This document shows positions 1 through 64,000 of a stretch of 64,000 nucleotides of DNA, piece by piece. The notes beneath the pieces were generated by a model. It was not told where the DNA came from, searched no databases, and worked only from the letters and a program-made list of their open reading frames with translations. Position 1 is the first letter of the stretch; every line of letters starts with the position of its first letter. A program made the translations under genes and the position numbers. The stretch comes from Microvenator marinus (lineage in GTDB: Bacteria; Myxococcota_A; Bradymonadia; Bradymonadales; Bradymonadaceae), in the NCBI RefSeq assembly GCF_007993755.1, contig NZ_CP042467.1, forward strand, positions 4,488,001 through 4,552,000, written 5' to 3'.

Positions 1-161
1 GAAAAAATACACATCCATTTCATTGCTAGCTCCTTTATTCAGGGTTGCTACGAAGGTTGGACGTGGATCGAACTCGTTTTTGTGCAGCGTAAATCGAATC
101 GCGATAAACTCTTTTCCGCGCTATGCTGTGACCTTGAACTCAAAACCCGTGAGGAAGCCCC

Positions 162-545
162 ATGGCTCAATATAGTGAACTAGAGAACCTCGATCCCCCG
201 ACCCTCGATGCGTTGGTCAAGATGATGGTGTGGGTCGTCTATTCGGATTTCGATGAAGAACTCTCAGAGTCGATGACTGTGATTCGTCTGGCGAGCCAGA
301 TTGGATGGGAATATGACGAACCGGCTGGGGCGGTGATTCGTTGGGCAGAAGAATTGAAAGTACACAACAACGTGCAGCTTCAGGAAGCATGCGCTCAGCT
401 TGCAGCGCGCATTCCCTCGCAGGCACAGCGCGAGCAGGCCATAGCGCTCTTTGAAGAGGTCGCTCGTGCAGATGGAAAAGTCATGGCTGGGGAAAATCTC
501 TTGCTCGATTGGCTTAAGGAAGCGTTTGAAGAGGAGGGATCATGA
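162..545 (+). CDS. TerB-like small acidic helical protein
   Basis: 127-residue, all-helical-looking acidic protein. The C-terminal part carries the pattern typical of TerB/DjlA-N-like domains: a helix with LFEEVARADGKV (about residues 96-107), an acidic turn, then a second helix LLLDWLKEAF. Family members are implicated in tellurite resistance and membrane stress, but the biochemical role is unclear. The ATG has an AGGAAG ribosome site 5 nt upstream. Its stop overlaps the start of the next lipoprotein gene (ATGA), so the two are probably co-translated. There are no other ter genes nearby, so tellurite resistance should not be assumed. Confidence 0.6.
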   Translation: MAQYSELENLDPPTLDALVKMMVWVVYSDFDEELSESMTVIRLASQIGWEYDEPAGAVIRWAEELKVHNNVQLQEACAQLAARIPSQAQREQAIALFEEVARADGKVMAGENLLLDWLKEAFEEEGS

Positions 546-2308
546 GGAGTGTGATTTTTTGTTCGATTTTGGCGTTGGCTCTAAGTACCGGTTGCGCCTC
601 CTGTGACGAGGACAGCGGCATCGGGTCAAACAATACCGCTGGTCAGGACATGGGCACAGACACAGGCTCAAGTGCCTCTAACAATGGCACCAACGCTGAG
701 TCCAATAACTCGACGACGAACGCAGAGAATGAGTGTCCGGCCTATCAAGATTTGTGTGGCGGCACGTGCATCCCGACTCAAACTGACCCGGACAACTGTG
801 GAGGTTGTGGCGTCGTTTGTGGGGCTGAGGAGGCATGTTCGGGTGGACAATGCCAGGATTCGTGTCTGCCAGGGCTTGAGGTCTGTGATCGGGAATGCGT
901 GGACACCCAACTGGATAATCGCCACTGCGGAGGCTGCAATCAGGCTTGTGAGGATGGAGAGGGTTGTGTGGACAACACCTGCGTGGATGCGGTCGACCTA
1001 GATTTCGATGCGGCTTCGTGTACCAACGGCGGGCCAGATATTGACCTTTCACCGGCACAAAACGTGCCCAACGAGTGCGCGGGCAATCTAGCCGAACTTA
1101 CCTTCAGGTGGGGTATTTGTTCGTGTGAAGACTTCACAACCAATAACGAGTTGGACGTCGATGCATTCGACTCAACGCTCGGCCCCTACCAGCCCGGAGA
1201 CTTTGGAGGAGGCGTAGGAGTTAATGGCCGATACACAGCGAATAATCCAGTGTCTGTAACCGGAGCCTTCTGGGTGGCAGGTGCAGAGGGAATGCTCGTG
1301 AACAACGGGATAGACGTTAAACTTCAGCTACAAAGTGGTGGCAACTGGACGGTTAACTCCACTTCTTCCGTGGGGCGTGACGCTACCGTCAAAGGGGATA
1401 TCATCACGAGTTCGGAAGTTAATATCGCTGGAAAGCTCATCACGGAAGCTGCGAGCAACGTGCCGGGCTCGGTCAATTATGCTTCGGTGGAGCGCCGCGC
1501 TGTGAACGTGCCTGAGCCTTGCACCATCGGTTGCGCGGGGCAGGCCATAGATGTTGGCGGAATCGTCGCGGCGTTCGAAGGGAACAACGACAACGCCGTG
1601 ATCGGGCTGGAATCCAATCTCCTCTTACCTGAAGGAACGCAGGCGAGCGGTGCCACACGCATAGACTTGCCGTGTGGTCGCTACTATTTAGACGGTATCA
1701 ACTCCAATCAGGCGGCGACCATCATTGCACACGGAAAGGTTGCGCTATTTGTGGGAGGTGACGTGGTGGCGAACAATCCACTCACGCTCAGCGTGATGCC
1801 CGGCGCACAGCTTGATATTTTTGTCGCCGGAAACTTCACTACCAATAACGAGATCCAGCTCGGTTCTCAAAACTATCCAGCCATGACTCGACTTTATGTG
1901 GGCGGCGAGAACGGGTTCATCTCCAACAATCCGTTGACCCTTGGAGGGTATATCTATGCTGTGCCAGGGGGCATGACCACCAATAACGAGGCGGAGATCT
2001 ACGGTGGTATTTTCACCCAGTCCGGCGATGTGAACAATCCATGGCGCGTGCACTTTGATAGGGCGGTGACTCGGGTTGGGGATTCATGCGACCCAGAACC
2101 CGACCCCGACCCAGACCCGGATCCTGAGCTGCAGTGCGGACGTGAAGGAGATTCCTGTCAGAACTCAGCCTGCTGCAATCCGTATCTCTGTATCGAGGGA
2201 ACTTGTCAGCTCCTCGACTGCGTGCCGGCTTTTGGTGCTTGTGATACCTCTGATGAATGTTGCTCTGGCACATGCTCGGGCAATAATGGTATTTGTGTAC
2301 TTCAGTAG
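542..2308 (+). CDS. Large surface lipoprotein with Cys-rich modules and Asn-Asn beta repeats
   Basis: 588-residue predicted lipoprotein. The signal peptide ends in the lipobox LSTGC, with Cys18 as the lipidated residue. It is followed by an Asn/Ser/Thr-rich spacer (about 20-62) and two Cys-rich modules with CGGC cores (about 65-150). A long beta-rich region (about 155-515) has a repeated Asn-Asn signature such as TTNNE and ANNPLTL. An Asp-Pro linker (about 518-532) leads to a C-terminal Cys-rich module. The architecture resembles the secreted adhesin-like lipoproteins common in Myxococcota. No enzymatic motif is seen. The beta region could be a right-handed beta-helix (inference). It is translationally coupled to the TerB-like gene. 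Confidence 0.7.
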   Translation: MRSVIFCSILALALSTGCASCDEDSGIGSNNTAGQDMGTDTGSSASNNGTNAESNNSTTNAENECPAYQDLCGGTCIPTQTDPDNCGGCGVVCGAEEACSGGQCQDSCLPGLEVCDRECVDTQLDNRHCGGCNQACEDGEGCVDNTCVDAVDLDFDAASCTNGGPDIDLSPAQNVPNECAGNLAELTFRWGICSCEDFTTNNELDVDAFDSTLGPYQPGDFGGGVGVNGRYTANNPVSVTGAFWVAGAEGMLVNNGIDVKLQLQSGGNWTVNSTSSVGRDATVKGDIITSSEVNIAGKLITEAASNVPGSVNYASVERRAVNVPEPCTIGCAGQAIDVGGIVAAFEGNNDNAVIGLESNLLLPEGTQASGATRIDLPCGRYYLDGINSNQAATIIAHGKVALFVGGDVVANNPLTLSVMPGAQLDIFVAGNFTTNNEIQLGSQNYPAMTRLYVGGENGFISNNPLTLGGYIYAVPGGMTTNNEAEIYGGIFTQSGDVNNPWRVHFDRAVTRVGDSCDPEPDPDPDPDPELQCGREGDSCQNSACCNPYLCIEGTCQLLDCVPAFGACDTSDECCSGTCSGNNGICVLQ

Positions 2309-2326
2309 AATCTGGAGTCACATTCC

Positions 2327-3916
2327 GTGAGCTTTGAATCGATAGGTCTAGTGCTAGGAGGGATTGGACTTTTCCTACTGGGAATGTCCTTGATGACAGA
2401 TGGCCTTCGTTTTGCGGCGGGTGATTCGCTGGCTCGGATTCTTCACAAAATGACGCGTAACCGATTTCTCGGGATCTTCACGGGCGCCTCGATGACGGCA
2501 TTGGTTCAATCGTCAAGTGCAACGACCCTGATGACCGTAGGATTGGTCAGCGCCGGCTTGATTTCGTTCTCCAATGCGGTGGGAATCATTTTCGGCGCAA
2601 ATATCGGCACGACCATGACCTCATGGCTCGTGTCCCTCATCGGGCTTAAGTTCAAGGTTTCGGCCTTTGCGCTGCCTGTGGTTGGAGTAGGTTCCATCGG
2701 AATGTTGGTGGGCAAGGGGACGTGGAAGTTTGTCGGGCAAGCGATTACAGGCTTCGGCCTACTCTTTGTAGGCATCGACTTTCTGCAGTCTGGTATGACC
2801 GGGTTAACCGGTTTATTCGACCCGACCCAGATGCATCCGGAGACGTTCTTCGGCCGGGTTCTCCTGGTGGTTGTCGGGCTTATGATGACCGTTGTCATGC
2901 AGTCGTCTAGCGCGGCGCTGGCTTCTACGCTGACAGCCCTGAGCACTGGCGCGATTACGCTGGGGGCCGCAGGCGCTCTTGTCATAGGCCAAAATGTGGG
3001 AACTACGATTACCGCGATGATTGGTGCCGTTGGGGGGAGTGTACCTGCAAAGAGAACGGCTCTTGCTCATGTAATGTTTAATGCCTTCACGGGCGTGGTG
3101 GCCTTTGCACTCTTGCCTCTCTTTGAGAAGTTTGTTTTTGAAGCGACCGTCTCTCTTGGTGGTCAGGATCCGACCATTCAACTCTCGGCATTTCATACCG
3201 CGTTCAATTTTCTCGGTGTCATTCTGCTCGCACCCTTCATCCATCAATTCTCACGCCTTGTGGAGAGGATGATCCCGGGTCAGAAGAAGAAGTTTGTGGG
3301 TGGACTCACTTCGGCTACGTTGACGGTACCGGCCGTAGCCGTAGGGGCAGTACACAAGGCTCTTGAGAGCATGCTACGGGCCTCAACTCTAGCAATGTTA
3401 GAGCACTTGAACGGAAAGTCGTCCCAGCTCGAAGTGTTCGAAACGCTCGTTCAGGAGAAGGCAGAAGCGGACGCGTTTCTGATGGAAATCGCGCGCTCTC
3501 CCTTGTCTGATGAGGCACAGGCTCACCATATCGCGATGATGCATGCGGAAGACCATTTGGACCGACTCTTCAATGTCATAGGGTCGGCCAAGTTCTGGAA
3601 ACAATCTCAAAGATTCTCGCATCGCCAACAGATCACCGAGGCACTCCTAGATGCTTTGGTTTCCGCCTCGAGCACAGACGACATGGACGCTCTTGCCACT
3701 CACCTAAAGGGCCTCTCCTCCCAAGTAGCTCAGATTCGCACCAAATCGCGCGCTGAGATGCTTCAGAAGGTTTCGAAAGGGAAAGTCATGGACGCAGAGG
3801 AGTTCGACGACGAATTGCGCTACGTGCTCGACGCCGACCGATGTGTCTACCACCTCTGGCGAGTGGCTAACTATCTGGCGCAAAGGCCGGACAACGAAGA
3901 ACCAATGCAACCATAG
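2327..3916 (+). CDS. Na+/phosphate cotransporter, NptA/PhoU-like
   Basis: 529-residue inner-membrane protein of the Na/Pi-cotransporter family (type II symporter fold). Two inverted-repeat QSSSA motifs are visible (QSSSATTLMTVGL near residue 62 and QSSSAALASTLTAL near 190), which form the substrate site in this family. Roughly eight hydrophobic segments fill residues 1-320. The last 180 residues are helical and PhoU-like, as in many bacterial members. The start is GTG with a GGAG about 9 nt upstream. It lies 18 bp after the lipoprotein gene, but no functional link is evident. The predicted role is phosphate import or homeostasis driven by Na+. Confidence 0.9.
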   Translation: MSFESIGLVLGGIGLFLLGMSLMTDGLRFAAGDSLARILHKMTRNRFLGIFTGASMTALVQSSSATTLMTVGLVSAGLISFSNAVGIIFGANIGTTMTSWLVSLIGLKFKVSAFALPVVGVGSIGMLVGKGTWKFVGQAITGFGLLFVGIDFLQSGMTGLTGLFDPTQMHPETFFGRVLLVVVGLMMTVVMQSSSAALASTLTALSTGAITLGAAGALVIGQNVGTTITAMIGAVGGSVPAKRTALAHVMFNAFTGVVAFALLPLFEKFVFEATVSLGGQDPTIQLSAFHTAFNFLGVILLAPFIHQFSRLVERMIPGQKKKFVGGLTSATLTVPAVAVGAVHKALESMLRASTLAMLEHLNGKSSQLEVFETLVQEKAEADAFLMEIARSPLSDEAQAHHIAMMHAEDHLDRLFNVIGSAKFWKQSQRFSHRQQITEALLDALVSASSTDDMDALATHLKGLSSQVAQIRTKSRAEMLQKVSKGKVMDAEEFDDELRYVLDADRCVYHLWRVANYLAQRPDNEEPMQP

Positions 3917-3920
3917 GGAT

Positions 3921-5453
3921 TCAAAATCCCATCCCGCCATATTTGATGCCGGATAGCTCGGCCATCTCCTTCTTCCACGTGGTCAAATCCTTCGTGTTGA
4001 ACTCGTTGAGATGCGAGTGTCCACAGGCCCGCGCCATCACGCTCATCAACGCCGTAGACGTCTTGAAAAAGCGTGCAAGCCGCTCAGCGCCCGCGTCAGG
4101 ATTGAGCCTTTTTCTAAGCTCGGGCTTTTGCGTGGCGATACCAGCCGGGCAGTTATTTGTGTGACACATTCGCGCGCCCACGCACCCAACGGCTTGAATC
4201 GCAGAGTTCGCGAGCGCAACCCCGTCGGCTCCCATGGCCATCGCCTTGATGAAGTCCTCGGGCATCCTCAGGCCGCCCGTAATGATGAGCGTGACTTCTC
4301 GCCCGGCCTTCTTGTCCAAATGATGTCTTGCTCGAGCGAGAGCTGGAATAGTGGGGACGCTGATATGATTTCTGAAGAGCAGTGGTGCGGCGCCCGTCCC
4401 ACCGCCCCGGCCGTCGAGGATAATGTAGTCTGCGCCTGCCTCTAGGGCGAAGTCGATATCGTCTTCGATATGATTGGCCGAGAGCTTAAATCCGATTGGT
4501 ATACCACCGCTTCGCTCGCGTACTTCATCGGCGAATCGCTTGAATTCTCCGACCGTTCTGGGGGACTCAAAGGTGGCCGGGGAGATGGCGTCTTGACCTA
4601 CTTCGAGGCCGCGCGTTTTGGCTATTTTCTCGGTCACCTTCGCTCCAGGAAGGTGTCCGCCGGTTCCTGTCTTAGCCGCTTGTCCGCCCTTGAAATGAAA
4701 GGCTTGGACTTCTTCCACAAGGTCCATCGACCATCCGAACTTGGCTGAGCCGAGCTCGAGGAGATACCTCGAGTTCGCCTGCCTCTCTTCGTCAAGAGAT
4801 CCGCCTTCCCCTGAGCAAATCCCGGTGCCAGCCATTTCCGCACCCTTTGATAACGCGATTTTTGCCTCTTCCGAGAGTGCCCCGAAACTCATATCCGACA
4901 CAAAGAGAGGTATCTCTAACTCAAGCGGCTTCTTCGCCCTTGGACCGATGATGAGCTTCGTTCCGACCACAGCGCTATCCTGAAGAGGTTTGGTGGCGAG
5001 CTGTGCGGTTAGAATCTGGATATCATCCCAGTGCGGGAGGTCTTTGCGCGGCACGCCCATGGCACCCATCTCGCCATGGTGTCCTTTAAGTCCTTCCCTC
5101 GCCATAGCGTGAATCCGTGCGACCGTGGGCTCCTCGGGGGTGGGCTCTGCTTTGGGTGCTTCGTCGTCCTTTTGGCCGACGTCTTCTGGAAGCTCGTCCC
5201 CTACATCGACCTTGAGTTTGTTGTGGGTGCCATCACAGAAGGGCTTGTCCGACGTTCCCTTACACTGACACAGCCATGCTTCGCCGTCTGACTCGGCCGT
5301 GAACTCAAGAGGCGTAATCCCCGTTCCTTTGTGAGAGCCGTCGCAGAAAGGCTGGTCTTGAGAGCGCCCGCAACGGCACCAGTAATACGTTTCACCCTTC
5401 TTTAGGTGTAGGGAAACAGGCTTCTTCGCAGCCACGATCGGTCGTTCGGACAT
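3921..5453 (-). CDS. Tandem CDGSH iron-sulfur domains fused to glutamate-synthase FMN domain
   Basis: 510 residues. The N-terminus has two CDGSH-type 2Fe-2S motifs: CRCGRSQDQPFCDGSH (about 26-41) and CQCKGTSDKPFCDGTH (about 62-77). After an acidic Pro-rich linker comes a full GltS-type FMN-binding TIM barrel (about 125-505) with GGSLDEE, GTGGHLPG, DGRGGGTGAAP and the Cys-rich segment GARMCHTNNCPAGIATQ. The barrel matches the stand-alone, archaeal-type glutamate-synthase-like proteins, which lack the amidotransferase domain. Ammonia- or electron-transfer chemistry is expected, but the true substrate is unknown. It is the last gene of the minus-strand run that includes gatCAB. Confidence 0.85.
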   Translation of the reverse strand: MSERPIVAAKKPVSLHLKKGETYYWCRCGRSQDQPFCDGSHKGTGITPLEFTAESDGEAWLCQCKGTSDKPFCDGTHNKLKVDVGDELPEDVGQKDDEAPKAEPTPEEPTVARIHAMAREGLKGHHGEMGAMGVPRKDLPHWDDIQILTAQLATKPLQDSAVVGTKLIIGPRAKKPLELEIPLFVSDMSFGALSEEAKIALSKGAEMAGTGICSGEGGSLDEERQANSRYLLELGSAKFGWSMDLVEEVQAFHFKGGQAAKTGTGGHLPGAKVTEKIAKTRGLEVGQDAISPATFESPRTVGEFKRFADEVRERSGGIPIGFKLSANHIEDDIDFALEAGADYIILDGRGGGTGAAPLLFRNHISVPTIPALARARHHLDKKAGREVTLIITGGLRMPEDFIKAMAMGADGVALANSAIQAVGCVGARMCHTNNCPAGIATQKPELRKRLNPDAGAERLARFFKTSTALMSVMARACGHSHLNEFNTKDLTTWKKEMAELSGIKYGGMGF

Positions 5454-5530
5454 GTTTGCTCCTTCGGTTTTCTGATGGAGCTAAGATGCCACAGAACATG
5501 AATAAGTTCCAAAGCCGTATAGACTGGGAA

Positions 5531-5887
5531 TCAGTCGCCGCGGTAGATCGCGCCTGTGGTACACGTCTCGAAGACTTCAACGCGTGAGAGCTGTGGCAAC
5601 TCAGCCTTGAGTTCCTGCCAGATCCACCTCGCAAGCACCTCACTCGTCGGGTTTTCCAAGCCTGGAATCTCATTCAAATAATGATGGTCAAGCCGCTCCC
5701 ATGTGGGCTTGAAGACCGCCTTGATATCGCCAAAATCGCTGACCCAGCCAAAGACAGGATCCAACGGTCCTTCCACGTAAATACGGCACCGAAACGAGTG
5801 TCCATGAAGCCGCGAGCATTTGTGGTCAGGAGGAAGGTTTGGGAGCCGATGCGCAGCTTCGAAAGTGAATTCTTTAAAGATTTCCAT
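5531..5887 (-). CDS. queD: 6-carboxy-5,6,7,8-tetrahydropterin synthase (QueD)
   Basis: 118-residue PTPS/QueD family enzyme converting 7,8-dihydroneopterin triphosphate to 6-carboxytetrahydropterin in queuosine and 7-deazaguanine synthesis. The zinc histidines are visible as His13 (FEAAHRL) and His28/His30 (LHGHSF), and the catalytic Cys as Cys24 (KCSRLHGH). The C-terminal TCTTGAIY region holds the substrate-binding Glu/Thr environment. The length fits the family. It lies 24 bp downstream of mtnA in the same direction. No other queuosine genes are in the window. Confidence 0.9.
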
Positions 5888-5911
5888 GGTGCGATACGTG
5901 CCGATTAAATC

Positions 5912-6982
5912 TTATCGGCCAAAGAGCGATGGTAGAGTTTCGGAATATGGGGCGCTAGCGACGCCAACCTCGGTGATGATGGCAGTCACGAGCTCGGCCG
6001 GCGTGACGTCGAACGCAGGATGTGCTGCCTTCATTCCCTCAGGGGCAATAGTTTTGCCCTGAATCTCAGTGACCTCTTTAGAGGAACGCTCTTCAATCGG
6101 GATGCCCGCGCCGTCCTGTGTGTTCAGGTCGATCGTTGAAAGCGGCGCTGCCACAAAGAACGGGATCTTGTGATACTTGCAAAGTACAGCCAGAGAGTAC
6201 GTTCCAATCTTGTTGGCCACATCTCCATTGGCGGCGACTCGATCAGTACCCACAATCACACAATCAACAAGGCCTTGTTGCATGTAGAACCCCGCCATAT
6301 TGTCCGTGATCAGGGTGGCCGGAATCTCGTCTTGGATGCACTCCCAGGCGGTAAGTCTTGCGCCTTGCAGGTAGGGCCGAGTCTCATCCACCCAGACATG
6401 CTGCAACTTCCCGACAGCCTTTGCGGCACGTATAATGCCAAGCGCCGTTCCATATCCACCGGTGGCCAAACCGCCTGTGTTGCAATGCGTGAGGATCCGA
6501 ACTCCGTCCTTGAGCAGCGCGGCGCCCTGGCGCCCCATCTCTTGGTTGTTGGCACGGTCCTCATCGTTGATGGCGTGGGCTTCGGCTAGAAGTCTTGCGA
6601 CCACGTCTTGGTGGGGCTGCCCCTCGACGGTGCCGAGCGTCGTCCGCATCCGGTCGAGTGCCCAAAAGAGGTTGACCGCCGTGGGCCGTGTCTTGGCGAG
6701 CAGCTCAAAAAGCGCCTCAACCTTTGCCGCCTCATTGAGCAAGGTAGGGTCCTCTCTAAACCCGAGTGCAACGCCATAGGCCGCGGCGATTCCAATCGCA
6801 GGCGCGCCGCGCACTGACATCTCACGAATGGCATCAGCCACCGCGGCCGCGGACTCAAGCTTGAGCCAACGCTCGGCTTGCGGCAGCTCCTTCTGCTCAA
6901 GCAGAGAAAGGTGGCCGTCTAGCTCACCTACCCAGATCAAGGGGCGCACGTTGGAATCAAACACGTTCGGGAATTCACTCAT
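5912..6982 (-). CDS. mtnA: S-methyl-5-thioribose-1-phosphate isomerase
   Basis: 356-residue enzyme of the methionine salvage pathway, isomerising methylthioribose-1-phosphate to methylthioribulose-1-phosphate. Family signatures include RGAPAIGIAAAYG (about 59-70), catalytic Cys167 in THCNTGGLATGGYG and catalytic Asp247 in VGTDRVAANGDVANKIG. These correspond to the Cys/Asp pair known from the Bacillus enzyme. The fold is related to eIF2B, but the catalytic pair supports the isomerase call. It follows gatB by 15 bp and is probably co-transcribed. No other mtn genes are present here. Confidence 0.93.
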   Translation of the reverse strand: MSEFPNVFDSNVRPLIWVGELDGHLSLLEQKELPQAERWLKLESAAAVADAIREMSVRGAPAIGIAAAYGVALGFREDPTLLNEAAKVEALFELLAKTRPTAVNLFWALDRMRTTLGTVEGQPHQDVVARLLAEAHAINDEDRANNQEMGRQGAALLKDGVRILTHCNTGGLATGGYGTALGIIRAAKAVGKLQHVWVDETRPYLQGARLTAWECIQDEIPATLITDNMAGFYMQQGLVDCVIVGTDRVAANGDVANKIGTYSLAVLCKYHKIPFFVAAPLSTIDLNTQDGAGIPIEERSSKEVTEIQGKTIAPEGMKAAHPAFDVTPAELVTAIITEVGVASAPYSETLPSLFGR

Positions 6983-6997
6983 AAAACGTCCTGTGAA

Positions 6998-8431
6998 CTA
7001 AGAGAGTTTTTGGTCGAGGAGTTCATTGACGGCCTGTGGGTTTGCCTTGCCTTTCGATGCCTTCATGACCTGGCCCACAAACCATCCCTTGAGCGCTTCT
7101 TTTCCAGCCCGAAACTCTTCGACTTTGTCTGGATTGTCGGCGAGGATTTGGTCCACGATGGCGGCGATCGCGCCGGTATCGGTCACTTGTTTTAGCCCAC
7201 GTGTTTCCACAATCTTGGCCGGCATGTCACCACTTTCGAGCACATATCCCAGAACATCTTTGGCGATCTTTCCAGAGATGACCTTCGTCTCAATAAGCTC
7301 GACCAACTCGGCGAGGTGGGCCGGCGTCAGGGCAAAATCACCGATCGTATCGGCGGATGCTTCGCGCAAGATCTCGTGGATAACCCAGTTGGCGGTGGTC
7401 TTTGCCCATTTCGGAGCCACGCAGGCCGCTTCAAAATAGTCCGCTACAGGCTTATCGGCTGCCAATACAGCTGCGTCCTGTCCGCTCAGGCCAAGCTCTT
7501 CCTGGTAGCGCTGGCGCTTCGCCGCGGGCAGCTCCACAAGTTCTTCTTTCAAGCGCGAGACCCAGGCTTGTTCGAGGACCAAAGGCGGAAGATCCGGCTC
7601 TGGAAAATAGCGGTAGTCGTGGGCCTCTTCTTTATCACGCATCGGGAACGTGACGCCCTTGTCAGGGTTGTAGAGCCGGGTCTGCTGAACCACCTTTTGG
7701 CCTGATTCGATGAGCTCAATCTGGCGCCGCATCTCGTAGTTGATGGCATCCTTGATGAACTTAAACGAGTTCAAATTCTTGAGCTCACACCGTGTACCAA
7801 GCTCGGTCTCACCGCGTCGTCTCACGGATACATTTGCATCACATCGAAACGACCCTTCCTGCATATTTCCGTCGCAAACCCCAAGGTACATCACAATGCT
7901 TCGGAGCTCCTTCAAGTACGCGATGACCTCGTCAGGATGCCGCAAATCGGGCTCACTCACGATTTCGATCAGCGGCACGCCGGCACGATTCAGGTCTACA
8001 AGGCTGAACGGAGCGCCCGACATATGCGAGGACTTCCCTGCATCTTCTTCCATATGTATGCGTGTGATTCCTACGCGCACCGCTCGGTCCTCAACGTCAA
8101 CCTCGAGATGCCCGTGCTCGCAAATCGGCAGGTCGTGCTGAGAGATCTGATAGCCCTTCGGAAGGTCCGGGTAGAAGTAGTTCTTCCGTGCAAAAACGCT
8201 GCGCATATTCAAAGTGCAATTGAGCGCAAGCGCGGCCTTTACCGCCAACTCAACCGCGTGTTTGTTCAGCACAGGCAAAACGCCCGGAAGTCCAAGGTCT
8301 ACCTCGTTGACGTGCGAATTGGGGGCCGCGCCAAAGGTGGTGGGAGCGGCGCTAAAAATCTTCGAATGGGTGGCGAGTTGGCAATGAACTTCGCAGCCCA
8401 CCACGAGCTCCCATGTGTCGTAAATACTCAT
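6998..8431 (-). CDS. gatB: Asp-tRNA(Asn)/Glu-tRNA(Gln) amidotransferase subunit B
   Basis: 477-residue GatB, which activates mischarged Glu-tRNA(Gln)/Asp-tRNA(Asn) with ATP and receives ammonia from GatA. The N-terminal signature [13 protein letters not shown], the [13 protein letters not shown] and [15 protein letters not shown] motifs of the catalytic cradle, and a C-terminal YqeY-like helical tail (about 330-477) are all visible. The start overlaps the gatA stop by 4 bp, indicating translational coupling in gatCAB. Its presence predicts indirect synthesis of Gln-tRNA and/or Asn-tRNA in this organism. Confidence 0.96.
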
Positions 8432-9873
8432 GAGCGACCTCCACTTTCGATGACCGACGCGGCCTGAAAGACCAAATCCTCTCGGAAATGTGGAGCCAAA
8501 ATCTGGATTCCGATCGGAAGACCCGACGTCGGTCCAGGGACACTAATTCCTGGAAGGCCCGCGAGATTACAGGAGATCGTGAAGATATCCTCAAGGTACA
8601 TCTGCAAGGGGTCGTTGGTCTTCTCACCGAGTCGAAACGCTACGTTGGGCGTTGTTGGGCCCAAAATCACGTCTACAGCCTTGAAGGCATTCTCAAAGTC
8701 CCGCGTGATCAAGGTGCGAACCGATTGAGCTTTCTTGTAGTACGCATCGTAGAAGCCTGCAGAGAGCACGTAGGTGCCGAGCATGATTCGGCGTTTGACC
8801 TCTGGACCAAACCCCTCGCTTCGAGACTTCGTGTAGAGTTCTTGGAGCTCTCGAGCCTCGGCGCGGTGGCCGTAGCGCACTCCATCAAATCGGGCGAGGT
8901 TGCTGGACGCTTCAGCTGTGGCCAGGAGATAGTAGGTGGCCACCGCGTACTTGGTATGCGGAAGTGAGACCTCTTGAATCTGAGCCCCTTGTGACTCAAG
9001 TCGTTGCAAAGTCTCCTGCACACTCGCCCGCACTTCGGGGCTCAGCCCCTCTACTCCCGGTCCGAAGTACTCTTTGGGAACGCCAATCTTGAGCCCTTCG
9101 ACGCCTCGACCAAGACTCTGGGTCCAATCTTCGGAAGGTACGTCCATTGAAGTCATGTCGTGAGGGCAGGGGCCGGCGAGCACATTGAGCATGAGGGCGG
9201 CGTCCTCCACGGTGCGAGTCATCGGGCCGATTTGGTCGAGTGATGAGGCAAACGCGATGAGGCCAAATCTGCTCACACGCCCATAGGTTGGTTTGAGCCC
9301 CACGGTACCGGTAAAAGCAGCCGGTTGACGTATCGAGCCACCTGTATCGGAGCCTAATGCCGCCACACACAGGTTCGCCGCCACAGCGGCCGCCGAGCCA
9401 CCCGACGACCCGCCAGGCACACGTTCCGGATCAGCCGGGTTTTTTACGGCACCAAACGCGGAGTTCTCATTCGAAGAACCCATCGCGAACTCGTCGAGGT
9501 TGGTCTTTCCTAAGATCAAGGCTCCGGCGGCCTTGAGTTTGGTGACCACAGTCGCATCGTACGGACTGATGAAGCGCCCGTCGGCCTGGTCCAAAATCTT
9601 CGAGCCGGCGCTTACGGGGCCGCCCTTGACGCAGATATTGTCCTTGATCGCGATTGGCACGCCACCGAGTACGCCTGTGTCCTCACCGCGCGCTCGCGCC
9701 TCATCGATGCCTCTCGCCTGCGCGAGCAACTCGTCCGAGTCCACGACGCTGATGAAGGCACCGTGCGTGTCCTCCTTAATTGCGTCCAGATACTGCGCGG
9801 CAATATCGGCAGATTTGGTGCCCGCTTTGTAGGCATCCAAAAGTTGTCGAATCGTGTGTGTCTCTTGACTCAT
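8428..9873 (-). CDS. gatA: Asp-tRNA(Asn)/Glu-tRNA(Gln) amidotransferase subunit A
   Basis: 481-residue amidase-signature glutaminase that supplies ammonia to GatB. The Ser-cisSer-Lys triad is visible: Lys77 in VPIAIKDN, cis-Ser156 in [10 protein letters not shown] and the nucleophile Ser180 in [13 protein letters not shown]. The length and C-terminal [10 protein letters not shown] motif are standard for GatA. It sits between gatC and gatB with 4-bp overlaps at both ends, the usual order gatC-gatA-gatB, and forms the heterotrimer GatCAB in the cytoplasm. Confidence 0.96.
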
Positions 9874-10157
9874 GATGCCACCACCTTTGGCACCTGAAAC
9901 TGACCTTCGGCCTTCGCTGGAGCGTTGCTCAAGACCTCGTTGCTGGTTAGCCGAGACTCGGCCACATCCTCTCTCAGACGCATCGTGGTCGAGACGGGAT
10001 GTGAAGTCGCTTCAACGCCCTCTGTGTCCACTTCATTGAGGGCCTCCACGTATTCGAGAATCGAATTGAGGTCGTTTCGCAAGCCTTCTAGCTCATCGGC
10101 TTCAAAGCTCAGATGAGCGAGTTGGGCAATCTTTAGAACTTCTTCATTGGTAATCAA
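9870..10157 (-). CDS. gatC: Asp-tRNA(Asn)/Glu-tRNA(Gln) amidotransferase subunit C
   Basis: GatC wraps between GatA and GatB and stabilises the complex. The core [18 protein letters not shown] plus the C-terminal LREDV segment are characteristic. The reading frame stays open to an ATG at 10226, but I place the start at a TTG (10155-10157). It has GGAGGT about 5 nt upstream, gives a 95-residue protein of normal GatC length, and removes an overlap with the upstream gene. The upstream extension has no GatC-like character. It overlaps gatA by 4 bp. Confidence 0.9.
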
Positions 10158-10213
10158 AACCACCTCCGGCAAGTCTCTTAGGTCCGCGATGCACGGTTTC
10201 TCATAGAATCGAA

Positions 10214-11182
10214 CTATGGCCAACACAAGATCGCAAGCCCTTGTCGGCCTCCAAGTCCGCCGTTTCCATGGACGAGTCCAAATTTCTCCTCGGAGGAGTT
10301 TTGAAGGGCATTAGCCACGAGAACGAGGCCTCGAAGTGCCGGGTTATTCCACGGTGCGCGGGCGAAATTCATTCCTCCCGACTGAGTCAGCTCGTGGGTC
10401 TGGATGAATCTGAGCCATTCGTCGGGACTCGACGAGGCACTGAGCAGCTCAATCAACGCCAGTGGCACACACGGAAAGCACGTATACGCCTCCAAAACCA
10501 AGTCTTGGTAGGAACCGAGTGAAAGTCTTGAAAAGATCTCGGCTAGATGGTCATAAGAGGCCAGTGCGTCGACGTTTTCTGGGCCGTCAGGGACTTCGAT
10601 GCATTCAACTGCTTTCACAGCTACACCCTTGATTTCAAGCTCTCTTGCGACTTCTTCACGAGCGAGCAAGATCTGAGCTTCAAAGTCAATCCGAGGGTTT
10701 GCGCAATCCACCATCCTGAAAAGCTCGCTCGCCATCTCGTGGCGCGGCTCAACCACGATTCTTCGTCTCTCGGCGCTCTTGCGATAGTTGGACTCGAGCG
10801 CTCTCGAAAGACCGGCCAGCTCAGAAATCTCGATGCCTCGAAGCTCCAGAAAACGTCGAGTCAATTCGGTATAAGCATCCACCAGCGTGGTGTCATCGAA
10901 GACCTTCATCTTTGATTGAAGCTCCGCTGCAGGCCAGTGCCGCAGGTGGTCTCGTCCCGAGATGAGCACCAGGTCGAGGCCAGTGTTTAAGAGTTCAACT
11001 CCGGCCTTCAGCGCCCAGATCGGTGCAGCCCCACTCTTGAACGTGTTCTCGTGCTCAACCCAACCGTCCTCGAGAGCTTGAATTCGAAGCTCTTGAAACG
11101 AAAACCCCTGCGGAATTTCTACAGGGGTCCCGAGGATTCGGTCATCCTCTCTTAGGTATGTTGAGATGACATGAGCAGTCAC
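10214..11182 (-). CDS. Divergent thiolase-like protein
   Basis: 322-residue cytoplasmic protein. Two stretches resemble thiolase-fold enzymes: WALKAGVELLNTGLDLVLIS (about 56-75), like the helix-strand that buries the dimer core, and the C-terminal GLVHGNGGLGGRQGLAIL (about 302-319), like the Gly-rich C-terminal thiolase loop. It is shorter than a typical thiolase (about 390), and I cannot place a convincing catalytic Cys or the GHPxG motif. It may therefore be a non-catalytic or diverged member. It lies 58 bp downstream of the carbonic-anhydrase-like gene and 56 bp upstream of gatC, on the same strand. Function unknown. Confidence 0.4.
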   Translation of the reverse strand: MTAHVISTYLREDDRILGTPVEIPQGFSFQELRIQALEDGWVEHENTFKSGAAPIWALKAGVELLNTGLDLVLISGRDHLRHWPAAELQSKMKVFDDTTLVDAYTELTRRFLELRGIEISELAGLSRALESNYRKSAERRRIVVEPRHEMASELFRMVDCANPRIDFEAQILLAREEVARELEIKGVAVKAVECIEVPDGPENVDALASYDHLAEIFSRLSLGSYQDLVLEAYTCFPCVPLALIELLSASSSPDEWLRFIQTHELTQSGGMNFARAPWNNPALRGLVLVANALQNSSEEKFGLVHGNGGLGGRQGLAILCWP

Positions 11183-11240
11183 AAATCACTTTCGGCGTCG
11201 GACAATGAGTCCTACCATGCCGAGAAAAAGAAGGGCAGAG

Positions 11241-12056
11241 CTAACCGATTCGAACGACCCGAGTCGGAAGGTCGGGGAAAAGAGCGTTTCGAGTTGCTTC
11301 AAGCTGGAGCGGGACTAGACGGTTCACCTCATCTCTGAATCGCCGGTCTTCTTCAGGCGTTAACTCTTGGTGGTTCGCTATGAAGTCCTTGGCTTTGACC
11401 AAGAGGTAGCGCCTTGCCGCATCGTGCAAAACAAATCTGGACACGGTTTCGTGTTTGCAGACCATCGGAATCTGGGTCTCGTCATGGAGGGTTTCTTCGT
11501 CGTCAGCCTCAAAAATGATGACTTCTGTTTCTTGGTGATCGCCGGCTAAGGACTCGAATTCTAGGTCAGCGGCGTCTTGATGCTCCCAAAGCGTCTCGAA
11601 ATAAGCCGCGAGCGCGTCTTCAACGAGTTTTCGGCGAACGTCATAGCGGCTAGGTGAGAGCAGCATACCTTTGATGTGGCCACAGCCCACACCATTGGGC
11701 GTGGTGAGAAGGTCCAACGCGAGCGCTCGCTCCTTTTCCTTAAAGCCAATGATTTCTTCCGTACTCAACGCATCGCGGTCGAGCTCGCCAGCAATCCATG
11801 CCAGAGCGTGGTGATCTGTATGCATGTAAAACCTGCCGAAATGGCTCACGTAGTCTGAAAAAATCCGTTGAATCTCAGCTCGTCGCAAGAGCCGCGTTGT
11901 GGCCCGTTCTAGTGCGGTAATAAGCATGATGAATTCCCCCATGTTTCCACCCGGGGCGCCAACCACACAGTCTTTGTGTCGTCCGTCGATGCAGGCGAGG
12001 GTGGCGTCCTTTGTGAGGTCGCCGAGCTTGAGGAATTGAGTAAGTGCCAGTGACAT
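11241..12056 (-). CDS. LCIB/beta-type carbonic-anhydrase-like protein
   Basis: 271 residues from the chosen ATG at 12056, which has GGAG 8 nt upstream; a 13-residue longer form is possible. A Cys-x-Asp-x-Arg motif (ACIDGR: Cys22, Asp24, Arg26) is followed by a His cluster (MHTDHHALAW, about 78-87) and then GVGCGH (Cys125). This Cys-Asp-Arg / His / Cys spacing matches the zinc site of beta carbonic anhydrases, and the longer gap to the second Cys fits the LCIB-type family of algal CO2-concentrating proteins. The C-terminal 80 residues are acidic and helical. It is transcribed divergently from a SulP transporter, a frequent partner for carbonic anhydrases. Activity is inferred, not shown. Confidence 0.5.
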   Translation of the reverse strand: MSLALTQFLKLGDLTKDATLACIDGRHKDCVVGAPGGNMGEFIMLITALERATTRLLRRAEIQRIFSDYVSHFGRFYMHTDHHALAWIAGELDRDALSTEEIIGFKEKERALALDLLTTPNGVGCGHIKGMLLSPSRYDVRRKLVEDALAAYFETLWEHQDAADLEFESLAGDHQETEVIIFEADDEETLHDETQIPMVCKHETVSRFVLHDAARRYLLVKAKDFIANHQELTPEEDRRFRDEVNRLVPLQLEATRNALFPDLPTRVVRIG

Positions 12057-12380
12057 GGTGTTTCTCCGAAAAGAGGTCGAGTTCTCCTGATGCACCTAGA
12101 GCACAAGCCGTGCCGCTCTCTACAATGTTGTACGTGGAACGCCCTGACCGCCCCATAGAATATGGCCAAGAGGACTTTAGGCCTGTCTCAGTTTAGGCGT
12201 CGAGTACGCCGTTCAACCTTTGTGAAACGTTGCAACATGGTTTCAACGACTTGGCTTTCTTCGGCGAGTGGAAACGGCGAAAGGCTAGGTGTGGCCTTGT
12301 GATGAGGGTCTTGGCACGTCTGATGCTTTGGGATCGGAAGCGTAAATTCGGAGTCCAGCTCCCGCTGCACAGGAAATCAG
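12057..12380. other. 324-bp divergent intergenic region
   Basis: Gap between the carbonic-anhydrase-like gene (minus) and the SulP gene (plus). It must hold promoters for both, but I see no clear -35/-10 pair. It contains one palindromic element (separate entry). Reading frames here are short or are out-of-frame extensions over the SulP gene, and none looks coding. Confidence 0.6.
12223..12245. promoter_or_regulatory. Palindromic operator-like element
   Basis: Imperfect dyad with arms TGAAAC and GTTTCA flanking an inner palindrome GTTGCAAC. It lies in the divergent carbonic-anhydrase/SulP spacer, about 135 bp upstream of the SulP start. It could be a regulator site controlling one or both genes. 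The membrane LuxR-type regulator at 14081-14656 is a neighbouring candidate, but no direct link is visible. Confidence 0.3.
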
Positions 12381-14159
12381 ATGAATTCACTCGCAAAAAA
12401 ATACCTGCCGTTCATGGAATGGTTGGTGAACTACGATCGCAGGAACCTTCGTGGGGACGTGACTGCAGGTCTAACAACAGCCGTCATGCTCATCCCACAA
12501 GGTATGGCTTACGCCATGTTGGCTGGCCTTCCACCTATCCACGGCCTCTACGCTTCCATCGTTCCCATCGCAATTTACGCACTGCTTGGGACTTCGCGGC
12601 AGCTGGCGGTCGGGCCCGTAGCTATGGTGTCCCTCCTCGTTGCGACGGGTGTGGGAGCCATCGCTGGCTCGGGCACCGAACTCTTCATCGCGTACTCGAT
12701 TTTGCTCGCGCTCATGGTCGGCGTGATGCAGTTGGTGATGGGCATTGCGAGATTAGGCTTTCTTGTCAACTTCCTCTCTCACCCGGTGATCAGTGGTTTT
12801 ACCTCGGCCGCCGCTATCATCATTGGATTGTCCCAACTCAAGCACTTGCTTGGGGTGAAGCTCGCAAGCGGCAAAGTCCACGTGGTCCTTGGTGACGCCT
12901 TGACAAGGCTCAGCGAAATCCAGCCGATTACGCTGGGGATTGGCGCGCTTACCATCGCGGTTTTGATGTTCTTTAAGAAGGTAAAGCCCGCGTTCCCAAG
13001 TGCGCTGGCCGTGGTGCTGCTCGGCACGCTGGCCGTGTTTTTCGGAGGTCTCAACCAGATGGGCGTGGCCATCGTGGGTGATGTGCCTGCTGGTTTCCCC
13101 GCACCAGGCCTTCCCGTGCTCGACTTCGATGCGATGAAAGCTCTCTTTCCTATCGCCCTCACCATCTCACTCGTCGGCTTCATGGAGTCGATTTCGGTGG
13201 CTAAGTCCTTCGCCAACCGAAACAAGTACGAAATCGACGCAAACCAGGAGTTGATCGGGCTCGGCGCCGCAAACATCGGTGGTGCGTTCTTCCAGGCGTA
13301 CCCTGTGACCGGTGGTTTCTCCCGAACCGCTGTCAATGCCTCCGCAGGCGCCAAGACCGGCCTTGCCGCGCTCATCACCGCCGGCGTTGTTGCGCTCGCC
13401 CTGATGTTTCTCACGCCTCTCTTCTACTACCTTCCAAAAGCCGTGTTGGCAGGTATCATCATGGTCGCGGTGTTTGGCCTCGTGGACGTCAAAGAAGTCA
13501 AACACCTCTGGGCCGTCAAACGAAGTGACCTCGCGCTCCTTACCATCACCTTCTTCGCCACACTATCACTAGGGATCGAAGAAGGTATCCTGGTTGGAGT
13601 TGGGGCCTCATTGCTCTGGTTCGTGGTCAAGACAACTCGTCCACACTTTGCGGTCTTGGGTCAGATTCCTGGCACGCAGGCCTACAGGAACGTTAACAAT
13701 CACTCCGAGGCTGAACCGGTTCCAAACGTGCTCATGGTGCGGATGGACGCTCAGTTTTACTTCGGAAATGTGAGCTTCCTAAAAGAAAAGCTGGCCGAGC
13801 TCGAACGCGATGTTCCGGGCGGTCTGAAAGCCGTGATCATTGACGCGAGCTCAATGAATCAACTCGACAGCTCCGCGGTCCACGCACTATCCGAGCTCCT
13901 CGTCGCGTACAGAGATCGGGGCGTGAAGCTTATGATCGCCAACGCGAAACGCCCTGTCGTCGATGTGATGGAGCGCGCTCATTTGCTCGATGCGCTCGGC
14001 GAAACCGGACTCTTCCTGACGGTTCACGAAGCCGCAGAACACGCGCGCAGCTTGCCGGATCCCTCCGCCGAAGATCGAGCTCAGGTTCTAGAGGTCAACA
14101 AGTCTTCCAAAAAGAACGCCGCAAATTCATTGCGATTGGCGAGTCCTGATTTGCGATAG
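12381..14159 (+). CDS. SulP-family anion transporter (sulfate/bicarbonate)
   Basis: 592 residues with the SulP core. The N-terminal DVTAGLTTAVMLIPQGMAYA signature (about 28-47) is followed by about 12-14 membrane segments and a cytosolic STAS domain (about 445-560) with IDASSMNQLDSSAVHAL around the conserved Asp-Ser. SulP proteins move sulfate, bicarbonate or dicarboxylates. The adjacent divergently transcribed carbonic-anhydrase-like gene favours bicarbonate (inference). The ORF runs 79 bp past the stop of the convergent regulator gene, so the two 3' ends overlap. The exact substrate cannot be read from the sequence. Confidence 0.92.
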   Translation: MNSLAKKYLPFMEWLVNYDRRNLRGDVTAGLTTAVMLIPQGMAYAMLAGLPPIHGLYASIVPIAIYALLGTSRQLAVGPVAMVSLLVATGVGAIAGSGTELFIAYSILLALMVGVMQLVMGIARLGFLVNFLSHPVISGFTSAAAIIIGLSQLKHLLGVKLASGKVHVVLGDALTRLSEIQPITLGIGALTIAVLMFFKKVKPAFPSALAVVLLGTLAVFFGGLNQMGVAIVGDVPAGFPAPGLPVLDFDAMKALFPIALTISLVGFMESISVAKSFANRNKYEIDANQELIGLGAANIGGAFFQAYPVTGGFSRTAVNASAGAKTGLAALITAGVVALALMFLTPLFYYLPKAVLAGIIMVAVFGLVDVKEVKHLWAVKRSDLALLTITFFATLSLGIEEGILVGVGASLLWFVVKTTRPHFAVLGQIPGTQAYRNVNNHSEAEPVPNVLMVRMDAQFYFGNVSFLKEKLAELERDVPGGLKAVIIDASSMNQLDSSAVHALSELLVAYRDRGVKLMIANAKRPVVDVMERAHLLDALGETGLFLTVHEAAEHARSLPDPSAEDRAQVLEVNKSSKKNAANSLRLASPDLR

Positions 14160-14656
14160 ATGGCGCCAGCTTGGTCGCGAACGGTTCGTTCGCTGACGTC
14201 TCGAATCTGGGCGATCTCTTTGAGGCTCAAGCCTTTCAGTAGAAGTAGTCCCACGTCGGTCTCGGCCGGCGTCAAATCCCAAGCCTTGAGCTGCAAATCT
14301 ATCGCGTCCGAAAGCCCCGAGAGTAGTTCCTCGTTTTCCTTTCTCCAAGTATTGGCCCGCTCCTCCCACTTTCCACTTTCTTCGATCGCATCTTGGTATG
14401 CCTGACGCATGGATTTGATCCTTTTGACGAGCAGAAACCAAAGCCAGCCCCCTACGCTAGTTGCTAGAACGATGAGTGTAAGTTCAACCGCAAAATGTAG
14501 GCCAGAAACGTGATCGAACTCAGTGATGAGATCAATACCGACAAGGACTGCTACGAGCCCTAAAACCGCAGCCGGCAGCCCCAAAACTAGGAGTCCGTCA
14601 TTTGACGGGTGTTCGTAAATCACCCTTCGTTTCAACGCTTTAGGTTCATCCGTCAT
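14081..14656 (-). CDS. Membrane-anchored LuxR/GerE-type regulator
   Basis: 191 residues from the ATG at 14656. The open frame continues upstream to 15076, but that part is antisense to the DUF2231-like gene and looks non-coding. Two hydrophobic segments (about 15-75) precede a coiled, basic linker and a C-terminal LuxR-type HTH with LTPAETDVGLLLLKGLSLKE and SERTVRDQAGAIYRKSG. No sensor domain is visible, so the signal may be sensed by the membrane part or a partner. The 3' end overlaps the SulP gene by 79 bp in convergent orientation. The DUF2231-like gene is transcribed divergently 82 bp away. Confidence 0.75.
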   Translation of the reverse strand: MTDEPKALKRRVIYEHPSNDGLLVLGLPAAVLGLVAVLVGIDLITEFDHVSGLHFAVELTLIVLATSVGGWLWFLLVKRIKSMRQAYQDAIEESGKWEERANTWRKENEELLSGLSDAIDLQLKAWDLTPAETDVGLLLLKGLSLKEIAQIRDVSERTVRDQAGAIYRKSGLANRNEFAAFFLEDLLTSRT

Positions 14657-14738
14657 CGGTCGTATTTCCGTTTCGAGATTACGCACTAGTTTGAGTCTTG
14701 AACGCGTCATTTCCGACGCCACCACTAAGGAGTTCACC

Positions 14739-15194
14739 ATGCCATTGCATCCAGCTATCGTCCACATTCCTGTCGCCCTCGCTCTACTTCTTCCGCTCTT
14801 GATTCCGATTGCGGGTTTTCTATGGTGGCGCGAGAAGAAGTCCCGCGCCCCGCTTTGGTTGGTGGCAATTCTCGCGGGAATCATGGGGGTTTCGACTTTT
14901 GCCGCCATGCAAACCGGCGAGGAGGACGAAGAGATCGTGGAGGAAGTCGTGAACCACGACGCCCTTGAGGCCCACGAGCATGCCGCTGAGAGATTTGCGT
15001 GGGTCGCCGGGGGTATCGCCGTCATCAGCGTGGGAACCTTGCTCGCTGCGAGCACAGGCGCCGCGATTCCCCTCATAGCGATTCTGTGGGTAGCGAGCGT
15101 TGCGGGCGCGTATCAGGCCTATGTGACGGGCCACGCAGGAGGGGAATTAGTCTACGTTCACAACGCTGCCTCAGCTCATACTCCGAGTCGGTAG
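14739..15194 (+). CDS. DUF2231-like membrane protein
   Basis: 151 residues from the ATG at 14739, preceded by AAGGAG at 6-7 nt; the longer frame from 14691 lacks such a site. It starts with HPAIVHIPVAL, the typical DUF2231 opening, has about four membrane segments, and a central acidic stretch TGEEDEEIVEEVV followed by LEAHEHAAERFAW. The C-terminal TGHAGGELVY motif is also characteristic. DUF2231 proteins are often near cytochromes or heme proteins; function unsettled. It is transcribed divergently from the membrane LuxR-type gene, which may control it. Confidence 0.75.
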   Translation: MPLHPAIVHIPVALALLLPLLIPIAGFLWWREKKSRAPLWLVAILAGIMGVSTFAAMQTGEEDEEIVEEVVNHDALEAHEHAAERFAWVAGGIAVISVGTLLAASTGAAIPLIAILWVASVAGAYQAYVTGHAGGELVYVHNAASAHTPSR

Positions 15195-15199
15195 ATGTC

Positions 15200-16264
15200 T
15201 TAGTTAGCCAGCAAGAATTCGTCGACGGCCCCGATGTAGACATCCCAGGCTTCGAGCTGCGGAACGTGACCAACACCCTCAATCTCGACCAGCTTAGACT
15301 TGGGAATGGCGGCCGCTGCGGCACGGCCCAGTTCGGGGTAGTTCCCGAGTTTCTCCGCAACTTCGGGCGGAGCTAGAGCCTTGCCAATTGCGGTCTTGTC
15401 GCGTTGCCCGATGATCAAAAGCGTGGGCGACTCGACCTTCGGAAAGTCATGCACCACAGGTTGAGTGAAGACCATCACGGACGTCAATGCGCCGATCTTG
15501 CCCATAAGTTCTCGGTCGGGGCCCGTAGCCCAGCCCGCCTGAATGTCCAGAAGTGAGTCGTATTCGGGCTTCCAACTCCCGTCGAAATACGCATTCGACA
15601 TATAGGTTTTGATAGATTCAGGCGACCTCTTGGCCTCGTTGGTCTCCCAGTCCTCAAGCGGAATCATCGGAACACCTCTTTGATGCCAATCTTCAAGTCC
15701 AATCGGATTGACCATGATGAGCTTCTGCGTTGTTTCCGGATAGCTGAGTGCAAAACGAGTGGCCAGCATACCACCCATCGAATGGCCCATGACGCTCGTT
15801 GATTTAACACCGAGTTCATCGAGCAAAGACTTCGTGATGCTCGCCATCAGCTCGAAGGAATACGTGATGGTTGTTGGCTTGGTCGACTTTCCGAACCCAA
15901 CCTGGTCTGGCGCAATGACTCGCCAGCCCTCATCGAGCAGATGAGCCATCGTTTTTTCCCAGTACGCCCCTGAAAAGTTCTTGCCGTGGAGCAGGAGAAC
16001 TACGCCTTTCGGGGTGGTCTGAGGCGACTCGTCCATATACGCGATTTCGAGTTCCTGGCCTTCGTGTTCGGCCTTAAACCACTTGACGGCATAAGGGTAT
16101 TCATAAGTGCTCAGGCGCGCGTCGAGGCCCTTGGCAGGCGTTGTGCTCTCAGGCTTTTCCGCCGAAGTTTGCTGCTCAATCGGTGCGGTTTCGGTTGGCT
16201 CCGGAGTGCTTGCGCAGGCAACACTAAGCCCGAGAAGGGCGCTCAGAAATAGTACGTTCTTCAT
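15200..16264 (-). CDS. Alpha/beta-hydrolase lipoprotein
   Basis: 354 residues. The signal peptide ends with lipobox LSVAC (Cys17), then a Pro/Thr/Glu-rich linker, then an alpha/beta-hydrolase fold (about 65-350). The nucleophile elbow is GHSMGG (about 160-165), the oxyanion HG motif is LLHGKNFSG, and the likely catalytic His is in EGVGHVPQLE near the C-terminus. The Asp lies around LLIIGQRDKTA. Cell-envelope location is predicted. The substrate is unknown; haloperoxidase-, esterase- or epoxide-hydrolase-like sequences all resemble this. It converges with the DUF2231-like gene, with only 5 bp between stops. Confidence 0.85.
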   Translation of the reverse strand: MKNVLFLSALLGLSVACASTPEPTETAPIEQQTSAEKPESTTPAKGLDARLSTYEYPYAVKWFKAEHEGQELEIAYMDESPQTTPKGVVLLLHGKNFSGAYWEKTMAHLLDEGWRVIAPDQVGFGKSTKPTTITYSFELMASITKSLLDELGVKSTSVMGHSMGGMLATRFALSYPETTQKLIMVNPIGLEDWHQRGVPMIPLEDWETNEAKRSPESIKTYMSNAYFDGSWKPEYDSLLDIQAGWATGPDRELMGKIGALTSVMVFTQPVVHDFPKVESPTLLIIGQRDKTAIGKALAPPEVAEKLGNYPELGRAAAAAIPKSKLVEIEGVGHVPQLEAWDVYIGAVDEFLLAN

Positions 16265-16288
16265 GATTCTTCCAAAATATTGATTAGC

Positions 16289-17371
16289 TCAAAAACACCA
16301 GATCAGACGCGCAATGGCATCCGACTCGCCATAAACAACGGCATTCTGCTCAAATTCCTTCCCGAGCATTTTTGCGCGTTCCTCGCTGATACCAAGGACC
16401 AGGAAACTGACCTCTTCCCAAGACCCATCAGAGGCTAATCCCAGCGCCTGAAAAATACTTTCATCGGGAAACTCCCTGCGAAGTGACTCGTCGAGGTGTT
16501 TCATTCGTTGCGCATTTTCCGCATCTGAAAGAGGTTCAGAATAGGGATTGCACGCCGTGACGATTGCCCAAGATTCCACTCGCTGGGCGTCCAGCCAATC
16601 CGCAAACCCCGCGTGAGCAACGCCAACCCTAAGATCAAAAGGAAGTGGGCACTCAACCCGATAGATGGCCTCGCTATACGATGTTTCCAGGGAGTTTGTG
16701 AGCCGACTCGTCCATGATTCAACTTCGCGTTTCTTGAGTCGTTTTCTTGCTGTTTCTCTCCACGATTCGGTGAGGAGTTCGAGCTCTGCCATCAACTCCA
16801 AGCCGTCAAAATCCTTAGTGTTGACATAGAGCAGGTCGATCAGGCGGCTGACGGGCCACTCAGGATGCGGGCGATCCACCAATTCCAGGCTTTGCCCTGT
16901 CTCTACCTCCCCGGTCTCTACTACGCGGTAATACCATCCGAGGCGCCCTGTCCGTTGTACCAAGAGAGGCATACGTTTCATGCCAAATCGGACCCCTAAT
17001 TTCCAGCATGGCTGCCTTCCTTGGGACACCTGAATGACCGCACTACCAAGGCTAAATGTGTCGCCCACACAGACGTCTTCTTCGGTGAGCCCTAAGGTGC
17101 TGATATTTTCCCCGAACGCACCCGGAACCTTGAGGAATTCTTCGAGCTGAAGATATTCGGTACGCCACGTCTTGTAATGGTCGAACGCGTAGTGATGGAG
17201 CGCCTTTTCAAGACCACCATGATGTTTCAGGTCAGCTTGCCTATCCCCGACAAGTCCATCCATCTTGAGCTCAACGGGTCCAACTGCTTTCGACTTAAAA
17301 ATGCCCGATTCCGTGCCATCTTGAAGCTTTGAAATACCCCCTTGGAGTATCTCTACTTTGTGCCCACTCAT
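16289..17371 (-). CDS. MOSC-domain protein fused to DUF3293
   Basis: 360 residues with two domains. Residues 1-230 resemble YiiM-type MOSC proteins: GLVGDRQADLKHHGGLEKAL (about 40-59), FGENISTLGLTEEDVCVGD and the conserved Cys in QGRQPCWKLG (about 138-147). MOSC proteins handle molybdenum-cofactor sulfur or detoxify N-hydroxylated bases. Residues 235-360 match the DUF3293 pattern: VTACNPYSEPLSDAENAQR, an acidic middle, EVSFLVLGISEERAKMLGK and QNAVVYG. The two are in one frame without an indel. The combined function is unknown. It is 20 bp downstream of an unknown gene on the same strand. Confidence 0.75.
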   Translation of the reverse strand: MSGHKVEILQGGISKLQDGTESGIFKSKAVGPVELKMDGLVGDRQADLKHHGGLEKALHHYAFDHYKTWRTEYLQLEEFLKVPGAFGENISTLGLTEEDVCVGDTFSLGSAVIQVSQGRQPCWKLGVRFGMKRMPLLVQRTGRLGWYYRVVETGEVETGQSLELVDRPHPEWPVSRLIDLLYVNTKDFDGLELMAELELLTESWRETARKRLKKREVESWTSRLTNSLETSYSEAIYRVECPLPFDLRVGVAHAGFADWLDAQRVESWAIVTACNPYSEPLSDAENAQRMKHLDESLRREFPDESIFQALGLASDGSWEEVSFLVLGISEERAKMLGKEFEQNAVVYGESDAIARLIWCF

Positions 17372-17391
17372 AACCGGATGTCCTCCAAAGT

Positions 17392-18120
17392 TTAGCGTGA
17401 TTTCGGGTCAAAAATCGATTCGCCGAGTTGAATTGAGGCACGCAGCGCCTCATCGAGTGCCGCGCCATGAGACCAGTGGCGGCGAACTTCGTCAACGATT
17501 CGATCCGTGATGCCGCCAACATCTTCCTTCGCAGCACTCAGCCGTTCCCCTTCGGATTTGGAGGTCAAAAGAGTCTTTCGTAGTGCTGAAAGAACCTCGC
17601 CAAAAACCTCGCGACCAACACCAAACGCACTTCGCATCACAGCTTGCGTGGGGCTCATATCTACTGCTTCGCGCGCCCGAATAATCACGGCGCGAAGCCT
17701 CTTGATTGTAGGAGGATCTCCGCGCTGAAGAAGTTCTTGCGGCACGTAGCCTGCCTCGAGTGCACGTGCCAAAAGCCAGCCCTCGTGGAAAATGGAAGCT
17801 GCCACGTCCGCACAGCTCTTGATTGCGAGAAAGTACACAACCTTCGTGATAAGTTTTTTTATGGGCCAGAAAACAATTTTCTTCAGGGCCGCTGACATGA
17901 GCTTGGAGGGAGACTCAGCGAGCGTTTTGGTATTTCCATCGGACAAGGTCAGGCCATTCAACTCAAAGAGTTCACGGTTCAGACGCCTGTGAATTCGCTC
18001 GATGATCAAATCGTCGACAAACGGAACAGGAATAAGCGGACAAAGGCCTGCCAACGCGCTGTGAATCGCAACCGATTTAAGCGCGGCATCAGAGATTTGA
18101 ACTTCAGTTTTCTCAACCAT
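17392..18120 (-). CDS. Conserved-looking hypothetical protein
   Basis: 242 residues, not recognised. It has a short hydrophobic N-terminal segment (GLCPLIPVPFVDD, about 25-37) followed by ERIHRRLNRELF, and a hydrophobic helix with basic flanks (KIVFWPIKKLITKVVYFLAI, about 80-99). The C-terminal half is helical and charged. It may be a peripheral membrane protein. It sits between the SDR gene (18 bp away) and the MOSC-DUF3293 gene (20 bp) in one minus-strand run, so co-transcription is likely. No catalytic motif is visible. Confidence 0.65.
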   Translation of the reverse strand: MVEKTEVQISDAALKSVAIHSALAGLCPLIPVPFVDDLIIERIHRRLNRELFELNGLTLSDGNTKTLAESPSKLMSAALKKIVFWPIKKLITKVVYFLAIKSCADVAASIFHEGWLLARALEAGYVPQELLQRGDPPTIKRLRAVIIRAREAVDMSPTQAVMRSAFGVGREVFGEVLSALRKTLLTSKSEGERLSAAKEDVGGITDRIVDEVRRHWSHGAALDEALRASIQLGESIFDPKSR

Positions 18121-18138
18121 CTAAGGCTCATAAACGGG

Positions 18139-18897
18139 TTACCCCGCCATGATGCCACCGTCTGCCTCGATTGTCGCGCCCGTTATAAAGCTCGCCTCGT
18201 CCGAACATAGCCAGGTCACCACGGTCGCGATTTCGTCAGGAGTGCCCATGCGTTTGATGGGGTTCATTTGAGCAAACGCCTCCAGAGTTGCCGGGTCGTT
18301 GTGGGCCGCACGACGCACCATTTCCGTATCCACCACGCCAGGGCAAACCGCATTCACTCGTATCTTGCTTGTTGCGTAGTCGAGTGCAGCAGACTTGGTC
18401 AATCCAATCACAGCGTGTTTTGACGCTACGTAGATCGACGAGCCTGGAAGGCCCTTTAGGCCGGCGATGGAGCTGTTGTTGACGATCACACCACCACCCT
18501 GTTTGAGCATTTGCTCCACTTGGAATTTCATTCCCAGGTAGACGCCTCGAATATTGATCGAGAAGAGCTTGTCTACGTCTTGGGTCTCCGTCAGATGCAG
18601 TGCGCCCATCGCGCCTTCCCAGCCTGCGTTATTGAACGCGAAATCGAGGCGGCCAAAACGCTCCACACAGCCGTCTACGGCTGCCTTCAGCTCCGTCTCG
18701 TTGCTTACATCGGCCTTGAAGAAGTATGCCTCACCGCCGTTCCCGACGATCTCTTTGGCTACAGCGCTTCCAGCCTCTTGGTCTACGTCAACAATCGCGA
18801 TACGCGCGCCAAACTTGGCAAAACGGCGAGCGGTGGCCGCGCCGATGCCTTTCGAGCCGCCCGTAATGAAGGCTACCTTTCCGTTAAAATCATTCAT
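18139..18897 (-). CDS. Short-chain dehydrogenase/reductase
   Basis: 252-residue classical SDR. The NAD(P)-binding TGGSKGIG motif (about 11-18), FNNAG (about 88-92), the Ser of NNSSIAG, and catalytic YVASK (about 154-158) are present. The length is normal and the C-terminus has ITGATIEADGG. Asp rather than Arg after beta-2 (VDVDQEAG) favours NAD(H). The start ATG at 18897 has AAGGAG upstream and overlaps the ppsA stop (ATGA). The in-frame upstream extension to 19038 runs inside ppsA and is not coding. The substrate is unknown. Confidence 0.88.
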   Translation of the reverse strand: MNDFNGKVAFITGGSKGIGAATARRFAKFGARIAIVDVDQEAGSAVAKEIVGNGGEAYFFKADVSNETELKAAVDGCVERFGRLDFAFNNAGWEGAMGALHLTETQDVDKLFSINIRGVYLGMKFQVEQMLKQGGGVIVNNSSIAGLKGLPGSSIYVASKHAVIGLTKSAALDYATSKIRVNAVCPGVVDTEMVRRAAHNDPATLEAFAQMNPIKRMGTPDEIATVVTWLCSDEASFITGATIEADGGIMAG

Positions 18898-21272
18898 GTG
18901 TTCTCCTTGTGTTGTTTGTCTTGAGTGAGGCGGCGAGTTACGCCCACCACACTGTCTGGGTTGAGAGAGATTGAATCGATCCCAAGCCCAACCAGAAACT
19001 CTGCGAACTCCGGATGGTCGCTTGGCGCTTGGCCACAAATACCGACGCTGACTCCGTTCGAATGGGCAACGCGGATAAGGTCAGTAATCGCCCGTTTGAC
19101 CGCATCATTACGCTCGTCAAAAATCTCGGCCAGAGCGCCGTTGTCTCGGTCGATGCCGAGAATGAGCTGGGTGAGGTCATTCGAGCCGATCGAAAAACCA
19201 TCGAATCGCTTTGAAAACTCGTCGGCCAGGATGATATTTGAGGGAATCTCTGCCATCACATAAACCTTCAACCCGTTCTTCCCCCGCTCAAGTCCGAACT
19301 CGCGCATGGTTTCGAGCACGCTGTCGGCCTCCTGGAGCGTGCGGCAAAAAGGAATCATGACGATGACGTTTTCAAACCCAAACTCGTCGCGGACCCGTCT
19401 CAGCGCCTCACATTCGAGACCAAATCCCGGCCGGTACGTTTCCGAGTAATATCGTGACGCTCCACGAAAGCCGATCATGGGGTTTTCTTCGTGAGGCTCA
19501 AACTGCCGGCCGCCGACTAGATCGGCATACTCATTGGTCTTGAAATCACTGGTCCTCACAACCACCGGCTCTGGGTATTGAGCGGCCGCAATCTTAGCCA
19601 CGGCGGTGGCAAGCTTTTCGATGAAGTATTCGGTCTTAGACTCCCAGCCCGCCGTAATGGCGTCAATTTTGGCGACAGCTTCTTCGTCTTTGAGGTTTGG
19701 GTAGTTCAGCAGCGCCATTGGATGAACTTGGATTTGGTGCTCGATCACGAACTCAAGTCGCGCAAGTCCGATTCCCCGCGTAGGGAGTTGCCAGAAGCTC
19801 AGCGCCGCGTCCGGGTCTGCCACGTTTAGCATGATTCGAGTCGGAGGCTCTTTGAGGTCCGTGAGATCGAGCTCCGTGCGGGTGAATGGCACTTCTCCGG
19901 CATATACCGTGCCGGAGTGCCCCTGTGCACTGGAAATGGTAATCGTGGCTCCGTCCTGAATTCGGCGAGTACCATCAATGGTCCCAACTACCGCGGCGAT
20001 ATCGAGCTCTCGGCTCACGATAGCCGCATGAGACGTACGCCCGCCGTAGTCCGTTACAATGCCCGCAGCCCGCTTCATGATCGGCATCCAATCTGGGTCG
20101 GTAATTTTGGCCACCAGAATGCCACCGTCCTCGAATCGGTCCGCCTCGTCCATGGACTCCAACACAAAGGCTTTTCCCGTCGCGATCTTGGAGCCAACTG
20201 CCACGCCCTCTACTAACACATCACCGGTGCCGCTCAGCGCATAAGTTGCGGGCACATGACCCTTGGAGTGCCCGTGCACGGTTTCAGGCCGTGCCTGCAG
20301 TATCCAGAGCTCGTTGCTCAAGCCGTCTGTCGCCCATTCGATATCCATGGGCTTGCCGTAATGTTCTTCGATGATCGTGCACCACTTGGCGAGCTCCAAA
20401 ACGTGCTCATCGCTAAGACTCCAGCGCCGGCGCTCGGCTTCGCTGGTTTCAAGGTCGAGCGTGCCCGTCGGGCCATAGACGAGTTTTCGGGCTTTATCGC
20501 CAAGGCGTTTGTCCAGAATCGGTCGGGCCCCAGGCTTTCCCAACAACGGTTTGAACACCCTCCATTCGTCCGGATTGACGACCCCTTTGACCACGTATTC
20601 GCCGAGTCCAAATGCGCCGTTGATGAGCACGATGCCTGGAAAGCCCGTCTCCGAGTCCAACGTGAACGCCACGCCCGAAGAGCCCTTGTCCGAACGAATC
20701 ATGCGCTGCACCGCCACCGAGAGAGCCACACTCTCATGGTCGAACCCATTATGAACTCGGTAGGTAATCGCGCGGTCGGTGAAGAGCGATGCAAAACACG
20801 CGCGGACCGCCTCGAGAAGCTCCTCGATGCCGACCACGTTCAAGTAGGTCTCTTGTTGGCCCGCAAAGCTTGCGTCGGGGAGGTCCTCGGCCGTCGCACT
20901 CGATCGAACAGCGACCGAGGCGTCAGAGCCAGAACCCATCGCTGTGTAGGCCGTTTTGATGGCTGCTACCAACGCTTCAGGCAGAGTTGCGGCGTTGATT
21001 AAGTTACGAATATTGGCGCCAATTTTTTGAAGATCTCCACCTTCCTCTAGGGCGTCGAGATCGGCCGAAATCTGCGGCCAGAGGTCGTTCTCGGCGATGA
21101 AATTTCGGTAGGCTGTGGCAGTGACCGCAAAGCCGTCGGGCACGCGCACACCAAGCGCGGTCAGGGAGTGCAACATCTCACCTAGCGACGCATTTTTTCC
21201 GCCGACGAGTCCGATGTCAGAAATTCCGACTTCACTAAAGTTCAATACGAGTTTGTCTTCACGAGGCATCAT
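18894..21272 (-). CDS. ppsA: Phosphoenolpyruvate synthase
   Basis: 792 residues with the three domains of PEP synthase, which converts pyruvate + ATP to PEP + AMP + Pi for gluconeogenesis. The N-terminal ATP-grasp begins VGGKNASLGEML. The central phosphohistidine domain has GGRTSHAAIVSRE (His is the phospho-carrier), and the C-terminal TIM barrel has GSNDLTQLILGIDRDN and GICGQAPSDHPEF with the catalytic Cys. The length matches PpsA rather than pyruvate phosphate dikinase (about 880). The first two codons are both ATG, so the start could be one codon later. It is translationally coupled to the SDR gene downstream. Confidence 0.95.
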   Translation of the reverse strand: MMPREDKLVLNFSEVGISDIGLVGGKNASLGEMLHSLTALGVRVPDGFAVTATAYRNFIAENDLWPQISADLDALEEGGDLQKIGANIRNLINAATLPEALVAAIKTAYTAMGSGSDASVAVRSSATAEDLPDASFAGQQETYLNVVGIEELLEAVRACFASLFTDRAITYRVHNGFDHESVALSVAVQRMIRSDKGSSGVAFTLDSETGFPGIVLINGAFGLGEYVVKGVVNPDEWRVFKPLLGKPGARPILDKRLGDKARKLVYGPTGTLDLETSEAERRRWSLSDEHVLELAKWCTIIEEHYGKPMDIEWATDGLSNELWILQARPETVHGHSKGHVPATYALSGTGDVLVEGVAVGSKIATGKAFVLESMDEADRFEDGGILVAKITDPDWMPIMKRAAGIVTDYGGRTSHAAIVSRELDIAAVVGTIDGTRRIQDGATITISSAQGHSGTVYAGEVPFTRTELDLTDLKEPPTRIMLNVADPDAALSFWQLPTRGIGLARLEFVIEHQIQVHPMALLNYPNLKDEEAVAKIDAITAGWESKTEYFIEKLATAVAKIAAAQYPEPVVVRTSDFKTNEYADLVGGRQFEPHEENPMIGFRGASRYYSETYRPGFGLECEALRRVRDEFGFENVIVMIPFCRTLQEADSVLETMREFGLERGKNGLKVYVMAEIPSNIILADEFSKRFDGFSIGSNDLTQLILGIDRDNGALAEIFDERNDAVKRAITDLIRVAHSNGVSVGICGQAPSDHPEFAEFLVGLGIDSISLNPDSVVGVTRRLTQDKQHKENT

Positions 21273-21518
21273 GCTCCATCCTTTGCGATTTCAAGCATTC
21301 AAAGAGCATCAAGTGTGCCAAACGAAAAGTTGACGCATTTCCTCGGGCTTTGAGGCACGACCCTCTGCAATGTGACGAAAAATTTACGTCTTTTGGCTCG
21401 CCCGTGAGGAATTTGCGCTTCGCTTGGGCGCTCATCACGCATCGACAACTCAAAATCGTTCATGATAAGCATGGGGCCTGATGTGCACGAATTGTCCGCG
21501 CAAACGAGGAGGACTCGG

Positions 21519-22097
21519 ATGGGGCTTTTAAAGACCATTGGAGCGCTATATCTAAAGGCTGCTGGTTGGGAGGCCGTCGGGGAGGTTCCCGAAGGCAAGT
21601 ATATCGTGGTGGCCGCGCCTCACACGTCGAATTGGGATCTGCCCTACACACTCGCGGTCGCGTGGGTGCTCGGCGTCAAGATTCACTGGCTAGGTAAACA
21701 CACGCTTTTTGAAGGGCCTTTTGGGCCGTTCATGAAGGCGCTTCGAGGTGTGCCGATTGATCGTAGGTCCAGCAATAACGCCACCAAAAGCGTGGCGAAC
21801 TGGATTCAAGAACAAAAAGGCGACGTGGTGCTTGCGGTAGCTGTTGAGGGGACCCGCTCCAAGAAAGAATTCTGGAAAAGCGGGTTTTTCTACATCGCAA
21901 AAGAGGCTAATGTTCCGTTACTCCTCGGGTTCTTAGACTATAAAAATAAACGTGGTGGTTTTGGACCCGTGCTTCAACCCACGGAGCATCCAAGGGAGCT
22001 GATGGATCAAATGCGCGCCTTCTACGACGGTATTGAAGGCAAGAGGCATGAAAACACCACGCCCGTGAGACTGCGCGAAGAGGTTACGGATGTTTGA
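21519..22097 (+). CDS. 1-acyl-glycerol-phosphate acyltransferase-like protein
   Basis: 192 residues from the ATG at 21519, which has GAGGAGG 7 nt upstream; the longer frame from 21462 lacks a good site. It shows the PlsC-type acyltransferase motifs: HTSNWD (HX4D, about 34-39), the acceptor-binding RGVPIDR (about 74-80) and EGTRSKKEFWKSGF (about 112-125). Enzymes of this subgroup acylate lysophosphatidate or related lipids at the inner membrane. It is the first gene of the operon running to 29318. Its last 8 bp overlap the coiled-coil gene, which suggests a functional tie to the HSP90-like proteins, but the link is not understood. Confidence 0.85.
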   Translation: MGLLKTIGALYLKAAGWEAVGEVPEGKYIVVAAPHTSNWDLPYTLAVAWVLGVKIHWLGKHTLFEGPFGPFMKALRGVPIDRRSSNNATKSVANWIQEQKGDVVLAVAVEGTRSKKEFWKSGFFYIAKEANVPLLLGFLDYKNKRGGFGPVLQPTEHPRELMDQMRAFYDGIEGKRHENTTPVRLREEVTDV

Positions 22098-23178
22098 TTT
22101 GCTCGACAAAGACGTCAATTACGTTGGCGGAGGAATCTCCCTTCGAGCAGTAGAAGATACGATCCAGTTCGAACGTTCCAAGCAGGATCAGCAGATCGAT
22201 CACCTCGCGCATCTGCGCGCCCAGAACGACGATCTCCAAAGCTCTCTCGCGATCGAGATGAAGCGGCTGCGCGAACTATCTACCGAGCTGCAAAAGAGCA
22301 GGGCTGGTGAGGCTTCAAAACTCGCCGAGATGTTCGCATGGCTTCCATGGGTCAAGAGTCCAAAGCAGACACGTCAATCTGTTGAGGAATTACTGCGCCG
22401 TCAGTACGAGCTGAGTTCCATGCGCCTTCGTCAGGCGGCTGATTTTGCTGACCGCCTTGAGGGAGCCCTCGTCGATCTTTACGACGAGATAGATAGGCTG
22501 AATCGAAAGATCATCGAGTCCGCCAAGAATGAGGAAATGGCCGCGGAACACGTGGCCAATTTGCGCGACCTGAAGATTGCCATCGAGCATGAACTCGCGA
22601 TGGCTGAGCCTTCAAGCGCGGCCGAGCGGCAGCTCACTTCTCAGCTCGACCGAACAAGGCGCCTGCTCGCCGAACACACCACCAAACTCAAACTCTATTC
22701 TACGGCCGAAGAGAGACTCGAGAAGCTCAAACACAGCACGCGGCTCCTCGCTGAGACCATCTCGCACCTTCAATCCGACATCACGCGTTACGTGACCGCG
22801 GCGAGCGAGAAATTGGACCTGATTGCAGGGCAAATTCAGGCGATCGGGGCCGCTGCGGATGCCGCAAATGTCATGCTTGAGCTCAAACATTCGCTCGACG
22901 CAATGACGGAGTCCCTCAATTATACCACGCGCTTTGTGGCCGATACCCAAGAGTACTTCCGCGATAACGTGGATTCGATGGTCAACGATCTTGAGCTCTT
23001 CGACTCGGAGACCGAGCGCGTCTTGACCAAGAACAATCTCTACAACGAGTCCCTAGACGACCTTGACGTGGAAGATGCCCTTGCGGGCGTGCTCGCCCAG
23101 AAGATCGACGCACTCGGCGTTTCCGAAGAGGAGGTCATGTTGGAATTCCCAGAAACGCAGAAGGTCGATGGTCGATGA
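22090..23178 (+). CDS. Long coiled-coil protein
   Basis: 362 residues, almost entirely heptad-patterned alpha-helix. Coiled-coil stretches cover about 22-75, 95-205 and 205-330. A short hydrophobic kink, MFAWLPWVKSP (about 80-90), interrupts the first two. The C-terminal tail is acidic. There is no signal peptide and no recognised family. The start overlaps the acyltransferase gene by 8 bp and the end overlaps the next gene by 11 bp. A scaffold or adaptor for the HSP90-like ATPase pair downstream is a reasonable guess only. Confidence 0.7.
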   Translation: MFDLLDKDVNYVGGGISLRAVEDTIQFERSKQDQQIDHLAHLRAQNDDLQSSLAIEMKRLRELSTELQKSRAGEASKLAEMFAWLPWVKSPKQTRQSVEELLRRQYELSSMRLRQAADFADRLEGALVDLYDEIDRLNRKIIESAKNEEMAAEHVANLRDLKIAIEHELAMAEPSSAAERQLTSQLDRTRRLLAEHTTKLKLYSTAEERLEKLKHSTRLLAETISHLQSDITRYVTAASEKLDLIAGQIQAIGAAADAANVMLELKHSLDAMTESLNYTTRFVADTQEYFRDNVDSMVNDLELFDSETERVLTKNNLYNESLDDLDVEDALAGVLAQKIDALGVSEEEVMLEFPETQKVDGR

Positions 23179-24184
23179 ATCCGAACTGATACATGGAACC
23201 AAGGTTCCAAGTGTGGTGCTGAGAGGGGCGGAGGAAGAGGCCCATATCGACTTGCTGGTACGTTCGTTGCGCGGTGCACGCCTAAACGCTCATTTCCCGG
23301 ACGTAAGGGCCATGATCTCGCACCTGCAGGTCTTGTCGCCCAAGGTACATCAAGGGGTTTACGATGGACTTGAGGTTGACGTCCGAACGGGTCTTCCGAC
23401 CTACAAAGAGTGGACCCGCGCTCAAACCGATGTGCGACTCGCCGCCAATCAACTCAAGCAGTTTTCCTCTCGTGCGGAACTCGCAAAAAGGGCTGAAGGC
23501 CACCGGGACGGCCCGCACGTGCGGCAGTTGAAGCGTTATGATTATTACAACGCGATCCAAAACTCGCAGCTCGTACCGCTCGGCGAAATGCACGTGAAGC
23601 TAAGACGTGTGGACCCTCAAACTTCGACCGCCCACTTTCACGTTGTCTTGGATAAACTCGATGCCTCTGGTGTTTTCGTCAGATACGCCATCGATGTGGC
23701 TCAAAGGCGGGACTCCGTCGAGACCATCGCCACGGTCGACCCCGGTGATATGGCAAACCACACCAGGGACTTCCAAGCGCTCATCTACCAGTTCACGTCA
23801 TTGGATTCGGAGTTCACCTTCATCAAGCTCGCGTCTATGGCCGGCCTTGTAGTGGAGCGGGTTATCAAGGGCGTGGTTGGCCCAGTATTCACGCCTCAAA
23901 CCCAGACTCCTTCGGGCTGGGAGTCAGCCGCGAATCCCTTTCTGGCTACGTTCTCGCAAGATATGGCCGCCATTGATGTGCTTGAGTACAAAAACAACGA
24001 CCCGCTCGCGGATGTGCTCGCGGCGAAACAAGAAACCACCGGTCAGGCCTATGCAAAAATGCGCGAGTCGCTGGGGTATCAGGTCTTTAAAGATCGAAAA
24101 TTTGTGGTCGAACGAGTGGCACTAAACGACTTGAGGAAGTTTCTTCAAGAACGTGGGGCTATGAATATCGTTTACGGCGTTTAG
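23168..24184 (+). CDS. Unknown protein of the HSP90-like operon
   Basis: 338 residues from the ATG at 23168, inside the end of the coiled-coil gene. The frame is open from 23063, but that segment overlaps coding sequence and lacks a start with a ribosome site. The middle contains a beta-rich segment (HVKLRRVDPQTSTAHFHVVL and SGVFVRYAIDVAQR, about 140-180) and a hydrophobic helix FIKLASMAGLVVERVI. No motif or family is recognised. It ends 8 bp before the HSP90-like ATPase gene, whose start has GGAG just after this stop. Probably cytoplasmic. Confidence 0.65.
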   Translation: MVDESELIHGTKVPSVVLRGAEEEAHIDLLVRSLRGARLNAHFPDVRAMISHLQVLSPKVHQGVYDGLEVDVRTGLPTYKEWTRAQTDVRLAANQLKQFSSRAELAKRAEGHRDGPHVRQLKRYDYYNAIQNSQLVPLGEMHVKLRRVDPQTSTAHFHVVLDKLDASGVFVRYAIDVAQRRDSVETIATVDPGDMANHTRDFQALIYQFTSLDSEFTFIKLASMAGLVVERVIKGVVGPVFTPQTQTPSGWESAANPFLATFSQDMAAIDVLEYKNNDPLADVLAAKQETTGQAYAKMRESLGYQVFKDRKFVVERVALNDLRKFLQERGAMNIVYGV

Positions 24185-24192
24185 GAGAGAAA

Positions 24193-25914
24193 ATGGACCA
24201 GCTTAGAGCGCAAGCCGATGCCGTTGTGGCCAACCTTGTCACGCAGTTCGCGGACCCTTTTGATGCCCTGCGTGAACTCTGCCAAAACAGCATTGATGCG
24301 GGTACTTCGCGGATCGAAGTTTGGACCAGTTTTGAAGGCGCGCCTGGCAAGCCCGGCGTCATCGAAATCCATGTCGATGATTTCGGCGAGGGCATGGATG
24401 AGGCGATCATCGACAACCAATTTACGAGGTTGTTTGCGTCTACCAAGGACAAAGATTTTACCAAGATCGGCAAGTTCGGAATTGGCTTTGTTTCAGTCTT
24501 CGCGTTGAAGCCGAAGGCCGTGCTCGTCCACACTGGGCGCGGTGGAGAGTACTGGGAAGTCCTTTTCGACCACGAGCTCAATATCCACAAGTCCACGCTC
24601 AACGTACCGGTCGAAGGCACCCAGATTACGATTTTTCTAGAGGGTGACCAGAACCGCTATCAAGAGGTTGTCAAGCGCTCCTTTGACTCATTGAAAAAAT
24701 GGTGTGTCCACGCAGAGACCGAGATTTGGTTTGAAGATCGAAGCTCCAAAACGGTGAAACAACCGGTTGAAATCACCGAAGCCTGGGGCTTGCCAGGGCG
24801 CTCGTTTCACTACGCGACCGAAGGCACCGAAGCCGTTTTAGCCTTCTCAGACGCCCCAAGATATTCGTTCTATAACCGGGGCCTCACGCTCGCCTACGCG
24901 GAGTCGCCAGCAGGTCTCTTACCAACCCGAATTGAGCCACATTTTGCTCATATTTCCGTGAAGATGAAGTCGCGCTATCTCGAGCACACGCTTTCGCGCG
25001 ATACCATCGTCAAAGACGTCTATTATGAGTCGGCGATGAGCATTCTTCAGCGAGCGCGGCTGGATATGTTTGCCGAGCTGGTCAAGGACGTGGTTGAGCT
25101 AGTCAAAGAGCCTACTTGGAACCTCGATCATATGCTCGAATATTGCTCTTTGATGGAGCAGCTTTCCCTGGCACCGGATATCGAGAGCTTTAACCTACTC
25201 AACGCGCGCATTTTTAGGACCCACGGAGGAAAGGGAGTCACACCGATGGATCTCCTCGAGATGTACGAGTCTAAGGGGCGTGTACTCATCTCGCCGGATT
25301 TGACGTCGTTTGTGGAGAATGTTGGGAAAGACGAGGTCATTCTAGGGGCATCACAGCTCCACCACGCGCAAAACCCCCTGCGCGTTATCCAAACCATCGC
25401 GCCACGAGTGATGGTGCTCGCGTACAAAGAAAGCCTTGTCGGTAGGGTTGTCCAGTACTTCTGGCCGCGCAACGAAGCGATGACAAAGTCCATCAAGTTG
25501 CCCGAAAGTGTGTTTGTTTCCATCGAAGTTGTTGAGGCCGACCTGATCGCACGCAAAATGCTCGACGATGTGCTCTCGCTCACTCAAACAGCAGGGCTTA
25601 GGTTCAAACGCATCGAACTCTTCCGGCCGACAACCGAGCATTCGCCATTCTTCGTTGTGGCTGAGAAATTAGCCACGCTCATGGAGAGGCCAAGTGCTGG
25701 AGCCGTGATGAAGGAATTGGCTGTCAACGAATTGCATCCCCACTTTCAGCGCCTCAAGAAGCTCTACAACACCCATCCCGATGTGGCGGTGTTTTGCTTA
25801 GCGCGGGCGCTCTTGATTGATGACAGTGGTGCCGGGATTCACGCATTCAACTCTACACTAAAAGGCGATCCAAGTACGGCTATCCTAGAAGAAATCATGA
25901 AGAGGGCCTCATGA
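24193..25914 (+). CDS. HSP90-like (GHKL) ATPase with intact nucleotide site
   Basis: 573 residues. The N-terminal GHKL ATPase domain is complete. The N-box ALRELCQNSIDAG has Glu28, Asn32 and Asp35. The G1 box VDDFGEGM has Asp63, Gly65 and Gly67. A lid stretch FASTKDKD (82-89) precedes the G2 box KIGKFGIGF with Gly93, Gly96 and Gly98. Residues 130-300 look like the middle domain of HSP90-like proteins. The C-terminal half is not recognised. It differs from HtpG in length and C-terminus. Related ATPases occur as chaperones, sacsin-like proteins and parts of conflict systems. Its stop overlaps the next gene (ATGA). Confidence 0.8.
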   Translation: MDQLRAQADAVVANLVTQFADPFDALRELCQNSIDAGTSRIEVWTSFEGAPGKPGVIEIHVDDFGEGMDEAIIDNQFTRLFASTKDKDFTKIGKFGIGFVSVFALKPKAVLVHTGRGGEYWEVLFDHELNIHKSTLNVPVEGTQITIFLEGDQNRYQEVVKRSFDSLKKWCVHAETEIWFEDRSSKTVKQPVEITEAWGLPGRSFHYATEGTEAVLAFSDAPRYSFYNRGLTLAYAESPAGLLPTRIEPHFAHISVKMKSRYLEHTLSRDTIVKDVYYESAMSILQRARLDMFAELVKDVVELVKEPTWNLDHMLEYCSLMEQLSLAPDIESFNLLNARIFRTHGGKGVTPMDLLEMYESKGRVLISPDLTSFVENVGKDEVILGASQLHHAQNPLRVIQTIAPRVMVLAYKESLVGRVVQYFWPRNEAMTKSIKLPESVFVSIEVVEADLIARKMLDDVLSLTQTAGLRFKRIELFRPTTEHSPFFVVAEKLATLMERPSAGAVMKELAVNELHPHFQRLKKLYNTHPDVAVFCLARALLIDDSGAGIHAFNSTLKGDPSTAILEEIMKRAS

Positions 25915-28900
25915 GCAGTATCGACGACGTCATTGCGCGCAGCCGGCAACCCGGCCAGTTTAAAGAAGTTCGGCGCTTTACCGTGGCGCGTTCTGAGGCC
26001 ATGCAGAAGATGCGTAAGTTCGCACTGGCGGACCCGAACTTCTACATACTCGAGCTTGTCCAGGCTGCTGTCGCCAACGGAGCGGTTTATGTGGACATCA
26101 GTGCGTCTCAACGAGATGTCACACTCTCCTATATCGGTGGTGGCTTTAAACGCGAAGAGCTAGAAGACCTCTTCGAATTCCTCTTCGCCGCGAAGTCCGA
26201 TGTCGACGTCGCTGACGTCCGACAGCTGGCCCTCGGTATAAACGCCATTATCGGCGCGAATCCTAAGGAGATTGTCATTGAGAGTGGCGCTGGAACGCTC
26301 GAAACCACGCACCGTGTCGAGATTTTGGACCAGGGTAAACACGTGCAAATGGGCATGCCTGACAAACCGCTCGACGGAACGTTTATCAGCATCAAGGGTA
26401 TCGACCGTTACAAGTTGAACTCAGCAGGTGCCCAGAAGGAAGAAAGTGTCCTGATGGAGCGCTGCATCATGGCGCCGATCCCCATCATCTACAATAATGA
26501 CCCCATCTTCGGGACCGCCTCGATCCGACATCCAACGCTCTTTGGATTCACCAAGACCCTGAAAGTGGATGAGGGAGATCTCTACGGAACTATCGGTATT
26601 CCGAACTCCAATCAGAGTGCACATTTCCGCCTCGTGACTCATGGCGTTTGGGTCCAGTCCATGCCCTATGACCACAACGGCCAGCGTATGGGTGGTGCGC
26701 TTTCGTTTGAACGACTTAGGAAGTCTGCTGACCACTCCTCGATCGTTCAGGACGAGGCCCTCGGAGAGATGTGGTTTCGTCTGCAGCCTTATTTTGAGCA
26801 ACTCATCACCGGAGTTCGAAAAGAAAGCAAACTTGCGGCGTATGATCTGAAAGGAAACGAGCTCGACCTCAAAGAGATTCGTAACGTTCTGCGCGACCAT
26901 AAAAGCGTTGTGGTCAGCTCGCCCGAGATTACTGACGAACAAGGGCTTCATGCGCAGCGGATGGCCGAAGCCATCGGGGCACCGCTCATCCTCGTCGCCT
27001 CTCAGGACCTCGCCACGTTCAGACAGCTCTTCCCCTCGTATCATCTGGTCTTCCCGCAGTTCACTGCAGATGAGCTCAAACTCTTCTCCAAAGCAGAATG
27101 GCAAGCCCCTGCGCAGCCATGGCTCGCTGCACCAGAAACTCTTCCGCCCATCACGGCAAAGCACCCGAGCCTCGCAGGATTCGTCGAGTTCGTCGAAGCC
27201 ATGCCTCAGGATTTTGAAATCCGACTCGAGGCATTCTTCCCGAACCAAAAGCCGCGTACGGAGTCCGGGATTGGCGTAGAGATCGTGGTTGCTAACAGGC
27301 GTATCTACTCCGGTCTGGTTCATTCGAATCTCGCCGGCGCACACGTGGTCATCCACGTCCCGATCCCCGTTTCATCCTCTCTCAGTGCGACGCAAATCTT
27401 TGGAAAGCGGGCAACCCAGACGGATCCCGAAGACTTCGTCAATCAGGTCATCTTGGGGGTTGAACAATCTTTGGAACGGGTCCTGCTCAAGACCGTTAAT
27501 ACCATTGAGGATTTTGAGTCTGACCAGGCCCGAACGCTGCTCCAGAGCGTGATGCAGGGGCGGATCATCACCGAAGTGGATGAAAAGGGGATTCTGGGCT
27601 TTAGAGTGGTGTCCAATGTACTTCGACACGATCTCGTCGAGAAACCTCTCTTTCGGACCCTAAAAGGGGAGTTGCGCTCGTTGAACGATCTTGCAAAGAA
27701 CCTGAATCGCTTCGGCGCGATTTACGGAGTCAACACCGCGATTGAACCCGATCTCGAAGGCATCGATTCGTCTCATGTACTCGAACTCCACGAGTTCGAA
27801 GAGATCGCCCTGATCCAGATGATTGGATACACCGCATACGTGCGAGTCGATGCGCGTGACGTACTGGTGGAACATAAGGGGGCTCAGGTCAGGGATTGGG
27901 CATTTGGCATTCGAGAGTTCTCTGACAGCACTTTGCTGATAGAGAGCTACTTCCCGCCAGAAGACCACGATATGATGGCGCGCAAGATCTGCGAAGATTG
28001 GTATGAGAATCATCAAGACCCTGAGATGCGGAGGCATGCGCATCGGCATCTCGTGCACTACCTCACGGAGCTCATGAAGTCCGGAGGCGGTGCGCCGCAA
28101 TGGCTTCTGGAGCTGAGGCTCTTCCCAACGAATCAGGGGCTTGTTTCTATGAAGACCATCATGGAAGAGGCTCCGGTTGTGATGATGGATGGGTGGCCCT
28201 CGGATTTGGTCGCTTTGGATACCGACCCGGTAAACGCGCCTAGAGAGGCGAAAATCGGAGAGCTCAAACCGAAAGAGCCACTCACTCTCAAACTTCATCC
28301 TGTGGCTGCCCGCGCGTTGCATGAATTGGAGCTCGTCAGACCCCTCAACGTCACCACCAAAGAGGTGGATTTCCTTGCCGCTGAGCTCTCGCCTGACCTC
28401 GCTCTTGTGCACCGAATTCAAAATGCTGCCCTCGATGCGACCCTCGGCATTCAGCTCGAAGGGCAGGGCGATGTGCAAGTCATGCTGATGAAGGAGCGCG
28501 AAGTCCACCACTTGCCCCAGCTTGCGCGGAACGCTGGCGTGAGTGGCGTGGTGAAGGTCGACGACTTGAGTATTGTCGGTTCGGTTCGCGAACTCGAAGG
28601 GTGGCTCTTTGACCAAGTTGGCATCTTCTACCATCAGCTCGTTCGGCAGGTTCTAAGTGGTGTAGCCACAGGTGAGCGGCGAAATCTGATTCTCAAAGCG
28701 CTCATGCAGTACGCGGCGCGGCACGTCATGTTGATGGAAGAAACCTCTGGCTTTGTGGTCCGATGCACAGATGTCGTTGCGAATCAGGTTATCTCTCTGC
28801 CTATCGTTGAGACCGAAGGGGGGCTAACCACCGTGCGTCAGGTTCTTCAAGGCTACCTCAAGGCGACAGCCACTCAGAAGTATGAAACTTGGGTTGCGCC

Positions 28901-29318
28901 CTGGTTGGAATCCACCAATGTGGACACAAAGAAGTTCTTGAAGCAAGCGTGTACGCAGGGCGCCATCATTCGGCCTCCGTCAAGAGCGGCCAAGAGCACT
29001 CTGGACTATACGCAACCTCTTGAAGACTGGCTCAATCAAGGCCTCAAGGCCCTCTCGCCCAGCCAAACCAAGATTTTTTGTCGTCTCAAGGACAATGTGC
29101 AACCTCTGGTTCAACTGGAGTTGATTGCGCTGCAGTCGGTAAGTGCCGAGGTCAATGTGAATCATCCACTTGTACAGCGTGCGTTGCATTCTTCGGACGC
29201 CCGAAACCTCCTTCTCGTCGCCATTTACGGCACGGTCAACTCGTATTTTCAAGAGGTTACGGACCAACACGAACTCGAGTTCCAGGCCGCTTTGGCAGAG
29301 CTTCTGAGCAAGCAATAA
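25911..29318 (+). CDS. Giant degenerate HSP90-like (GHKL) paralogue
   Basis: 1135 residues. The N-terminus aligns by eye with the HSP90-like ATPase encoded just upstream, but the ATP site is lost. N-box YILELVQAAVANG keeps Glu48 but has Ala52 for Asn and Ala55 for Asp. The G1 equivalent YIGGGF has Tyr74 for Asp, and the G2 equivalent keeps only one Gly (LALGI). The remaining 950 residues show mixed alpha/beta character with no recognised domain; there is no signal peptide or membrane segment. It starts within the previous stop codon. It is probably a non-hydrolysing partner or regulatory subunit (inference). Confidence 0.7.
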   Translation: MSSIDDVIARSRQPGQFKEVRRFTVARSEAMQKMRKFALADPNFYILELVQAAVANGAVYVDISASQRDVTLSYIGGGFKREELEDLFEFLFAAKSDVDVADVRQLALGINAIIGANPKEIVIESGAGTLETTHRVEILDQGKHVQMGMPDKPLDGTFISIKGIDRYKLNSAGAQKEESVLMERCIMAPIPIIYNNDPIFGTASIRHPTLFGFTKTLKVDEGDLYGTIGIPNSNQSAHFRLVTHGVWVQSMPYDHNGQRMGGALSFERLRKSADHSSIVQDEALGEMWFRLQPYFEQLITGVRKESKLAAYDLKGNELDLKEIRNVLRDHKSVVVSSPEITDEQGLHAQRMAEAIGAPLILVASQDLATFRQLFPSYHLVFPQFTADELKLFSKAEWQAPAQPWLAAPETLPPITAKHPSLAGFVEFVEAMPQDFEIRLEAFFPNQKPRTESGIGVEIVVANRRIYSGLVHSNLAGAHVVIHVPIPVSSSLSATQIFGKRATQTDPEDFVNQVILGVEQSLERVLLKTVNTIEDFESDQARTLLQSVMQGRIITEVDEKGILGFRVVSNVLRHDLVEKPLFRTLKGELRSLNDLAKNLNRFGAIYGVNTAIEPDLEGIDSSHVLELHEFEEIALIQMIGYTAYVRVDARDVLVEHKGAQVRDWAFGIREFSDSTLLIESYFPPEDHDMMARKICEDWYENHQDPEMRRHAHRHLVHYLTELMKSGGGAPQWLLELRLFPTNQGLVSMKTIMEEAPVVMMDGWPSDLVALDTDPVNAPREAKIGELKPKEPLTLKLHPVAARALHELELVRPLNVTTKEVDFLAAELSPDLALVHRIQNAALDATLGIQLEGQGDVQVMLMKEREVHHLPQLARNAGVSGVVKVDDLSIVGSVRELEGWLFDQVGIFYHQLVRQVLSGVATGERRNLILKALMQYAARHVMLMEETSGFVVRCTDVVANQVISLPIVETEGGLTTVRQVLQGYLKATATQKYETWVAPWLESTNVDTKKFLKQACTQGAIIRPPSRAAKSTLDYTQPLEDWLNQGLKALSPSQTKIFCRLKDNVQPLVQLELIALQSVSAEVNVNHPLVQRALHSSDARNLLLVAIYGTVNSYFQEVTDQHELEFQAALAELLSKQ

Positions 29319-29359
29319 TCAGCGTTGCCCCAAAAATTGACCCTTCGTTTGAATCTTTG

Positions 29360-29388
29360 TTGACAGGGCCATCTTCCGTATTTATAAC
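29360..29388 (+). promoter_or_regulatory. Sigma70-type promoter of tRNA-Phe
   Basis: TTGACA, a 17-nt spacer, then TATAAC, ending 19 nt upstream of the tRNA-Phe 5' end. Near-consensus housekeeping promoter. Confidence 0.85.
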
Positions 29389-29407
29389 GCCCATCCCTCG
29401 TGGGGTT

Positions 29408-29480
29408 GCGCAGGTAGCTCAGTAGGTAGAGCACGGCCCTGAAAAGGCCGGTGTCGGCGGTTCGAGCCCGCCCCTGCGCA
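29408..29480 (+). tRNA. tRNA-Phe (GAA)
   Basis: 73-nt cloverleaf. The acceptor stem GCGCAGG pairs with CCTGCGC, with discriminator A. The D-stem is GCTC/GAGC, and the anticodon stem CGGCC/GGCCG encloses loop CTGAAAA with anticodon GAA. The T-arm is GGCGG-TTCGAGC-CCGCC. CCA is not encoded. It has its own strong promoter and a perfect intrinsic terminator 3 nt downstream, so it is a single-gene transcription unit. Confidence 0.97.
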
Positions 29481-29483
29481 TAG

Positions 29484-29513
29484 AAAAAAACCGGTCTTTT
29501 GACCGGTTTTTTT
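29484..29513 (+). terminator. Intrinsic terminator after tRNA-Phe
   Basis: Run of A, stem ACCGGTC/GACCGGT with a TTTT loop, then a run of seven T. The symmetric A and T tracts could let it act in both directions. Confidence 0.92.
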
Positions 29514-29603
29514 GTTTCTTGGGCGCTCGTATACAAGTCGAAAGTTTTGGGTTATCAACGCGTTGAAGATTAAAAACTACTGCGAACTGCTCTGGAGGAC
29601 ATG

Positions 29604-30866
29604 ATGAGTCGACTGATGGTTTTGCTCGTTTCGTGCGGGCTACTTGTTGGATGCGAAAAGAAGGCCGAGGAAGCCGCAAACACTGAGGCTCCAAAGGTTG
29701 AGGCACCCGAGATCAAAACGGACAAAGGTGTGGATCTCGAGAAGAAGGTAATCAAACTCGGCGCCCTCAACGACGAAAGCGGACCAGCGGCCGCAATCGG
29801 AAAACCCTACGCACTCGGAAAGCGCATCCTGGCTGAGCAAGTCAATGCCGGAGGCTCCGGACTTCTCCCTGAAGGTTGGACCATTGAGCTCGTCGAGCGC
29901 GACCACGGCTACAACCCTCAAAAGTCGGTGCAGGCGTACAACGAGATCAAAGAAGACGTCCTCTACATCACCACGAGCTTTGGTACCCCAAACACGCTTC
30001 CGCTCCTCAAGAGCCTTGAGCGTGACACCATGATCGCTCAGCCCGCCTCGCTCTCCTCAAAAATGGCCGAGAACAAGCTCACCCCGCCAGCCGGGCCCGC
30101 CTATATTTTTGAGGCTATGCGCGGCATGGATCATGCCGTGCGAATGGCGGGCGGTGCCGATAAAGTCAAAGCGGGAATCGTCTACCAACAAGATGATTAC
30201 GGCCAAGACGGAATCCATGGCTGGGAAGCAGCAGCCGAAGCCCACGGGGTCGAGGTCGTGTCCAAACAAACCATCGCGCCTGGCCAAAAGGACTTCGCCG
30301 CTGTCGTAAGCGCGCTCAAAGATGCCGGCGCCACACACGTCCTCTTGACGGTCTTGCCATCGGCAACCGGGCCAATCCTCGGGACCGCTGCGCAGCTCCA
30401 ATACGCCCCAGTCTTCTACGGTTCGACCCCAAGTTGGACGGACCGTTTCTTTGAGCCCGAAGTGATTCCAGGCGCGGTCTTCGCGAACTTCTACCTGCTC
30501 TCGGGCCTGCCGTATTGGGGCGAGGACCTTCCCGGAATGAAGCCTTTCCTCGAGGCCTATGAAAAGTACGGCAAAGAGAAATCAGGCCCAGATTCCTACA
30601 TTCTGCTTTCCTATATCCAAGGCCTTCAGGGCCTCGAAGCCATCAAGAAAGCCATCGAGGCAAAAGATCTGACCCGTGAAGGCGTCGTGAGCCAGCTTAA
30701 CTCGATGGATGCCTTCAACGCACAAGGTCTTATCGAGCCGATGAACCTCACAAAGGTCCCTTACATCGTCTCGACCAAGACCCGACTGCTCAAGCCAAAG
30801 ATGGAAGAGAAGTCCTGGGAGGTTGTAGACGCGTACGAGGCTCCCGAGAAGTACACCGCCGAGTAA
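29604..30866 (+). CDS. ABC transporter substrate-binding lipoprotein, LivK/leucine-binding type
   Basis: 420 residues from the second of two adjacent ATGs (29604), which has better spacing from GGAGG. The lipobox is LLVGC, followed by a Lys/Glu/Ala-rich spacer. It has the periplasmic-binding type I fold of branched-chain amino-acid receptors: KLGALNDESGPAAAIGKPY (about 50-68), DHGYNPQKSVQAY, and GIVYQQDDYGQDGIHGWEAA. The ligand may be an amino acid, amide or aromatic compound. It is followed 3 bp later by a LivF-type ATPase. No permease or LivG gene is adjacent, so the transporter is either completed elsewhere or this pair works differently. Confidence 0.88.
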   Translation: MSRLMVLLVSCGLLVGCEKKAEEAANTEAPKVEAPEIKTDKGVDLEKKVIKLGALNDESGPAAAIGKPYALGKRILAEQVNAGGSGLLPEGWTIELVERDHGYNPQKSVQAYNEIKEDVLYITTSFGTPNTLPLLKSLERDTMIAQPASLSSKMAENKLTPPAGPAYIFEAMRGMDHAVRMAGGADKVKAGIVYQQDDYGQDGIHGWEAAAEAHGVEVVSKQTIAPGQKDFAAVVSALKDAGATHVLLTVLPSATGPILGTAAQLQYAPVFYGSTPSWTDRFFEPEVIPGAVFANFYLLSGLPYWGEDLPGMKPFLEAYEKYGKEKSGPDSYILLSYIQGLQGLEAIKKAIEAKDLTREGVVSQLNSMDAFNAQGLIEPMNLTKVPYIVSTKTRLLKPKMEEKSWEVVDAYEAPEKYTAE

Positions 30867-30869
30867 AAC

Positions 30870-31643
30870 ATGCTTGTGGTCAGCGGACTTGAGGTGGTCT
30901 ACCACCAAGTTGTTAAGGTGCTAAAAGGACCGAGCCTTCAGGTTCCTGAAGGCGAAATCGTCACCCTCCTAGGCCCAAACGGAGCTGGAAAAACCACCCT
31001 CTTGCGCGCACTAAGCGGCCTACTCAATGTTCACGATGGTGCTATCACCAAAGGCCAAATCACTTGGAAAGGCCAGGATCTCACCAAACTAGGTGCCGAC
31101 GAGATCGTTCGCCTCGGAATCTCACAGGTCCTCGAAGGACGCCGAATACTCGCTGACCTCACGGTGGCTGAGAACCTACGGGCCGGCGCCTACTCAAACC
31201 GCGCTGACGGCCTCGCTAGCACGTTCTACGAACGATTCCCCATCCTGGGTCAGAGGCGCGACCAAAAAGCCGGCTATCTCTCCGGTGGTGAGCAGCAGAT
31301 GCTCGCCATTGCTCGGGCGTTGATGGCTAGGCCGAAGGTGTTACTTCTTGATGAGCCCTCCCTCGGACTCGCGCCGAAAATCGTTCAAGAAGTGGCGGAC
31401 CTGATTCGCGAGATCCACCAAGACGGTTGCACCGTCTTGCTCGTCGAACAGAATGCTCGGCTCGCCTTAGGGCTAGCGAGCTACGGTTATGTCATGGAAA
31501 CAGGTAAGATTGTCCTCGACGGGAATTCAGAAGACCTACTCGAGGACAAAGATATGCAGGAGTTCTACCTCGGGGGAGCCCACGAAGAGGGCGCCTTCAG
31601 AAACGTCAAACACTATCGAAGGAGGAAGCGATGGCTCGCCTAG
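30870..31643 (+). CDS. ABC transporter ATP-binding protein, LivF type
   Basis: 257 residues. Walker A is GPNGAGKTTLLR (about 35-46), the signature LSGGEQQMLAIARAL (about 134-148), Walker B VLLLDEPSLGLAP (about 155-167) and the H-loop equivalent region LLVEQN. The pattern GISQVLEGRRI and EQNARLAL is typical of LivF of branched-chain amino-acid importers. About 20 basic residues extend past the usual end (HYRRRKRW) and overlap the next gene by 13 bp. It partners the binding protein upstream; the membrane subunits are missing here. Confidence 0.9.
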   Translation: MLVVSGLEVVYHQVVKVLKGPSLQVPEGEIVTLLGPNGAGKTTLLRALSGLLNVHDGAITKGQITWKGQDLTKLGADEIVRLGISQVLEGRRILADLTVAENLRAGAYSNRADGLASTFYERFPILGQRRDQKAGYLSGGEQQMLAIARALMARPKVLLLDEPSLGLAPKIVQEVADLIREIHQDGCTVLLVEQNARLALGLASYGYVMETGKIVLDGNSEDLLEDKDMQEFYLGGAHEEGAFRNVKHYRRRKRWLA

Positions 31644-32548
31644 TGCTCGTCCTTCTACTTCTCTTTCCTTGGCCACTCTTGGCCCAAGACGACGTCTTTC
31701 AATCGGTAGAGAATTGGGACTCAAGCGCACTTGTCTTGAGCGCCGAGCGCCTCGGCTCCGGCGACTATCTCGTAGACGTTTGGCGCAATTCAACTCGCCA
31801 TCCGGTCAAAATTAGTGCTGGAAAGGTCGTGTGGGAACCCTCAGCCGAGTACATCTCGGCACTGCAATCTATGGCGAAAAGTGGCGCATTGCCGCAGAAT
31901 CGTGGCACCGCCTGGAGAGACCACGCACGGACCCCTGCCTTCCCGCTGATCGTCACAAGGGCGCGGGTCATTACTCCCTTTGGTGGACTCGAGCTTCAAG
32001 GCGACTCGCTAAACGTGCAAGAAGACCTCGTAAAACACGCGAAACGCTGGTTATTCGAGATCACGAAAGAAGAGCAAAGCCTCGGTCAGATGGACCTTAT
32101 CGTCGACTCCAAGGCGAGTGTGCTCGACCTGATGCAGGTCCTCTTTTCTACCTATGAGATTGGATACTTTCGGCTCAATTTTGTGCTCGGAAAGGGTCAA
32201 GACCTTAGAGTCTTCGAAGCCTTCTCTCCCGTATTGCTCTCTGCGATTCCACCTGACGCGGCATTCGTGCTCGGTGTGTATCCACTGGAGAAGACGATCG
32301 GGTTCAGGCTGCTTGATGGGGGTGTTGATTCCACCAATTGTCCCGCTGGCCACGCGGATTTGGGCCTGACGTTTTGCGCCAAAGATCTCTCGACACTTCG
32401 AAAAGAACTCGAGGAGATGTCGGCACTTCGCCCGCTCATCGTCGCCGGAATTGGACCTGACGTCACACTGGGTCGTGCGATCGAAATACTAGAATTGGTT
32501 GGCGGCCTTAGCGAGCGTCCACCCGTCATTAACCTGGTAGTACAATGA
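31631..32548 (+). CDS. Secreted protein, possibly ExbD/TolR-like fold
   Basis: 305 residues. A Sec signal peptide (about 1-18, ending PLLAQ) precedes a soluble domain. The segments MDLIVDSKASVLDLMQVL (about 155-172) and IVAGIGPDVTLGRAIEILEL (about 271-290) resemble the periplasmic beta-alpha-beta units of ExbD/TolR proteins, where DVPYGRVVxVMD is typical. The N-terminal membrane anchor of ExbD is replaced by a cleavable signal. Assignment is tentative. The ATG has AGGAGG upstream and overlaps the LivF gene by 13 bp. The stop overlaps the next lipoprotein start (ATGA). Confidence 0.6.
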   Translation: MARLVLVLLLLFPWPLLAQDDVFQSVENWDSSALVLSAERLGSGDYLVDVWRNSTRHPVKISAGKVVWEPSAEYISALQSMAKSGALPQNRGTAWRDHARTPAFPLIVTRARVITPFGGLELQGDSLNVQEDLVKHAKRWLFEITKEEQSLGQMDLIVDSKASVLDLMQVLFSTYEIGYFRLNFVLGKGQDLRVFEAFSPVLLSAIPPDAAFVLGVYPLEKTIGFRLLDGGVDSTNCPAGHADLGLTFCAKDLSTLRKELEEMSALRPLIVAGIGPDVTLGRAIEILELVGGLSERPPVINLVVQ

Positions 32549-32859
32549 GAGCATTCGTCCTGATCTCGTTGTTGTTGTGTGGCTGTGCTGGCACTCAGAA
32601 GGCCGATACCAACGCCACTACCAACGCAACGCAGATCGCCTCCAACCCGCAACTTGCCGTGAATCTTTGGGTCGCAGATCATCCCCAGATCAACTCCACA
32701 GTTCAGACTGAACGGCTCAACCTCAGAGACGGCGGGTACGACGTTCTGCTCAGGTCTGGAGCTGAACACTACCTGCTTCGTGTTGAAGAAAAGGGAGATG
32801 TGTGGGAGGTCGTCAGCTCGGCCCCTTGCGACGCCGATTTCCTCATTCCCAGCCTCTAG
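32545..32859 (+). CDS. Small lipoprotein
   Basis: 104 residues. The lipobox is LLCGC (Cys at about 14), followed by an Asn/Thr/Ala-rich spacer and a short beta-rich domain with two Cys near the end (region SSAPCDADF). No family is recognised. It is translationally coupled to the preceding secreted protein, so both are probably envelope partners. Confidence 0.65.
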   Translation: MRAFVLISLLLCGCAGTQKADTNATTNATQIASNPQLAVNLWVADHPQINSTVQTERLNLRDGGYDVLLRSGAEHYLLRVEEKGDVWEVVSSAPCDADFLIPSL

Positions 32860-32892
32860 TCAACACAACCACTAGTAGCAGGAGTAGAAGCT

Positions 32893-33234
32893 ATGAAAGT
32901 AAAAATCTGGCACAACCCACGATGCACCAAGTCCCGTCAAGCCCTCGCACTCCTCGAGGAGAAGGGCATCGACACCGAGATCTATCTCTACATGAAGGAG
33001 CCTCCATCAAAGGCCGCCATCAAGGACGTTTTGAAATCCCTAGGCATCACCGCGCATGAACTCGCGCGGACAAAGGAAGATGCCTTTAAGGAACAAAACC
33101 TCGCTGAGGCCACCGAAGAGGCATTGATCGACGCAATGACCAAAGAGCCGAAATTGATCGAGAGGCCTATCGTGATCTCCACAAAGGGCGCGGTGATCGG
33201 CCGTCCAACCGAAAATGTACTCGAAGTCATTTGA
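32893..33234 (+). CDS. ArsC-family (arsenate reductase-like) protein
   Basis: 113 residues, thioredoxin-fold ArsC/Spx family. The N-terminal WHNPRCTKSRQAL places the catalytic Cys at position 11, with the anion-binding Arg in IERPIVI (about 92-98) and GRPTENV near the C-terminus. The length matches glutaredoxin-dependent ArsC or YffB-like proteins. No other ars genes are nearby, so physiological arsenate reduction is uncertain. The ATG is preceded by a GGAG-containing region about 10 nt upstream. Confidence 0.88.
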   Translation: MKVKIWHNPRCTKSRQALALLEEKGIDTEIYLYMKEPPSKAAIKDVLKSLGITAHELARTKEDAFKEQNLAEATEEALIDAMTKEPKLIERPIVISTKGAVIGRPTENVLEVI

Positions 33235-33294
33235 CCGCATTTGACTCGCCGAAAACCATGATGTAGGTGTCCGCCCCACATGTGGAGGATATTT

Positions 33295-34278
33295 ATGAAA
33301 TGGTTGTGGTTACTTATTGTAATTGGAATGGTTGGATGTGCGGAAACCGAAGAGGGCACTAAGCCTGCACCGGAAATGCCGAATCAAGTGGATGAAAAGG
33401 CAGACGTCCTCACGGCGTTCTACACAGACTTCAGGCAGGAAGTGCCGATGGGCGAGGTCGTATTCGATCGTTATGCTCCCCGCGGACGCCATTACTACGG
33501 CTACGAGATGCAGCTCGACGAAGGCGATATCGTGGCAATCAGCGCCGGTGCCGTCTCACCTCGCTTTGACAGCGTGATCGGACTCTACGGTCCAAAGACC
33601 GATTGGGGTTGGGGAAATGTCCGCGCCGTAAACGACGACAGCGAAGGCACATTGGACAGCCGCCTCGACGTGGAGATCTCAGAGTCGGGCACTTACCTGG
33701 TGCTCGTGCGTGACTACTTCTGGCGCGGAGGAGAGATGTTCGTTTCTCTCGACTGCCTCGGTGGTGCGTGCGACGAGCCAGAAGAAGATGTTTGTGGAGA
33801 CTATATCTGCGCCATCTACTGCGAGAACGGCAACCAGCTTGACCATAACGGTTGCGCAACGTGTTCCTGTAACCCCGAGCCTTCCTGTCAGTGGGTCAAC
33901 CCTGCACCTTGGGTTCGATGTTCGGGCGTGGAGACCTATGCTCAGAATCCAGTGGACGGCACGTGCTGTACCTATCCCTCGCCATGCTTTGCACCAGGAG
34001 AGTGGGAGACCTTCACAGAACCAACCTGTGGTGCCGAGCCGGAGCCAGTCGATCCCGAGCCGGTCGACCCTCCAGCAGGTGAGTGCGTGACGGACGCCGA
34101 TTGTATGCAGACCGGCTGCAGTGGTGAAATCTGCGCAGCCCAGTCCGTGTCATCGATCTGCATCTACCGCCCTGAGTTCGCTTGCTACGACGAGCCAACA
34201 ACCTCGTGTGGCTGCAACAACGGATCGTGTGGTTGGGCGCAAACTGACGAACTCAGCGCGTGTCTCTCGGGAATCTAA
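33295..34278 (+). CDS. Cys-rich lipoprotein with PPC-like domain
   Basis: 327 residues from the ATG at 33295, which has GGAGG 7 nt upstream; a 5-residue longer form is possible. Lipobox IGMVGC, then a beta-sandwich resembling the bacterial pre-peptidase C-terminal (PPC) domain (about 40-160): FDRYAPRGRHYYGYEM, IGLYGPKTDWGW and SESGTYLVLVRD. The second half is Cys-rich (CGDYICAIYC and CSCNPEPSC) with a Glu-Pro/Asp-Pro linker near 250-265. Probably surface-exposed. The stop codon overlaps the stop of the convergent downstream gene. Confidence 0.75.
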   Translation: MKWLWLLIVIGMVGCAETEEGTKPAPEMPNQVDEKADVLTAFYTDFRQEVPMGEVVFDRYAPRGRHYYGYEMQLDEGDIVAISAGAVSPRFDSVIGLYGPKTDWGWGNVRAVNDDSEGTLDSRLDVEISESGTYLVLVRDYFWRGGEMFVSLDCLGGACDEPEEDVCGDYICAIYCENGNQLDHNGCATCSCNPEPSCQWVNPAPWVRCSGVETYAQNPVDGTCCTYPSPCFAPGEWETFTEPTCGAEPEPVDPEPVDPPAGECVTDADCMQTGCSGEICAAQSVSSICIYRPEFACYDEPTTSCGCNNGSCGWAQTDELSACLSGI

Positions 34279-35147
34279 TCCCTCTTGCACCTTTCGCGGT
34301 CCGCCTCGCGCCGCTCGATGACCTCTAAGAAGGCCACCGAAGCTTCGTCACAGGTAATCTGGCCGTCTTCATTCTCGTCCAGATTGGGGGCGCCGCCGAG
34401 TCCATCGATTCGGACCATTCTAAACTTTGAATGCGCATCATTTGAGTTGATCGGTGGTGCGATTCCGCAAAGCACCTCGGTGGACCCGTAGGCCTCAACA
34501 TCGGTGATATTGGCGCTGGTGCCCGAGATTGAATTGGGCGCGTCAAATGTGCCGGAGTATCGAATCGCTTGCCGCTGCCCCGCGAATCTCAAACACGAAC
34601 TCGCGTCTATAGCAAACGTGACGCCGGGATTCCCATCGTCATCGGCATCCACGACCCTCGGATCTTCACCATCGTCAGGGAGCTCCTCGGACAGGGGATC
34701 TTCGAGCTCGACACCCCAGAGGGCCAACTCAAGGGACGAGGTATAGGTGCCCCCAGATCTCAAATCGCTTACAAATCCGCGGTCTAGGTCGATGAACTCG
34801 ATCGAATCTCGTGTGGCTTCTGGAATCAAGACACGCAGCCCGAGGACCGGACTCAAATCGACGCGGCAAATTGTTCGTGTTTCACGCAATGAGCGTCCCG
34901 CTTGTTCGATTTGCACGAGGTACCATGCGTGTGTCAGCTGCTCGTCGTTCAAAACGCAAGTACTGCCTTCATGGACCTGCAGCCACGTGCCGTCCATAGT
35001 TCCCGCGCCGGGACCCTCTCCGAGAGCGAACTCCGAGGTTTCAGAATCAACACCTAGGTCCGCGAGCTCCTGTGGCTCCCAATCAGACTCGCCGCGCTCC
35101 ACCGAACACGCCGTCACAAAAAGGCTCAAAAGGGCAAGCTTCTTCAA
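34275..35147 (-). CDS. Lipoprotein with EF-hand-like segment
   Basis: 290 residues. Lipobox LFVTAC (Cys14), then a beta-rich domain. The C-terminal DENEDGQITCDEA (about 256-268) resembles a calcium-binding EF-hand or dockerin loop, and an acidic DADDDGNPG occurs near 165. No family is recognised. It is the last of three coupled minus-strand genes (lipoprotein, FadL-type porin, this one); its start overlaps the porin stop by 4 bp. The 3' end overlaps the convergent gene by the stop codons only. Confidence 0.7.
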   Translation of the reverse strand: MKKLALLSLFVTACSVERGESDWEPQELADLGVDSETSEFALGEGPGAGTMDGTWLQVHEGSTCVLNDEQLTHAWYLVQIEQAGRSLRETRTICRVDLSPVLGLRVLIPEATRDSIEFIDLDRGFVSDLRSGGTYTSSLELALWGVELEDPLSEELPDDGEDPRVVDADDDGNPGVTFAIDASSCLRFAGQRQAIRYSGTFDAPNSISGTSANITDVEAYGSTEVLCGIAPPINSNDAHSKFRMVRIDGLGGAPNLDENEDGQITCDEASVAFLEVIERREADRERCKRD

Positions 35148-36556
35148 AACCGCACCTCCATCCCCAACGCTCCAATCCAGCCTCCAGACACGTATCCCGG
35201 AAAACCAGGATTACCGGTCTGTAGCCCTTGTGCTTCCGGATAGGCGAGGCCCGTCTGAGGATTGATGGCCGAATCCGGCACTTCATCACAAATCTCGCTA
35301 ACGCCGGGGGCACATTCGGGATGCGTGTCCAACGCGACTTTGTCGGTCTCTCGCTCCATCAAGAACTGAAATTGAAGAAACCACGACCACTCAAGCCCAA
35401 GCCCCGCGACCAAGAGGTCGTGCGATGAGCCGATGGATGCCAAGAATCTGGAGTTATCCACGTAGTTCGTTCGACCTGTCTGATCGGGAACCGGCGACGG
35501 ATCCCAGCCTAATCCCAGCCGCAGACGGCTCTCATCGCTTGTGTCGTATTCAAGCCCAAGCCTGCTGCTCAACACGTCGCTAAACTCTGGCCGTTGCGAT
35601 TGTGTGTCTCGATACTCACTCCATCGGATCCACCGAGCATCCGCAGCAATCTCAAAGGCGCCAATCTCCCATGAGGCACCGAGATTGAAGGAGCTCGGAC
35701 TATATTTTGGCGTCCAGTCGATTCGTTGTGTCTCGGTGCCGGCCGCGCCGGAAACCAAAATCTCATTCTCGCCCTGGATCCGAAATGAAACTGGGCCCCG
35801 GTAACTCAGACCAAGACGAAGATTGAGTGGCAGCGCAACTTGGACCCCGGCCAGCAATCCCCAGCGATTTTCGGTGGTCACGTCTGCATTGATATCGGTA
35901 TTCGATTGGTCTGTGGGGTCTCGCACAAACACATCTGTCCCAACGTTGGCGCCTGTGAGAAAGGTGCCTCCAATCCCGACCGAAAGCCAGTCTGTGGCCC
36001 GATACGCCAAACCAGCCTCTGCCGCAAAGCGTCTAGATTGGCCATCGATCAGTTCAAACTGAAGTTGGTTGCTCGATAGGCGCTCGCGCTCATCGGCAAA
36101 ATGGGTCTTCAAGACCAAGAGTTCGGTGGTGGGTAGATGGGCGATGAATCCCAGGCGCAGCCGCTCGATGCCAAGCGAGGTCACGCCGCTAAACTGAAGC
36201 GCGTAAATCGGAGCGATATCGTCGGTATCTCGCCGAGCGTTGGGCTCTTCACCGCTTGGTGTGCCGTAGCGCGCTCCTTCGATATCCGGGATCTCGTACC
36301 CGCCGGGGCGCGCCTTGAGCAAGATCTGAGCGTTATTGTGGGTCGCGAAGCCGCCAATACTAAAGCCAGGCGTAGAATCTGCGAGGCCTGCAACATTGTA
36401 ATAGATCGACCATGCATCCCCGGAGCTCGCAGACTGAGCGCCCATGGCACTCCCACGCGGCCCAGCGCCGTAGAGATCAAACGGGCCGGCAAATGAGGTC
36501 GAGGCAACTAAACAACCAGCGAGAATAATGCCGAACTGAACCCTCAACGTGTCCAC
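35144..36556 (-). CDS. OMPP1/FadL/TodX-type outer-membrane transporter
   Basis: 470 residues. A signal peptide ends around STSFA. The mature N-terminus (GPFDLYGAGPRGSAMGAQSA, SIYYNVAGLA) is the hatch region typical of FadL-family beta-barrels that take up long-chain fatty acids or other hydrophobic compounds. Alternating strands end with a C-terminal aromatic residue (EVRF), as expected of an outer-membrane barrel. It is flanked on both sides by lipoprotein genes with 2-bp spacing and a 4-bp overlap, so the three likely form one envelope unit. The substrate is unspecified. Confidence 0.88.
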   Translation of the reverse strand: MDTLRVQFGIILAGCLVASTSFAGPFDLYGAGPRGSAMGAQSASSGDAWSIYYNVAGLADSTPGFSIGGFATHNNAQILLKARPGGYEIPDIEGARYGTPSGEEPNARRDTDDIAPIYALQFSGVTSLGIERLRLGFIAHLPTTELLVLKTHFADERERLSSNQLQFELIDGQSRRFAAEAGLAYRATDWLSVGIGGTFLTGANVGTDVFVRDPTDQSNTDINADVTTENRWGLLAGVQVALPLNLRLGLSYRGPVSFRIQGENEILVSGAAGTETQRIDWTPKYSPSSFNLGASWEIGAFEIAADARWIRWSEYRDTQSQRPEFSDVLSSRLGLEYDTSDESRLRLGLGWDPSPVPDQTGRTNYVDNSRFLASIGSSHDLLVAGLGLEWSWFLQFQFLMERETDKVALDTHPECAPGVSEICDEVPDSAINPQTGLAYPEAQGLQTGNPGFPGYVSGGWIGALGMEVRF

Positions 36557-36558
36557 GA

Positions 36559-37377
36559 TTACTCGGTTCTTAAGGAAATGGTTCGAGTGTTCTTCGATGA
36601 GAAGATCGCCACGCTCTTGTCGAGCCCGTCCATTCTAAGATCGGCGACGTTGATTCGACGAAGCGTGACGCGGGCAGCTTCTTTCAATTGGATAGGGATG
36701 ACGAACTCTCCGTCGTCCTCGACTCGGCAAACCATGCGACCCTGCCCATCAACGCCTTCCACCTCGACGTACATCTGATCGGCGGGTTCCATTGCCGGAA
36801 CCCATGACCACGATCCGAAGTCATGTTCAATGATTTCAGGAACCTCAGGGGCTTCAAGCTCGACGCTAAACCCAGAGATTTCCGCGCCAGGGGCGCTGAC
36901 CGTGTACGTTGTAGCGAGTTGATAGGGAACCGTGATGACCTCGGAATCAAAGCCACGCTCGGTGCCATAAACCACGCCAGAAACCCCGTCCCAGATGTCC
37001 GGAAGCCTTCGAGCTTCAAGCACCGCAAGGCTATCGTGCGTTTCAACGGTGATCGGCCCGACGTCCAAAAGCTCGAGAGAAACGCGCTCTTCACCACTTG
37101 GCGACTGCGCATTACTCAGCGCGCAGACGTCGATCTCCAAGTCCGTATAAGGTCGCCAAACGTCCAAGGCCTCGAGTGCCTGATCGGCACTGATTCCGCG
37201 CGTTACGATGAATTGCGCGTGAATCTCCGTTCCATCGGAGCCCTGCGAATACTCGGCCAGGAATGTACCCACTCGCGACTCAAGGGTACGGCTTTCCTGA
37301 GCAAATTCCACCTCTTCGGCGTCATCCACTGCACAGGCTCCCAACCCCATTGCAACTAGCAAGTATGCGATTCTCAT
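36559..37377 (-). CDS. Lipoprotein of the FadL operon
   Basis: 272 residues from the ATG at 37377 with GAGGTG upstream; the open frame starts 6 codons earlier. Lipobox AMGLGAC, then an acidic N-terminus and beta-rich repeats. The Glu/Pro-rich segment VELEAPEVPEIIEHDFGSW (about 175-193) divides two halves. No enzyme motif or known family is seen. It ends 2 bp before the FadL-type gene, so it is likely translated with it and may act in the same uptake process. Confidence 0.65.
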   Translation of the reverse strand: MRIAYLLVAMGLGACAVDDAEEVEFAQESRTLESRVGTFLAEYSQGSDGTEIHAQFIVTRGISADQALEALDVWRPYTDLEIDVCALSNAQSPSGEERVSLELLDVGPITVETHDSLAVLEARRLPDIWDGVSGVVYGTERGFDSEVITVPYQLATTYTVSAPGAEISGFSVELEAPEVPEIIEHDFGSWSWVPAMEPADQMYVEVEGVDGQGRMVCRVEDDGEFVIPIQLKEAARVTLRRINVADLRMDGLDKSVAIFSSKNTRTISLRTE

Positions 37378-37452
37378 CGGCTTCACCTCAAACACCCTTC
37401 AACCTTAACACCATCGAGCTCGTCGTCAAAGAGATCACACCAGACTCGAAGA

Positions 37453-37481
37453 TTGACCGTTCGGTCTCGCACCCCTACCAT
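37453..37481 (+). promoter_or_regulatory. Sigma70-type promoter upstream of panB
   Basis: TTGACC, 17-nt spacer, TACCAT, about 56 bp upstream of the panB start. Good match to the promoter form seen at the tRNA genes. Confidence 0.5.
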
Positions 37482-37537
37482 GCGCCGCGTCGGAGGCAAC
37501 CATGCCGTCCCGCATTATTGAAGAATGAGTAGCTGAA

Positions 37538-38335
37538 ATGGCCCGAAAGACCACCAGAGATATCCAAAAGATCTACGCGTCCGGACGCGCGATCTCCATG
37601 GTTACCTGTTACGATTTTACCTTCGCAAGACTCGTCGAAATGGCGGAAATCGACACGATTCTGATCGGCGATAGCCTCGGAAATGTGATCCAGGGTCATG
37701 ACACCACGTTGCCGGTAGAGGTCGATGATATCATCTACCACACGCGTGCGGTGGCTCGCGGAAACTCAAGTGCGCTCATCATCGCGGATATGCCCTTCAT
37801 GTCCTACCAAGCGAGCGATGAGGTCGGTCTCATGAACGCCGGCCGGCTCATGAAAGAAGGTGGTGCCCAGGCCGTGAAGGTCGAAGGCGGCGAGCGGGTC
37901 GCACCTATGGTCAAGAGGATGGTTGATGCTGGGATCCCCGTGGTCGGCCACCTCGGCCTAACTCCCCAATCCGTACACGCCTTTGGGGGCTTCCACGTGC
38001 AAGCGCGCGAGGAAGACGCGGCCGAGCAGCTCCTCCAAGACGCGTTGGCCCTACAGGCCGCTGGCGCTTTCATGGTGGTCCTCGAGATGGTGCCGGCTGA
38101 CTTGGCCCAGCGAGTGACAGAGTCGCTTAGTATTCCAACCATCGGAATCGGCGCCGGCGCCAAAACAAGCGGGCAAGTTCTGGTTATCTACGATCTGCTG
38201 GGATTGAACACGAGCTTTAAACCTCGTTTCCTCAAGCATTTTGCCGAGCTCGAAAGCGTCTGTGTAAATGCGCTCAAAGCCTACAAGGACGAGGTCGAGG
38301 CAAACTCGTATCCGGCCGATGAACACTCTTTCTAG
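37538..38335 (+). CDS. panB: 3-methyl-2-oxobutanoate hydroxymethyltransferase
   Basis: 265 residues. PanB makes ketopantoate from ketoisovalerate and methylene-THF in pantothenate synthesis. Visible motifs are MVTCYDFTFARLVEMA (about 21-36), IGDSLGNVIQGHDTTLPV (with the Mg-binding Asp), GHLGLTPQSVHAFGGF (about 139-154), the catalytic Glu in LEMVP and GIGAGAKTSGQVLV. Decameric cytoplasmic enzyme in the family. It is followed 3 bp later by panC; no panD is in the window. Confidence 0.96.
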   Translation: MARKTTRDIQKIYASGRAISMVTCYDFTFARLVEMAEIDTILIGDSLGNVIQGHDTTLPVEVDDIIYHTRAVARGNSSALIIADMPFMSYQASDEVGLMNAGRLMKEGGAQAVKVEGGERVAPMVKRMVDAGIPVVGHLGLTPQSVHAFGGFHVQAREEDAAEQLLQDALALQAAGAFMVVLEMVPADLAQRVTESLSIPTIGIGAGAKTSGQVLVIYDLLGLNTSFKPRFLKHFAELESVCVNALKAYKDEVEANSYPADEHSF

Positions 38336-38338
38336 CCT

Positions 38339-39208
38339 ATGAAGATCGCCAGAACGATTGCAGAGCTCAGAGAAGCGCGAAAAGATATGGGGCGCGTAGC
38401 CTTTGTTCCGACCATGGGGGCGCTGCATTCCGGCCATCTCTCGCTGATGACCGCGGCTAAGGAATTGGCCGATCATGTGGTGGTCAGTATCTTCGTAAAT
38501 CCAACTCAGTTTGGTCCCAACGAAGACTTCGACCGCTACCCGAGGCAGCTAGAGAAGGATACCGAGGCGTGCCAATCCGTAGGCGTGGACCTTCTTTTTG
38601 TGCCGACTCCCGACGAGATGTATCCCGAAGGTCTCGAGAGCAGTACTTTTGTTGAGGTACTCGGTCTAACCGACTATCTCTGCGGCGCGAGTCGGCCAGG
38701 GCACTTTCGCGGAGTGACCACCGTGGTCACAAAACTCTTCAACGCGGTTCAGCCGCAGGTCGCCGTCTTCGGGCAAAAGGATTACCAGCAAGCCGCCGTG
38801 ATCGCGCGCATGACACGCGAGTTGCTCATGCCAATTGAGATTGTAGCCGCGCCAACAGCACGTGAGTCCGACGGCCTCGCGATGTCTTCGCGAAATTACA
38901 ATCTTAGTCCCGAAGCTCGTATCGAAGCACTGGCGCTCTCTCGTTCGCTAAAGCGCGCTTGGTCGGCCTTCGCCGCCGGAGAGTCTAACGGGTCGGTACT
39001 CGTTGCGCTGACGCGAGACACGCTTCAAGAGGGCTTGAGAGACGCCTCGCGAATCGACTACGTAGATTGTGTGGATCCGATTACGCTCGAGCCAAGCGCC
39101 TCCATCGGTGAAGTAGGTGCGGTTATGTGCGTGGCGGCACATGTAGGCGGCGTGCGCCTGATCGACAACATCCGCCTCGACAAACCGCTGCCACATGAAT
39201 TGCAATAG
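38339..39208 (+). CDS. panC: Pantothenate synthetase
   Basis: 289 residues. PanC condenses pantoate and beta-alanine with ATP. The nucleotidyl-transferase HIGH-like motif is in PTMGALHSGHLSLM (about 23-36), with SIFVNPTQFGPNEDFDRYPR, FGQKDYQQ (about 143-150) and the KMSKS-equivalent AMSSRN. Length and motifs are standard. It forms a two-gene unit with panB (3-bp gap). The 3' neighbour is a lipoprotein gene 9 bp away, which may be read through. Confidence 0.96.
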   Translation: MKIARTIAELREARKDMGRVAFVPTMGALHSGHLSLMTAAKELADHVVVSIFVNPTQFGPNEDFDRYPRQLEKDTEACQSVGVDLLFVPTPDEMYPEGLESSTFVEVLGLTDYLCGASRPGHFRGVTTVVTKLFNAVQPQVAVFGQKDYQQAAVIARMTRELLMPIEIVAAPTARESDGLAMSSRNYNLSPEARIEALALSRSLKRAWSAFAAGESNGSVLVALTRDTLQEGLRDASRIDYVDCVDPITLEPSASIGEVGAVMCVAAHVGGVRLIDNIRLDKPLPHELQ

Positions 39209-39217
39209 GATGTCGTT

Positions 39218-39892
39218 ATGAAATGTTTGAAGTTTTGGATCGCTACCTCCTTCCTATTGACCGCTTGCGGCAGCGATGACGCCCCTCCTACCCCACAAGA
39301 GATCTGCCTCGCCGAGGATGCCCCGATCTTCGTGGCGGGCGATCTCATGACCGATGACGCCCCTCTTGTGTGGGAGCACCGACCCGCAGAGGCGAGGGGG
39401 CTTGTGGACAATCGTCGCATGTTTATTGAGCTTGGCGAAGTTCCGTACCGAAACTCTGAGCGAAGAGTGATCCTCAATTTTGTTGAGAATCAGGCCACCG
39501 AACAACTCCTCGATATGATGGCAAATGCCACCGCTGACGGCGAAAAAACCCTTCAGATCATCGACGTTTCCAACGTCCCTGAAGGCGCCTCGCGAATCTC
39601 CCTCGATAGCTTCGATTGTGATTTCAACGAAGGTAAGGCCTGTGTCCAGGTCGCCTACGACTCAAACCAAGATGATGTGCCAAACGAGCTAGACGACAAG
39701 GTTTTCCATGCCGTCGGTGGTGAAATCATCGTTCAAGCCGTGAACAACAATCGCTCTAGACTCCAATTAACCTTTGATATCCTCCTCGGAAAGAACCTTC
39801 TCCAAGAGTCCGACAACTCTGAAGGAAGGGTCCAGGGGTGCATAAATGCTCGCTATTCTTCCGCTGCTTCTCAAGGTTGGACGTTGCGTTGA
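39218..39892 (+). CDS. Hypothetical lipoprotein
   Basis: 224 residues with lipobox FLLTAC (Cys18) and an acidic mature N-terminus. The segment ACVQVAYDSNQDDVPNELDD (about 147-166) has an acidic, possibly metal-binding Asp-rich turn. No family is recognised. It starts 9 bp after panC with only a weak ribosome site (AGGA). It is probably an independent envelope protein that happens to follow panBC. Confidence 0.65.
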   Translation: MKCLKFWIATSFLLTACGSDDAPPTPQEICLAEDAPIFVAGDLMTDDAPLVWEHRPAEARGLVDNRRMFIELGEVPYRNSERRVILNFVENQATEQLLDMMANATADGEKTLQIIDVSNVPEGASRISLDSFDCDFNEGKACVQVAYDSNQDDVPNELDDKVFHAVGGEIIVQAVNNNRSRLQLTFDILLGKNLLQESDNSEGRVQGCINARYSSAASQGWTLR

Positions 39893-39901
39893 GCAATCGC
39901 C

Positions 39902-39931
39902 TTGACACATCTCGAAGTCACGGCGTAGAAA
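39902..39931 (+). promoter_or_regulatory. Promoter of the TetR-etfBA unit
   Basis: TTGACA, 18-nt spacer, TAGAAA. The transcription start would fall inside the palindrome at 39931-39948, the right place for repression. Confidence 0.6.
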
Positions 39932-39948
39932 CTGAACCGTGATTCAGT
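39931..39948. promoter_or_regulatory. TetR operator candidate
   Basis: Perfect inverted repeat ACTGAA-N6-TTCAGT located just downstream of the -10 and 28 bp before the TetR-family gene. The TGAA/TTCA arms recall operators of FadR-type TetR repressors of fatty-acid degradation. Autorepression of the TetR-etfBA operon is the simplest reading. Confidence 0.6.
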
Positions 39949-39976
39949 AGATGGCCCAGTCGACAGGCGAGTCCAC

Positions 39977-40582
39977 ATGGCACAGGTCGAAAAAGTCCAA
40001 AAATCCCAGAACGATAAGCGCCAGAGAATTCTCGAAGGTGCGCTCAAAGCTTTCGCTCGAAAGGGATTCTACAACACCAAAGTTTCCGAAATCGCTTCGG
40101 AAGCCGGTGTCGCAGACGGAACGATTTATCTTTATTTCAAAAATAAGGACGATCTCCTCATTTCGCTTTTCGAAGATCGCATGGAGTGGGTCATCGAAAG
40201 ACTCGAGACCGAGCTGGCCGATTCACCCGGCGACGTCTTCGAAAAGCTTCGGCAAGTCGTGGATATGCACTTCAAGCTCGCCCTCGAAGAACCCGATTTG
40301 GCCGAATTTATCACCGTGGAACTTCGCCAGAGTGCCAAGTTCATGAAGGAATACAAAAATCCGAGATTCTTGGATTATCTGAGGATCCTCGAACGTATTG
40401 TTGAAGTGGGGCAAGAGCAGGGTGTTATCCGCAAAGATATCGACCCTAGACTTTTTGGGCGCGCACTCTTCGGTGCGCTCGATGAAGTGCTGCTAACCCT
40501 CACGTTTTCGAAAAATCATCAAGTAGAAGAGAAGACCCGCCAGGTGGCGGATCTGTTTATTGAAGGCTTACGTGCGCGATAG
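39977..40582 (+). CDS. TetR-family repressor, FadR-like
   Basis: 201 residues. The N-terminal TetR HTH reads RQRILEGALKAFARKGFYNT (about 15-34) and VSEIASEAGVADGTIYLYFK (about 36-55). The C-terminal ligand domain (about 60-201) resembles the acyl-CoA-responsive FadR/YsiA type of Bacillus, which controls beta-oxidation and etf genes. It is 23 bp upstream of etfB in the same direction, matching the known ysiA-etfBA association. A palindrome sits over its predicted transcription start. The ligand (acyl-CoA) is inferred from context. Confidence 0.85.
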   Translation: MAQVEKVQKSQNDKRQRILEGALKAFARKGFYNTKVSEIASEAGVADGTIYLYFKNKDDLLISLFEDRMEWVIERLETELADSPGDVFEKLRQVVDMHFKLALEEPDLAEFITVELRQSAKFMKEYKNPRFLDYLRILERIVEVGQEQGVIRKDIDPRLFGRALFGALDEVLLTLTFSKNHQVEEKTRQVADLFIEGLRAR

Positions 40583-40605
40583 CGCCTTTCCTGTAGGAGG
40601 AAGTT

Positions 40606-41352
40606 GTGAAAATCCTCACCACTGTCAAACGGGTCACCGACCCAGACATGAAGGTCAAGATCAAACCAGACGGCTCGGGCATTGTGACCGATGGCGTCGA
40701 GTACAAGATGAACTCGTTCGATGAGTACGGCGTCGAAGAGGCGATCAAACTCAAAGAAAAGCACGACGCTGAAGTTGTCGTGGTTTCTGTAGGACCGCAA
40801 GACGCGACCAAAGAGATCCGCACCGCGCTCGCGATGGGTGCTGACCGCGGAATCCTTGTGGAAACCGATGCTGTACTCGATAGCGACGCTGTCGCTCGAG
40901 TACTCGCGGAAGTCGTGCGCAAGGAAAACCCTGATATCATCATCATGGGCAAACAGGCTGTGGACTCCGACCGAAATCAGGCCGGACAGCTCCTTGCATC
41001 TTACCTCGACCTGCCACAGGCCACGTTCGCCTTCAGCCTCGACGTCGCTGACGGTTGGGCCACTGTTGGACGTGAAACCGACGGCGGTACCACCACCGTT
41101 CGCGTTAAACTTCCGGCAGTTGTGACAGCTGACCTTCGCCTCAATGAGCCGCGCTACGCGAGCTTGCCAGGCATCATGAAGGCTAAGAGAAAGCAACTCG
41201 ACACCCTGACTCCCGACGCCCTCGGGGTCGACGTGACACCTCGCGTCAATGTCCTCAAGTACGAGGCGCCAGAAGAGCGTCAAGCAGGACGAATTGTCGA
41301 GTCCGTGGATGAACTCATCCAGGTTCTCAGAAACGAAGCGAAAGTTATTTAG
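40606..41352 (+). CDS. etfB: Electron transfer flavoprotein beta subunit
   Basis: 248 residues. EtfB with EtfA carries electrons from acyl-CoA and other dehydrogenases to the quinone pool. Motifs include the N-terminal KILTTVKRVTDP, MNSFDEYGVEEAIKLKE (about 31-47), SVGPQDATKEIRTALAMGAD and the AMP-binding MGKQAVDSDRNQAGQ (about 112-126). Normal length for group I EtfB. GTG start at 40606 with GGAGGA upstream. It lies between the TetR gene and etfA (8-bp gap). Confidence 0.95.
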   Translation: MKILTTVKRVTDPDMKVKIKPDGSGIVTDGVEYKMNSFDEYGVEEAIKLKEKHDAEVVVVSVGPQDATKEIRTALAMGADRGILVETDAVLDSDAVARVLAEVVRKENPDIIIMGKQAVDSDRNQAGQLLASYLDLPQATFAFSLDVADGWATVGRETDGGTTTVRVKLPAVVTADLRLNEPRYASLPGIMKAKRKQLDTLTPDALGVDVTPRVNVLKYEAPEERQAGRIVESVDELIQVLRNEAKVI

Positions 41353-41360
41353 GAGTCAAT

Positions 41361-42326
41361 ATGTCTAACGTACTTGTCCTTGCCGAACATATGGGCGGCA
41401 AGTTGAGAAAAGTTACTCTCTCCACCATTACCTTTGCCCGCGAAGCAGCGAAGCTTACGGGTGGCCAGGTATACGTTCTCGTCCTCGGCCAAAATGTGTC
41501 CGGTATCGTGGCTGAAGCCGCAGCCGGCGGCGCCGATAAGGTCTTCTTCGAAGACTCAGCTGTGTTCGCGAACTACCTCGCCGAAAACTACACCCCGGCA
41601 ATCGTTAAGGTCGCCCAAGATCAAGGTGTGGGAATCATTTGTGGTGCCGCGAGCACATTCGGCAAAGACCTCGTGCCGCGCGTCGCTGCGAAGTTCAATG
41701 CCGGTATGGTCTCCGACGCCATCGCGATCTGGGATGACGGCGGAATCAAGTTCAAGCGCCCACTCTGGGCCGGAAACGTCCTCACCACTGTGGAAGTCAC
41801 CACACCTGTTAAGGCCGTGACCGTTCGAACCACAGAATTCGACCCGATCGAAGGGGCTAGCCCGTGCGCAACCGAAGCCGTATCTACCGGCGTAGGCGCA
41901 TCGGATTCGGCGCAATTCGTGAATTTCGATCAGGTCAAGAGTGACCGTCCGGAATTGACGGATGCAGCCGTAGTTGTGGCTGGTGGACGTGGTCTGAAGT
42001 CCGGAGAAAACTTCGGCATGATCATGGAGCTCGCGGACTCGCTCAACGGTGCCGTTGGTGCCTCACGCGCGGCCGTGGACAGCGGATACGCGCCAAACGA
42101 CTGGCAGATCGGACAAACGGGTAAGGTCGTCGCGCCTAACCTCTACTTCGCTGTCGCAATCTCGGGCGCCATTCAGCACCTTGCTGGAATGAAAGGTTCC
42201 AAGTGTATCGTTGCGATCAACACCAATGCAGAAGCACCGATCTTCCAGGTCGCAGACTACGGTTTGGTCGCTGATGCGTTCGAGGCAGTTCCAGCCATCA
42301 CGCAGAAGATCAAGGCTCTAGGTTAG
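41361..42326 (+). CDS. etfA: Electron transfer flavoprotein alpha subunit
   Basis: 321 residues with an N-terminal ETF domain and the C-terminal FAD-binding domain: [19 protein letters not shown] (about 206-224), [20 protein letters not shown] and the signature [20 protein letters not shown] (about 263-282). It forms the heterodimer with EtfB, as in the conserved etfBA order. It is probably regulated by the upstream TetR repressor. Its last 17 bp overlap the convergent frameshifted gene. Confidence 0.96.
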
Positions 42327-42725
42327 ACCCTGTGATCTTGTAGGTTTCGACCACTTCCTTGTCGTCGATACGATAACGGACCGTGACGCGTTCTGCGTCA
42401 CGGTCTATCTCCACCGAAAATTCATCGAGAGCTTGACCGTCTGGCCAAGGCCTTGCCTCTTCGTACGTGTATTCATACGAGCCGGAATCCACGTGAAAGG
42501 TCTTAACTTCCTCACATTTATCAGGTCCGTTATCACCACATCCCAAAATTGAAACAAGATGCCGTCAACTCCACTTCCGATTTCTTGAATCTCGGAATCG
42601 ATGGATCGAGTCTCAAGCTCAAGGGTGAGCCATTCAAACCGAATGCCAGAGCATTTGGCTTCGTCTTGCGCACTGGTTGGCGCGCTCGTGAACAAAAGAG
42701 CTAGAATCAAAAGTGGGTATTTCAA
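42310..42725 (-). pseudogene. Frameshifted small secreted protein
   Basis: Two overlapping minus-strand frames look like halves of one gene. The 5' half starts at a TTG (42723-42725) with GGAGGT upstream and encodes a signal peptide (MKYPLLILALLFTSAPTSAQ) and a short acidic domain. Codon quality in this frame collapses near 42560-42541. The 3' half, in another frame, is coding-like from about 42555 to the TGA at 42310 and has a stop just upstream and no good start of its own. A single-nucleotide deletion within the T-rich stretch at 42541-42560 would join them. A sequencing error there is possible. It overlaps etfA by 17 bp (convergent). Confidence 0.55.
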
Positions 42726-42891
42726 CTTGGACCTCCGGGAATGTTGAGCTTTCTCAAACTCTACGAGCCAGTATTGCACTTGGGTAACGCGATGAAGAAA
42801 ATTGTGAAAAAAGTAGTGGGTCTTAAGCTGTTGATTAAATGACCGTTTTTAGGAAAAACAGTTCTGGTGTAATTTTTTGATAAAAAGTGTG

Positions 42892-42918
42892 TTGACACTT
42901 AACTCCCCATAATACACA
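42892..42918 (+). promoter_or_regulatory. Promoter-like sequence for the structured RNA
   Basis: Perfect TTGACA (42892-42897). The best -10 is TACACA at 42913-42918 (15-nt spacer) or CACACT at 17 nt; both are modest. A start site about 7 nt on falls exactly at the base of the long helix at 42925. Confidence 0.5.
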
Positions 42919-42924
42919 CTGAAA

Positions 42925-43046
42925 GTCCATCGAGGGACGGCCAATCATGCGTTCCCCCCAGGCCGTTAGTCAGGTGCATATTCCATGGCTACGCCAAGTC
43001 CTTCGGTGGACCTAAAAAGAACCTCACAAACGTGAGGTTCTTTTTT
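42925..43046 (+). ncRNA. Candidate structured small RNA of unknown family
   Basis: The 14-nt segment 42925-42938 pairs with 42998-43011 along its full length (12 Watson-Crick pairs plus two G-T wobbles). Inside it, CGGCC (42938-42942) can pair with GGCCG (42961-42965) around an 18-nt C-rich loop. A third weaker stem pairs 42973-42976 with 42992-42995. The RNA is followed at once by a strong terminator. It is preceded by a TTGACA element. I find no SRP-RNA, tmRNA, RNase P, hammerhead or common riboswitch consensus. It could be an sRNA or a cis-acting leader of the gene at 43145. Confidence 0.55.
43013..43046 (+). terminator. Intrinsic terminator of the structured RNA
   Basis: Stem AAGAACCTCAC / GTGAGGTTCTT with a 4-nt loop, followed by a T run. 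It lies about 100 bp upstream of the next start codon. Confidence 0.92.
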
Positions 43047-43144
43047 GTTTCTTGGATCTCGCTTTTCTACGCAATCACTAATCGTTGCAGCCCGGAAAAT
43101 AGTTGGGTAAGGGTACTCGCCGATTTAGATGGAGTTGAATCGAC

Positions 43145-45613
43145 GTGGCTAAGACGTTCTTTGACGGTATTCGCGCAGCTGCTTTAATCGCACTGATTCT
43201 CACGTTCTGGAGCTTCGACGCTGCGTCGGTAGCCCTCGAACAAGCATCAGACGATTCCGGCATGCGATTCGTATTAGTCGCTTTCGGTATCTTGGGTCTG
43301 CCCTTGCTCCTCGGAGGTTCCGTCCTCGGAATTCTCGGTTCGAGCTGGTCCGGATGGTTTCAAGTCGCTCAAGAGAATCGAACTGACGCTGAAGCACTAG
43401 AATTTAGGAAGAAAGTAGCCAGCGCAACGCTTGTTGCACTGCCGATCCAAGCGCTGATCGTGGCGGCTCTGGTGGCAGCCACCCACTTCCTTGTGACCGC
43501 TGCGTTTCAGCGAGTCATGTTCCAAGCCCTGGGGCTTGGCGCCATCGCTGCCGTAGGCGCCGTGGGCGCCGGACTTGTCTGGCCAGCGCTGGTCCATCTG
43601 GTTTTCCACACCCTCGCTCCCTCGTTCAAAAATTCGATTACCACCCGCATGGAATCGAGCTTTGAGACCTCGCGCCTTCAGGCACTGACGGCGTCAACAT
43701 TGGTAGTGTTACCACTGGTGTCTGGTTTGCTCGGTGCGCTCGTCTGGGCAGCTCATACCTTCCTCATCGCGGGCATTGAGTCGAAGTCGTTACAGGCAAC
43801 CGGCCTCCTGGTTGTTGTCTGGGGAGCTGCCGTCCTATGTGGAGCCCTCGTGCTGTGGGCCTGCGCCAAAATTCTCCCCTTGTTTGAAAAGAAGGAAAAA
43901 CCACTCAGACCTGTTTTTGGTTTGATCGCCGTCTTGTCTGCCGCCGCCACGGCGCTAGCCTACTTCTGGGCAAAAGGGCTCAACGTTTGGGGCCACGCCA
44001 CCCTCTTGATGGCATTGGTCGCTGGTCCCGGATTGGTTCTGGTCTTCGTCGCGATGTGGCGCATGGAGATTCGCAGGATTGCATGGGTGTATGGACTTCC
44101 TCTAGCGTTTGTCCTCCTCGTGTTGCCTTCATTTTACCTGGCTGGCGATTGGGCAAGTTCCACCCAGACGCTTCGAGAAGCCACAAATCGTCATGGGGCA
44201 TTAACCTCGGACCTTGCTCGTGTTCTGCAGACGTTCTCGGATGCAGACGGTGACGGGATTCCGGGTCGTTTCGGAGGAGGCGACTGTGATGACACCAACG
44301 CCGAGATCTATCCAGGAGCTCGAGACACCCCAGGCAACGGGATCGATGAAAGCTGCTCCGGGGCCGATTCTGAGCTTCCACAGGGTAATGACCACCCATC
44401 CAGAAAGGCGGTCGCTCGAGCTTTCGAAACAGCGCTGGCCGAGCTTAAACGCGCTGAGGAAAACATTCCCGATCCGCCTAAGAATCTTCTGATTCTCCTC
44501 GTCGATACCTTGAGAGTCGACCACCTTGGATATGCCGGTTACGAGCGTGATACATCGCCGCGCATCGACGAACTTGCTCGCGAGTCGAGCACCTTCCTCT
44601 CCGCCTACGCTACGTCGCCCCACACCCCGAGGAGCATCCCAGCTGTCTTCTACGGAAAATACGCGAGCCGCATGAACTTTCTCGGCGCCCAGTACAATTA
44701 CCCAAGAGTTCACCCTGACAACACGAGCTTTGCCGAAGTGCTCTCGGAATCAGGCCATCAGAATTACGCCGAGACCTCGCATCACTACTTTCAGGAGAAG
44801 CGCGGACTCAACCAGGGCTTTCAAAACTGGAACAACGACGGCTGGCTCGATATCGCCCCCTCAAATGACGATATCGCCGCTCCGAGAATCTGGGCGCGCA
44901 CTGAGCCTCTGATCGAAAAGCTGGCTGAAACGCAGAAGTCCGGGGATGCCGCGCCCTTTACGCTCGTCGTTCATCTTTTCGAGCCCCATGCCCGCTGGAT
45001 TCATCACAAAGAATACGATTTCGGCAAAGAGGGGGATCCTCGAGTCAACGCCTACAACTCGGAGATCGCGTACACCGATGCCTACATCGGCAAAATCATA
45101 GACAAATTTAAGGAGCAAGACCTCTGGGATGAGACTGTTACGGTGCTGGTCTCAGACCACGGCGAGGCTTTCAATGAACACGGGTTCTACTTTCACGGAC
45201 AAACGCTCTACAACGAAGTGATCCGAGTTCCACTCATCGTGAGAGTTCCCGGTTGGCACCACCGCATGATCAAGACGCCAGTGTCTATCCTGGACGTGGG
45301 CCCCACATTGCTCGATCTCCTCGGTGAGGATGCGCCCTCAGATTACGATGGAATGAGCCTCGTTCCGCTCATGCTCGGCCAAGAGGTCGCCGATCGGCCC
45401 ATCTTCTCGGAACTCCTTCCGTACACAAGCTGGAAAGAACACCACAAGGCAGTCATGCTCGGTGATTGGAAGATGATCTCAGTCCTCTCAGCTGGCTCGG
45501 AGGAGCTCTACAATCTGGCCGAAGACCCAGGCGAGAAGAAGAACTTGATCAAGGAGAAGCCGGAAGACGCACAACGCCTTCGCCGTGCTCTCGAAGAGTT
45601 CATGAACCGATGA
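43145..45613 (+). CDS. Membrane sulfatase/alkaline-phosphatase-superfamily enzyme with MopE-type insert
   Basis: 822 residues with a GTG start. Residues 1-345 carry about 8-10 membrane segments. Residues 365-405 are an Asp-rich metal-binding segment of the MopE type (DADGDGIPGRFGGGDCDD, then DTPGNGIDESC). Residues 446-800 are a sulfatase fold: LLILLVDTLRVDHLGYAGY with the metal Asp, the nucleophile region TSPHTPRSIPAVFYG, and VSDHGEAFNEHG. The nucleophile seems to be Thr/Ser rather than the Cys of formylglycine sulfatases, so phospho- or glycerophospho-transfer is as likely as sulfate hydrolysis. The active domain is probably outside the inner membrane. It is coupled (ATGA) to the DUF523 gene. 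Confidence 0.82.
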   Translation: MAKTFFDGIRAAALIALILTFWSFDAASVALEQASDDSGMRFVLVAFGILGLPLLLGGSVLGILGSSWSGWFQVAQENRTDAEALEFRKKVASATLVALPIQALIVAALVAATHFLVTAAFQRVMFQALGLGAIAAVGAVGAGLVWPALVHLVFHTLAPSFKNSITTRMESSFETSRLQALTASTLVVLPLVSGLLGALVWAAHTFLIAGIESKSLQATGLLVVVWGAAVLCGALVLWACAKILPLFEKKEKPLRPVFGLIAVLSAAATALAYFWAKGLNVWGHATLLMALVAGPGLVLVFVAMWRMEIRRIAWVYGLPLAFVLLVLPSFYLAGDWASSTQTLREATNRHGALTSDLARVLQTFSDADGDGIPGRFGGGDCDDTNAEIYPGARDTPGNGIDESCSGADSELPQGNDHPSRKAVARAFETALAELKRAEENIPDPPKNLLILLVDTLRVDHLGYAGYERDTSPRIDELARESSTFLSAYATSPHTPRSIPAVFYGKYASRMNFLGAQYNYPRVHPDNTSFAEVLSESGHQNYAETSHHYFQEKRGLNQGFQNWNNDGWLDIAPSNDDIAAPRIWARTEPLIEKLAETQKSGDAAPFTLVVHLFEPHARWIHHKEYDFGKEGDPRVNAYNSEIAYTDAYIGKIIDKFKEQDLWDETVTVLVSDHGEAFNEHGFYFHGQTLYNEVIRVPLIVRVPGWHHRMIKTPVSILDVGPTLLDLLGEDAPSDYDGMSLVPLMLGQEVADRPIFSELLPYTSWKEHHKAVMLGDWKMISVLSAGSEELYNLAEDPGEKKNLIKEKPEDAQRLRRALEEFMNR

Positions 45614-46098
45614 AAGCCGCCAGTAAAATCCTCGTCAGCGCCTGCTTGATCGGGCAAAAGGTCCGATACGACGGCGCTGCAAACGAGAGCGCCCACCCCG
45701 TGTTGCTCAGATGGCTTGAGGCGGAGCGAGTTGTGCCTTTCTGCCCAGAGTGTGCCGGTGGCTTGCCCGTTCCAAGGCCCCCTGCAGAGATTGTTGGAGG
45801 CGTGGGTATGGACGTCGTCCTCGGTCATGCCGCGGTCCGAACACGAAACGCTGACGTCTCGGAGTACTTCCTGAAGGGCGCACAAGCGGCACTCGCCAGA
45901 TGCGAAGAGCTCGGAATTCGAGTCGCTCTCCTCAAGGCACGATCTCCTTCGTGCGGCTCCACCCAGATCTACGATGGCTCCTTCTCGCGAACCCTGAAAG
46001 AAGGGGAGGGCGTGACCACCGCACTCCTGCGCCAGCATGGGATCGAGGTCTTTTCTGAAGACGAGTTCGAACTCGCTGACCAAGCCTTGGGGCGTTGA
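45610..46098 (+). CDS. DUF523 family protein
   Basis: 162 residues from the ATG at 45610, which overlaps the previous stop (ATGA); the longer frame to 45466 is antisense-like sequence within the sulfatase gene. Typical DUF523 (YbbK) features are ILVSACLIGQKVRYDG (about 7-22), VPFCPECAGGLPVPRPPAEI (about 43-62) and KARSPSCGSTQIYDG (about 111-125). The conserved Cys residues suggest metal or Fe-S binding. Function unknown. It is followed by proS after 54 bp with a possible promoter between. Confidence 0.88.
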   Translation: MKAASKILVSACLIGQKVRYDGAANESAHPVLLRWLEAERVVPFCPECAGGLPVPRPPAEIVGGVGMDVVLGHAAVRTRNADVSEYFLKGAQAALARCEELGIRVALLKARSPSCGSTQIYDGSFSRTLKEGEGVTTALLRQHGIEVFSEDEFELADQALGR

Positions 46099-46123
46099 CA
46101 CGCACTTAGTGCTGGGATAACTC
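46095..46123 (+). promoter_or_regulatory. Possible promoter for proS
   Basis: TTGACA overlapping the DUF523 stop codon, with GATAAC 15 nt or TAACTC 17 nt downstream, about 30 bp upstream of the proS start. The -35 is perfect and the -10 is weak. Confidence 0.4.
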
Positions 46124-46152
46124 CGCTCGACGGCCCAACAAGAGGTGCTTCG

Positions 46153-47883
46153 ATGCGTTTGTCTCAGATGTTTATCCCCACTCGAAAGGAAGACCCTGCT
46201 GAAGCAGAGGTCGTTAGTCATAAACTCCTGATCCGGGGGGCGTACATGCGAATGATAGCCCGCGGTATCTACACGTTCATGCCCCTGGGCTGGCGAAGCG
46301 TCAGGAAAATCGAGGAAATCGTCCGCCAGGAGATGGACCGGGCCGGGGCCCAAGAGGTCTTGATGCCTGGAGTTCAACCCTCCGAGCTCTGGAAAGAGTC
46401 GGGCCGTTGGGAGCAATACGGACCGGAGCTTCTGAGATTCAAAGACCGCAAAGGCAGTGATTTTTGCCTCGGACCCACGCACGAAGAAGTCATTACGGAT
46501 CTCGTGCGCGGTGAGGTCACTAGCTACAAGCAGCTACCGATCAATCTCTACCAGATTCAATCGAAGTTCCGAGACGAAGTGCGTCCGCGATTCGGATTGA
46601 TGCGGGGACGAGAGTTCATCATGAAGGACGCATACTCCTTCGATCTCGACGCCGAAGGCGCGCTAAAGAGCTATGAAATCATGTTCGAGGCCTACCACAG
46701 AATCTGCGAGCGGCTCGGGTTTGAGTTCCGCGCGGTTGAGGCAGACACCGGCAATATCGGGGGCTCACGCTCACACGAATTCCAAGTCCTGGCAGAAACC
46801 GGCGAAGACGAAATCGTGAGTTGTCCGTCCTGTGGCTATACGGCGAATGTTGAGAAGGCAGAGATTCGCGTCGAAGCGGGCACGGTGGATTACAGCGAGT
46901 CCAAGGAACTCGTCGTGGTCCAAACTCCAGGGCAGCGCACCATCGAAGAAGTCTCTAAATTCCTTAAGAAGAAGCCGCATCAATTCATCAAAACCCTGAT
47001 TTATAGCGCGGACTCGAAACTCGTGGCGATTCTCGTTCGTGGAGACCACGAAGCCAACGAGCTCAAGGTCAAGGCGTTCCTAAAGTCGAAGTTCGGCGAA
47101 ATCTCTGAGCTGCGCATGGCGCACGATTTTGAGGTCGAAGCGGCTACCGGAGCGCCTGTTGGCTACGCAGGTCCAGTGGGGCTAAAGATTCCTGTATTCG
47201 CTGATTTCGCGCTCTCCACACTTAAGGATGGCATCAGCGGCGCAAACCAGGAAGACGCCCACCACCTCTTCGTGAACGTAGGCCGGGACTATACTCCGAC
47301 CGAGTTCGTTGACCTTCGCCAGGCTCGGGGAGGAGACCTCTGCGGCAGATGCGGGTCCACGTTCGACGCGCATCGAGGTATCGAAGTGGGCCACGTGTTC
47401 TATCTTGGCACCAAATACTCGGCTGCCATGAACGCTACAGTTCTGGATGAAGAAGGCAATCAACGTCCTATGGAAATGGGATGCTACGGGATCGGGATCA
47501 CCCGAATGCTGGCCGCTATCATCGAGCAAAACCACGATGATAATGGCATCATCTGGCCGATGGCCGTGGCGCCGTATCACGTGATCGTTCAACCCTTGCA
47601 GGTCCAAGACGAAGAGGTTGTCAAGGTTGCAGACGAGATCTACGCCGGACTCAAAGCACATGGTGTTGAGGTCTTGCTCGACGACCGCGATTTGCGGCCA
47701 GGCAACAAGTTCAAAGATGCCGATCTGATCGGAATCCCAATTCGAGTGACCGTGGGTGGCCGTGGGGTCAAAGAGGGCATCGTCGAGGTTAAAGGGCGCC
47801 GCGAAGAATCGGCCCAGAATATCCCTATCGCCGATGTCGTGGCGCACGTTCACGCACAGGTTCAAGACGCACTCTCGAGGTAA
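46153..47883 (+). CDS. proS: Prolyl-tRNA synthetase (with editing domain)
   Basis: 576 residues, bacterial-type ProRS. Class II motif 2 (FRDEVRPRFGLMRGREFIMKD, split around 138-158), the YbaK-like editing insertion (about 225-380, including HQFIKTLIYSADSKLVAIL), motif 3 region YGIGITRMLAAIIEQNHD (about 445-462) and the C-terminal anticodon-binding domain are present. It charges tRNA-Pro and clears mischarged Ala. It is the first of a coupled set proS-pyrF-rlmB-LRR (3-bp gap, then 4-bp overlaps). Confidence 0.96.
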   Translation: MRLSQMFIPTRKEDPAEAEVVSHKLLIRGAYMRMIARGIYTFMPLGWRSVRKIEEIVRQEMDRAGAQEVLMPGVQPSELWKESGRWEQYGPELLRFKDRKGSDFCLGPTHEEVITDLVRGEVTSYKQLPINLYQIQSKFRDEVRPRFGLMRGREFIMKDAYSFDLDAEGALKSYEIMFEAYHRICERLGFEFRAVEADTGNIGGSRSHEFQVLAETGEDEIVSCPSCGYTANVEKAEIRVEAGTVDYSESKELVVVQTPGQRTIEEVSKFLKKKPHQFIKTLIYSADSKLVAILVRGDHEANELKVKAFLKSKFGEISELRMAHDFEVEAATGAPVGYAGPVGLKIPVFADFALSTLKDGISGANQEDAHHLFVNVGRDYTPTEFVDLRQARGGDLCGRCGSTFDAHRGIEVGHVFYLGTKYSAAMNATVLDEEGNQRPMEMGCYGIGITRMLAAIIEQNHDDNGIIWPMAVAPYHVIVQPLQVQDEEVVKVADEIYAGLKAHGVEVLLDDRDLRPGNKFKDADLIGIPIRVTVGGRGVKEGIVEVKGRREESAQNIPIADVVAHVHAQVQDALSR

Positions 47884-47886
47884 ATC

Positions 47887-48606
47887 ATGGATGAGCGCCA
47901 GGCGATATTACTCAAAAAGCACGCCATCGTGGCGCTCGATCTGGACTCCGAGGCTGGCGCGCTCGAACTTGCTGCCAAGATTAAGGGGCACGTCGACAAG
48001 GTTAAGGTCGGAAGTCATCTCTTCACCCAAACAGGGCCGCGGATTCTGGACGACCTCCACAAGCTCGGTCTTCGAGTTTTTCTGGACCTCAAATTCCACG
48101 ATATCCCAAGCGTGGTTGAGAAGGCCTGTGCGAGCGTCTCACAACACCCTGCGATCTTCCTGCTGACGGTTCATGCCTCGGGCGGGCCGAACATGGTTCG
48201 TGGAGCATGCCAGGGCGCACGGACACGCGATGTTCCGCTGCCACCCACGGTGGTGGCGGTGACGGCCTTAACTTCCATGAGTCCGATGGAACTCTCCCTC
48301 GCTGGCGTACAAACCAACCTGGAAGACTACGCCGAGAAACTCGCCTTAATGGCTACCGACGCAGGAGCCGATGGCGTGGTCTGTTCCCCTCTAGAGGTCG
48401 AACGTCTGGCTCGGGTTCTGCCGACCGGTTCGGTCTTTGTGACGCCAGGTATCCGAAGTGGAGCGATCAAAGGCGACGACCAAACTCGAACGATGAGTGC
48501 GGCGCAAGCCCTGAAGGCCGGAAGCACGTTCATCGTGATCGGTCGGCCGGTTTACCTCGCGAGCGATCCCCTACAAGCCCTTGAAGAGATCGGAGCGAGC
48601 CTATGA
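47887..48606 (+). CDS. pyrF: Orotidine 5'-phosphate decarboxylase
   Basis: 239 residues. PyrF performs the last step of UMP synthesis. It shows the N-terminal IVALDLDSEAGAL, the catalytic DLKFHDIPSVV (about 59-69, with the Lys-Asp network), GADGVVCSPLEVE (about 158-170), VTPGIRSG and a phosphate-binding IVIGRPVYLASDP near the end. The family normally has two adjacent Asp/Lys pairs; DLKFHDIP fits. It overlaps the rlmB start by 4 bp. Confidence 0.94.
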   Translation: MDERQAILLKKHAIVALDLDSEAGALELAAKIKGHVDKVKVGSHLFTQTGPRILDDLHKLGLRVFLDLKFHDIPSVVEKACASVSQHPAIFLLTVHASGGPNMVRGACQGARTRDVPLPPTVVAVTALTSMSPMELSLAGVQTNLEDYAEKLALMATDAGADGVVCSPLEVERLARVLPTGSVFVTPGIRSGAIKGDDQTRTMSAAQALKAGSTFIVIGRPVYLASDPLQALEEIGASL

Positions 48607-49319
48607 TCATCTACGGAACACATCCGGTTGAAGAGGTTCTGGAGTTGGTGCCAGACCGGATTCATCGTTTGATCTCTTCGAGATGGGGCGCAAAAGAGCT
48701 CGCGCGGATCGCTGAGCTATCAAAAGCCAATGGTGTGAAGGTGGATCACGTCCCAGGACCGTCGCTAGACGAGCTCGTGGACGGTAATCATCAAGGGATC
48801 GCGGCCGAACTGCATCCCTTCAACTACGCCCCTCTCGAACGCGTCATAGAGCGAACCGCTGAAAACCCACACGCCTGTGTACTGGTGCTCGACCAGGTCC
48901 AGGACCCCCAGAACTTCGGATCGATCCTAAGAAGTGCGGCAGGATTGGGTATAGATGCGGTGATCGTTCCCAAAGACCGCGCGGCCAGCGTCACCGGTGT
49001 GGTAGTACGCGCGTCCGCTGGACTGGCCTTCAGGGTGCCCGTGGCCCAAGTCACAAATGTGGCTCGGTGCCTCGATGAACTCAAAGAGCATGGATTCTGG
49101 ACGGTCGGCGCGTTTATGGATGGAACTCCCGCATGGGACCTAGATTTCCGCATGAAAACCGCGCTTGTGATGGGCTCAGAGCAAAAGGGAATTCGACCGT
49201 TGGTTGAAAAGAAGTGCGACTTCCGAACATCTATTCCGATGAAGCTCGGTACTGAGAGCTTGAATGTCGGCGTCGCAAGTGCCATCCTGCTCTATGAAAT
49301 CAAACGGCAATGTAAATGA
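48603..49319 (+). CDS. rlmB: 23S rRNA (guanosine-2'-O)-methyltransferase, RlmB type
   Basis: 238 residues, SpoU/TrmH family with the N-terminal RNA-binding domain (about 1-75) and SPOUT domain. Motif 1 LDQVQDPQNFGSILRSA (about 98-114), motif 2 VMGSEQKGIR (about 189-198) and motif 3 ESLNVGVASAILLYE (about 218-232) form the knotted SAM site. The start IIYGTHPVEEVL matches RlmB (G2251 methylation in E. coli numbering). It overlaps both neighbours by 4 bp. Confidence 0.9.
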   Translation: MIIYGTHPVEEVLELVPDRIHRLISSRWGAKELARIAELSKANGVKVDHVPGPSLDELVDGNHQGIAAELHPFNYAPLERVIERTAENPHACVLVLDQVQDPQNFGSILRSAAGLGIDAVIVPKDRAASVTGVVVRASAGLAFRVPVAQVTNVARCLDELKEHGFWTVGAFMDGTPAWDLDFRMKTALVMGSEQKGIRPLVEKKCDFRTSIPMKLGTESLNVGVASAILLYEIKRQCK

Positions 49320-50566
49320 CCCAAAACGCGGTTGAGCGAGATATCTCCCTGGGGGAAGCGCTAGAAATAGCCAAGAACGTCTCAACAGATTTCGCCCAGC
49401 TTCAAGCCATCCTCTCGGAATGGTCGGGGCCTTTTGGGCTACTCGATGGTGAAACATCGCTCGAGCGCCTAGAGCTAGGTGCAAAGCCCCTGATCGTCTG
49501 GGGCAATCTCAGTGTTGAGGGCTCTATCCTCGACCTGAGCCAGGCCGGAACGCTCCTCGTCGTTCTCGGCAACCTCCAAGCCAAGGAAATCTACTTTCAA
49601 AGTCGGCTCGCCTCGTCGGGCCGAATCGATGTCAAAGGCGTGATCGCTGCGGGATCCGCCGATTCCGGGAAGATCTTGGCCAGTGGCGGCTTAGAGTGCA
49701 GAGCCCTCATCGCGCGCGCTCCACTTCAAGTCGTGGGCGATGCCAAGTCTGACTTTTCTTTCGGGCCCATCCAGGGGCTAAAGACCAGTAACATGCTCGC
49801 CGGTGAACTCTTCGTGGATCACGTTCTCGACCGCCCGGACGATCCAATGACCGCGGATTGTGATTTCACCAAACTTCGGGAGCGGATGGCCGCAGGGCTT
49901 GAAATCATCCAGGCAGAGCCATCTTCAAGACGTCTCCAAATCCTCAGCGATCTGGACGACACCGCATCCAAGCTCACCCTCGATCTTGAAGACGCAGGCC
50001 TATTCGAGGTTCCGGAAGAGGTCTTCGAAGCGAAGGGTTTGGAGCGCCTGGTCCTAGATTTCAACGATATTACTGTGCTTCCTCAGCGGATCGCCTCCTT
50101 GAAGAGCCTGAAGGTCTTGAGCCTTGACGGAAACCCCATTCGCAAACTTCCCGAAGAGATCGGCCAGCTCAACACGTTGGAAACCCTTAGTTTGCGTTTT
50201 GTGAACCTCAAAGAACTCCCTGATGCGATCTCCGGTTTGGTTCATTTACGAGAGATCTTCTTGACCATGAGCGCTTTGAGAGATTTCCCAGAATCCCTGG
50301 TCTCTATGCCCTCATTGGAGCGGCTCAGCTTTTGGCATTGCGGCGAAGACGAAGAGAAGCTCAAGGGCTTTGTAGAGCGGCTTTCTGCGATGAAACAACT
50401 CAAAGTCCTGACCTTTGCCCAAGGGGGATTTTCCAAAATGCCAGCCGAACTCAAAAGCTTAGGCTTTCTGGATGAACTCCACCTCATCGAACAGCGCCTC
50501 CCTGAAGCAAGACAGGAAGAGGTGCGCGCCTGGCTTCCCAACACCAGGGTCCGTTTTTCGATTTGA
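49316..50566 (+). CDS. Leucine-rich-repeat protein
   Basis: 416 residues, cytoplasmic as no signal peptide is seen. Residues 50-155 have a regular beta pattern (LIVWGNLSVEGSILDLS, LLVVLGNLQAKEIYFQS, GRIDVKGVIAAGS), like a short beta-helix or bactofilin-type repeat. Residues 230-395 contain about seven LRRs of the LPxxIxxLxxLxxLxLxxN type, for example LPQRIASLKSLKVLSLDGN and LPEEIGQLNTLETLSL. LRRs mediate protein binding; partner unknown. Its start overlaps the rlmB stop (ATGA), but no translational role is implied. Confidence 0.75.
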   Translation: MTQNAVERDISLGEALEIAKNVSTDFAQLQAILSEWSGPFGLLDGETSLERLELGAKPLIVWGNLSVEGSILDLSQAGTLLVVLGNLQAKEIYFQSRLASSGRIDVKGVIAAGSADSGKILASGGLECRALIARAPLQVVGDAKSDFSFGPIQGLKTSNMLAGELFVDHVLDRPDDPMTADCDFTKLRERMAAGLEIIQAEPSSRRLQILSDLDDTASKLTLDLEDAGLFEVPEEVFEAKGLERLVLDFNDITVLPQRIASLKSLKVLSLDGNPIRKLPEEIGQLNTLETLSLRFVNLKELPDAISGLVHLREIFLTMSALRDFPESLVSMPSLERLSFWHCGEDEEKLKGFVERLSAMKQLKVLTFAQGGFSKMPAELKSLGFLDELHLIEQRLPEARQEEVRAWLPNTRVRFSI

Positions 50567-50608
50567 TCCACGAATCGAAAAAATGGACACAAAAGCATCT
50601 TTTCGATG

Positions 50609-50637
50609 TTGACACACTTCACGGTCGTGATTATCAC
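50609..50637 (+). promoter_or_regulatory. Promoter of the Thr-Tyr-Gly-Thr tRNA cluster
   Basis: TTGACA, 17-nt spacer, TATCAC, ending 41 bp upstream of the first tRNA. Confidence 0.7.
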
Positions 50638-50677
50638 TGTCGCCCCGCTGCCGGAAGGCGGTGGAAAGTACGAAAGT

Positions 50678-50750
50678 GCTGGCGTAGCTCAATTGGCAGA
50701 GCAGCTGTTTTGTAAACAGCAGGTTGCGGGTTCGAGTCCCACCGCCAGCT
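50678..50750 (+). tRNA. tRNA-Thr (TGT)
   Basis: 73 nt. Acceptor GCTGGCG/CGCCAGC with discriminator T. The anticodon stem GCTGT/ACAGC encloses loop TTTGTAA with anticodon TGT. CCA is not encoded. First gene of the conserved cluster Thr-Tyr-Gly-Thr upstream of tuf. Confidence 0.97.
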
Positions 50751-50783
50751 TAGGAGCACAGGCATTTTCGTGCTTCGATCAGG

Positions 50784-50865
50784 GGTGGGGTACCCGAGCG
50801 GTCAAAGGGACCAGACTGTAAATCTGGCGGCTCAGCCTTCGAAGGTTCGAATCCTTCCCCCACCA
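50784..50865 (+). tRNA. tRNA-Tyr (GTA)
   Basis: 82-nt class II tRNA with a long variable arm. Acceptor GGTGGGG/CCCCACC with discriminator A. The anticodon stem CCAGA/TCTGG encloses loop CTGTAAA with anticodon GTA. Confidence 0.97.
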
Positions 50866-50917
50866 TTCTCAATTGCAGCGCGAGCTGCTCTTGAGATACA
50901 TAACGAATCGGCTATAT

Positions 50918-50989
50918 GCGGGAGTAGCTCAGTGGTAGAGCATCAGCCTTCCAAGCTGAGGGTCGCGGGTTCGACCCCCGTCTCCCGCT
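50918..50989 (+). tRNA. tRNA-Gly (TCC)
   Basis: 72 nt. Acceptor GCGGGAG/CTCCCGC with discriminator T. The anticodon stem TCAGC/GCTGA encloses loop CTTCCAA with anticodon TCC. Confidence 0.97.
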
Positions 50990-51023
50990 CTCCGATTCAA
51001 AATCGACCGCTTGTCGGTCGGTT

Positions 51024-51095
<72 letters not shown>

Positions 51096-51108
51096 TGCTG
51101 TTCAGCTC

Positions 51109-51137
51109 TTGACATGCTGAACATGGCTCAGTATAGC
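51109..51137 (+). promoter_or_regulatory. Dedicated promoter of tuf
   Basis: TTGACA, 17-nt spacer, TATAGC, lying 14 bp after the last tRNA and about 110 bp upstream of the tuf start. tuf can thus be transcribed alone as well as from the tRNA promoter. Confidence 0.8.
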
Positions 51138-51247
51138 GGCTCCCCGAGTCGCTCTATGTTTTTGTGGCGCAGGGTCACAGGCATTTGAGAAGCAAGCAAA
51201 CTTAAGAGATCCATCCCCGCGAGTCGGGGCGTAGAAGGAGTTGGACG

Positions 51248-52444
51248 ATGGCAAAGCAAAAGTTCGAACGTAACAAACCACACGTTAACATTGGCACAAT
51301 CGGCCACGTTGACCACGGTAAGACTACTCTCACCGCTGCGATCACGAAAGTCCTCGCAGAAGCTATGGGCAAAGGCGCTACGATTGCGTACGACGAGATC
51401 GACAAAGCTCCTGAAGAGAGAGAGCGTGGTATCACCATCTCGACGGCACACGTTGAATACGAGACGGCTAACCGTCACTACGCACACGTGGACTGCCCAG
51501 GCCACGCTGACTACGTCAAGAACATGATCACCGGTGCCGCTCAGATGGACGGCGCTATCCTCGTTGTTTCGGCTGCTGATGGCCCAATGCCACAAACTCG
51601 CGAGCACATCCTTCTCGCGCGTCAGGTTGGTGTTCCAGCGATCGTTGTGTTCCTCAACAAAGCCGACGTGGTTGACGACGCTGAGCTTCTCGAACTCGTT
51701 GAGCTTGAGGTGCGCGAGCTCCTCTCCAACTACGAGTTCCCTGGTGACGATCTTCCGATCGTGATCGGTTCGGCTCTTCAGGCTCTTGAAGGACAAGACA
51801 CCCCATACGGTAAGCCTGCGATCATGAAGCTTATGGCAGAAGTGGATAACTACATCCCTCAGCCAGAGCGTGAAATCGACAAGCCATTCCTTATGCCTAT
51901 CGAGGACGTCTTCTCGATCTCCGGTCGTGGTACCGTGGTCACCGGACGTATCGAGCGCGGTATCGTCAAGGTTGGTGATGAGGTCGAAATCGTTGGTTTC
52001 GGAGCGAAAGCCGAGAAAACCACTGTGACCGGTGTTGAAATGTTCCGTAAGCTTCTCGACAGCGGTGAAGCTGGCGACAACGTTGGCTGCCTCCTTCGCG
52101 GTATCAAGAAGGAAGATGTGGAGCGTGGTCAGGTTCTTGTTAAGCCAGGAACCGTCAAGCCTCACACCAAGTTCGAAGCTGAAATCTACGTTCTTTCGAA
52201 AGAAGAAGGTGGACGTCATACCCCGTTCTTCACGGGCTACCGTCCTCAGTTCTACTTCCGTACGACAGACGTGACCGGTATCGTTTCGCTTCCAGAGGGC
52301 ACCGAAATGGTTATGCCTGGCGACAACGTCACCGTTCAAGCTCAGCTCATCACTCCAATCGCCATGGAGAAAGGTCTTCGCTTCGCGATTCGCGAAGGTG
52401 GACGTACCGTTGGTGCGGGTGCTGTGGCTACCATCACCGAGTAA
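51248..52444 (+). CDS. tuf: Elongation factor Tu
   Basis: 398 residues. EF-Tu delivers aminoacyl-tRNA to the ribosome. GTP-binding motifs: GHVDHGKTT (about 19-27), [11 protein letters not shown] (about 81-91), NKADVVDD (about 136-143). Domains 2 and 3 are intact with the normal C-terminus AVATITE. It starts at an ATG with AAGGAG upstream. Codon choice is visibly biased, as expected for a highly expressed gene. Located between the tRNA cluster and tRNA-Trp-secE-nusG, the ancestral tufB position. Confidence 0.98.
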
Positions 52445-52476
52445 TCGGTGATACGTTTTCAGTGTCTTTCGACTGG

Positions 52477-52510
52477 CGCAGGGAAGAGATTCGACTCTCC
52501 CTGCGTTTCT
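52477..52510 (+). terminator. Imperfect terminator after tuf
   Basis: Stem CGCAGGGAAGAG / CTCTCCCTGCG with one bulged base, followed by a short T-rich stretch. Probably partial, since tRNA-Trp follows 14 bp later with no clear promoter of its own. Confidence 0.5.
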
Positions 52511-52523
52511 GTCGATACACTGT

Positions 52524-52597
52524 AGGGGTATAGCTCAGCTAGGTAGAGCACCGGATTCCAAATCCGGCGGTCGGGGGTTCGATCCCCTCTGCCCCTG
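52524..52597 (+). tRNA. tRNA-Trp (CCA)
   Basis: 74 nt. Acceptor AGGGGTA/TGCCCCT (one T-G pair) with discriminator G. The anticodon stem CCGGA/TCCGG encloses loop TTCCAAA with anticodon CCA. It sits between tuf and secE, as in many bacteria. Confidence 0.97.
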
Positions 52598-52660
52598 TTT
52601 CTTGAGTCACGAAAGTGGCCATGTCTTCACCCGCACGCGGGTGAACACGGAGTGCCGAAC

Positions 52661-53047
52661 ATGGAAGTCTCTAGATACGTCAATCTCTTCTACGCCACCT
52701 GCCTCGTGTTGGCGGTGATTACCTTCAATAAGTTGGTGGCGCAGATTTGGGAAAGCGTCGAAGTGCTCAAAGATGTTTCTATCGTTGGAAACACGATCAC
52801 TTTGACCACCCTCATCGGTGTAGGATTGGGCGTTGCTCTTACTGTATGGGCCTATCGTCGCGAAGATTATCGTGCTCATGTCAGTGAAGTCGTTATCGAA
52901 CTGCATAAAGTGACATGGCCAACCATGGACGAGACCAAGCGCTCGACCATGGTGGTGATCGTGTTCACGATCATTGTCAGCCTTTATCTGGCCGGTATCG
53001 ACCGTGTTTTCTCGTACTTAACGGACCTCCTGCTCTTGCACGGATAA
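52661..53047 (+). CDS. secE: Preprotein translocase subunit SecE
   Basis: 128 residues from the ATG at 52661 with GGAG 8 nt upstream; a 3-residue longer GTG start is possible. Three membrane segments (about 9-32, 50-70 and 98-118) make it the E. coli-like three-span form rather than the single-span form. The conserved amphipathic segment is VVIELHKVTWPTMDETKRST (about 79-98). It anchors SecYEG in the inner membrane. nusG follows 11 bp later. Confidence 0.93.
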   Translation: MEVSRYVNLFYATCLVLAVITFNKLVAQIWESVEVLKDVSIVGNTITLTTLIGVGLGVALTVWAYRREDYRAHVSEVVIELHKVTWPTMDETKRSTMVVIVFTIIVSLYLAGIDRVFSYLTDLLLLHG

Positions 53048-53058
53048 AGGACTGAATT

Positions 53059-53646
53059 ATGGTGGACGAAACGGAAATTGCAGGAAGTGAAGAGAGCGCT
53101 GAGACGAGCACCAAAAAGTGGTACATCGTCCAGACGTACTCTGGGTACGAGAATAAGGCTAAGCTTCTACTCGAAGAGCGGATTCGCACGAGCGGAATGG
53201 CTGATATGGTTGAAGAGATCTACATCCCGACCGAAACTGTGGTCGAGATGCGAAACGGCAAGCGCCGCGAGATCAAGAAGAAGCACTATAACGGCTATAT
53301 CTTCATAAAGATGGATCTCACAGATCACACCTGGCACCTCGTTAAGAACACGCCAAAAGTGGTTGGATTCATCGGCGGTACCCAGCGTCAACCCACGCCG
53401 GTCCCTGAAGCTGAAGTCAAGAAGATCAGTGAGCGTATCGAGGAAGGCTCGTTGAGCTCCAAGCCACGTATCTCCTTCTCTCAAGGCGATAAGGTTCGAA
53501 TTTCTGAAGGTAACTTCAAAGACTTCACCGGAACCGTCGAGGAAGTGGATGACGAGAAAGGGCGTCTCAAGGTCTTCGTGGAGATCTTCGGTCGACCAAC
53601 CTCGGTGGAATTCGACTTCACTCAAGTTTCTACCGTTAACGAATAA
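53059..53646 (+). CDS. nusG: Transcription termination/antitermination factor NusG
   Basis: 195 residues. The NGN domain begins KKWYIVQTYSGYENKAK (about 15-31), includes GYIFIKMDL (about 76-84) and is followed by the KOW domain FSQGDKVRISEGNFKDFTG (about 140-158). NusG couples RNA polymerase with Rho and with the ribosome. The short acidic N-terminal extension is common. It ends 18 bp before an intrinsic terminator that separates secE-nusG from rplKA. Confidence 0.96.
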   Translation: MVDETEIAGSEESAETSTKKWYIVQTYSGYENKAKLLLEERIRTSGMADMVEEIYIPTETVVEMRNGKRREIKKKHYNGYIFIKMDLTDHTWHLVKNTPKVVGFIGGTQRQPTPVPEAEVKKISERIEEGSLSSKPRISFSQGDKVRISEGNFKDFTGTVEEVDDEKGRLKVFVEIFGRPTSVEFDFTQVSTVNE

Positions 53647-53664
53647 GAATCACTTGCGTTTTTT

Positions 53665-53697
53665 AGCGCCGCCTTGTAAGAGGACGGCGCTTTTTTA
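53665..53697 (+). terminator. Intrinsic terminator between nusG and rplK
   Basis: Stem AGCGCCG / CGGCGCT followed by six T. A second perfect dyad (CCACCATGTGGTGG, 53702-53715) lies just downstream in the rplK leader, perhaps part of L1/L11 feedback control. Confidence 0.85.
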
Positions 53698-53805
53698 TTG
53701 GCCACCATGTGGTGGTCGGCAGGAGCTGTGAGAGTCACCCGCCATGGTGCTCGCACGGCGTTTACTGCAACCCCGTCAATACGACGGATTAACCAGGAGA
53801 AGAAA

Positions 53806-54231
53806 ATGGCAAAAAAGGTAGTTGGGCAAATTAAGCTCCAAGTGCCCGGCGGACAGGCGAACCCATCGCCTCCAGTCGGACCTGCACTTGGTCAGCATGG
53901 TGTGAACATCATGGAATTCTGTAAAGCCTTCAACGCTCAGACGAGCGATCAGATGGGCGTTAAGATTCCAGTGGTGATCACGGTCTACGGTGACCGCTCG
54001 TTCTCGTTCGTAACCAAGACCCCTCCAGCGTCGTATCTCATCTTGAGAGAACTCGGCGTTAAGAGTGGCTCGGGTGTGCCGAACCGAAACAAGATCGGAA
54101 GCCTTACCATGGAGCAAGTCAACAAGATCGCGACGATCAAGCTCCCAGACCTTAACTGTGACAGCCTTGAAGCTGCTGCGCTTACCGTCATGGGTACCGC
54201 ACGCTCCATGGGCGTCGATATCACGGAGTAA
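53806..54231 (+). CDS. rplK: Ribosomal protein L11
   Basis: 141 residues from the ATG at 53806 with AGGAG upstream; the longer frame to 53698 runs through the leader. The sequence [20 protein letters not shown] (about 6-25), [19 protein letters not shown] and the C-terminal [10 protein letters not shown] identify L11, which binds the GTPase-associated centre of 23S rRNA. Followed by rplA after 5 bp. Confidence 0.97.
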
Positions 54232-54236
54232 ACATC

Positions 54237-54938
54237 ATGCCTAAGCACGGAAAGAATTTTGTAAACGCTGCTAAGCGTCGTGACTCCATGACCAAGTACA
54301 GCGTCGAAGACGCGGTCAAATTGGTCAAAGAGATGTCGAGCGTCAAATTCGACGAATCTGTAGATGCCGCTTTCAACCTCAACGTTAACCCACGTCACGC
54401 TGACGAAATGGTTCGTGGTTCGGTGGTTCTTCCACACGGCCGCGGAAAGGACACACGTGTTCTTGTTTTCGCAAAGGGCGAGAAAGAGACCGAGGCAAAG
54501 GAAGCTGGTGCTGACTTTGTTGGAGCTGACGACCTGGTTCAAAAGATCCAGGACGGCTGGTTCGATTTCGACGTCGCCGTCGCTACCCCAGACATGATGG
54601 GAGCTGTCGGTCGTATCGGTCGTCTTCTTGGACCTCGTGGTTTGATGCCGAACCCGAAGACCGGAACGGTGACCTTCGAAGTTGCCAAGATCATCAAGGA
54701 ACTCAAGGCGGGTCGTCTCGACTTCCGCGTCGACAAAGCCGGTATCATCCACATCCCAGTGGGTCGTGTAAGCTTTGGTGAGGACAAGCTCGCTGAGAAC
54801 CTCAACGCTGTTGCAGAGGTTTTGGCTCGACTTAAGCCAGCAAGCGCGAAGGCTCCTTACTTCAAGACCATCGCTCTTTCGTCGACCATGGGTCCGGGCA
54901 TCAAGCTCGACACCACGTTCGCATCGAATTATTTCTAA
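54237..54938 (+). CDS. rplA: Ribosomal protein L1
   Basis: 233 residues. L1 stalk protein and, in many bacteria, translational repressor of rplKA. Motifs: [20 protein letters not shown] (about 41-60), [17 protein letters not shown] (about 65-81), the family signature [18 protein letters not shown] (about 126-143) and the C-terminal [12 protein letters not shown]. Normal length and position. Confidence 0.97.
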
Positions 54939-54944
54939 AGTCTC

Positions 54945-54973
54945 TTGACTTTGGATCTTGGGTCTGGTCTAAG
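54945..54973 (+). promoter_or_regulatory. Possible rplJL promoter
   Basis: TTGACT, 17-nt spacer, TCTAAG, starting just after the rplA stop and ahead of a 200-nt leader. Confidence 0.45.
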
Positions 54974-55176
54974 GCCCAGCCGGTAAGTTAACGCTTACCA
55001 ACGTCAAAGAAGCCGGTGAGAGTTAAACTCTCTTAATTTCCAGCGGAGACGTGTTCAACATAGAGCGTAGCTCGTGTCGCAAAAGCGACTGAACACATCC
55101 GTTGTAATCCTCACCGTCTAATTTGATGACAGTGAGGATTTTTTGTTTGGGTCGTCTTTGACCCGTGGAGGTATGT
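54974..55176 (+). promoter_or_regulatory. rplJL leader (L10-leader type) with attenuator
   Basis: About 200 nt of non-coding leader before rplJ with several short dyads (for example GGTAAG...CTTACC and GAGAGTT..AACTCTC). It ends in a terminator hairpin. Position and size fit the autoregulatory L10(L12)4-binding leader. I match it by context, not by a verified consensus. Confidence 0.55.
55109..55147 (+). terminator. Attenuator-like terminator in the rplJ leader
   Basis: Stem AATCCTCAC / GTGAGGATT with a 15-nt loop and a following T run, about 30 bp upstream of the rplJ start. It implies control by premature termination. Confidence 0.7.
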
Positions 55177-55698
55177 GTGAACAAAACCGAAAAAGCAGAT
55201 GTAGTGCAGGCATTGCGCGACTCGCTCTTGACGGCGTCTTCGGTGGTAGCTGCATCCCATGTGGGAATGCCAGTGAACACCGTGAACGCACTTCGGTCCG
55301 AGTTCCGCAAGCAAGGTGTAGAATACATGGTGGTCAAGAACACGCTTGTTCGGATCGCTGTGGAAGGCACTGAGTTTGAGGCTCTTGGACCGTTGCTCAA
55401 GGGATCGACGGCGCTTGCATTTGGGCACGGCGACTCGCCGACGCCTGCAAAGATCGTCAAGAAGTTCGCTTCAGAGAACGACAAGTTCGTGATCAAAGGT
55501 GGATTTCTTCCAGGTGAAGGCCTTCTCGACGAGAAGGGAGTGTTGCAACTCTCGGAGATGCTCTCGAAAGACGAGCTCCGCTCCAAGTTGCTCGGAGTCT
55601 TCCAAGCTGTTCCTGCAAAGTTCGTCAGAACCATCAACGAAGCCCCATCCGGATTCGTACGAGTTCTGGCTGCTCGCAAAGACAGCCTGGCTGCCTAA
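55177..55698 (+). CDS. rplJ: Ribosomal protein L10
   Basis: 173 residues from a GTG at 55177 that has GGAGG 5 nt upstream. The in-frame GTG at 55165 overlaps that ribosome site and would add four residues. Motifs: VVAASHVGMPVNTVNALRSE (about 24-43) and the YMVVKNTLVRIA segment, with a C-terminal helix that carries the L7/L12 dimers. It forms the ribosomal stalk base and probably represses its own operon through the leader. Confidence 0.95.
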   Translation: MNKTEKADVVQALRDSLLTASSVVAASHVGMPVNTVNALRSEFRKQGVEYMVVKNTLVRIAVEGTEFEALGPLLKGSTALAFGHGDSPTPAKIVKKFASENDKFVIKGGFLPGEGLLDEKGVLQLSEMLSKDELRSKLLGVFQAVPAKFVRTINEAPSGFVRVLAARKDSLAA

Positions 55699-55762
55699 GA
55701 AAGTTAAGAAAGAGAACGTTTATTTATGAAAGGTCTCCAAGGAGACCGCAAAGGAGAAGATC

Positions 55763-56146
55763 ATGTCCGATATTACTAAAGACCAAGTCGTTGATTACCT
55801 TAGCAACATGAGCGTCATCGAGCTCACCACCCTCATCTCGGACCTCGAGGAGAAGTGGGGCGTGTCTGCAGCTGCTGCAGCTCCTGTGATGATGGCTGGC
55901 GCCGCTGGTGGTGCTGCTGCCGCTGCTGAAGAAAAGACCGAGTTTGACGTCGTCCTCACCGGATTCGGCGACAACAAGATTCCAGTGATCAAAGCGATCC
56001 GTGAAGCAACTGGTCTTGGACTCAAAGAAGCTAAGGACCTTGTTGAGAGCGCACCTGCTACCGTTAAGGAAGGCGTCTCGAAGGACGAAGCAGACAAGCT
56101 CAAAGCTGCTATCGAAGCTGCTGGCGGAACTGCAGACCTCAAGTAA
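55763..56146 (+). CDS. rplL: Ribosomal protein L7/L12
   Basis: 127 residues. The N-terminal dimerisation helices ([20 protein letters not shown]) are followed by the Ala/Gly-rich hinge (about 33-54) and the C-terminal factor-binding domain [20 protein letters not shown] and [18 protein letters not shown] with AAGGAG upstream. It is the last ribosomal gene of this block; a strong terminator follows and rpoB is not next, which is unusual. Confidence 0.97.
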
Positions 56147-56167
56147 TCGACATCTTGTCGTTACACA

Positions 56168-56204
56168 TAAGAAAGGCCTCGCTCACCGCGAGGCCTTTCT
56201 TATT
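56168..56204 (+). terminator. Strong intrinsic terminator after rplL
   Basis: Stem AAGAAAGGCCTCGC / GCGAGGCCTTTCTT with a TCACC loop. The A- and T-rich arms suggest it may serve both rplL and the convergent gene. Confidence 0.93.
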
Positions 56205-56234
56205 TCTTGTGTCCGCGTTGTGTCTTGGCGCCGC

Positions 56235-56828
56235 CTAAGCCCCGCCAGTCCATCCGTAGAGGAACATCCAGTAGTAGACCCAGAATCTGGGGATACGCCA
56301 AAGCACGGCCAATACAAAGGGTCTGAACGGCATTCGGTAGATACCCGCAATCCAACAGGTCACCGAGAAGGGCAGTGGAGTCAGCGCAGCGAGCACCACG
56401 GTCCAGGTCCCGTACTTGGAAAAAAGGGCTTCACCCTGTGGGCGTACCTTATCGATCTTCTTTCGAAGAATGGGCAGTTTTTCGAAGAGCGGCCCTACGA
56501 AGTACGCAACGATGCCCGCGACAACAGAGGCAATCCCAACAATGGTCACGATCTCGATGACCTGGGAGCCGCTCGCGACAGCGGCCAAGATATAGGTGTC
56601 GGGGGGGACCGGAATGGTGAAAGCATCGGCTGCCAAGACCGCTCCAAAGATTCCAAGCAAGCCCAATTCATCAACGATGAGTTGGGCCAACTGTTTTGCC
56701 GGCTCGGCCAGAAATCTTCCGACCAGCCAGACAGCGGCTAGAATTAGGGCTGTCACCACCAAGCCGCGCACAATGAGGGGCTTTAGCGACGCGTCCACCG
56801 CTTCGGTATTCTCAACTTCTTCTTGCAT
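56235..56828 (-). CDS. VTT/DedA-like (YqaA-type) membrane protein
   Basis: 197 residues from the ATG at 56828; a longer frame to 56993 lacks a ribosome site and looks non-coding, and the true start is uncertain. An acidic N-terminus is followed by about 5 membrane segments with the SNARE-associated/VTT core: GIFGAVLAADAFTIPVPPDT (about 50-69), YGTWTVVLAALTPLPFSVTC and the basic helix near WRIPRFW. DedA/VTT proteins act as lipid scramblases or flippases. It converges with rplL at the terminator. Confidence 0.7.
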   Translation of the reverse strand: MQEEVENTEAVDASLKPLIVRGLVVTALILAAVWLVGRFLAEPAKQLAQLIVDELGLLGIFGAVLAADAFTIPVPPDTYILAAVASGSQVIEIVTIVGIASVVAGIVAYFVGPLFEKLPILRKKIDKVRPQGEALFSKYGTWTVVLAALTPLPFSVTCWIAGIYRMPFRPFVLAVLWRIPRFWVYYWMFLYGWTGGA

Positions 56829-57065
56829 GGGATCTGACACTGCGTGATCACTTGGAGAGAACGTTTGAACGGTCGGATTTCTTTCGCTCTGGGAGAGAAA
56901 AGCGCGCGGACATTTTGCTAACGTGTCTACTGATTCAACGCAACGAATATCGGAAAAAATCGAATCTCGGAGATCTCTGGATTCGGGTGGCACGAGACCT
57001 AAAGCTCCGCTATCCTGAAGAAAGCGGCCCTTGAGGCGCGCCTTTTCTAACGATGGACCGTTTCA

Positions 57066-57989
57066 ATGTCACATGATCGCCCCCTCGACGACCTCTTGCC
57101 CGAGCTCGCGGGCGTAGGACCTATTTCTGGGATGGAGCAAGGACCGATAGTTCACCCGTCCGTCCTACAAGTCGAACTTGAGGGGGGCTATGAGTGGCTC
57201 TATGCGATTTGGAAGCAGCCGAGCGCTGAACAGGTGCTTGGCGAGTTCCGAAAGTTGTTGAAGGTCACTCAAATGGTGGCTGCGTGCGATGTCGAAGCAC
57301 CGAGACGAAACTTCACAAATGCACGGCTCGCACTTTTTGAGGTCCCAAATCGCGACGTGTCTAAGGCGCTAGCGCATTTGACCTTCGCACCCGTGCCATT
57401 TTCGGCCGAAGAGTATGTTGGCCGAATGTTGATCCTGGCCGAGGAGGCAACGAGTGCGGGCTGGCAGATACCTGGAAAGCCGGCGTCGGTGTGGTCTGCT
57501 CCAGTGCTCACGCCGGCCGCGGAGCTCAAGCAGATCATGGAGGTTCTCGACCTTAGTCTCACGGAGCAATTTGCTGAGAATAAATGGGGACTTCAACCCG
57601 GCCAGCCCAGCAAGACCATGGCGGAGCAGATTCGCTATCATTTTGGTGTCGAGATCGAGCCCACGTTTGAGGGACTCAAGACCATTGGGCTCTTGCTTTT
57701 GGATCACCGTTCAAACGGCCTCAGATGGGTTCCTTCCGGAGTCTTCCTCGCGATTTGTGATTTCATTGGCGTCGTGATTCAGAATTCGAAGGGCTGGGAA
57801 GTTGGTTGGGCGACCCCCGCAAAGGTCGGGAACTTTCCCGCACCTCCGTCACTTCAGGTCAAGGCGCCCGGCGAAACATTTGTTCTGCCTATCGCGTCCT
57901 TGCTTGTTGAATGGGCAGTGATGCCTCATCTCTCTTCGGCTCCGACCATGCTTTCAGAGTCATTGGAAGACGCGCTCAGAAACCGTTGA
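57066..57989 (+). CDS. Hypothetical protein
   Basis: 307 residues, not recognised. Soluble, no signal peptide. Mixed alpha/beta with Trp-containing turns (EGGYEWLYAIWKQPS, about 39-53; RWVPSGVFLAICDFIGVVIQ, about 219-238). The C-terminal segment GETFVLPIASLLVEWAV is hydrophobic but short for a membrane anchor. The stop lies 5 bp from the convergent aminotransferase stop. Codon use is similar to its neighbours. No function can be offered. Confidence 0.6.
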   Translation: MSHDRPLDDLLPELAGVGPISGMEQGPIVHPSVLQVELEGGYEWLYAIWKQPSAEQVLGEFRKLLKVTQMVAACDVEAPRRNFTNARLALFEVPNRDVSKALAHLTFAPVPFSAEEYVGRMLILAEEATSAGWQIPGKPASVWSAPVLTPAAELKQIMEVLDLSLTEQFAENKWGLQPGQPSKTMAEQIRYHFGVEIEPTFEGLKTIGLLLLDHRSNGLRWVPSGVFLAICDFIGVVIQNSKGWEVGWATPAKVGNFPAPPSLQVKAPGETFVLPIASLLVEWAVMPHLSSAPTMLSESLEDALRNR

Positions 57990-57994
57990 TCCAC

Positions 57995-59722
57995 TCAATC
58001 ATGGAAGGGGTTTGCTTCCTGGTCGGTGTTGTCCAGCGCCGTGAGGACCTCGTGCGGAAGCGGAAACCAGCGCAGATGCTCAAAGTCCGGCGAGAGCTGA
58101 GGTGGCTCCATTCGAATCCCTTGATGTGCTTGAGCGGCATTTTTGAAGATGCGCTCAGCTTCCTCAAGGTATGAGACCAAAGCAGATTCAGGCTCAGTAA
58201 AGTGCCGACTTCGGTATTCGAGCTTACCCTTGGTGTAGGTGATATCTTTCATGGAGAGCGCAGGGTTTGGGCGCCCGGCACGGTGTTTAAAGAGGCCACT
58301 AACCGGGCAGAATCGGTAGTCTGGAAGCAGTCGCCAGCCGTGTTCTGCCACCATCTCTACGGCTTGGATGATATAATCGAACGTCTCCTCGGAGATGAAG
58401 TAATTGAAGTTCACCCGTACCCATCCCGGCTTGACTCCCTCACAGCCACGCACGATTTCGCGCTCAAACTCCTTGGAGCGGGTCAGATCGATGCCGAGGA
58501 GTCGGTGGCCATAGGGACCAGCGCAAGAGCAACCGCCACGCGCCTGAATTCCGAAGAGGTCGTTCAAGAGCGCGACCACAAAGTTATGATGCAGATAGCG
58601 ATCATCATGTCGGATCATGAAGCTGACGATGGAGAGTCTCCACGCTTTGAGGTTTCCGAGGATATGGAGCCGCGGATGTTGGGTCCAGCGCTCAATCGCT
58701 CGATGAATGAAACGGCCCTCTCGCTCTCGGATTTCCTGGGCTCCCACGGCCTCTTTGAGTTGGAAGACAAGGCCCGCTCGGATGGACTCGATGATGGCGG
58801 GTGTACCGCCTTCTTCTCGGTGGATTGGGTCGTCGAGGTAGCGATGGTCGCTCGAGTTGACGTACGCCACGGTCCCGCCTCCAGGAGCTGACGGTATCTT
58901 ATTGTGTAGGAGCTGCTTCTTGACGATCAGCAGTCCCGGTGTACCAGGGCCTCCGATGAATTTGTGCGGAGAGATGAAGATCGCATCTTTGTAGATAAGA
59001 TGCCCGTTCTCGGAGTCGTCCTGCATGTTCATTTCGATCTGAACGTAGGGCGCGGCCGCGGCAAAATCCCAGAAGGAAAGAGCGCCGTAGGAGTGTAGGA
59101 GCGCGGTGATCGCGCGCGTGTTCGAGCCGATTCCTGTGACGTTTGATGCCGCCGAAAAAGAACCGATCTTGAGCGGGCGCTCGCCGTGTTTCTTAAGTTC
59201 TTCTTCAAGATGCACGAGGTCTACATGGCCATCGGCATCTTCGTGAATCACAACTACTTCGGCGATGGATTCCCGCCAGGGCAACTCGTTTGAGTGGTGC
59301 TCGTAAGGGCCGATGAAGACAACCGGCCGGTCTTCTACAGGAATCTGTTGGGTGAAGTTGTACTTTTGGTCGAGGTCTCGCGGAATTCTTAGGTTCAAGA
59401 TATCGATCATCTTGTTGATGGCGGCGGTAGCCCCTGAACCACAAAAGATCACACAATCATCCTCGCTGCAGCCCGTGGCTTTGGCGATGATTTGCCGAGC
59501 TTCCTCTCGCAAGCGCGTTGTCTGAAAGCCAGTTCCTGACGTCTCGGTATGCGTGTTTGCATAGAGCGGCATCACCTCGTCGCGGATGAAGTCTTCGATG
59601 AACGAAAGCGACCTTCCCGAGGCCGTGTAGTCTGCATAAGTGACTCTTCTTGGGCCGTACGGGCCGTCTATGACGCGCTCGTCGCCGATAATGGATTCAC
59701 GTACTGTTTCGATGAGACGCAT
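57995..59722 (-). CDS. Class V aminotransferase-fold PLP enzyme
   Basis: 575 residues, longer than typical cysteine desulfurases (about 400). The PLP-dependent class V fold occupies about 20-470: CGSGATAAINKMIDIL (about 95-110), SFSAASNVTGIGSNT (about 193-207), FWDFAAAAPY with the cofactor Asp and the Schiff-base Lys in ISPHKFIGGPGTPGLL (about 250-265). A Gly/Cys-rich GIQARGGCSCAGPYGHRLLG near 390-409 corresponds to the desulfurase active-site Cys loop. The extra C-terminal 100 residues are unassigned. Cysteine-desulfurase/selenocysteine-lyase-like activity is plausible. Confidence 0.8.
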   Translation of the reverse strand: MRLIETVRESIIGDERVIDGPYGPRRVTYADYTASGRSLSFIEDFIRDEVMPLYANTHTETSGTGFQTTRLREEARQIIAKATGCSEDDCVIFCGSGATAAINKMIDILNLRIPRDLDQKYNFTQQIPVEDRPVVFIGPYEHHSNELPWRESIAEVVVIHEDADGHVDLVHLEEELKKHGERPLKIGSFSAASNVTGIGSNTRAITALLHSYGALSFWDFAAAAPYVQIEMNMQDDSENGHLIYKDAIFISPHKFIGGPGTPGLLIVKKQLLHNKIPSAPGGGTVAYVNSSDHRYLDDPIHREEGGTPAIIESIRAGLVFQLKEAVGAQEIREREGRFIHRAIERWTQHPRLHILGNLKAWRLSIVSFMIRHDDRYLHHNFVVALLNDLFGIQARGGCSCAGPYGHRLLGIDLTRSKEFEREIVRGCEGVKPGWVRVNFNYFISEETFDYIIQAVEMVAEHGWRLLPDYRFCPVSGLFKHRAGRPNPALSMKDITYTKGKLEYRSRHFTEPESALVSYLEEAERIFKNAAQAHQGIRMEPPQLSPDFEHLRWFPLPHEVLTALDNTDQEANPFHD

Positions 59723-59833
59723 AAATCAACCTGCTGAATTTGATAGGTCTGAGACCTTGACCGGACCTCAGACTAAACGCTAGTGTCCCCCGACACGTGA
59801 TGTCTGAGAGTTGGCTACCACGAGGACAAGATC

Positions 59834-61420
59834 ATGCCACAATCATTGCTCGAAAAGTATGGGTTTCGTAACAAGAAGATTCTTCGCAACGCTCCGCCCG
59901 CGGTTCTCTACGAAGAAGCAGTCAAGTTCGAAGCTGGAACCGTAATATCCGACACCGGCGCACTCGTCGCGCTTTCAGGCGAGAAGACGGGCCGAAGTCC
60001 AAACGACAAACGGGTCGTCAAGAATGCGGATAGCGAGAAAGATGTCTGGTGGGGCAAGATCAACGTCGCCCTCGAAGAGCACGTCTTCATGCTCAATCGT
60101 CAGCGAGCGCTCGACTACATTGACCTGCGTGAGCGGGTTTATGTCTTTGACGGCTTTGCAGGATGGGATCCTGATCACCAGATCAAGGTCCGAATCATCG
60201 CGACGCGCGCCTACCATGCGCTCTTCATGCACAATATGTTGATCCGGCCTACCGCCGAGCAGCTTGAAAACTTTGGCGAGCCCGATTTCGTCATATTCAA
60301 TGCAGGCGTGTTCCCGGCCAATCCTTATACCGAAGGGATGACCAGCTCGACCTCGATCTCGATGAACTTCGAGCGTGGTGAAATGGTCATTCTTGGGACC
60401 GAATATGCAGGCGAGATGAAGAAGGGGATTTTCACCCTCATGAATTATCTCATGCCCAAAAAGGGCGTGTTGAGCATGCACTGCTCGGCGAACGAAGGCG
60501 ATACCCCTGATGACGTGGCGATTTTCTTCGGCCTGTCCGGAACGGGAAAGACCACGCTGAGCGCCGATCCAAAGCGCAAGCTCATCGGAGATGATGAGCA
60601 TTGTTGGACAGATGGCGGTGTCTTCAATATCGAAGGTGGATGTTACGCAAAGACCATCGACCTGAGCGAGGAGAAGGAGCCAGACATCTATCGAGCGATT
60701 CGATTTGGTGCGGTCCTTGAGAACGTAGTCGTAGAGCCTTCCACGCGTGCCGTGGATTATCACGATTCGTCGATCACTCAGAATACCCGTACGTCGTATC
60801 CAATCGAGCATATTTCGAACGCAAAGATTCCGTGTGTGGGCGGACACCCGAAGAATATCATCTTCCTTACGGCAGATGCATTCGGTGTGCTTCCTCCGGT
60901 GAGCAGGCTCTCTCCGGAGCAGGCGATGTATCACTTCATCAGCGGCTATACGGCAAAGGTCGCCGGTACCGAGATGGGTGTGACGGAGCCTCAGGCTACC
61001 TTCTCGGCCTGCTTTGGTGCGGCTTTCCTTGTTTGGCCTCCCACAAAGTACGCGGAGATGCTCGCCGAGAAAATGCGCAAGCATGGCGCGAAGGCGTGGT
61101 TGGTTAATACCGGATGGACCGGCGGCCCTTATGGCGTTGGCAAGCGTATCGATTTGCCGAGCACCCGCGCCATCATCGACGCCATCCATAGCGGCGCCCT
61201 CAACGATATCGGGACTACGGTTGACCCGTTCTTTGGCGTTCACGTTCCGAAGGAAGTTCCACGGGTCAAAACTGAACTTCTTACGCCTCGGATGACCTGG
61301 GCAGATAAAGAAGCCTACGATAAGACGGCTAAGAAGCTAGTGGATCTCTTCAAGAGCAATTTCCACCAATACGAAGGTTTTGCGAGTGCAGAAATTTTGG
61401 CCGCGGCGCCGAACTACTAA
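59834..61420 (+). CDS. pckA: Phosphoenolpyruvate carboxykinase (ATP)
   Basis: 528 residues. It converts oxaloacetate + ATP to PEP + CO2, the committing step of gluconeogenesis. The kinase-1a P-loop [13 protein letters not shown] (about 235-247), the kinase-2/metal site IGDDEHCW (about 253-260), [10 protein letters not shown] near 54-63 and the adenine-binding RTSYPIEHI segment are present. ATP-type rather than GTP-type by these motifs. Together with ppsA at 18894-21272 it supports growth on amino acids or fatty acids. The next gene starts inside its last 35 bp. Confidence 0.97.
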
Positions 61421-62999
61421 AACTTGCCTCACACTCGTAGCGCTGAGTGTCGCTTTTCAAGCGTGCGCCGTGGGCGAGGATCCTCTCGTCACACCTGACA
61501 TGTCGGGGCCGGACTTCACTCAGGATATGCCTGGTACGCCTGATTTTGGTCAGGACATGCCGGCGGACGCCGCGCCCGATCTCGATATGGCGCAGGATAT
61601 GAACGTCCCCGATTTGGCTCCCGACGCCGAGATGGACGCCTCACATGATATGCCTGAAGACGCTGCGCCAGATGCCTCAGGGTGTATACCTGAGTGTGGT
61701 GCACGGTCGGTATGTGAAAACAATGTGTGCGTGGACATCTGTCAGGTCACAGCTGCCGAGTGCGGAGTAGCTCAGTACAGTGGCGCTTCGGCAGATTGTG
61801 GAACGTGTGGCGTGTCCGAAGCCTGCGTCCAAAACTCTTGTGATAATGTGTGCCAGGCGGCCGGCATGAGTTGTGGAGAGCTCGTTTTTGATGGGCAGTT
61901 GGTGAACTGTGCGCCTTGCACGGGATATTGCAACTCGGGTTCCTGCATTAGTGGAGGGATTTGGGGCGCAGTCGCAGGCTTTTCACACACCTGCGCGTGG
62001 AACTCCAATCAACGAGCTTTGTGCTGGGGGAGTAATGCCGCCCAAGAGCTTGGGCTCGGGTCAAGCGCGCCTGCGAGCGAGCCCACACCTACTCAGCTCG
62101 CCACGACTGGCGTGCTGGAGATATCGACCCGCGCTCAGAATTCATGTTTGAGGACGGCGACCTCGGTTCGGTGTTGGGGGCCCAATGATTTTGGGCAAAT
62201 CGGTGATGGGACTCAGAGTCCGCGAAACCAGCCGACTTTGGTCAGCGGCCTCGGCCAGACCCTAAGCATCAGTGTTGGTGGTGGATTTGCCTGTGCACTC
62301 ATGCCGGATCGCACCGTTCGTTGCTGGGGTACGAACGCACAGGGGCAGCTAGGTATCGGTTCCTCGGACCAGTTTAGAACGACCCCAGCGCAAGTTCAGG
62401 GTCTGACCGATGTCGCGCAGATCGCCACGGGTACGGCGCATACGTGCGCGCTAAAAATCGACGGAAGCGTGTGGTGCTGGGGTTGGAACGAAGACGGACA
62501 GCTCAGTGGCACCAATGGTCTTTCTCGCTTTCCAGTGGGCGTCTCGGCGCTCCAAGACATGAAGAGTATTGGACTTGGGAACTATCATTCATGTGCGGTC
62601 TCTCAGGCTGATGAACTTTATTGCTGGGGACGCGGTGCTCAGGGGCAAATCGGCGACGGAACACTAACTTCTGCGCAGCGAACACCGGTCAAGTTGAGCC
62701 TGGTAAATGTCCTAAAGGTGAGTGCTGGGGCTTCGCACACCTGCGCGGTAATGGAGAACGGAGCGTTGCGCTGTTGGGGTGAGAACAGCGACGGACAGCT
62801 CGGCAACGGGACCACCACGCGAAGTTCGTCACCGGTCCTGGTGGGCGGGCTATCCGGGATTTCGAGCGTTTCAGGTGGTGCGTATCATACGTGTGCGACT
62901 CGAACGAATGGCCAACTCTATTGCTGGGGCCGCAGCGACTTTGGGCAAATTGGCGACGGAACGACGACACGAAAGCTGAGTCCTGTACAGATTTTTTGA
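61386..62999 (+). CDS. RCC1-repeat lipoprotein
   Basis: 537 residues from a GTG at 61386 with GAAGG 8 nt upstream, inside the pckA 3' end (another in-frame start is TTG 61380). The signal peptide has a basic n-region (PRRRTTK) and lipobox VAFQAC. It is followed by an Asp/Met/Pro low-complexity spacer (about 32-95), two Cys-rich modules, and seven RCC1-type repeats (about 190-537), each with xxHTCAxxxxxxxxCWGxN. RCC1 repeats form a beta-propeller; extracellular binding is likely and the target is unknown. Confidence 0.8.
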
Positions 63000-63013
63000 A
63001 GAAGGTTTGAGAA

Positions 63014-63643
63014 TTGCGTAACTCCACCATCGTCACTCTAGTAATCTTGGCCGTACTCGGGGCTGGTGCGTGGATCTTTCTGGCAGAGCCGTTTTCCAAA
63101 GATACGGGGCTCGTCAAAAAGGCCGCGCTCGCCTTTATGGAAGACCTTCAGTTCAAGGACTTCCGTTCGTCTTCGCTCTATCATCACGAGTTAGAGCGCG
63201 ACCGCGTGGACATTGGTCGAACGCTCGAGAAGCTCTTTCTGGTCAAGCCGGAGCTCCTGGACATAATCGACTACCGCATCGTCAAGATGGACGTGGATAG
63301 TTCAGGAGATCGAGCACGCGTGAAGATTCGAAGCCGATACAAGCGGCTCAATTACGACGAGGAACCCAAGGACGGCGAGCTTCTCCTCTACTGGATTAAG
63401 AGGCACCCTCAATGTCCGATCGGCGCGAGCTGTAGCGTGGATGGGCGTTGTGTTGATGAGTTCGGTAAACTCCTCCTCAAGCCCGAGGACGAGGATAAAA
63501 AGAAAAAGAATTCAAAACCTATCCAAGCCGACGAAGTTGACCCCGGCATGACCGATCAGCACTTTTCGTGCAGTCCAGAGCGCGAACATCAGTGGTTCAT
63601 GAATCTAGATTCGACGCTGAAAGAAAAGCGGTATAACTACTGA
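63014..63643 (+). CDS. Hypothetical membrane-anchored protein
   Basis: 209 residues with a TTG start. One N-terminal membrane anchor (VTLVILAVLGAGAWIFL, about 7-23) is followed by a soluble domain with several acidic/basic strands. Cys-containing turn CPIGASCSVDGRC (about 134-146), then a charged Lys-rich stretch EDEDKKKKNSKP (about 158-169). No family is recognised. It lies 14 bp after the RCC1 lipoprotein gene and may be co-transcribed. Confidence 0.6.
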   Translation: MRNSTIVTLVILAVLGAGAWIFLAEPFSKDTGLVKKAALAFMEDLQFKDFRSSSLYHHELERDRVDIGRTLEKLFLVKPELLDIIDYRIVKMDVDSSGDRARVKIRSRYKRLNYDEEPKDGELLLYWIKRHPQCPIGASCSVDGRCVDEFGKLLLKPEDEDKKKKNSKPIQADEVDPGMTDQHFSCSPEREHQWFMNLDSTLKEKRYNY

Positions 63644-63746
63644 TTCGCAGAAAAAGTGAAAAAAGTGGGAATCATAGCTTGCCTCGGCGAGGTTTGCGTC
63701 AACACTTTTGCATCCGAAACTGGATAACATTTGATGAGGTGGACGA

Positions 63747-64000
63747 ATGGAGGACAATCTCAAACCGAGTATCGAAGTCGATAAGCTCTCGAAATCCTAC
63801 GGTGATTTTGTAGCTCTGGACGGCGTGAGTTTCAGCGTTCAGCCCGGCCAGATTGTGGGCTTTCTAGGGCCAAATGGCGCTGGAAAAACGACGACAATGA
63901 AGATTCTGACCTGCTTCATGGCGGCGAGCAGCGGCAGCGCCAAGGTTGCCGGGTATGACGTCTACGATGAGTCCGAAAAGGTGCGCGAGAAGATCGGGTA
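63747..64000 (+). CDS. ABC transporter ATP-binding protein (5' part, cut by window end)
   Basis: ATG at 63747 with a GAGGTGG upstream; the first 84 codons are visible. IEVDKLSKSYGDFVALDGVS is followed by Walker A GPNGAGKTTTMKIL (about 44-57) and a segment typical of the Q-loop approach (VAGYDVYDESEKVREKIG). The style is that of DrrA/NatA- or GldA-type export ATPases. The gene continues past 64000, so signature and Walker B are not seen. Confidence 0.85.
   Translation, partial: MEDNLKPSIEVDKLSKSYGDFVALDGVSFSVQPGQIVGFLGPNGAGKTTTMKILTCFMAASSGSAKVAGYDVYDESEKVREKIG

Follow-up and report, generated by a model that had tools for sequence, protein, structure and literature searches.

Four adjacent genes of Microvenator marinus, here called q2 to q5, constitute a recurrent module of Myxococcota, in which the pairs q2-q3 and q4-q5 are separable. 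On the basis of sequence comparisons and structure models we propose, at about even chances, that in these bacteria their products form a dedicated Hsp90/sacsin-like machine for the remodelling of proteins, in which an active ATPase would be combined with a pseudo-ATPase.

The module lies in a stretch of 64,000 nucleotides (the window) from the genome of this bacterium, a single contig of 5.85 Mb. The ORF list of the window contains five same-strand genes between positions 21519 and 29318, all on the forward strand: q1 (21519-22097, 192 aa), similar to lysophospholipid acyltransferases; q2 (22090-23178, 362 aa), a coiled coil; q3 (23168-24184, 338 aa), an alpha/beta protein; q4 (24193-25914, 573 aa), by its residues an active-type HSP90/sacsin-like GHKL ATPase; and q5 (25911-29318, 1135 aa), a putative pseudo-HSP90 with degenerate ATP pocket and a long C-terminal part. 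The spacing of 8, 11, 8 and 4 bp given in the original prediction agrees with the ORFs (-8, -11, +8 and -4): q1/q2 and q2/q3 overlap by 8 and 11 bp, q3 and q4 are separated by 8 bp, and q4/q5 share a 4-bp ATGA overlap. A longer start of q1 is available at 21462, the ribosome-binding site being better at 21519. At its 5´ side the cluster is flanked by a divergent 792-aa gene (18894-21272), which is PEP synthase-like when its translation is judged by eye, and at its 3´ side by a tRNA-Phe gene (29407-29481). The latter starts 88 bp past the end of q5 and is directly followed by a terminator-like hairpin of 13 pairs (span of both 29407-29513). Scans for regulatory sites, in themselves weak evidence, gave no promoter-like site on the same strand between the five genes and a few terminator-like ones. 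A simple scan of hydropathy predicts no transmembrane helix for q1 to q5.

Judged by its residues, q4 possesses an intact ATP site of the HSP90 type, together with the middle-domain arginine. The N box with its Glu and Asn (E28, N32, D35), the G1 box DxGxG (D63, G65, G67), the G2 box GxxGxG (G93, G96, G98) and R269 of the middle domain are invariant in 16/16 homologues, which places q4 among GHKL ATPases. It matches HATPase_c_3 with 42.1 bits (cutoff 25), and HtpG and sacsin are among the matches of its profile search of the PDB. Because the scores for the NCBIfam sacsin N-terminal family NF047352 (43.2 bits, cutoff 50) and for Pfam SACS PF25794 (28.9 bits, cutoff 32.8) stay below the curated cutoffs, we do not file q4 as a sacsin. 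Its HSP90-like N and middle region covers residues 9-300 (24217-25092) including the catalytic-loop Arg269, an architecture based on the profile alignment to q5 only. There is also a second type of GHKL paralogue, of about 530 aa, which was never near q2-q3 in our sample and follows polyphosphate kinase in two genomes. Its copy in the M. marinus genome (about 517 aa, near contig position 3305600) overlaps the polyphosphate kinase gene by 4 bp (L024:9127-12833, about 3305100-3308800). In another genome (G004, locus L033) a polyphosphate kinase and a GHKL ATPase, 9-10 bp apart, precede two q5-like genes. Such a combination of polyphosphate kinase and an Hsp90-like protein in one operon may represent a related stress system.

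According to its sequence and its model, q5 is an enlarged paralogue of q4, a true relative of HSP90 that is predicted to be catalytically dead. Although no Pfam, NCBIfam or PADLOC entry matches it above threshold, its alignment with q4 extends through the entire N and middle region (hhalign E 2.7e-4 in one comparison). A template-free AF2 model built from 14 sequences (pLDDT 71, pTM only 0.42) resembles TRAP1 (Foldseek E 2.8e-13) and other HSP90s. Model residues 16-303 superpose on human HSP90 with VIA-align Z 16.6 and rmsd 5.2 over 270 residues; MORC3 is also listed (VIA Z 14.5), and the structure matches span residues 14-384 only. Together the alignment and the predicted fold show the first ~300 residues as a degenerate HSP90 N and middle module (residues 15-303, 25953-26819) without the nucleotide-binding residues. 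The Mg-binding Asn is replaced by Ala, Ser or Gly in 22/22 homologues. The G1 Asp is generally lost, the aligned columns being Y/W and mostly V/T/I, G2 reads mostly Q-L-A-L-G, and 21/22 have His or Gln in place of the catalytic Arg. Functional N, G1 and G2 boxes of a GHKL protein are thus missing from q5, while the fold is retained in the model. Since E48, K271 and D281 are strictly conserved, q5 is, judged by its sequence, a conserved pseudo-enzyme rather than a product of decay. In their C-terminal parts q4 and q5 have in common a module LPLFxTxxGxxxS (E 5.8e-6 and 2e-5), present in ~3-4 copies in q5. From the window itself q4 had been predicted to carry full N, G1 and G2 boxes and q5 to be its dead GHKL paralogue; the invariant motif residues of the former, and the alignment, predicted fold and uniformly lost ATP site of the latter, bear this out.

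Relatives of q5 occur in other settings, too. In the M. marinus genome a lone relative of 830 aa (L172:7852-10344, about 4764350-4766840) has no adjoining q4 and is preceded by a phosphoglycerate dehydrogenase-like gene. One GHKL ATPase and three tandem q5-like genes of 745-859 aa are found in G005 (L035:2593-11535), a locus that represents arrays of pseudo-HSP90 paralogues.

The remaining two proteins are of a different kind. The soluble coiled coil q2 carries a conserved sequence, YVTAAxEKLDLIAGQIQAIGAAADA, in its C-terminal part; q3 is characterized by conserved motifs DKLD and DRKF and by an alpha/beta AF2 model (pLDDT 75, five sequences). Searches of Pfam and NCBIfam with q2, q3 and q5 singly, and of Pfam through their homologues, gave no family above threshold; in PADLOC q2 has a weak coiled-coil match only, q3 and q5 none, and sequence profiles of the three against the PDB returned nothing useful. 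The original prediction, too, had been unable to assign the coiled coil and the 338-aa protein. No convincing PDB match was obtained for the fold of q3, the best Foldseek E of 0.11 and the best VIA Z of 4.3 being noise, so these scores provide no evidence of a new fold.

The recurrence of the module was followed in 237 Myxococcota genomes, many of the relatives being fragmented MAGs. q3 is present in 34 of them and q4, at an E of no more than 1e-20, in 49; the 29 genomes with q2 all belong to those with q3. As many as 33/34 genomes with q3 also contain q4, vs 49/237 overall (Fisher p 4e-27, phylogeny ignored). Conversely, q3 is absent from 16/49 genomes with q4, about a third, and hence q2-q3 is not required for every q4-q5 pair. 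q2 and q3 adjoin in about 25/29 q2 genomes. By hand count, no more than about 6 kb separate q3 from q4 or q5 in 17-18/34 genomes, contig ends cut the comparison in ~5/34, and the pairs are apart in ~11/34; in G010, for example, 9.6 kb separate q2-q3 from q4-q5. Within the family of the window, the four genes are collinear on one strand in the window itself, G004, G011 and G007 (here with one opposed gene inserted), contig-end remnants q3-q4 or q3-q4-q5 are seen in G002, G014 and G020, and G019 has the module genes with inserts. Members of other families (G060, G069, G081, G130, G217, G221) show a tail-to-tail arrangement, q2-q3 facing q4-q5, in which the ends of q3 and q5 are ~35 bp apart or less, or slightly overlap. 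Linkage kept through both orientations is a good argument for shared function, and the adjacency of homologues of the four non-acyltransferase genes in several families is more than chance would give. The expectation of five genes conserved in order thus holds for the four from q2 to q5, either collinear or tail-to-tail, and fails for q1. The tight coupling of an active and an inactive HSP90-like protein, suggested at the outset, is found as well, since q4 and q5 are adjacent and conserved together with q2 and q3.

In a tree of 60 q4 homologues, genes near q2-q3 fall mainly in one clade of 37 (support 98/99), where linked and unlinked genes are intermixed. A distance-correlation (mirror) test of q2, q3, q4 and q5 mainly reflected differences between groups, and we leave it out of the evidence. 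For the distribution beyond Myxococcota we have a single pattern-based GTDB scan with q4 only; it gave relatives in genomes labelled Myxococcales, Myxococcota or Deltaproteobacteria, some bearing just the label uncultured, and these labels served to assign the phylum.

HSP90 normally acts as a homodimer in which both arms are active. As q4 and q5 are encoded as a pair, the best reading of the active and the dead HSP90-like subunit is that of an asymmetric clamp driven by ATP: q4 would be the ATP-burning arm, q5 a regulatory or client-holding pseudo-arm. The client might be held by the long repetitive C-terminal part of q5. q3 and the coiled coil q2 may form a sub-complex that either delivers the client as an adaptor or is itself the client or scaffold. 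Binding and hydrolysis of ATP by q4 would then open and close the clamp, so that the client is remodelled or assembled; q1 is placed outside this mechanism. The genome of M. marinus encodes a separate true HtpG elsewhere (PF00183, 475 bits), hence the housekeeping HSP90 is a protein other than q4 and q5. Linked to the q2-q5 module we found neither a J domain nor Hsp70 or a protease.

Several other readings have to be weighed against the clamp. We give very little credence to q2-q3 and q4-q5 being unrelated conserved pairs that happen to stand side by side: this would suit the genomes in which the pairs are apart, G010 included, but it has to explain linkage in two orientations across several families and the fact that nearly all q3 genomes fall within the set with q4. 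Equally far-fetched is the membrane complex built on lipid acylation that the original prediction envisaged. q1 carries the HxxxxD motif of acyltransferases (HTSNWD at residue 35) and matches PF01553 with 51.8 bits; its score is under the cutoff of TIGR00530 (1-acylglycerol-3-phosphate acyltransferase). The overlap of q1 with q2 speaks for this reading, and so does the gene that follows q5 in part of the genomes of one genus, which is either patatin-like or codes for an acyl-CoA-binding protein. However, phmmer searches of all ORFs of related loci found the window copy alone, which largely refutes this reading and speaks against q1 as a member of the system; the five proteins, moreover, lack predicted transmembrane helices, and the neighbour genes change from genome to genome. 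With no q1 homologue at related loci and with varying operon neighbours elsewhere, q1 is probably a local passenger of the operon, adjoining q2 in this genome only. Neither the membership of the acyltransferase nor the lipid/membrane complex could be upheld, the latter because no such gene stands at other clusters. A constant fifth gene was rejected altogether, as the operon neighbours differ (TPR, protein kinase, phospholipase/patatin, fatty-acid desaturase, dehydrogenases and others). Among them, a patatin-like phospholipase gene follows q5 after 8 bp in L039 (6473-7717), in one genus, and a gene for an acyl-CoA-binding protein is located downstream of q5 in the same genus (L011:9988-12200).

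A role in conflict with phages, in which the GHKL pair would sense infection and q2-q3 would respond by analogy with paraMORC and VcSduA, is the chief competitor of the clamp; it appears unlikely to us, though far less so than the two readings above. GHKL ATPases do occur in defence (PMC12137116, PMC3710099). Further, the distribution is patchy, q4-q5 pairs are expanded to several per genome (up to 8 matches in G011), q4 has a weak match to PADLOC TmtA (E 3e-6, GHKL core only), and a Schlafen-type gene is inserted between q3 and q4 in G019. This insert (L043:1474-3447) encodes 658 aa with Schlafen AlbA_2 and HATPase_c_4 domains. Against defence stands the absence of nuclease, toxin and TIR-type domain matches from all four proteins. 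Most of the 99 neighbour proteins belong to metabolism or signalling; PADLOC and Pfam scans gave among them few and scattered, mostly single matches, and a defence island was rejected. So was a mobile origin, given that q2-q5 have no plasmid match, q3 has no viral homologue, and viral contigs and phages yield for q4 weak GHKL-core matches only. In PADLOC the gene set corresponds to no anti-phage system and gives weak coiled-coil or GHKL-core matches only. Neighbours, plasmids and viral contigs thus lend no support to the proposed conflict-related role. GHKL ATPases serve DNA and conflict functions too, and sequence alone cannot tell which applies. It is similarly doubtful, by analogy with sacsin, that q2 is a filament or scaffold with q3 as its partner and that q4-q5 is the chaperone building or dissolving it. 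Such a process would agree with the conserved coiled coil of q2, with the occurrence of q3 in every q2 genome and with the sacsin-like ATPase domain of q4, and sacsin has been linked to the organisation of intermediate filaments (PMC9779362). Nevertheless, many genomes carry q4-q5 pairs without q2-q3, and the reading presupposes that q2 would polymerise.

For the asymmetric clamp, sacsin (SIRPT) is the nearest described architecture. In its supradomains an HSP90 N-like and a middle-like part are joined with further repeats, and they act as chaperones (PMC3629688, PMC9880540). Sacsin and the module both combine, in this order, an HSP90-like N domain and a middle-like part with the catalytic arginine; both have long repeats without a family and several HSP90-like units per machine. 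On the other hand, sacsin is one eukaryotic chain of 4579 residues while the module uses two genes, q4 and q5; conservation of the nucleotide pocket is reported for each of its three units while q5 is predicted to be dead; and its UBL, J and HEPN domains have no match in the module in Pfam and NCBIfam. A more specific proposal, a split sacsin of Myxococcota in which the active and an obligate pseudo-ATPase HSP90 subunit assemble a structure of coiled-coil q2 and q3, is tentative, and we consider it improbable. With HSP90, HtpG and TRAP1 the pair would share the modelled N and middle fold of q5 and all ATP-site residues in q4, but neither protein matches PF00183 at E up to 1, and the structure matches, which cover q5 residues 14-384 only, have so far given no sign of the C-terminal dimerisation domain. 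The GHKL N region of phage rIIA lysis-inhibition proteins shows 28-30% identity with q4 along roughly one third of its length, although the match is weak (E 1e-5 to 8e-3) and restricted to the GHKL core. paraMORC/R-M, VcSduA (a Shedu with GHKL domain) and PADLOC TmtA resemble q4 in their GHKL ATPase domain; unlike the module, paraMORC and VcSduA contain nucleases or toxins or are coupled with such proteins. To our knowledge, none of these three has a dead HSP90 partner and a q2-q3 pair. In literature searches we found no description of the q2-q5 set. The original suggestion of an undescribed dedicated complex accordingly stands insofar as the searched libraries hold no named family or system for it, with four genes in place of five.

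If the clamp exists as proposed, the pairing of an active arm with a giant dead one would show the role of each HSP90 arm. It would also offer a small bacterial counterpart of sacsin, a protein that is itself hard to study for its size. q2 and q3 add two conserved families which have no library match and possess a clear genetic context.

Follow-up and report, generated by a model that had tools for sequence, protein, structure and literature searches.

The window considered here is the whole stretch of 64,000 nucleotides that was analysed. Positions 42925-43011 of its forward strand encode a compact RNA, preceded by promoter-like elements, followed by an intrinsic terminator, and neighboured downstream by a gene for a sulfatase-like membrane protein. 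Judged from this layout, the RNA appears to be about 90 nt in size, or about 120-130 nt including its terminator. The features of the locus are as follows:

42892-42897, + strand: -35 element TTGACA, perfect by direct reading
42913-42918, + strand: -10-like element TACACA, the best-scoring -10, weak in the window copy, with a spacer of 15 nt
42925-42936, + strand: 5' strand of the closing helix P1, partner strand 43000-43011
42937-42942, + strand: 5' strand of P2, ACGGCC, partner strand 42961-42966
42943-42951, + strand: L2 half of the kissing helix, AAU-C-AUGCG with one bulged C, complement of 42975-42982
42953-42960, + strand: unpaired UCCCCCCA, nearly invariant by column conservation in 44 sequences, with C6 at 42954-42959
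42961-42966, + strand: 3' strand of P2, GGCCGU, partner of 42937-42942
42967-42974, + strand: 5' strand of P3, assigned from pairing and double changes
42975-42982, + strand: L3 half of the kissing helix, UGCAUAUU, partner of the L2 half
42983-42991, + strand: 3' strand of P3 with bulged A42985, the bulged A being kept in 43 of 44 sequences
42992-42999, + strand: J3/1, a variable single strand whose length differs among copies
43000-43011, + strand: 3' strand of P1, partner of 42925-42936
43014-43045, + strand: intrinsic terminator hairpin identified by folding, 14 bp (43014-43027/43032-43045) with an AAAC loop, the T's running on beyond it
43145-45613, + strand: sulfatase-like membrane protein gene (Pfam Sulfatase, 2e-42), a neighbour outside the RNA

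The RNA is unusually stable for its composition both with its terminator (z = -5.5) and without it (z = -4.2), none of 200 dinucleotide shuffles being equally stable in either case. The original prediction had described a 14-bp closing helix (42925-42938/42998-43011) enclosing at least one strong inner stem with a C-rich loop. That closing helix does form in the minimum-energy fold, but A42937 and C42938 belong to P2 in the family, so that its last two pairs are lost and P1 comprises 12 bp. The inner stem is likewise present, as P2 and L2 with its C6, but a second stem, P3, and the kissing helix between L2 and L3 had been missed.

We scanned the window against the 4227 families of Rfam 15 using the curated gathering scores. 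Only tRNAs were matched and the RNA locus remained without a match; across 15 loci with homologues, the same database yielded two tRNAs and one SRP RNA, and none at the RNA itself, in agreement with the prediction that it belongs to no recognised family. Below gathering, with E allowed up to 10, the window stretch matched mir-361, Phe_leader, ncr1015 and other families; these matches were rejected, as their scores were far too low and they fell mostly on the terminator hairpin. In G030, the bacterial small SRP RNA (L056:9335-9427) and the two tRNAs are located about 4.3 kb away from the RNA copy.

When 57 related genomes were searched at the nucleotide level, most members of the window's family gave convincing matches. 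Alignment A2 and covariance model R1 were built from 19 copies, and R1, at E ≤ 0.01, recovered the RNA from 20 of the 21 family genomes; the weakest of its matches (G017 C248) was later discarded, another, strong match being present in G017. A second covariance model, R2, built from 40 copies, identified 48 copies in 25 of the 57 genomes of the class, bearing out the covariance search of relatives that had been proposed as a check. Forty-four of these copies lie in the window's family, where all 21 genomes examined carried one to six each, and the other four lie one in each of four genomes from a single genus of another family of the same class; five genomes of a second family of the same order had no R2 match. 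Across 377 genomes of the phylum, R2 matched 27 at E ≤ 0.001, namely the same 25 and two with coding-looking matches, with nothing convincing elsewhere in the phylum. The RNA was not found in searches of phages, plasmids and viral contigs.

Weak model matches in G017b, G257 and G266 were dropped by eye before alignments A3 and A4 as GC-rich, coding-looking DNA. Those in G199 and G224 were dropped by eye on the same grounds (G224 holds an ACGG...CCCCCCA..CCGT string), and the remaining weak R1 matches, with E above 0.001, were excluded without one-by-one inspection. A pattern scan of the genome collection gave 33 loci, of which 19 were kept (at least 53 bits with R1) and 14 dropped (seven at 13-18 bits with R1 and seven with no R1 match). 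The window's family includes Lujinxingia vulgaris TMQ2 (NZ_VOSL01000142.1), and Lujinxingiaceae are placed by NCBI in Bradymonadales, which are described as predatory bacteria (PMC11509652). In G002, G008 and G019, a second sub-class of the RNA has a conserved CGGAG closing-helix end (L065, L066, L069, L070, L071).

The copies share a common fold, a three-way junction of P1, P2 and P3 in which L2 and L3 are joined by a kissing helix of 8 bp. Covariation was counted on alignment A4, which holds 44 distinct sequences. Standard pairs occupied 92.6% of its 1399 pair cells, and both sides had changed in 330 cells distributed over 27 of 32 pairs. When the partners were slid against each other, only 36-45% of cells paired and 64-73 were doubly changed. 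No shuffle equalled the alignment in pairing, in covariation score or in the number of cells changed on both sides; the number of doubly changed pairs was equalled by 1 of 500. For the three stems, to which A4 was fitted so that their counts are biased upward, double changes were found in all ten modelled pairs of P1, in 3 of 6 pairs of P2 (98.5% of cells paired) and in 7 of 8 pairs of P3 (99.4% of cells paired). The compensatory changes that the original prediction had named as a check of the closing helix are present at every modelled P1 pair. Two core C-G/G-C pairs of P2 were invariant in 44 of 44 sequences; in G004d, two P2 pairs are altered in a compensating manner.

The kissing helix, which is absent from every model, showed double changes in 7 of 8 pairs; 82% of its cells were paired (65% for the last pair). 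Over 34 distinct pairs of L2 and L3, mean duplex energy was -8.4 kcal/mol for native partners versus -4.6 for swapped ones, and 0 of 20000 permutations gave a value as low, either for the full set or for 14 well-separated L2 types. Native partners ranked first, alone or tied, in no more than 11 of 34 rows (9 of 14 types), in part owing to the similarity of many copies. In copies with wholly different loops, each half still complements its own other half. Within these alignments, every helix, including the kissing helix, is supported by covariation.

P1, P3 and the kissing helix are free to vary in sequence, unlike a small set of constant positions. In A4, each of the six C columns is conserved in 43-44 of 44 sequences, the A that follows in 42 and the U that precedes in 39; the run itself is six C long in 38 sequences, seven in three and five in three. 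The P2 core C, G, C, G and the final U are kept in 44 of 44, and the bulged A of P3 in 43. The unpaired UCCCCCCA lies on the L2 strand, adjoining both the kissing helix and the conserved P2, and C6 is retained in paralogues whose other loops have diverged completely. Sharing of a three-armed, kissing fold and an unpaired C6 across dozens of copies indicates a functional RNA. Our literature searches, whose coverage leaves out most subscription papers, returned no paper joining Bradymonadales with a small RNA and, when broadened, none describing this RNA. The small RNA in Bradymonadales is real and uncatalogued, and its covariance model is usable at once for annotating these genomes.

Conservation of this kind might also arise from a gene for a short leader peptide or a small protein, read from GGAGG and an AUG with the C-run as codons, and in many copies GGAGG does precede an L2 AUG by about 9 nt. 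However, the AUG is absent in G009 and several paralogues, and the changes observed compensate one another in base pairing. Because L2 length shifts of 1-2 nt break the frame and AUGs are missing, we rejected this reading, which we find scarcely credible.

The copies also resemble one another as transcription units. In 29 of 48 copies, the best promoter-like pair within 60 nt upstream reached a score of 9 of 12 or more, compared with 0.9% of random positions, and TTGAC- occurs at the corresponding place in most copies. The promoter-like TTGACA noted originally is where it was said to be, perfect, and recurrent among copies, but its own -10 is weak (TACACA, 15-nt spacer). Many other copies have a better -10, e.g. 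TATAGT or CATATT, and recurrence among copies makes the window promoter convincing despite its weak -10. Divergent paralogues often have low promoter scores (5-8), so their promoters are unproven. A T-tract (6 of 8 T) lies at most 54 nt downstream in 38 of 48 copies versus 8.6% of random positions, and in the window the T's follow the predicted strong terminator hairpin directly. Possession of its own sigma70-type promoter and terminator, as read from these elements, marks the locus as a stand-alone small RNA; with covariation, the recurring promoter and the T-tract, the compact structured RNA first proposed is upheld.

Two further observations concern these units. G003 carries tandem RNA copies 135 nt apart (L022:5949-6039 and 6084-6172), the second with a poor promoter (7 of 12). 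TTCTTG occurs within 80 nt downstream of 25 of 48 copies (e.g. window 43046-43055); after T5 runs generally it was found at 19 of 1301 in the sample, with 6 expected, and is possibly a terminator feature of the lineage.

One suggestion had been that the RNA is a riboswitch-like leader of the sulfatase-like gene. A homologue of this gene lies downstream in 12 of the 41 neighbourhoods compared, two main-type copies (G011 and G014) being unsuitable for this comparison because the contig ends too near to them. No RNA lies beside the sulfatase orthologues of G009, G012 and G019, and the RNA copy of G019 faces a convergent Nudix-like frame (named by eye). Opposite-strand frames lie downstream of G000b, G003c, G004b, G006a, G001a and G009a (simple, uncurated frame calls), and after the second copy in the window's own genome the next gene is on the other strand. 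Constant placement upstream of a co-directional gene, as expected of a cis-leader or riboswitch, was not observed; paralogues occupy unrelated contexts and no neighbouring gene is constant across copies. Convergent genes at several copies, together with the sulfatase link broken in three genomes, argue for a stand-alone RNA and against a sulfatase leader. The sulfatase adjacency is better explained as synteny of the main copy than as general function, possibly with a local role.

The same data bear on a ligand-sensing aptamer, in which P1 and the U-tract would terminate transcription ahead of the downstream gene under ligand control. In the purine riboswitch, a three-way junction also brings the P2 and P3 loops into a kissing contact. 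The likeness is one of architecture only: the RNA studied here has no Rfam match, holds its constant bases in L2, P2 and the P3 bulge and not in the junction, and occurs as stand-alone units. The kissing junction itself, the direct passage of P1 into the T-tract in several copies and the 12 sulfatase neighbourhoods would be in keeping with an aptamer, but J3/1 at the junction is variable, no alternative antiterminator pairing was seen by eye in the window, and at several copies the downstream gene is a different one or is on the opposite strand, in addition to the three broken sulfatase links. We therefore consider an aptamer improbable.

A trans-acting sRNA had been put forward as the other possibility. 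A stand-alone small RNA fits well, with paralogues in unrelated places and several facing a convergent gene; action in trans is the part that we infer. Hfq, whose presence in the genome an Hfq-dependent sRNA would require, was found in 0 of 21 family genomes by a search that was positive for 5 of the 14 genomes used as controls. Among relatives, CsrA occurs in 26 of 29. CsrA decoys hold a GGA motif in a hairpin loop, and none was seen in this RNA.

Next, we considered possible mRNA partners of C6. Unpaired C-rich sRNA loops in S. aureus and Listeria are linked to Shine-Dalgarno pairing, and a similar loop here might serve to regulate many ordinary mRNAs. However, the Shine-Dalgarno sequences here are AAGGAG/GGAGG, which C6 does not match, and GGGGGG was found in the Shine-Dalgarno region of 0 of 645 genes (864 kb sample). 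A general anti-Shine-Dalgarno role was rejected on this last count, and seems very improbable to us. G6 is rare, with 80 occurrences versus 395 expected by a first-order model, but 90 are expected by the highest-order model, so that its avoidance is not special beyond that of G5. There are 10 occurrences of TGGGGGGAA in the whole genome versus 8 for the reversed control; two of the 10 are the antisense of RNA copies, and several of the other 8 are coding. Within the 864-kb sample, TGGGGGGAA accounted for 5 of 13 intergenic G6 runs, one being the antisense of the RNA itself. TGGGGGGA followed by ATG occurs at 19 genomic sites, most of them within reading frames. A regulon defined by UGGGGGGA sites, sought as a pattern across the family, gave many more matches than the reversed control, yet was set aside because ATG versus GTA and Trp-Gly coding bias make that control unfair and the sites in the window's own genome lie mostly in reading frames.

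Two 5' UTRs in the window's genome contain UGGGGGGAA, those of a fused fliO-fliP gene and of an RCC1-repeat gene, and by their sequence both sites are good candidates. In the former (L189:1501-2710; G000:C1:2250479), UGGGGGGAAC starts 28 nt before the ATG and is the exact complement of GUUCCCCCCA in the window RNA. We also examined fliO-fliP as a conserved target and rejected it: a G-run of at least 5 lay near the start in G000, G004 and G003 only, among 18 loci of which some have short or uncertain upstream sequence, the gene having been picked because G000 had the run. Elsewhere, UGGGGGGAAU lies between a MerR-like and a sigma-70-like gene (both named by eye) at L187 (G000:C1:1080060). With G-run searches largely negative, target-side support for C6 pairing is weak.

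Scarcity of G-run targets is one of several observations that would suit a protein-binding RNA, in which C6, the constant P2 core (CGG/CCGU) and the P3 bulged A form one surface recognised by an RNA-binding protein, either dedicated or housekeeping, that the RNA would titrate, scaffold or activate. The constant positions cluster in C6, the next A, the P2 core and the bulged A, in contrast to the variable P1, P3 and kissing helix, and all paralogues carry the same surface. Moreover, a single C6 common to all paralogues fits one shared partner better than many mRNA targets. Against this, no neighbouring gene is constant across copies, and for CsrA, although it is present, no GGA in a hairpin loop was seen. 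A protein-binding RNA is a possibility that we take seriously without favouring it; as the partner of C6 itself, a protein is nearly as likely as mRNA pairing.

The 6C sRNA, an Rfam family, was not among the Rfam matches of the window stretch down to E = 10. The 6C/B11 type has two stem-loops, each with a C-rich loop, and only one C-run was found per copy here. For a mode of action in which a C-rich loop pairs with G-rich mRNA sites near starts, the window's genome offers two candidate 5' UTR sites, with no general enrichment. In Xanthomonas, sX13 is described as Hfq-independent and highly structured, with C-rich loops (4C/5C) acting on G-rich mRNA sites (PMC3771888). The RNA resembles it in being structured, in its C-rich motif and in its proposed lack of Hfq dependence; it differs in that sX13 consists of three successive stem-loops and has three C-rich loops, whereas here L2 and L3 pair, there is one C run and the RNA is multicopy. 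Mycobacterial B11, with two C-rich loops, is reported to repress eccB4, whose 5' UTR has a six-G tract (PMC10470900). It too is a small structured RNA with a C-rich loop, from mycobacteria described as having no identified Hfq/ProQ-type chaperone (PMC10470900), but it has two such loops in place of one C6 strand in a kissing three-way junction, and the lineages are unrelated. LhrC of Listeria, like the RNA studied here, is a multicopy sRNA family, treated in a paper that mentions a C-rich motif and UCCC (PMC4132741); it comes from a different lineage, and its sequence relation was assessed through the Rfam scan. By analogy, the favoured mode of action would be similar to that of sX13 or 6C/B11, with an unrelated fold.

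Comparison of the genomes and copies shows how the transcription unit is laid out, the fold with its kissing helix, a constant C6, the presence of multiple copies in the same genome and the lack of detectable Hfq. On this basis our tentative preference, which we hold at less than even confidence, is for a stand-alone, Hfq-independent trans-acting sRNA with a sigma70-type promoter, whose kissing three-way junction offers C6 as a contact site for G-rich mRNAs. Trans-action via C6 is favoured because sX13 and 6C/B11 are brought to mind by an unpaired C6 that stays constant in a lineage lacking Hfq. The RNA would be transcribed from its own sigma70-type promoter; it folds as a three-way junction whose two hairpin loops kiss through the 8-bp helix. 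This fold keeps the UCCCCCCA strand of L2 unpaired beside the conserved P2, with the C6 strand as the putative working surface. The RNA may then act in trans and independently of Hfq, with C6 pairing to a small number of mRNAs at rare G-rich sites, while the folded scaffold would provide both stability and presentation of C6. With its strongly covarying loop-loop contact, this family-wide RNA offers RNA biologists a model of how a candidate contact site of an sRNA is retained and presented where Hfq is absent, and altering the C6 strand alone would clearly separate pairing with mRNA from binding of a protein.

A bolder proposal, which we regard as doubtful, is that the kissing three-way junction holding a hexacytidine strand defines a new RNA class, whose paralogues would show the same C6 to one partner without Hfq, possibly serving the predation of Bradymonadales, for example through the fliO-fliP export genes of a needle-less type III system. 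If true, this would be a new RNA class with its own architecture in an Hfq-less lineage.
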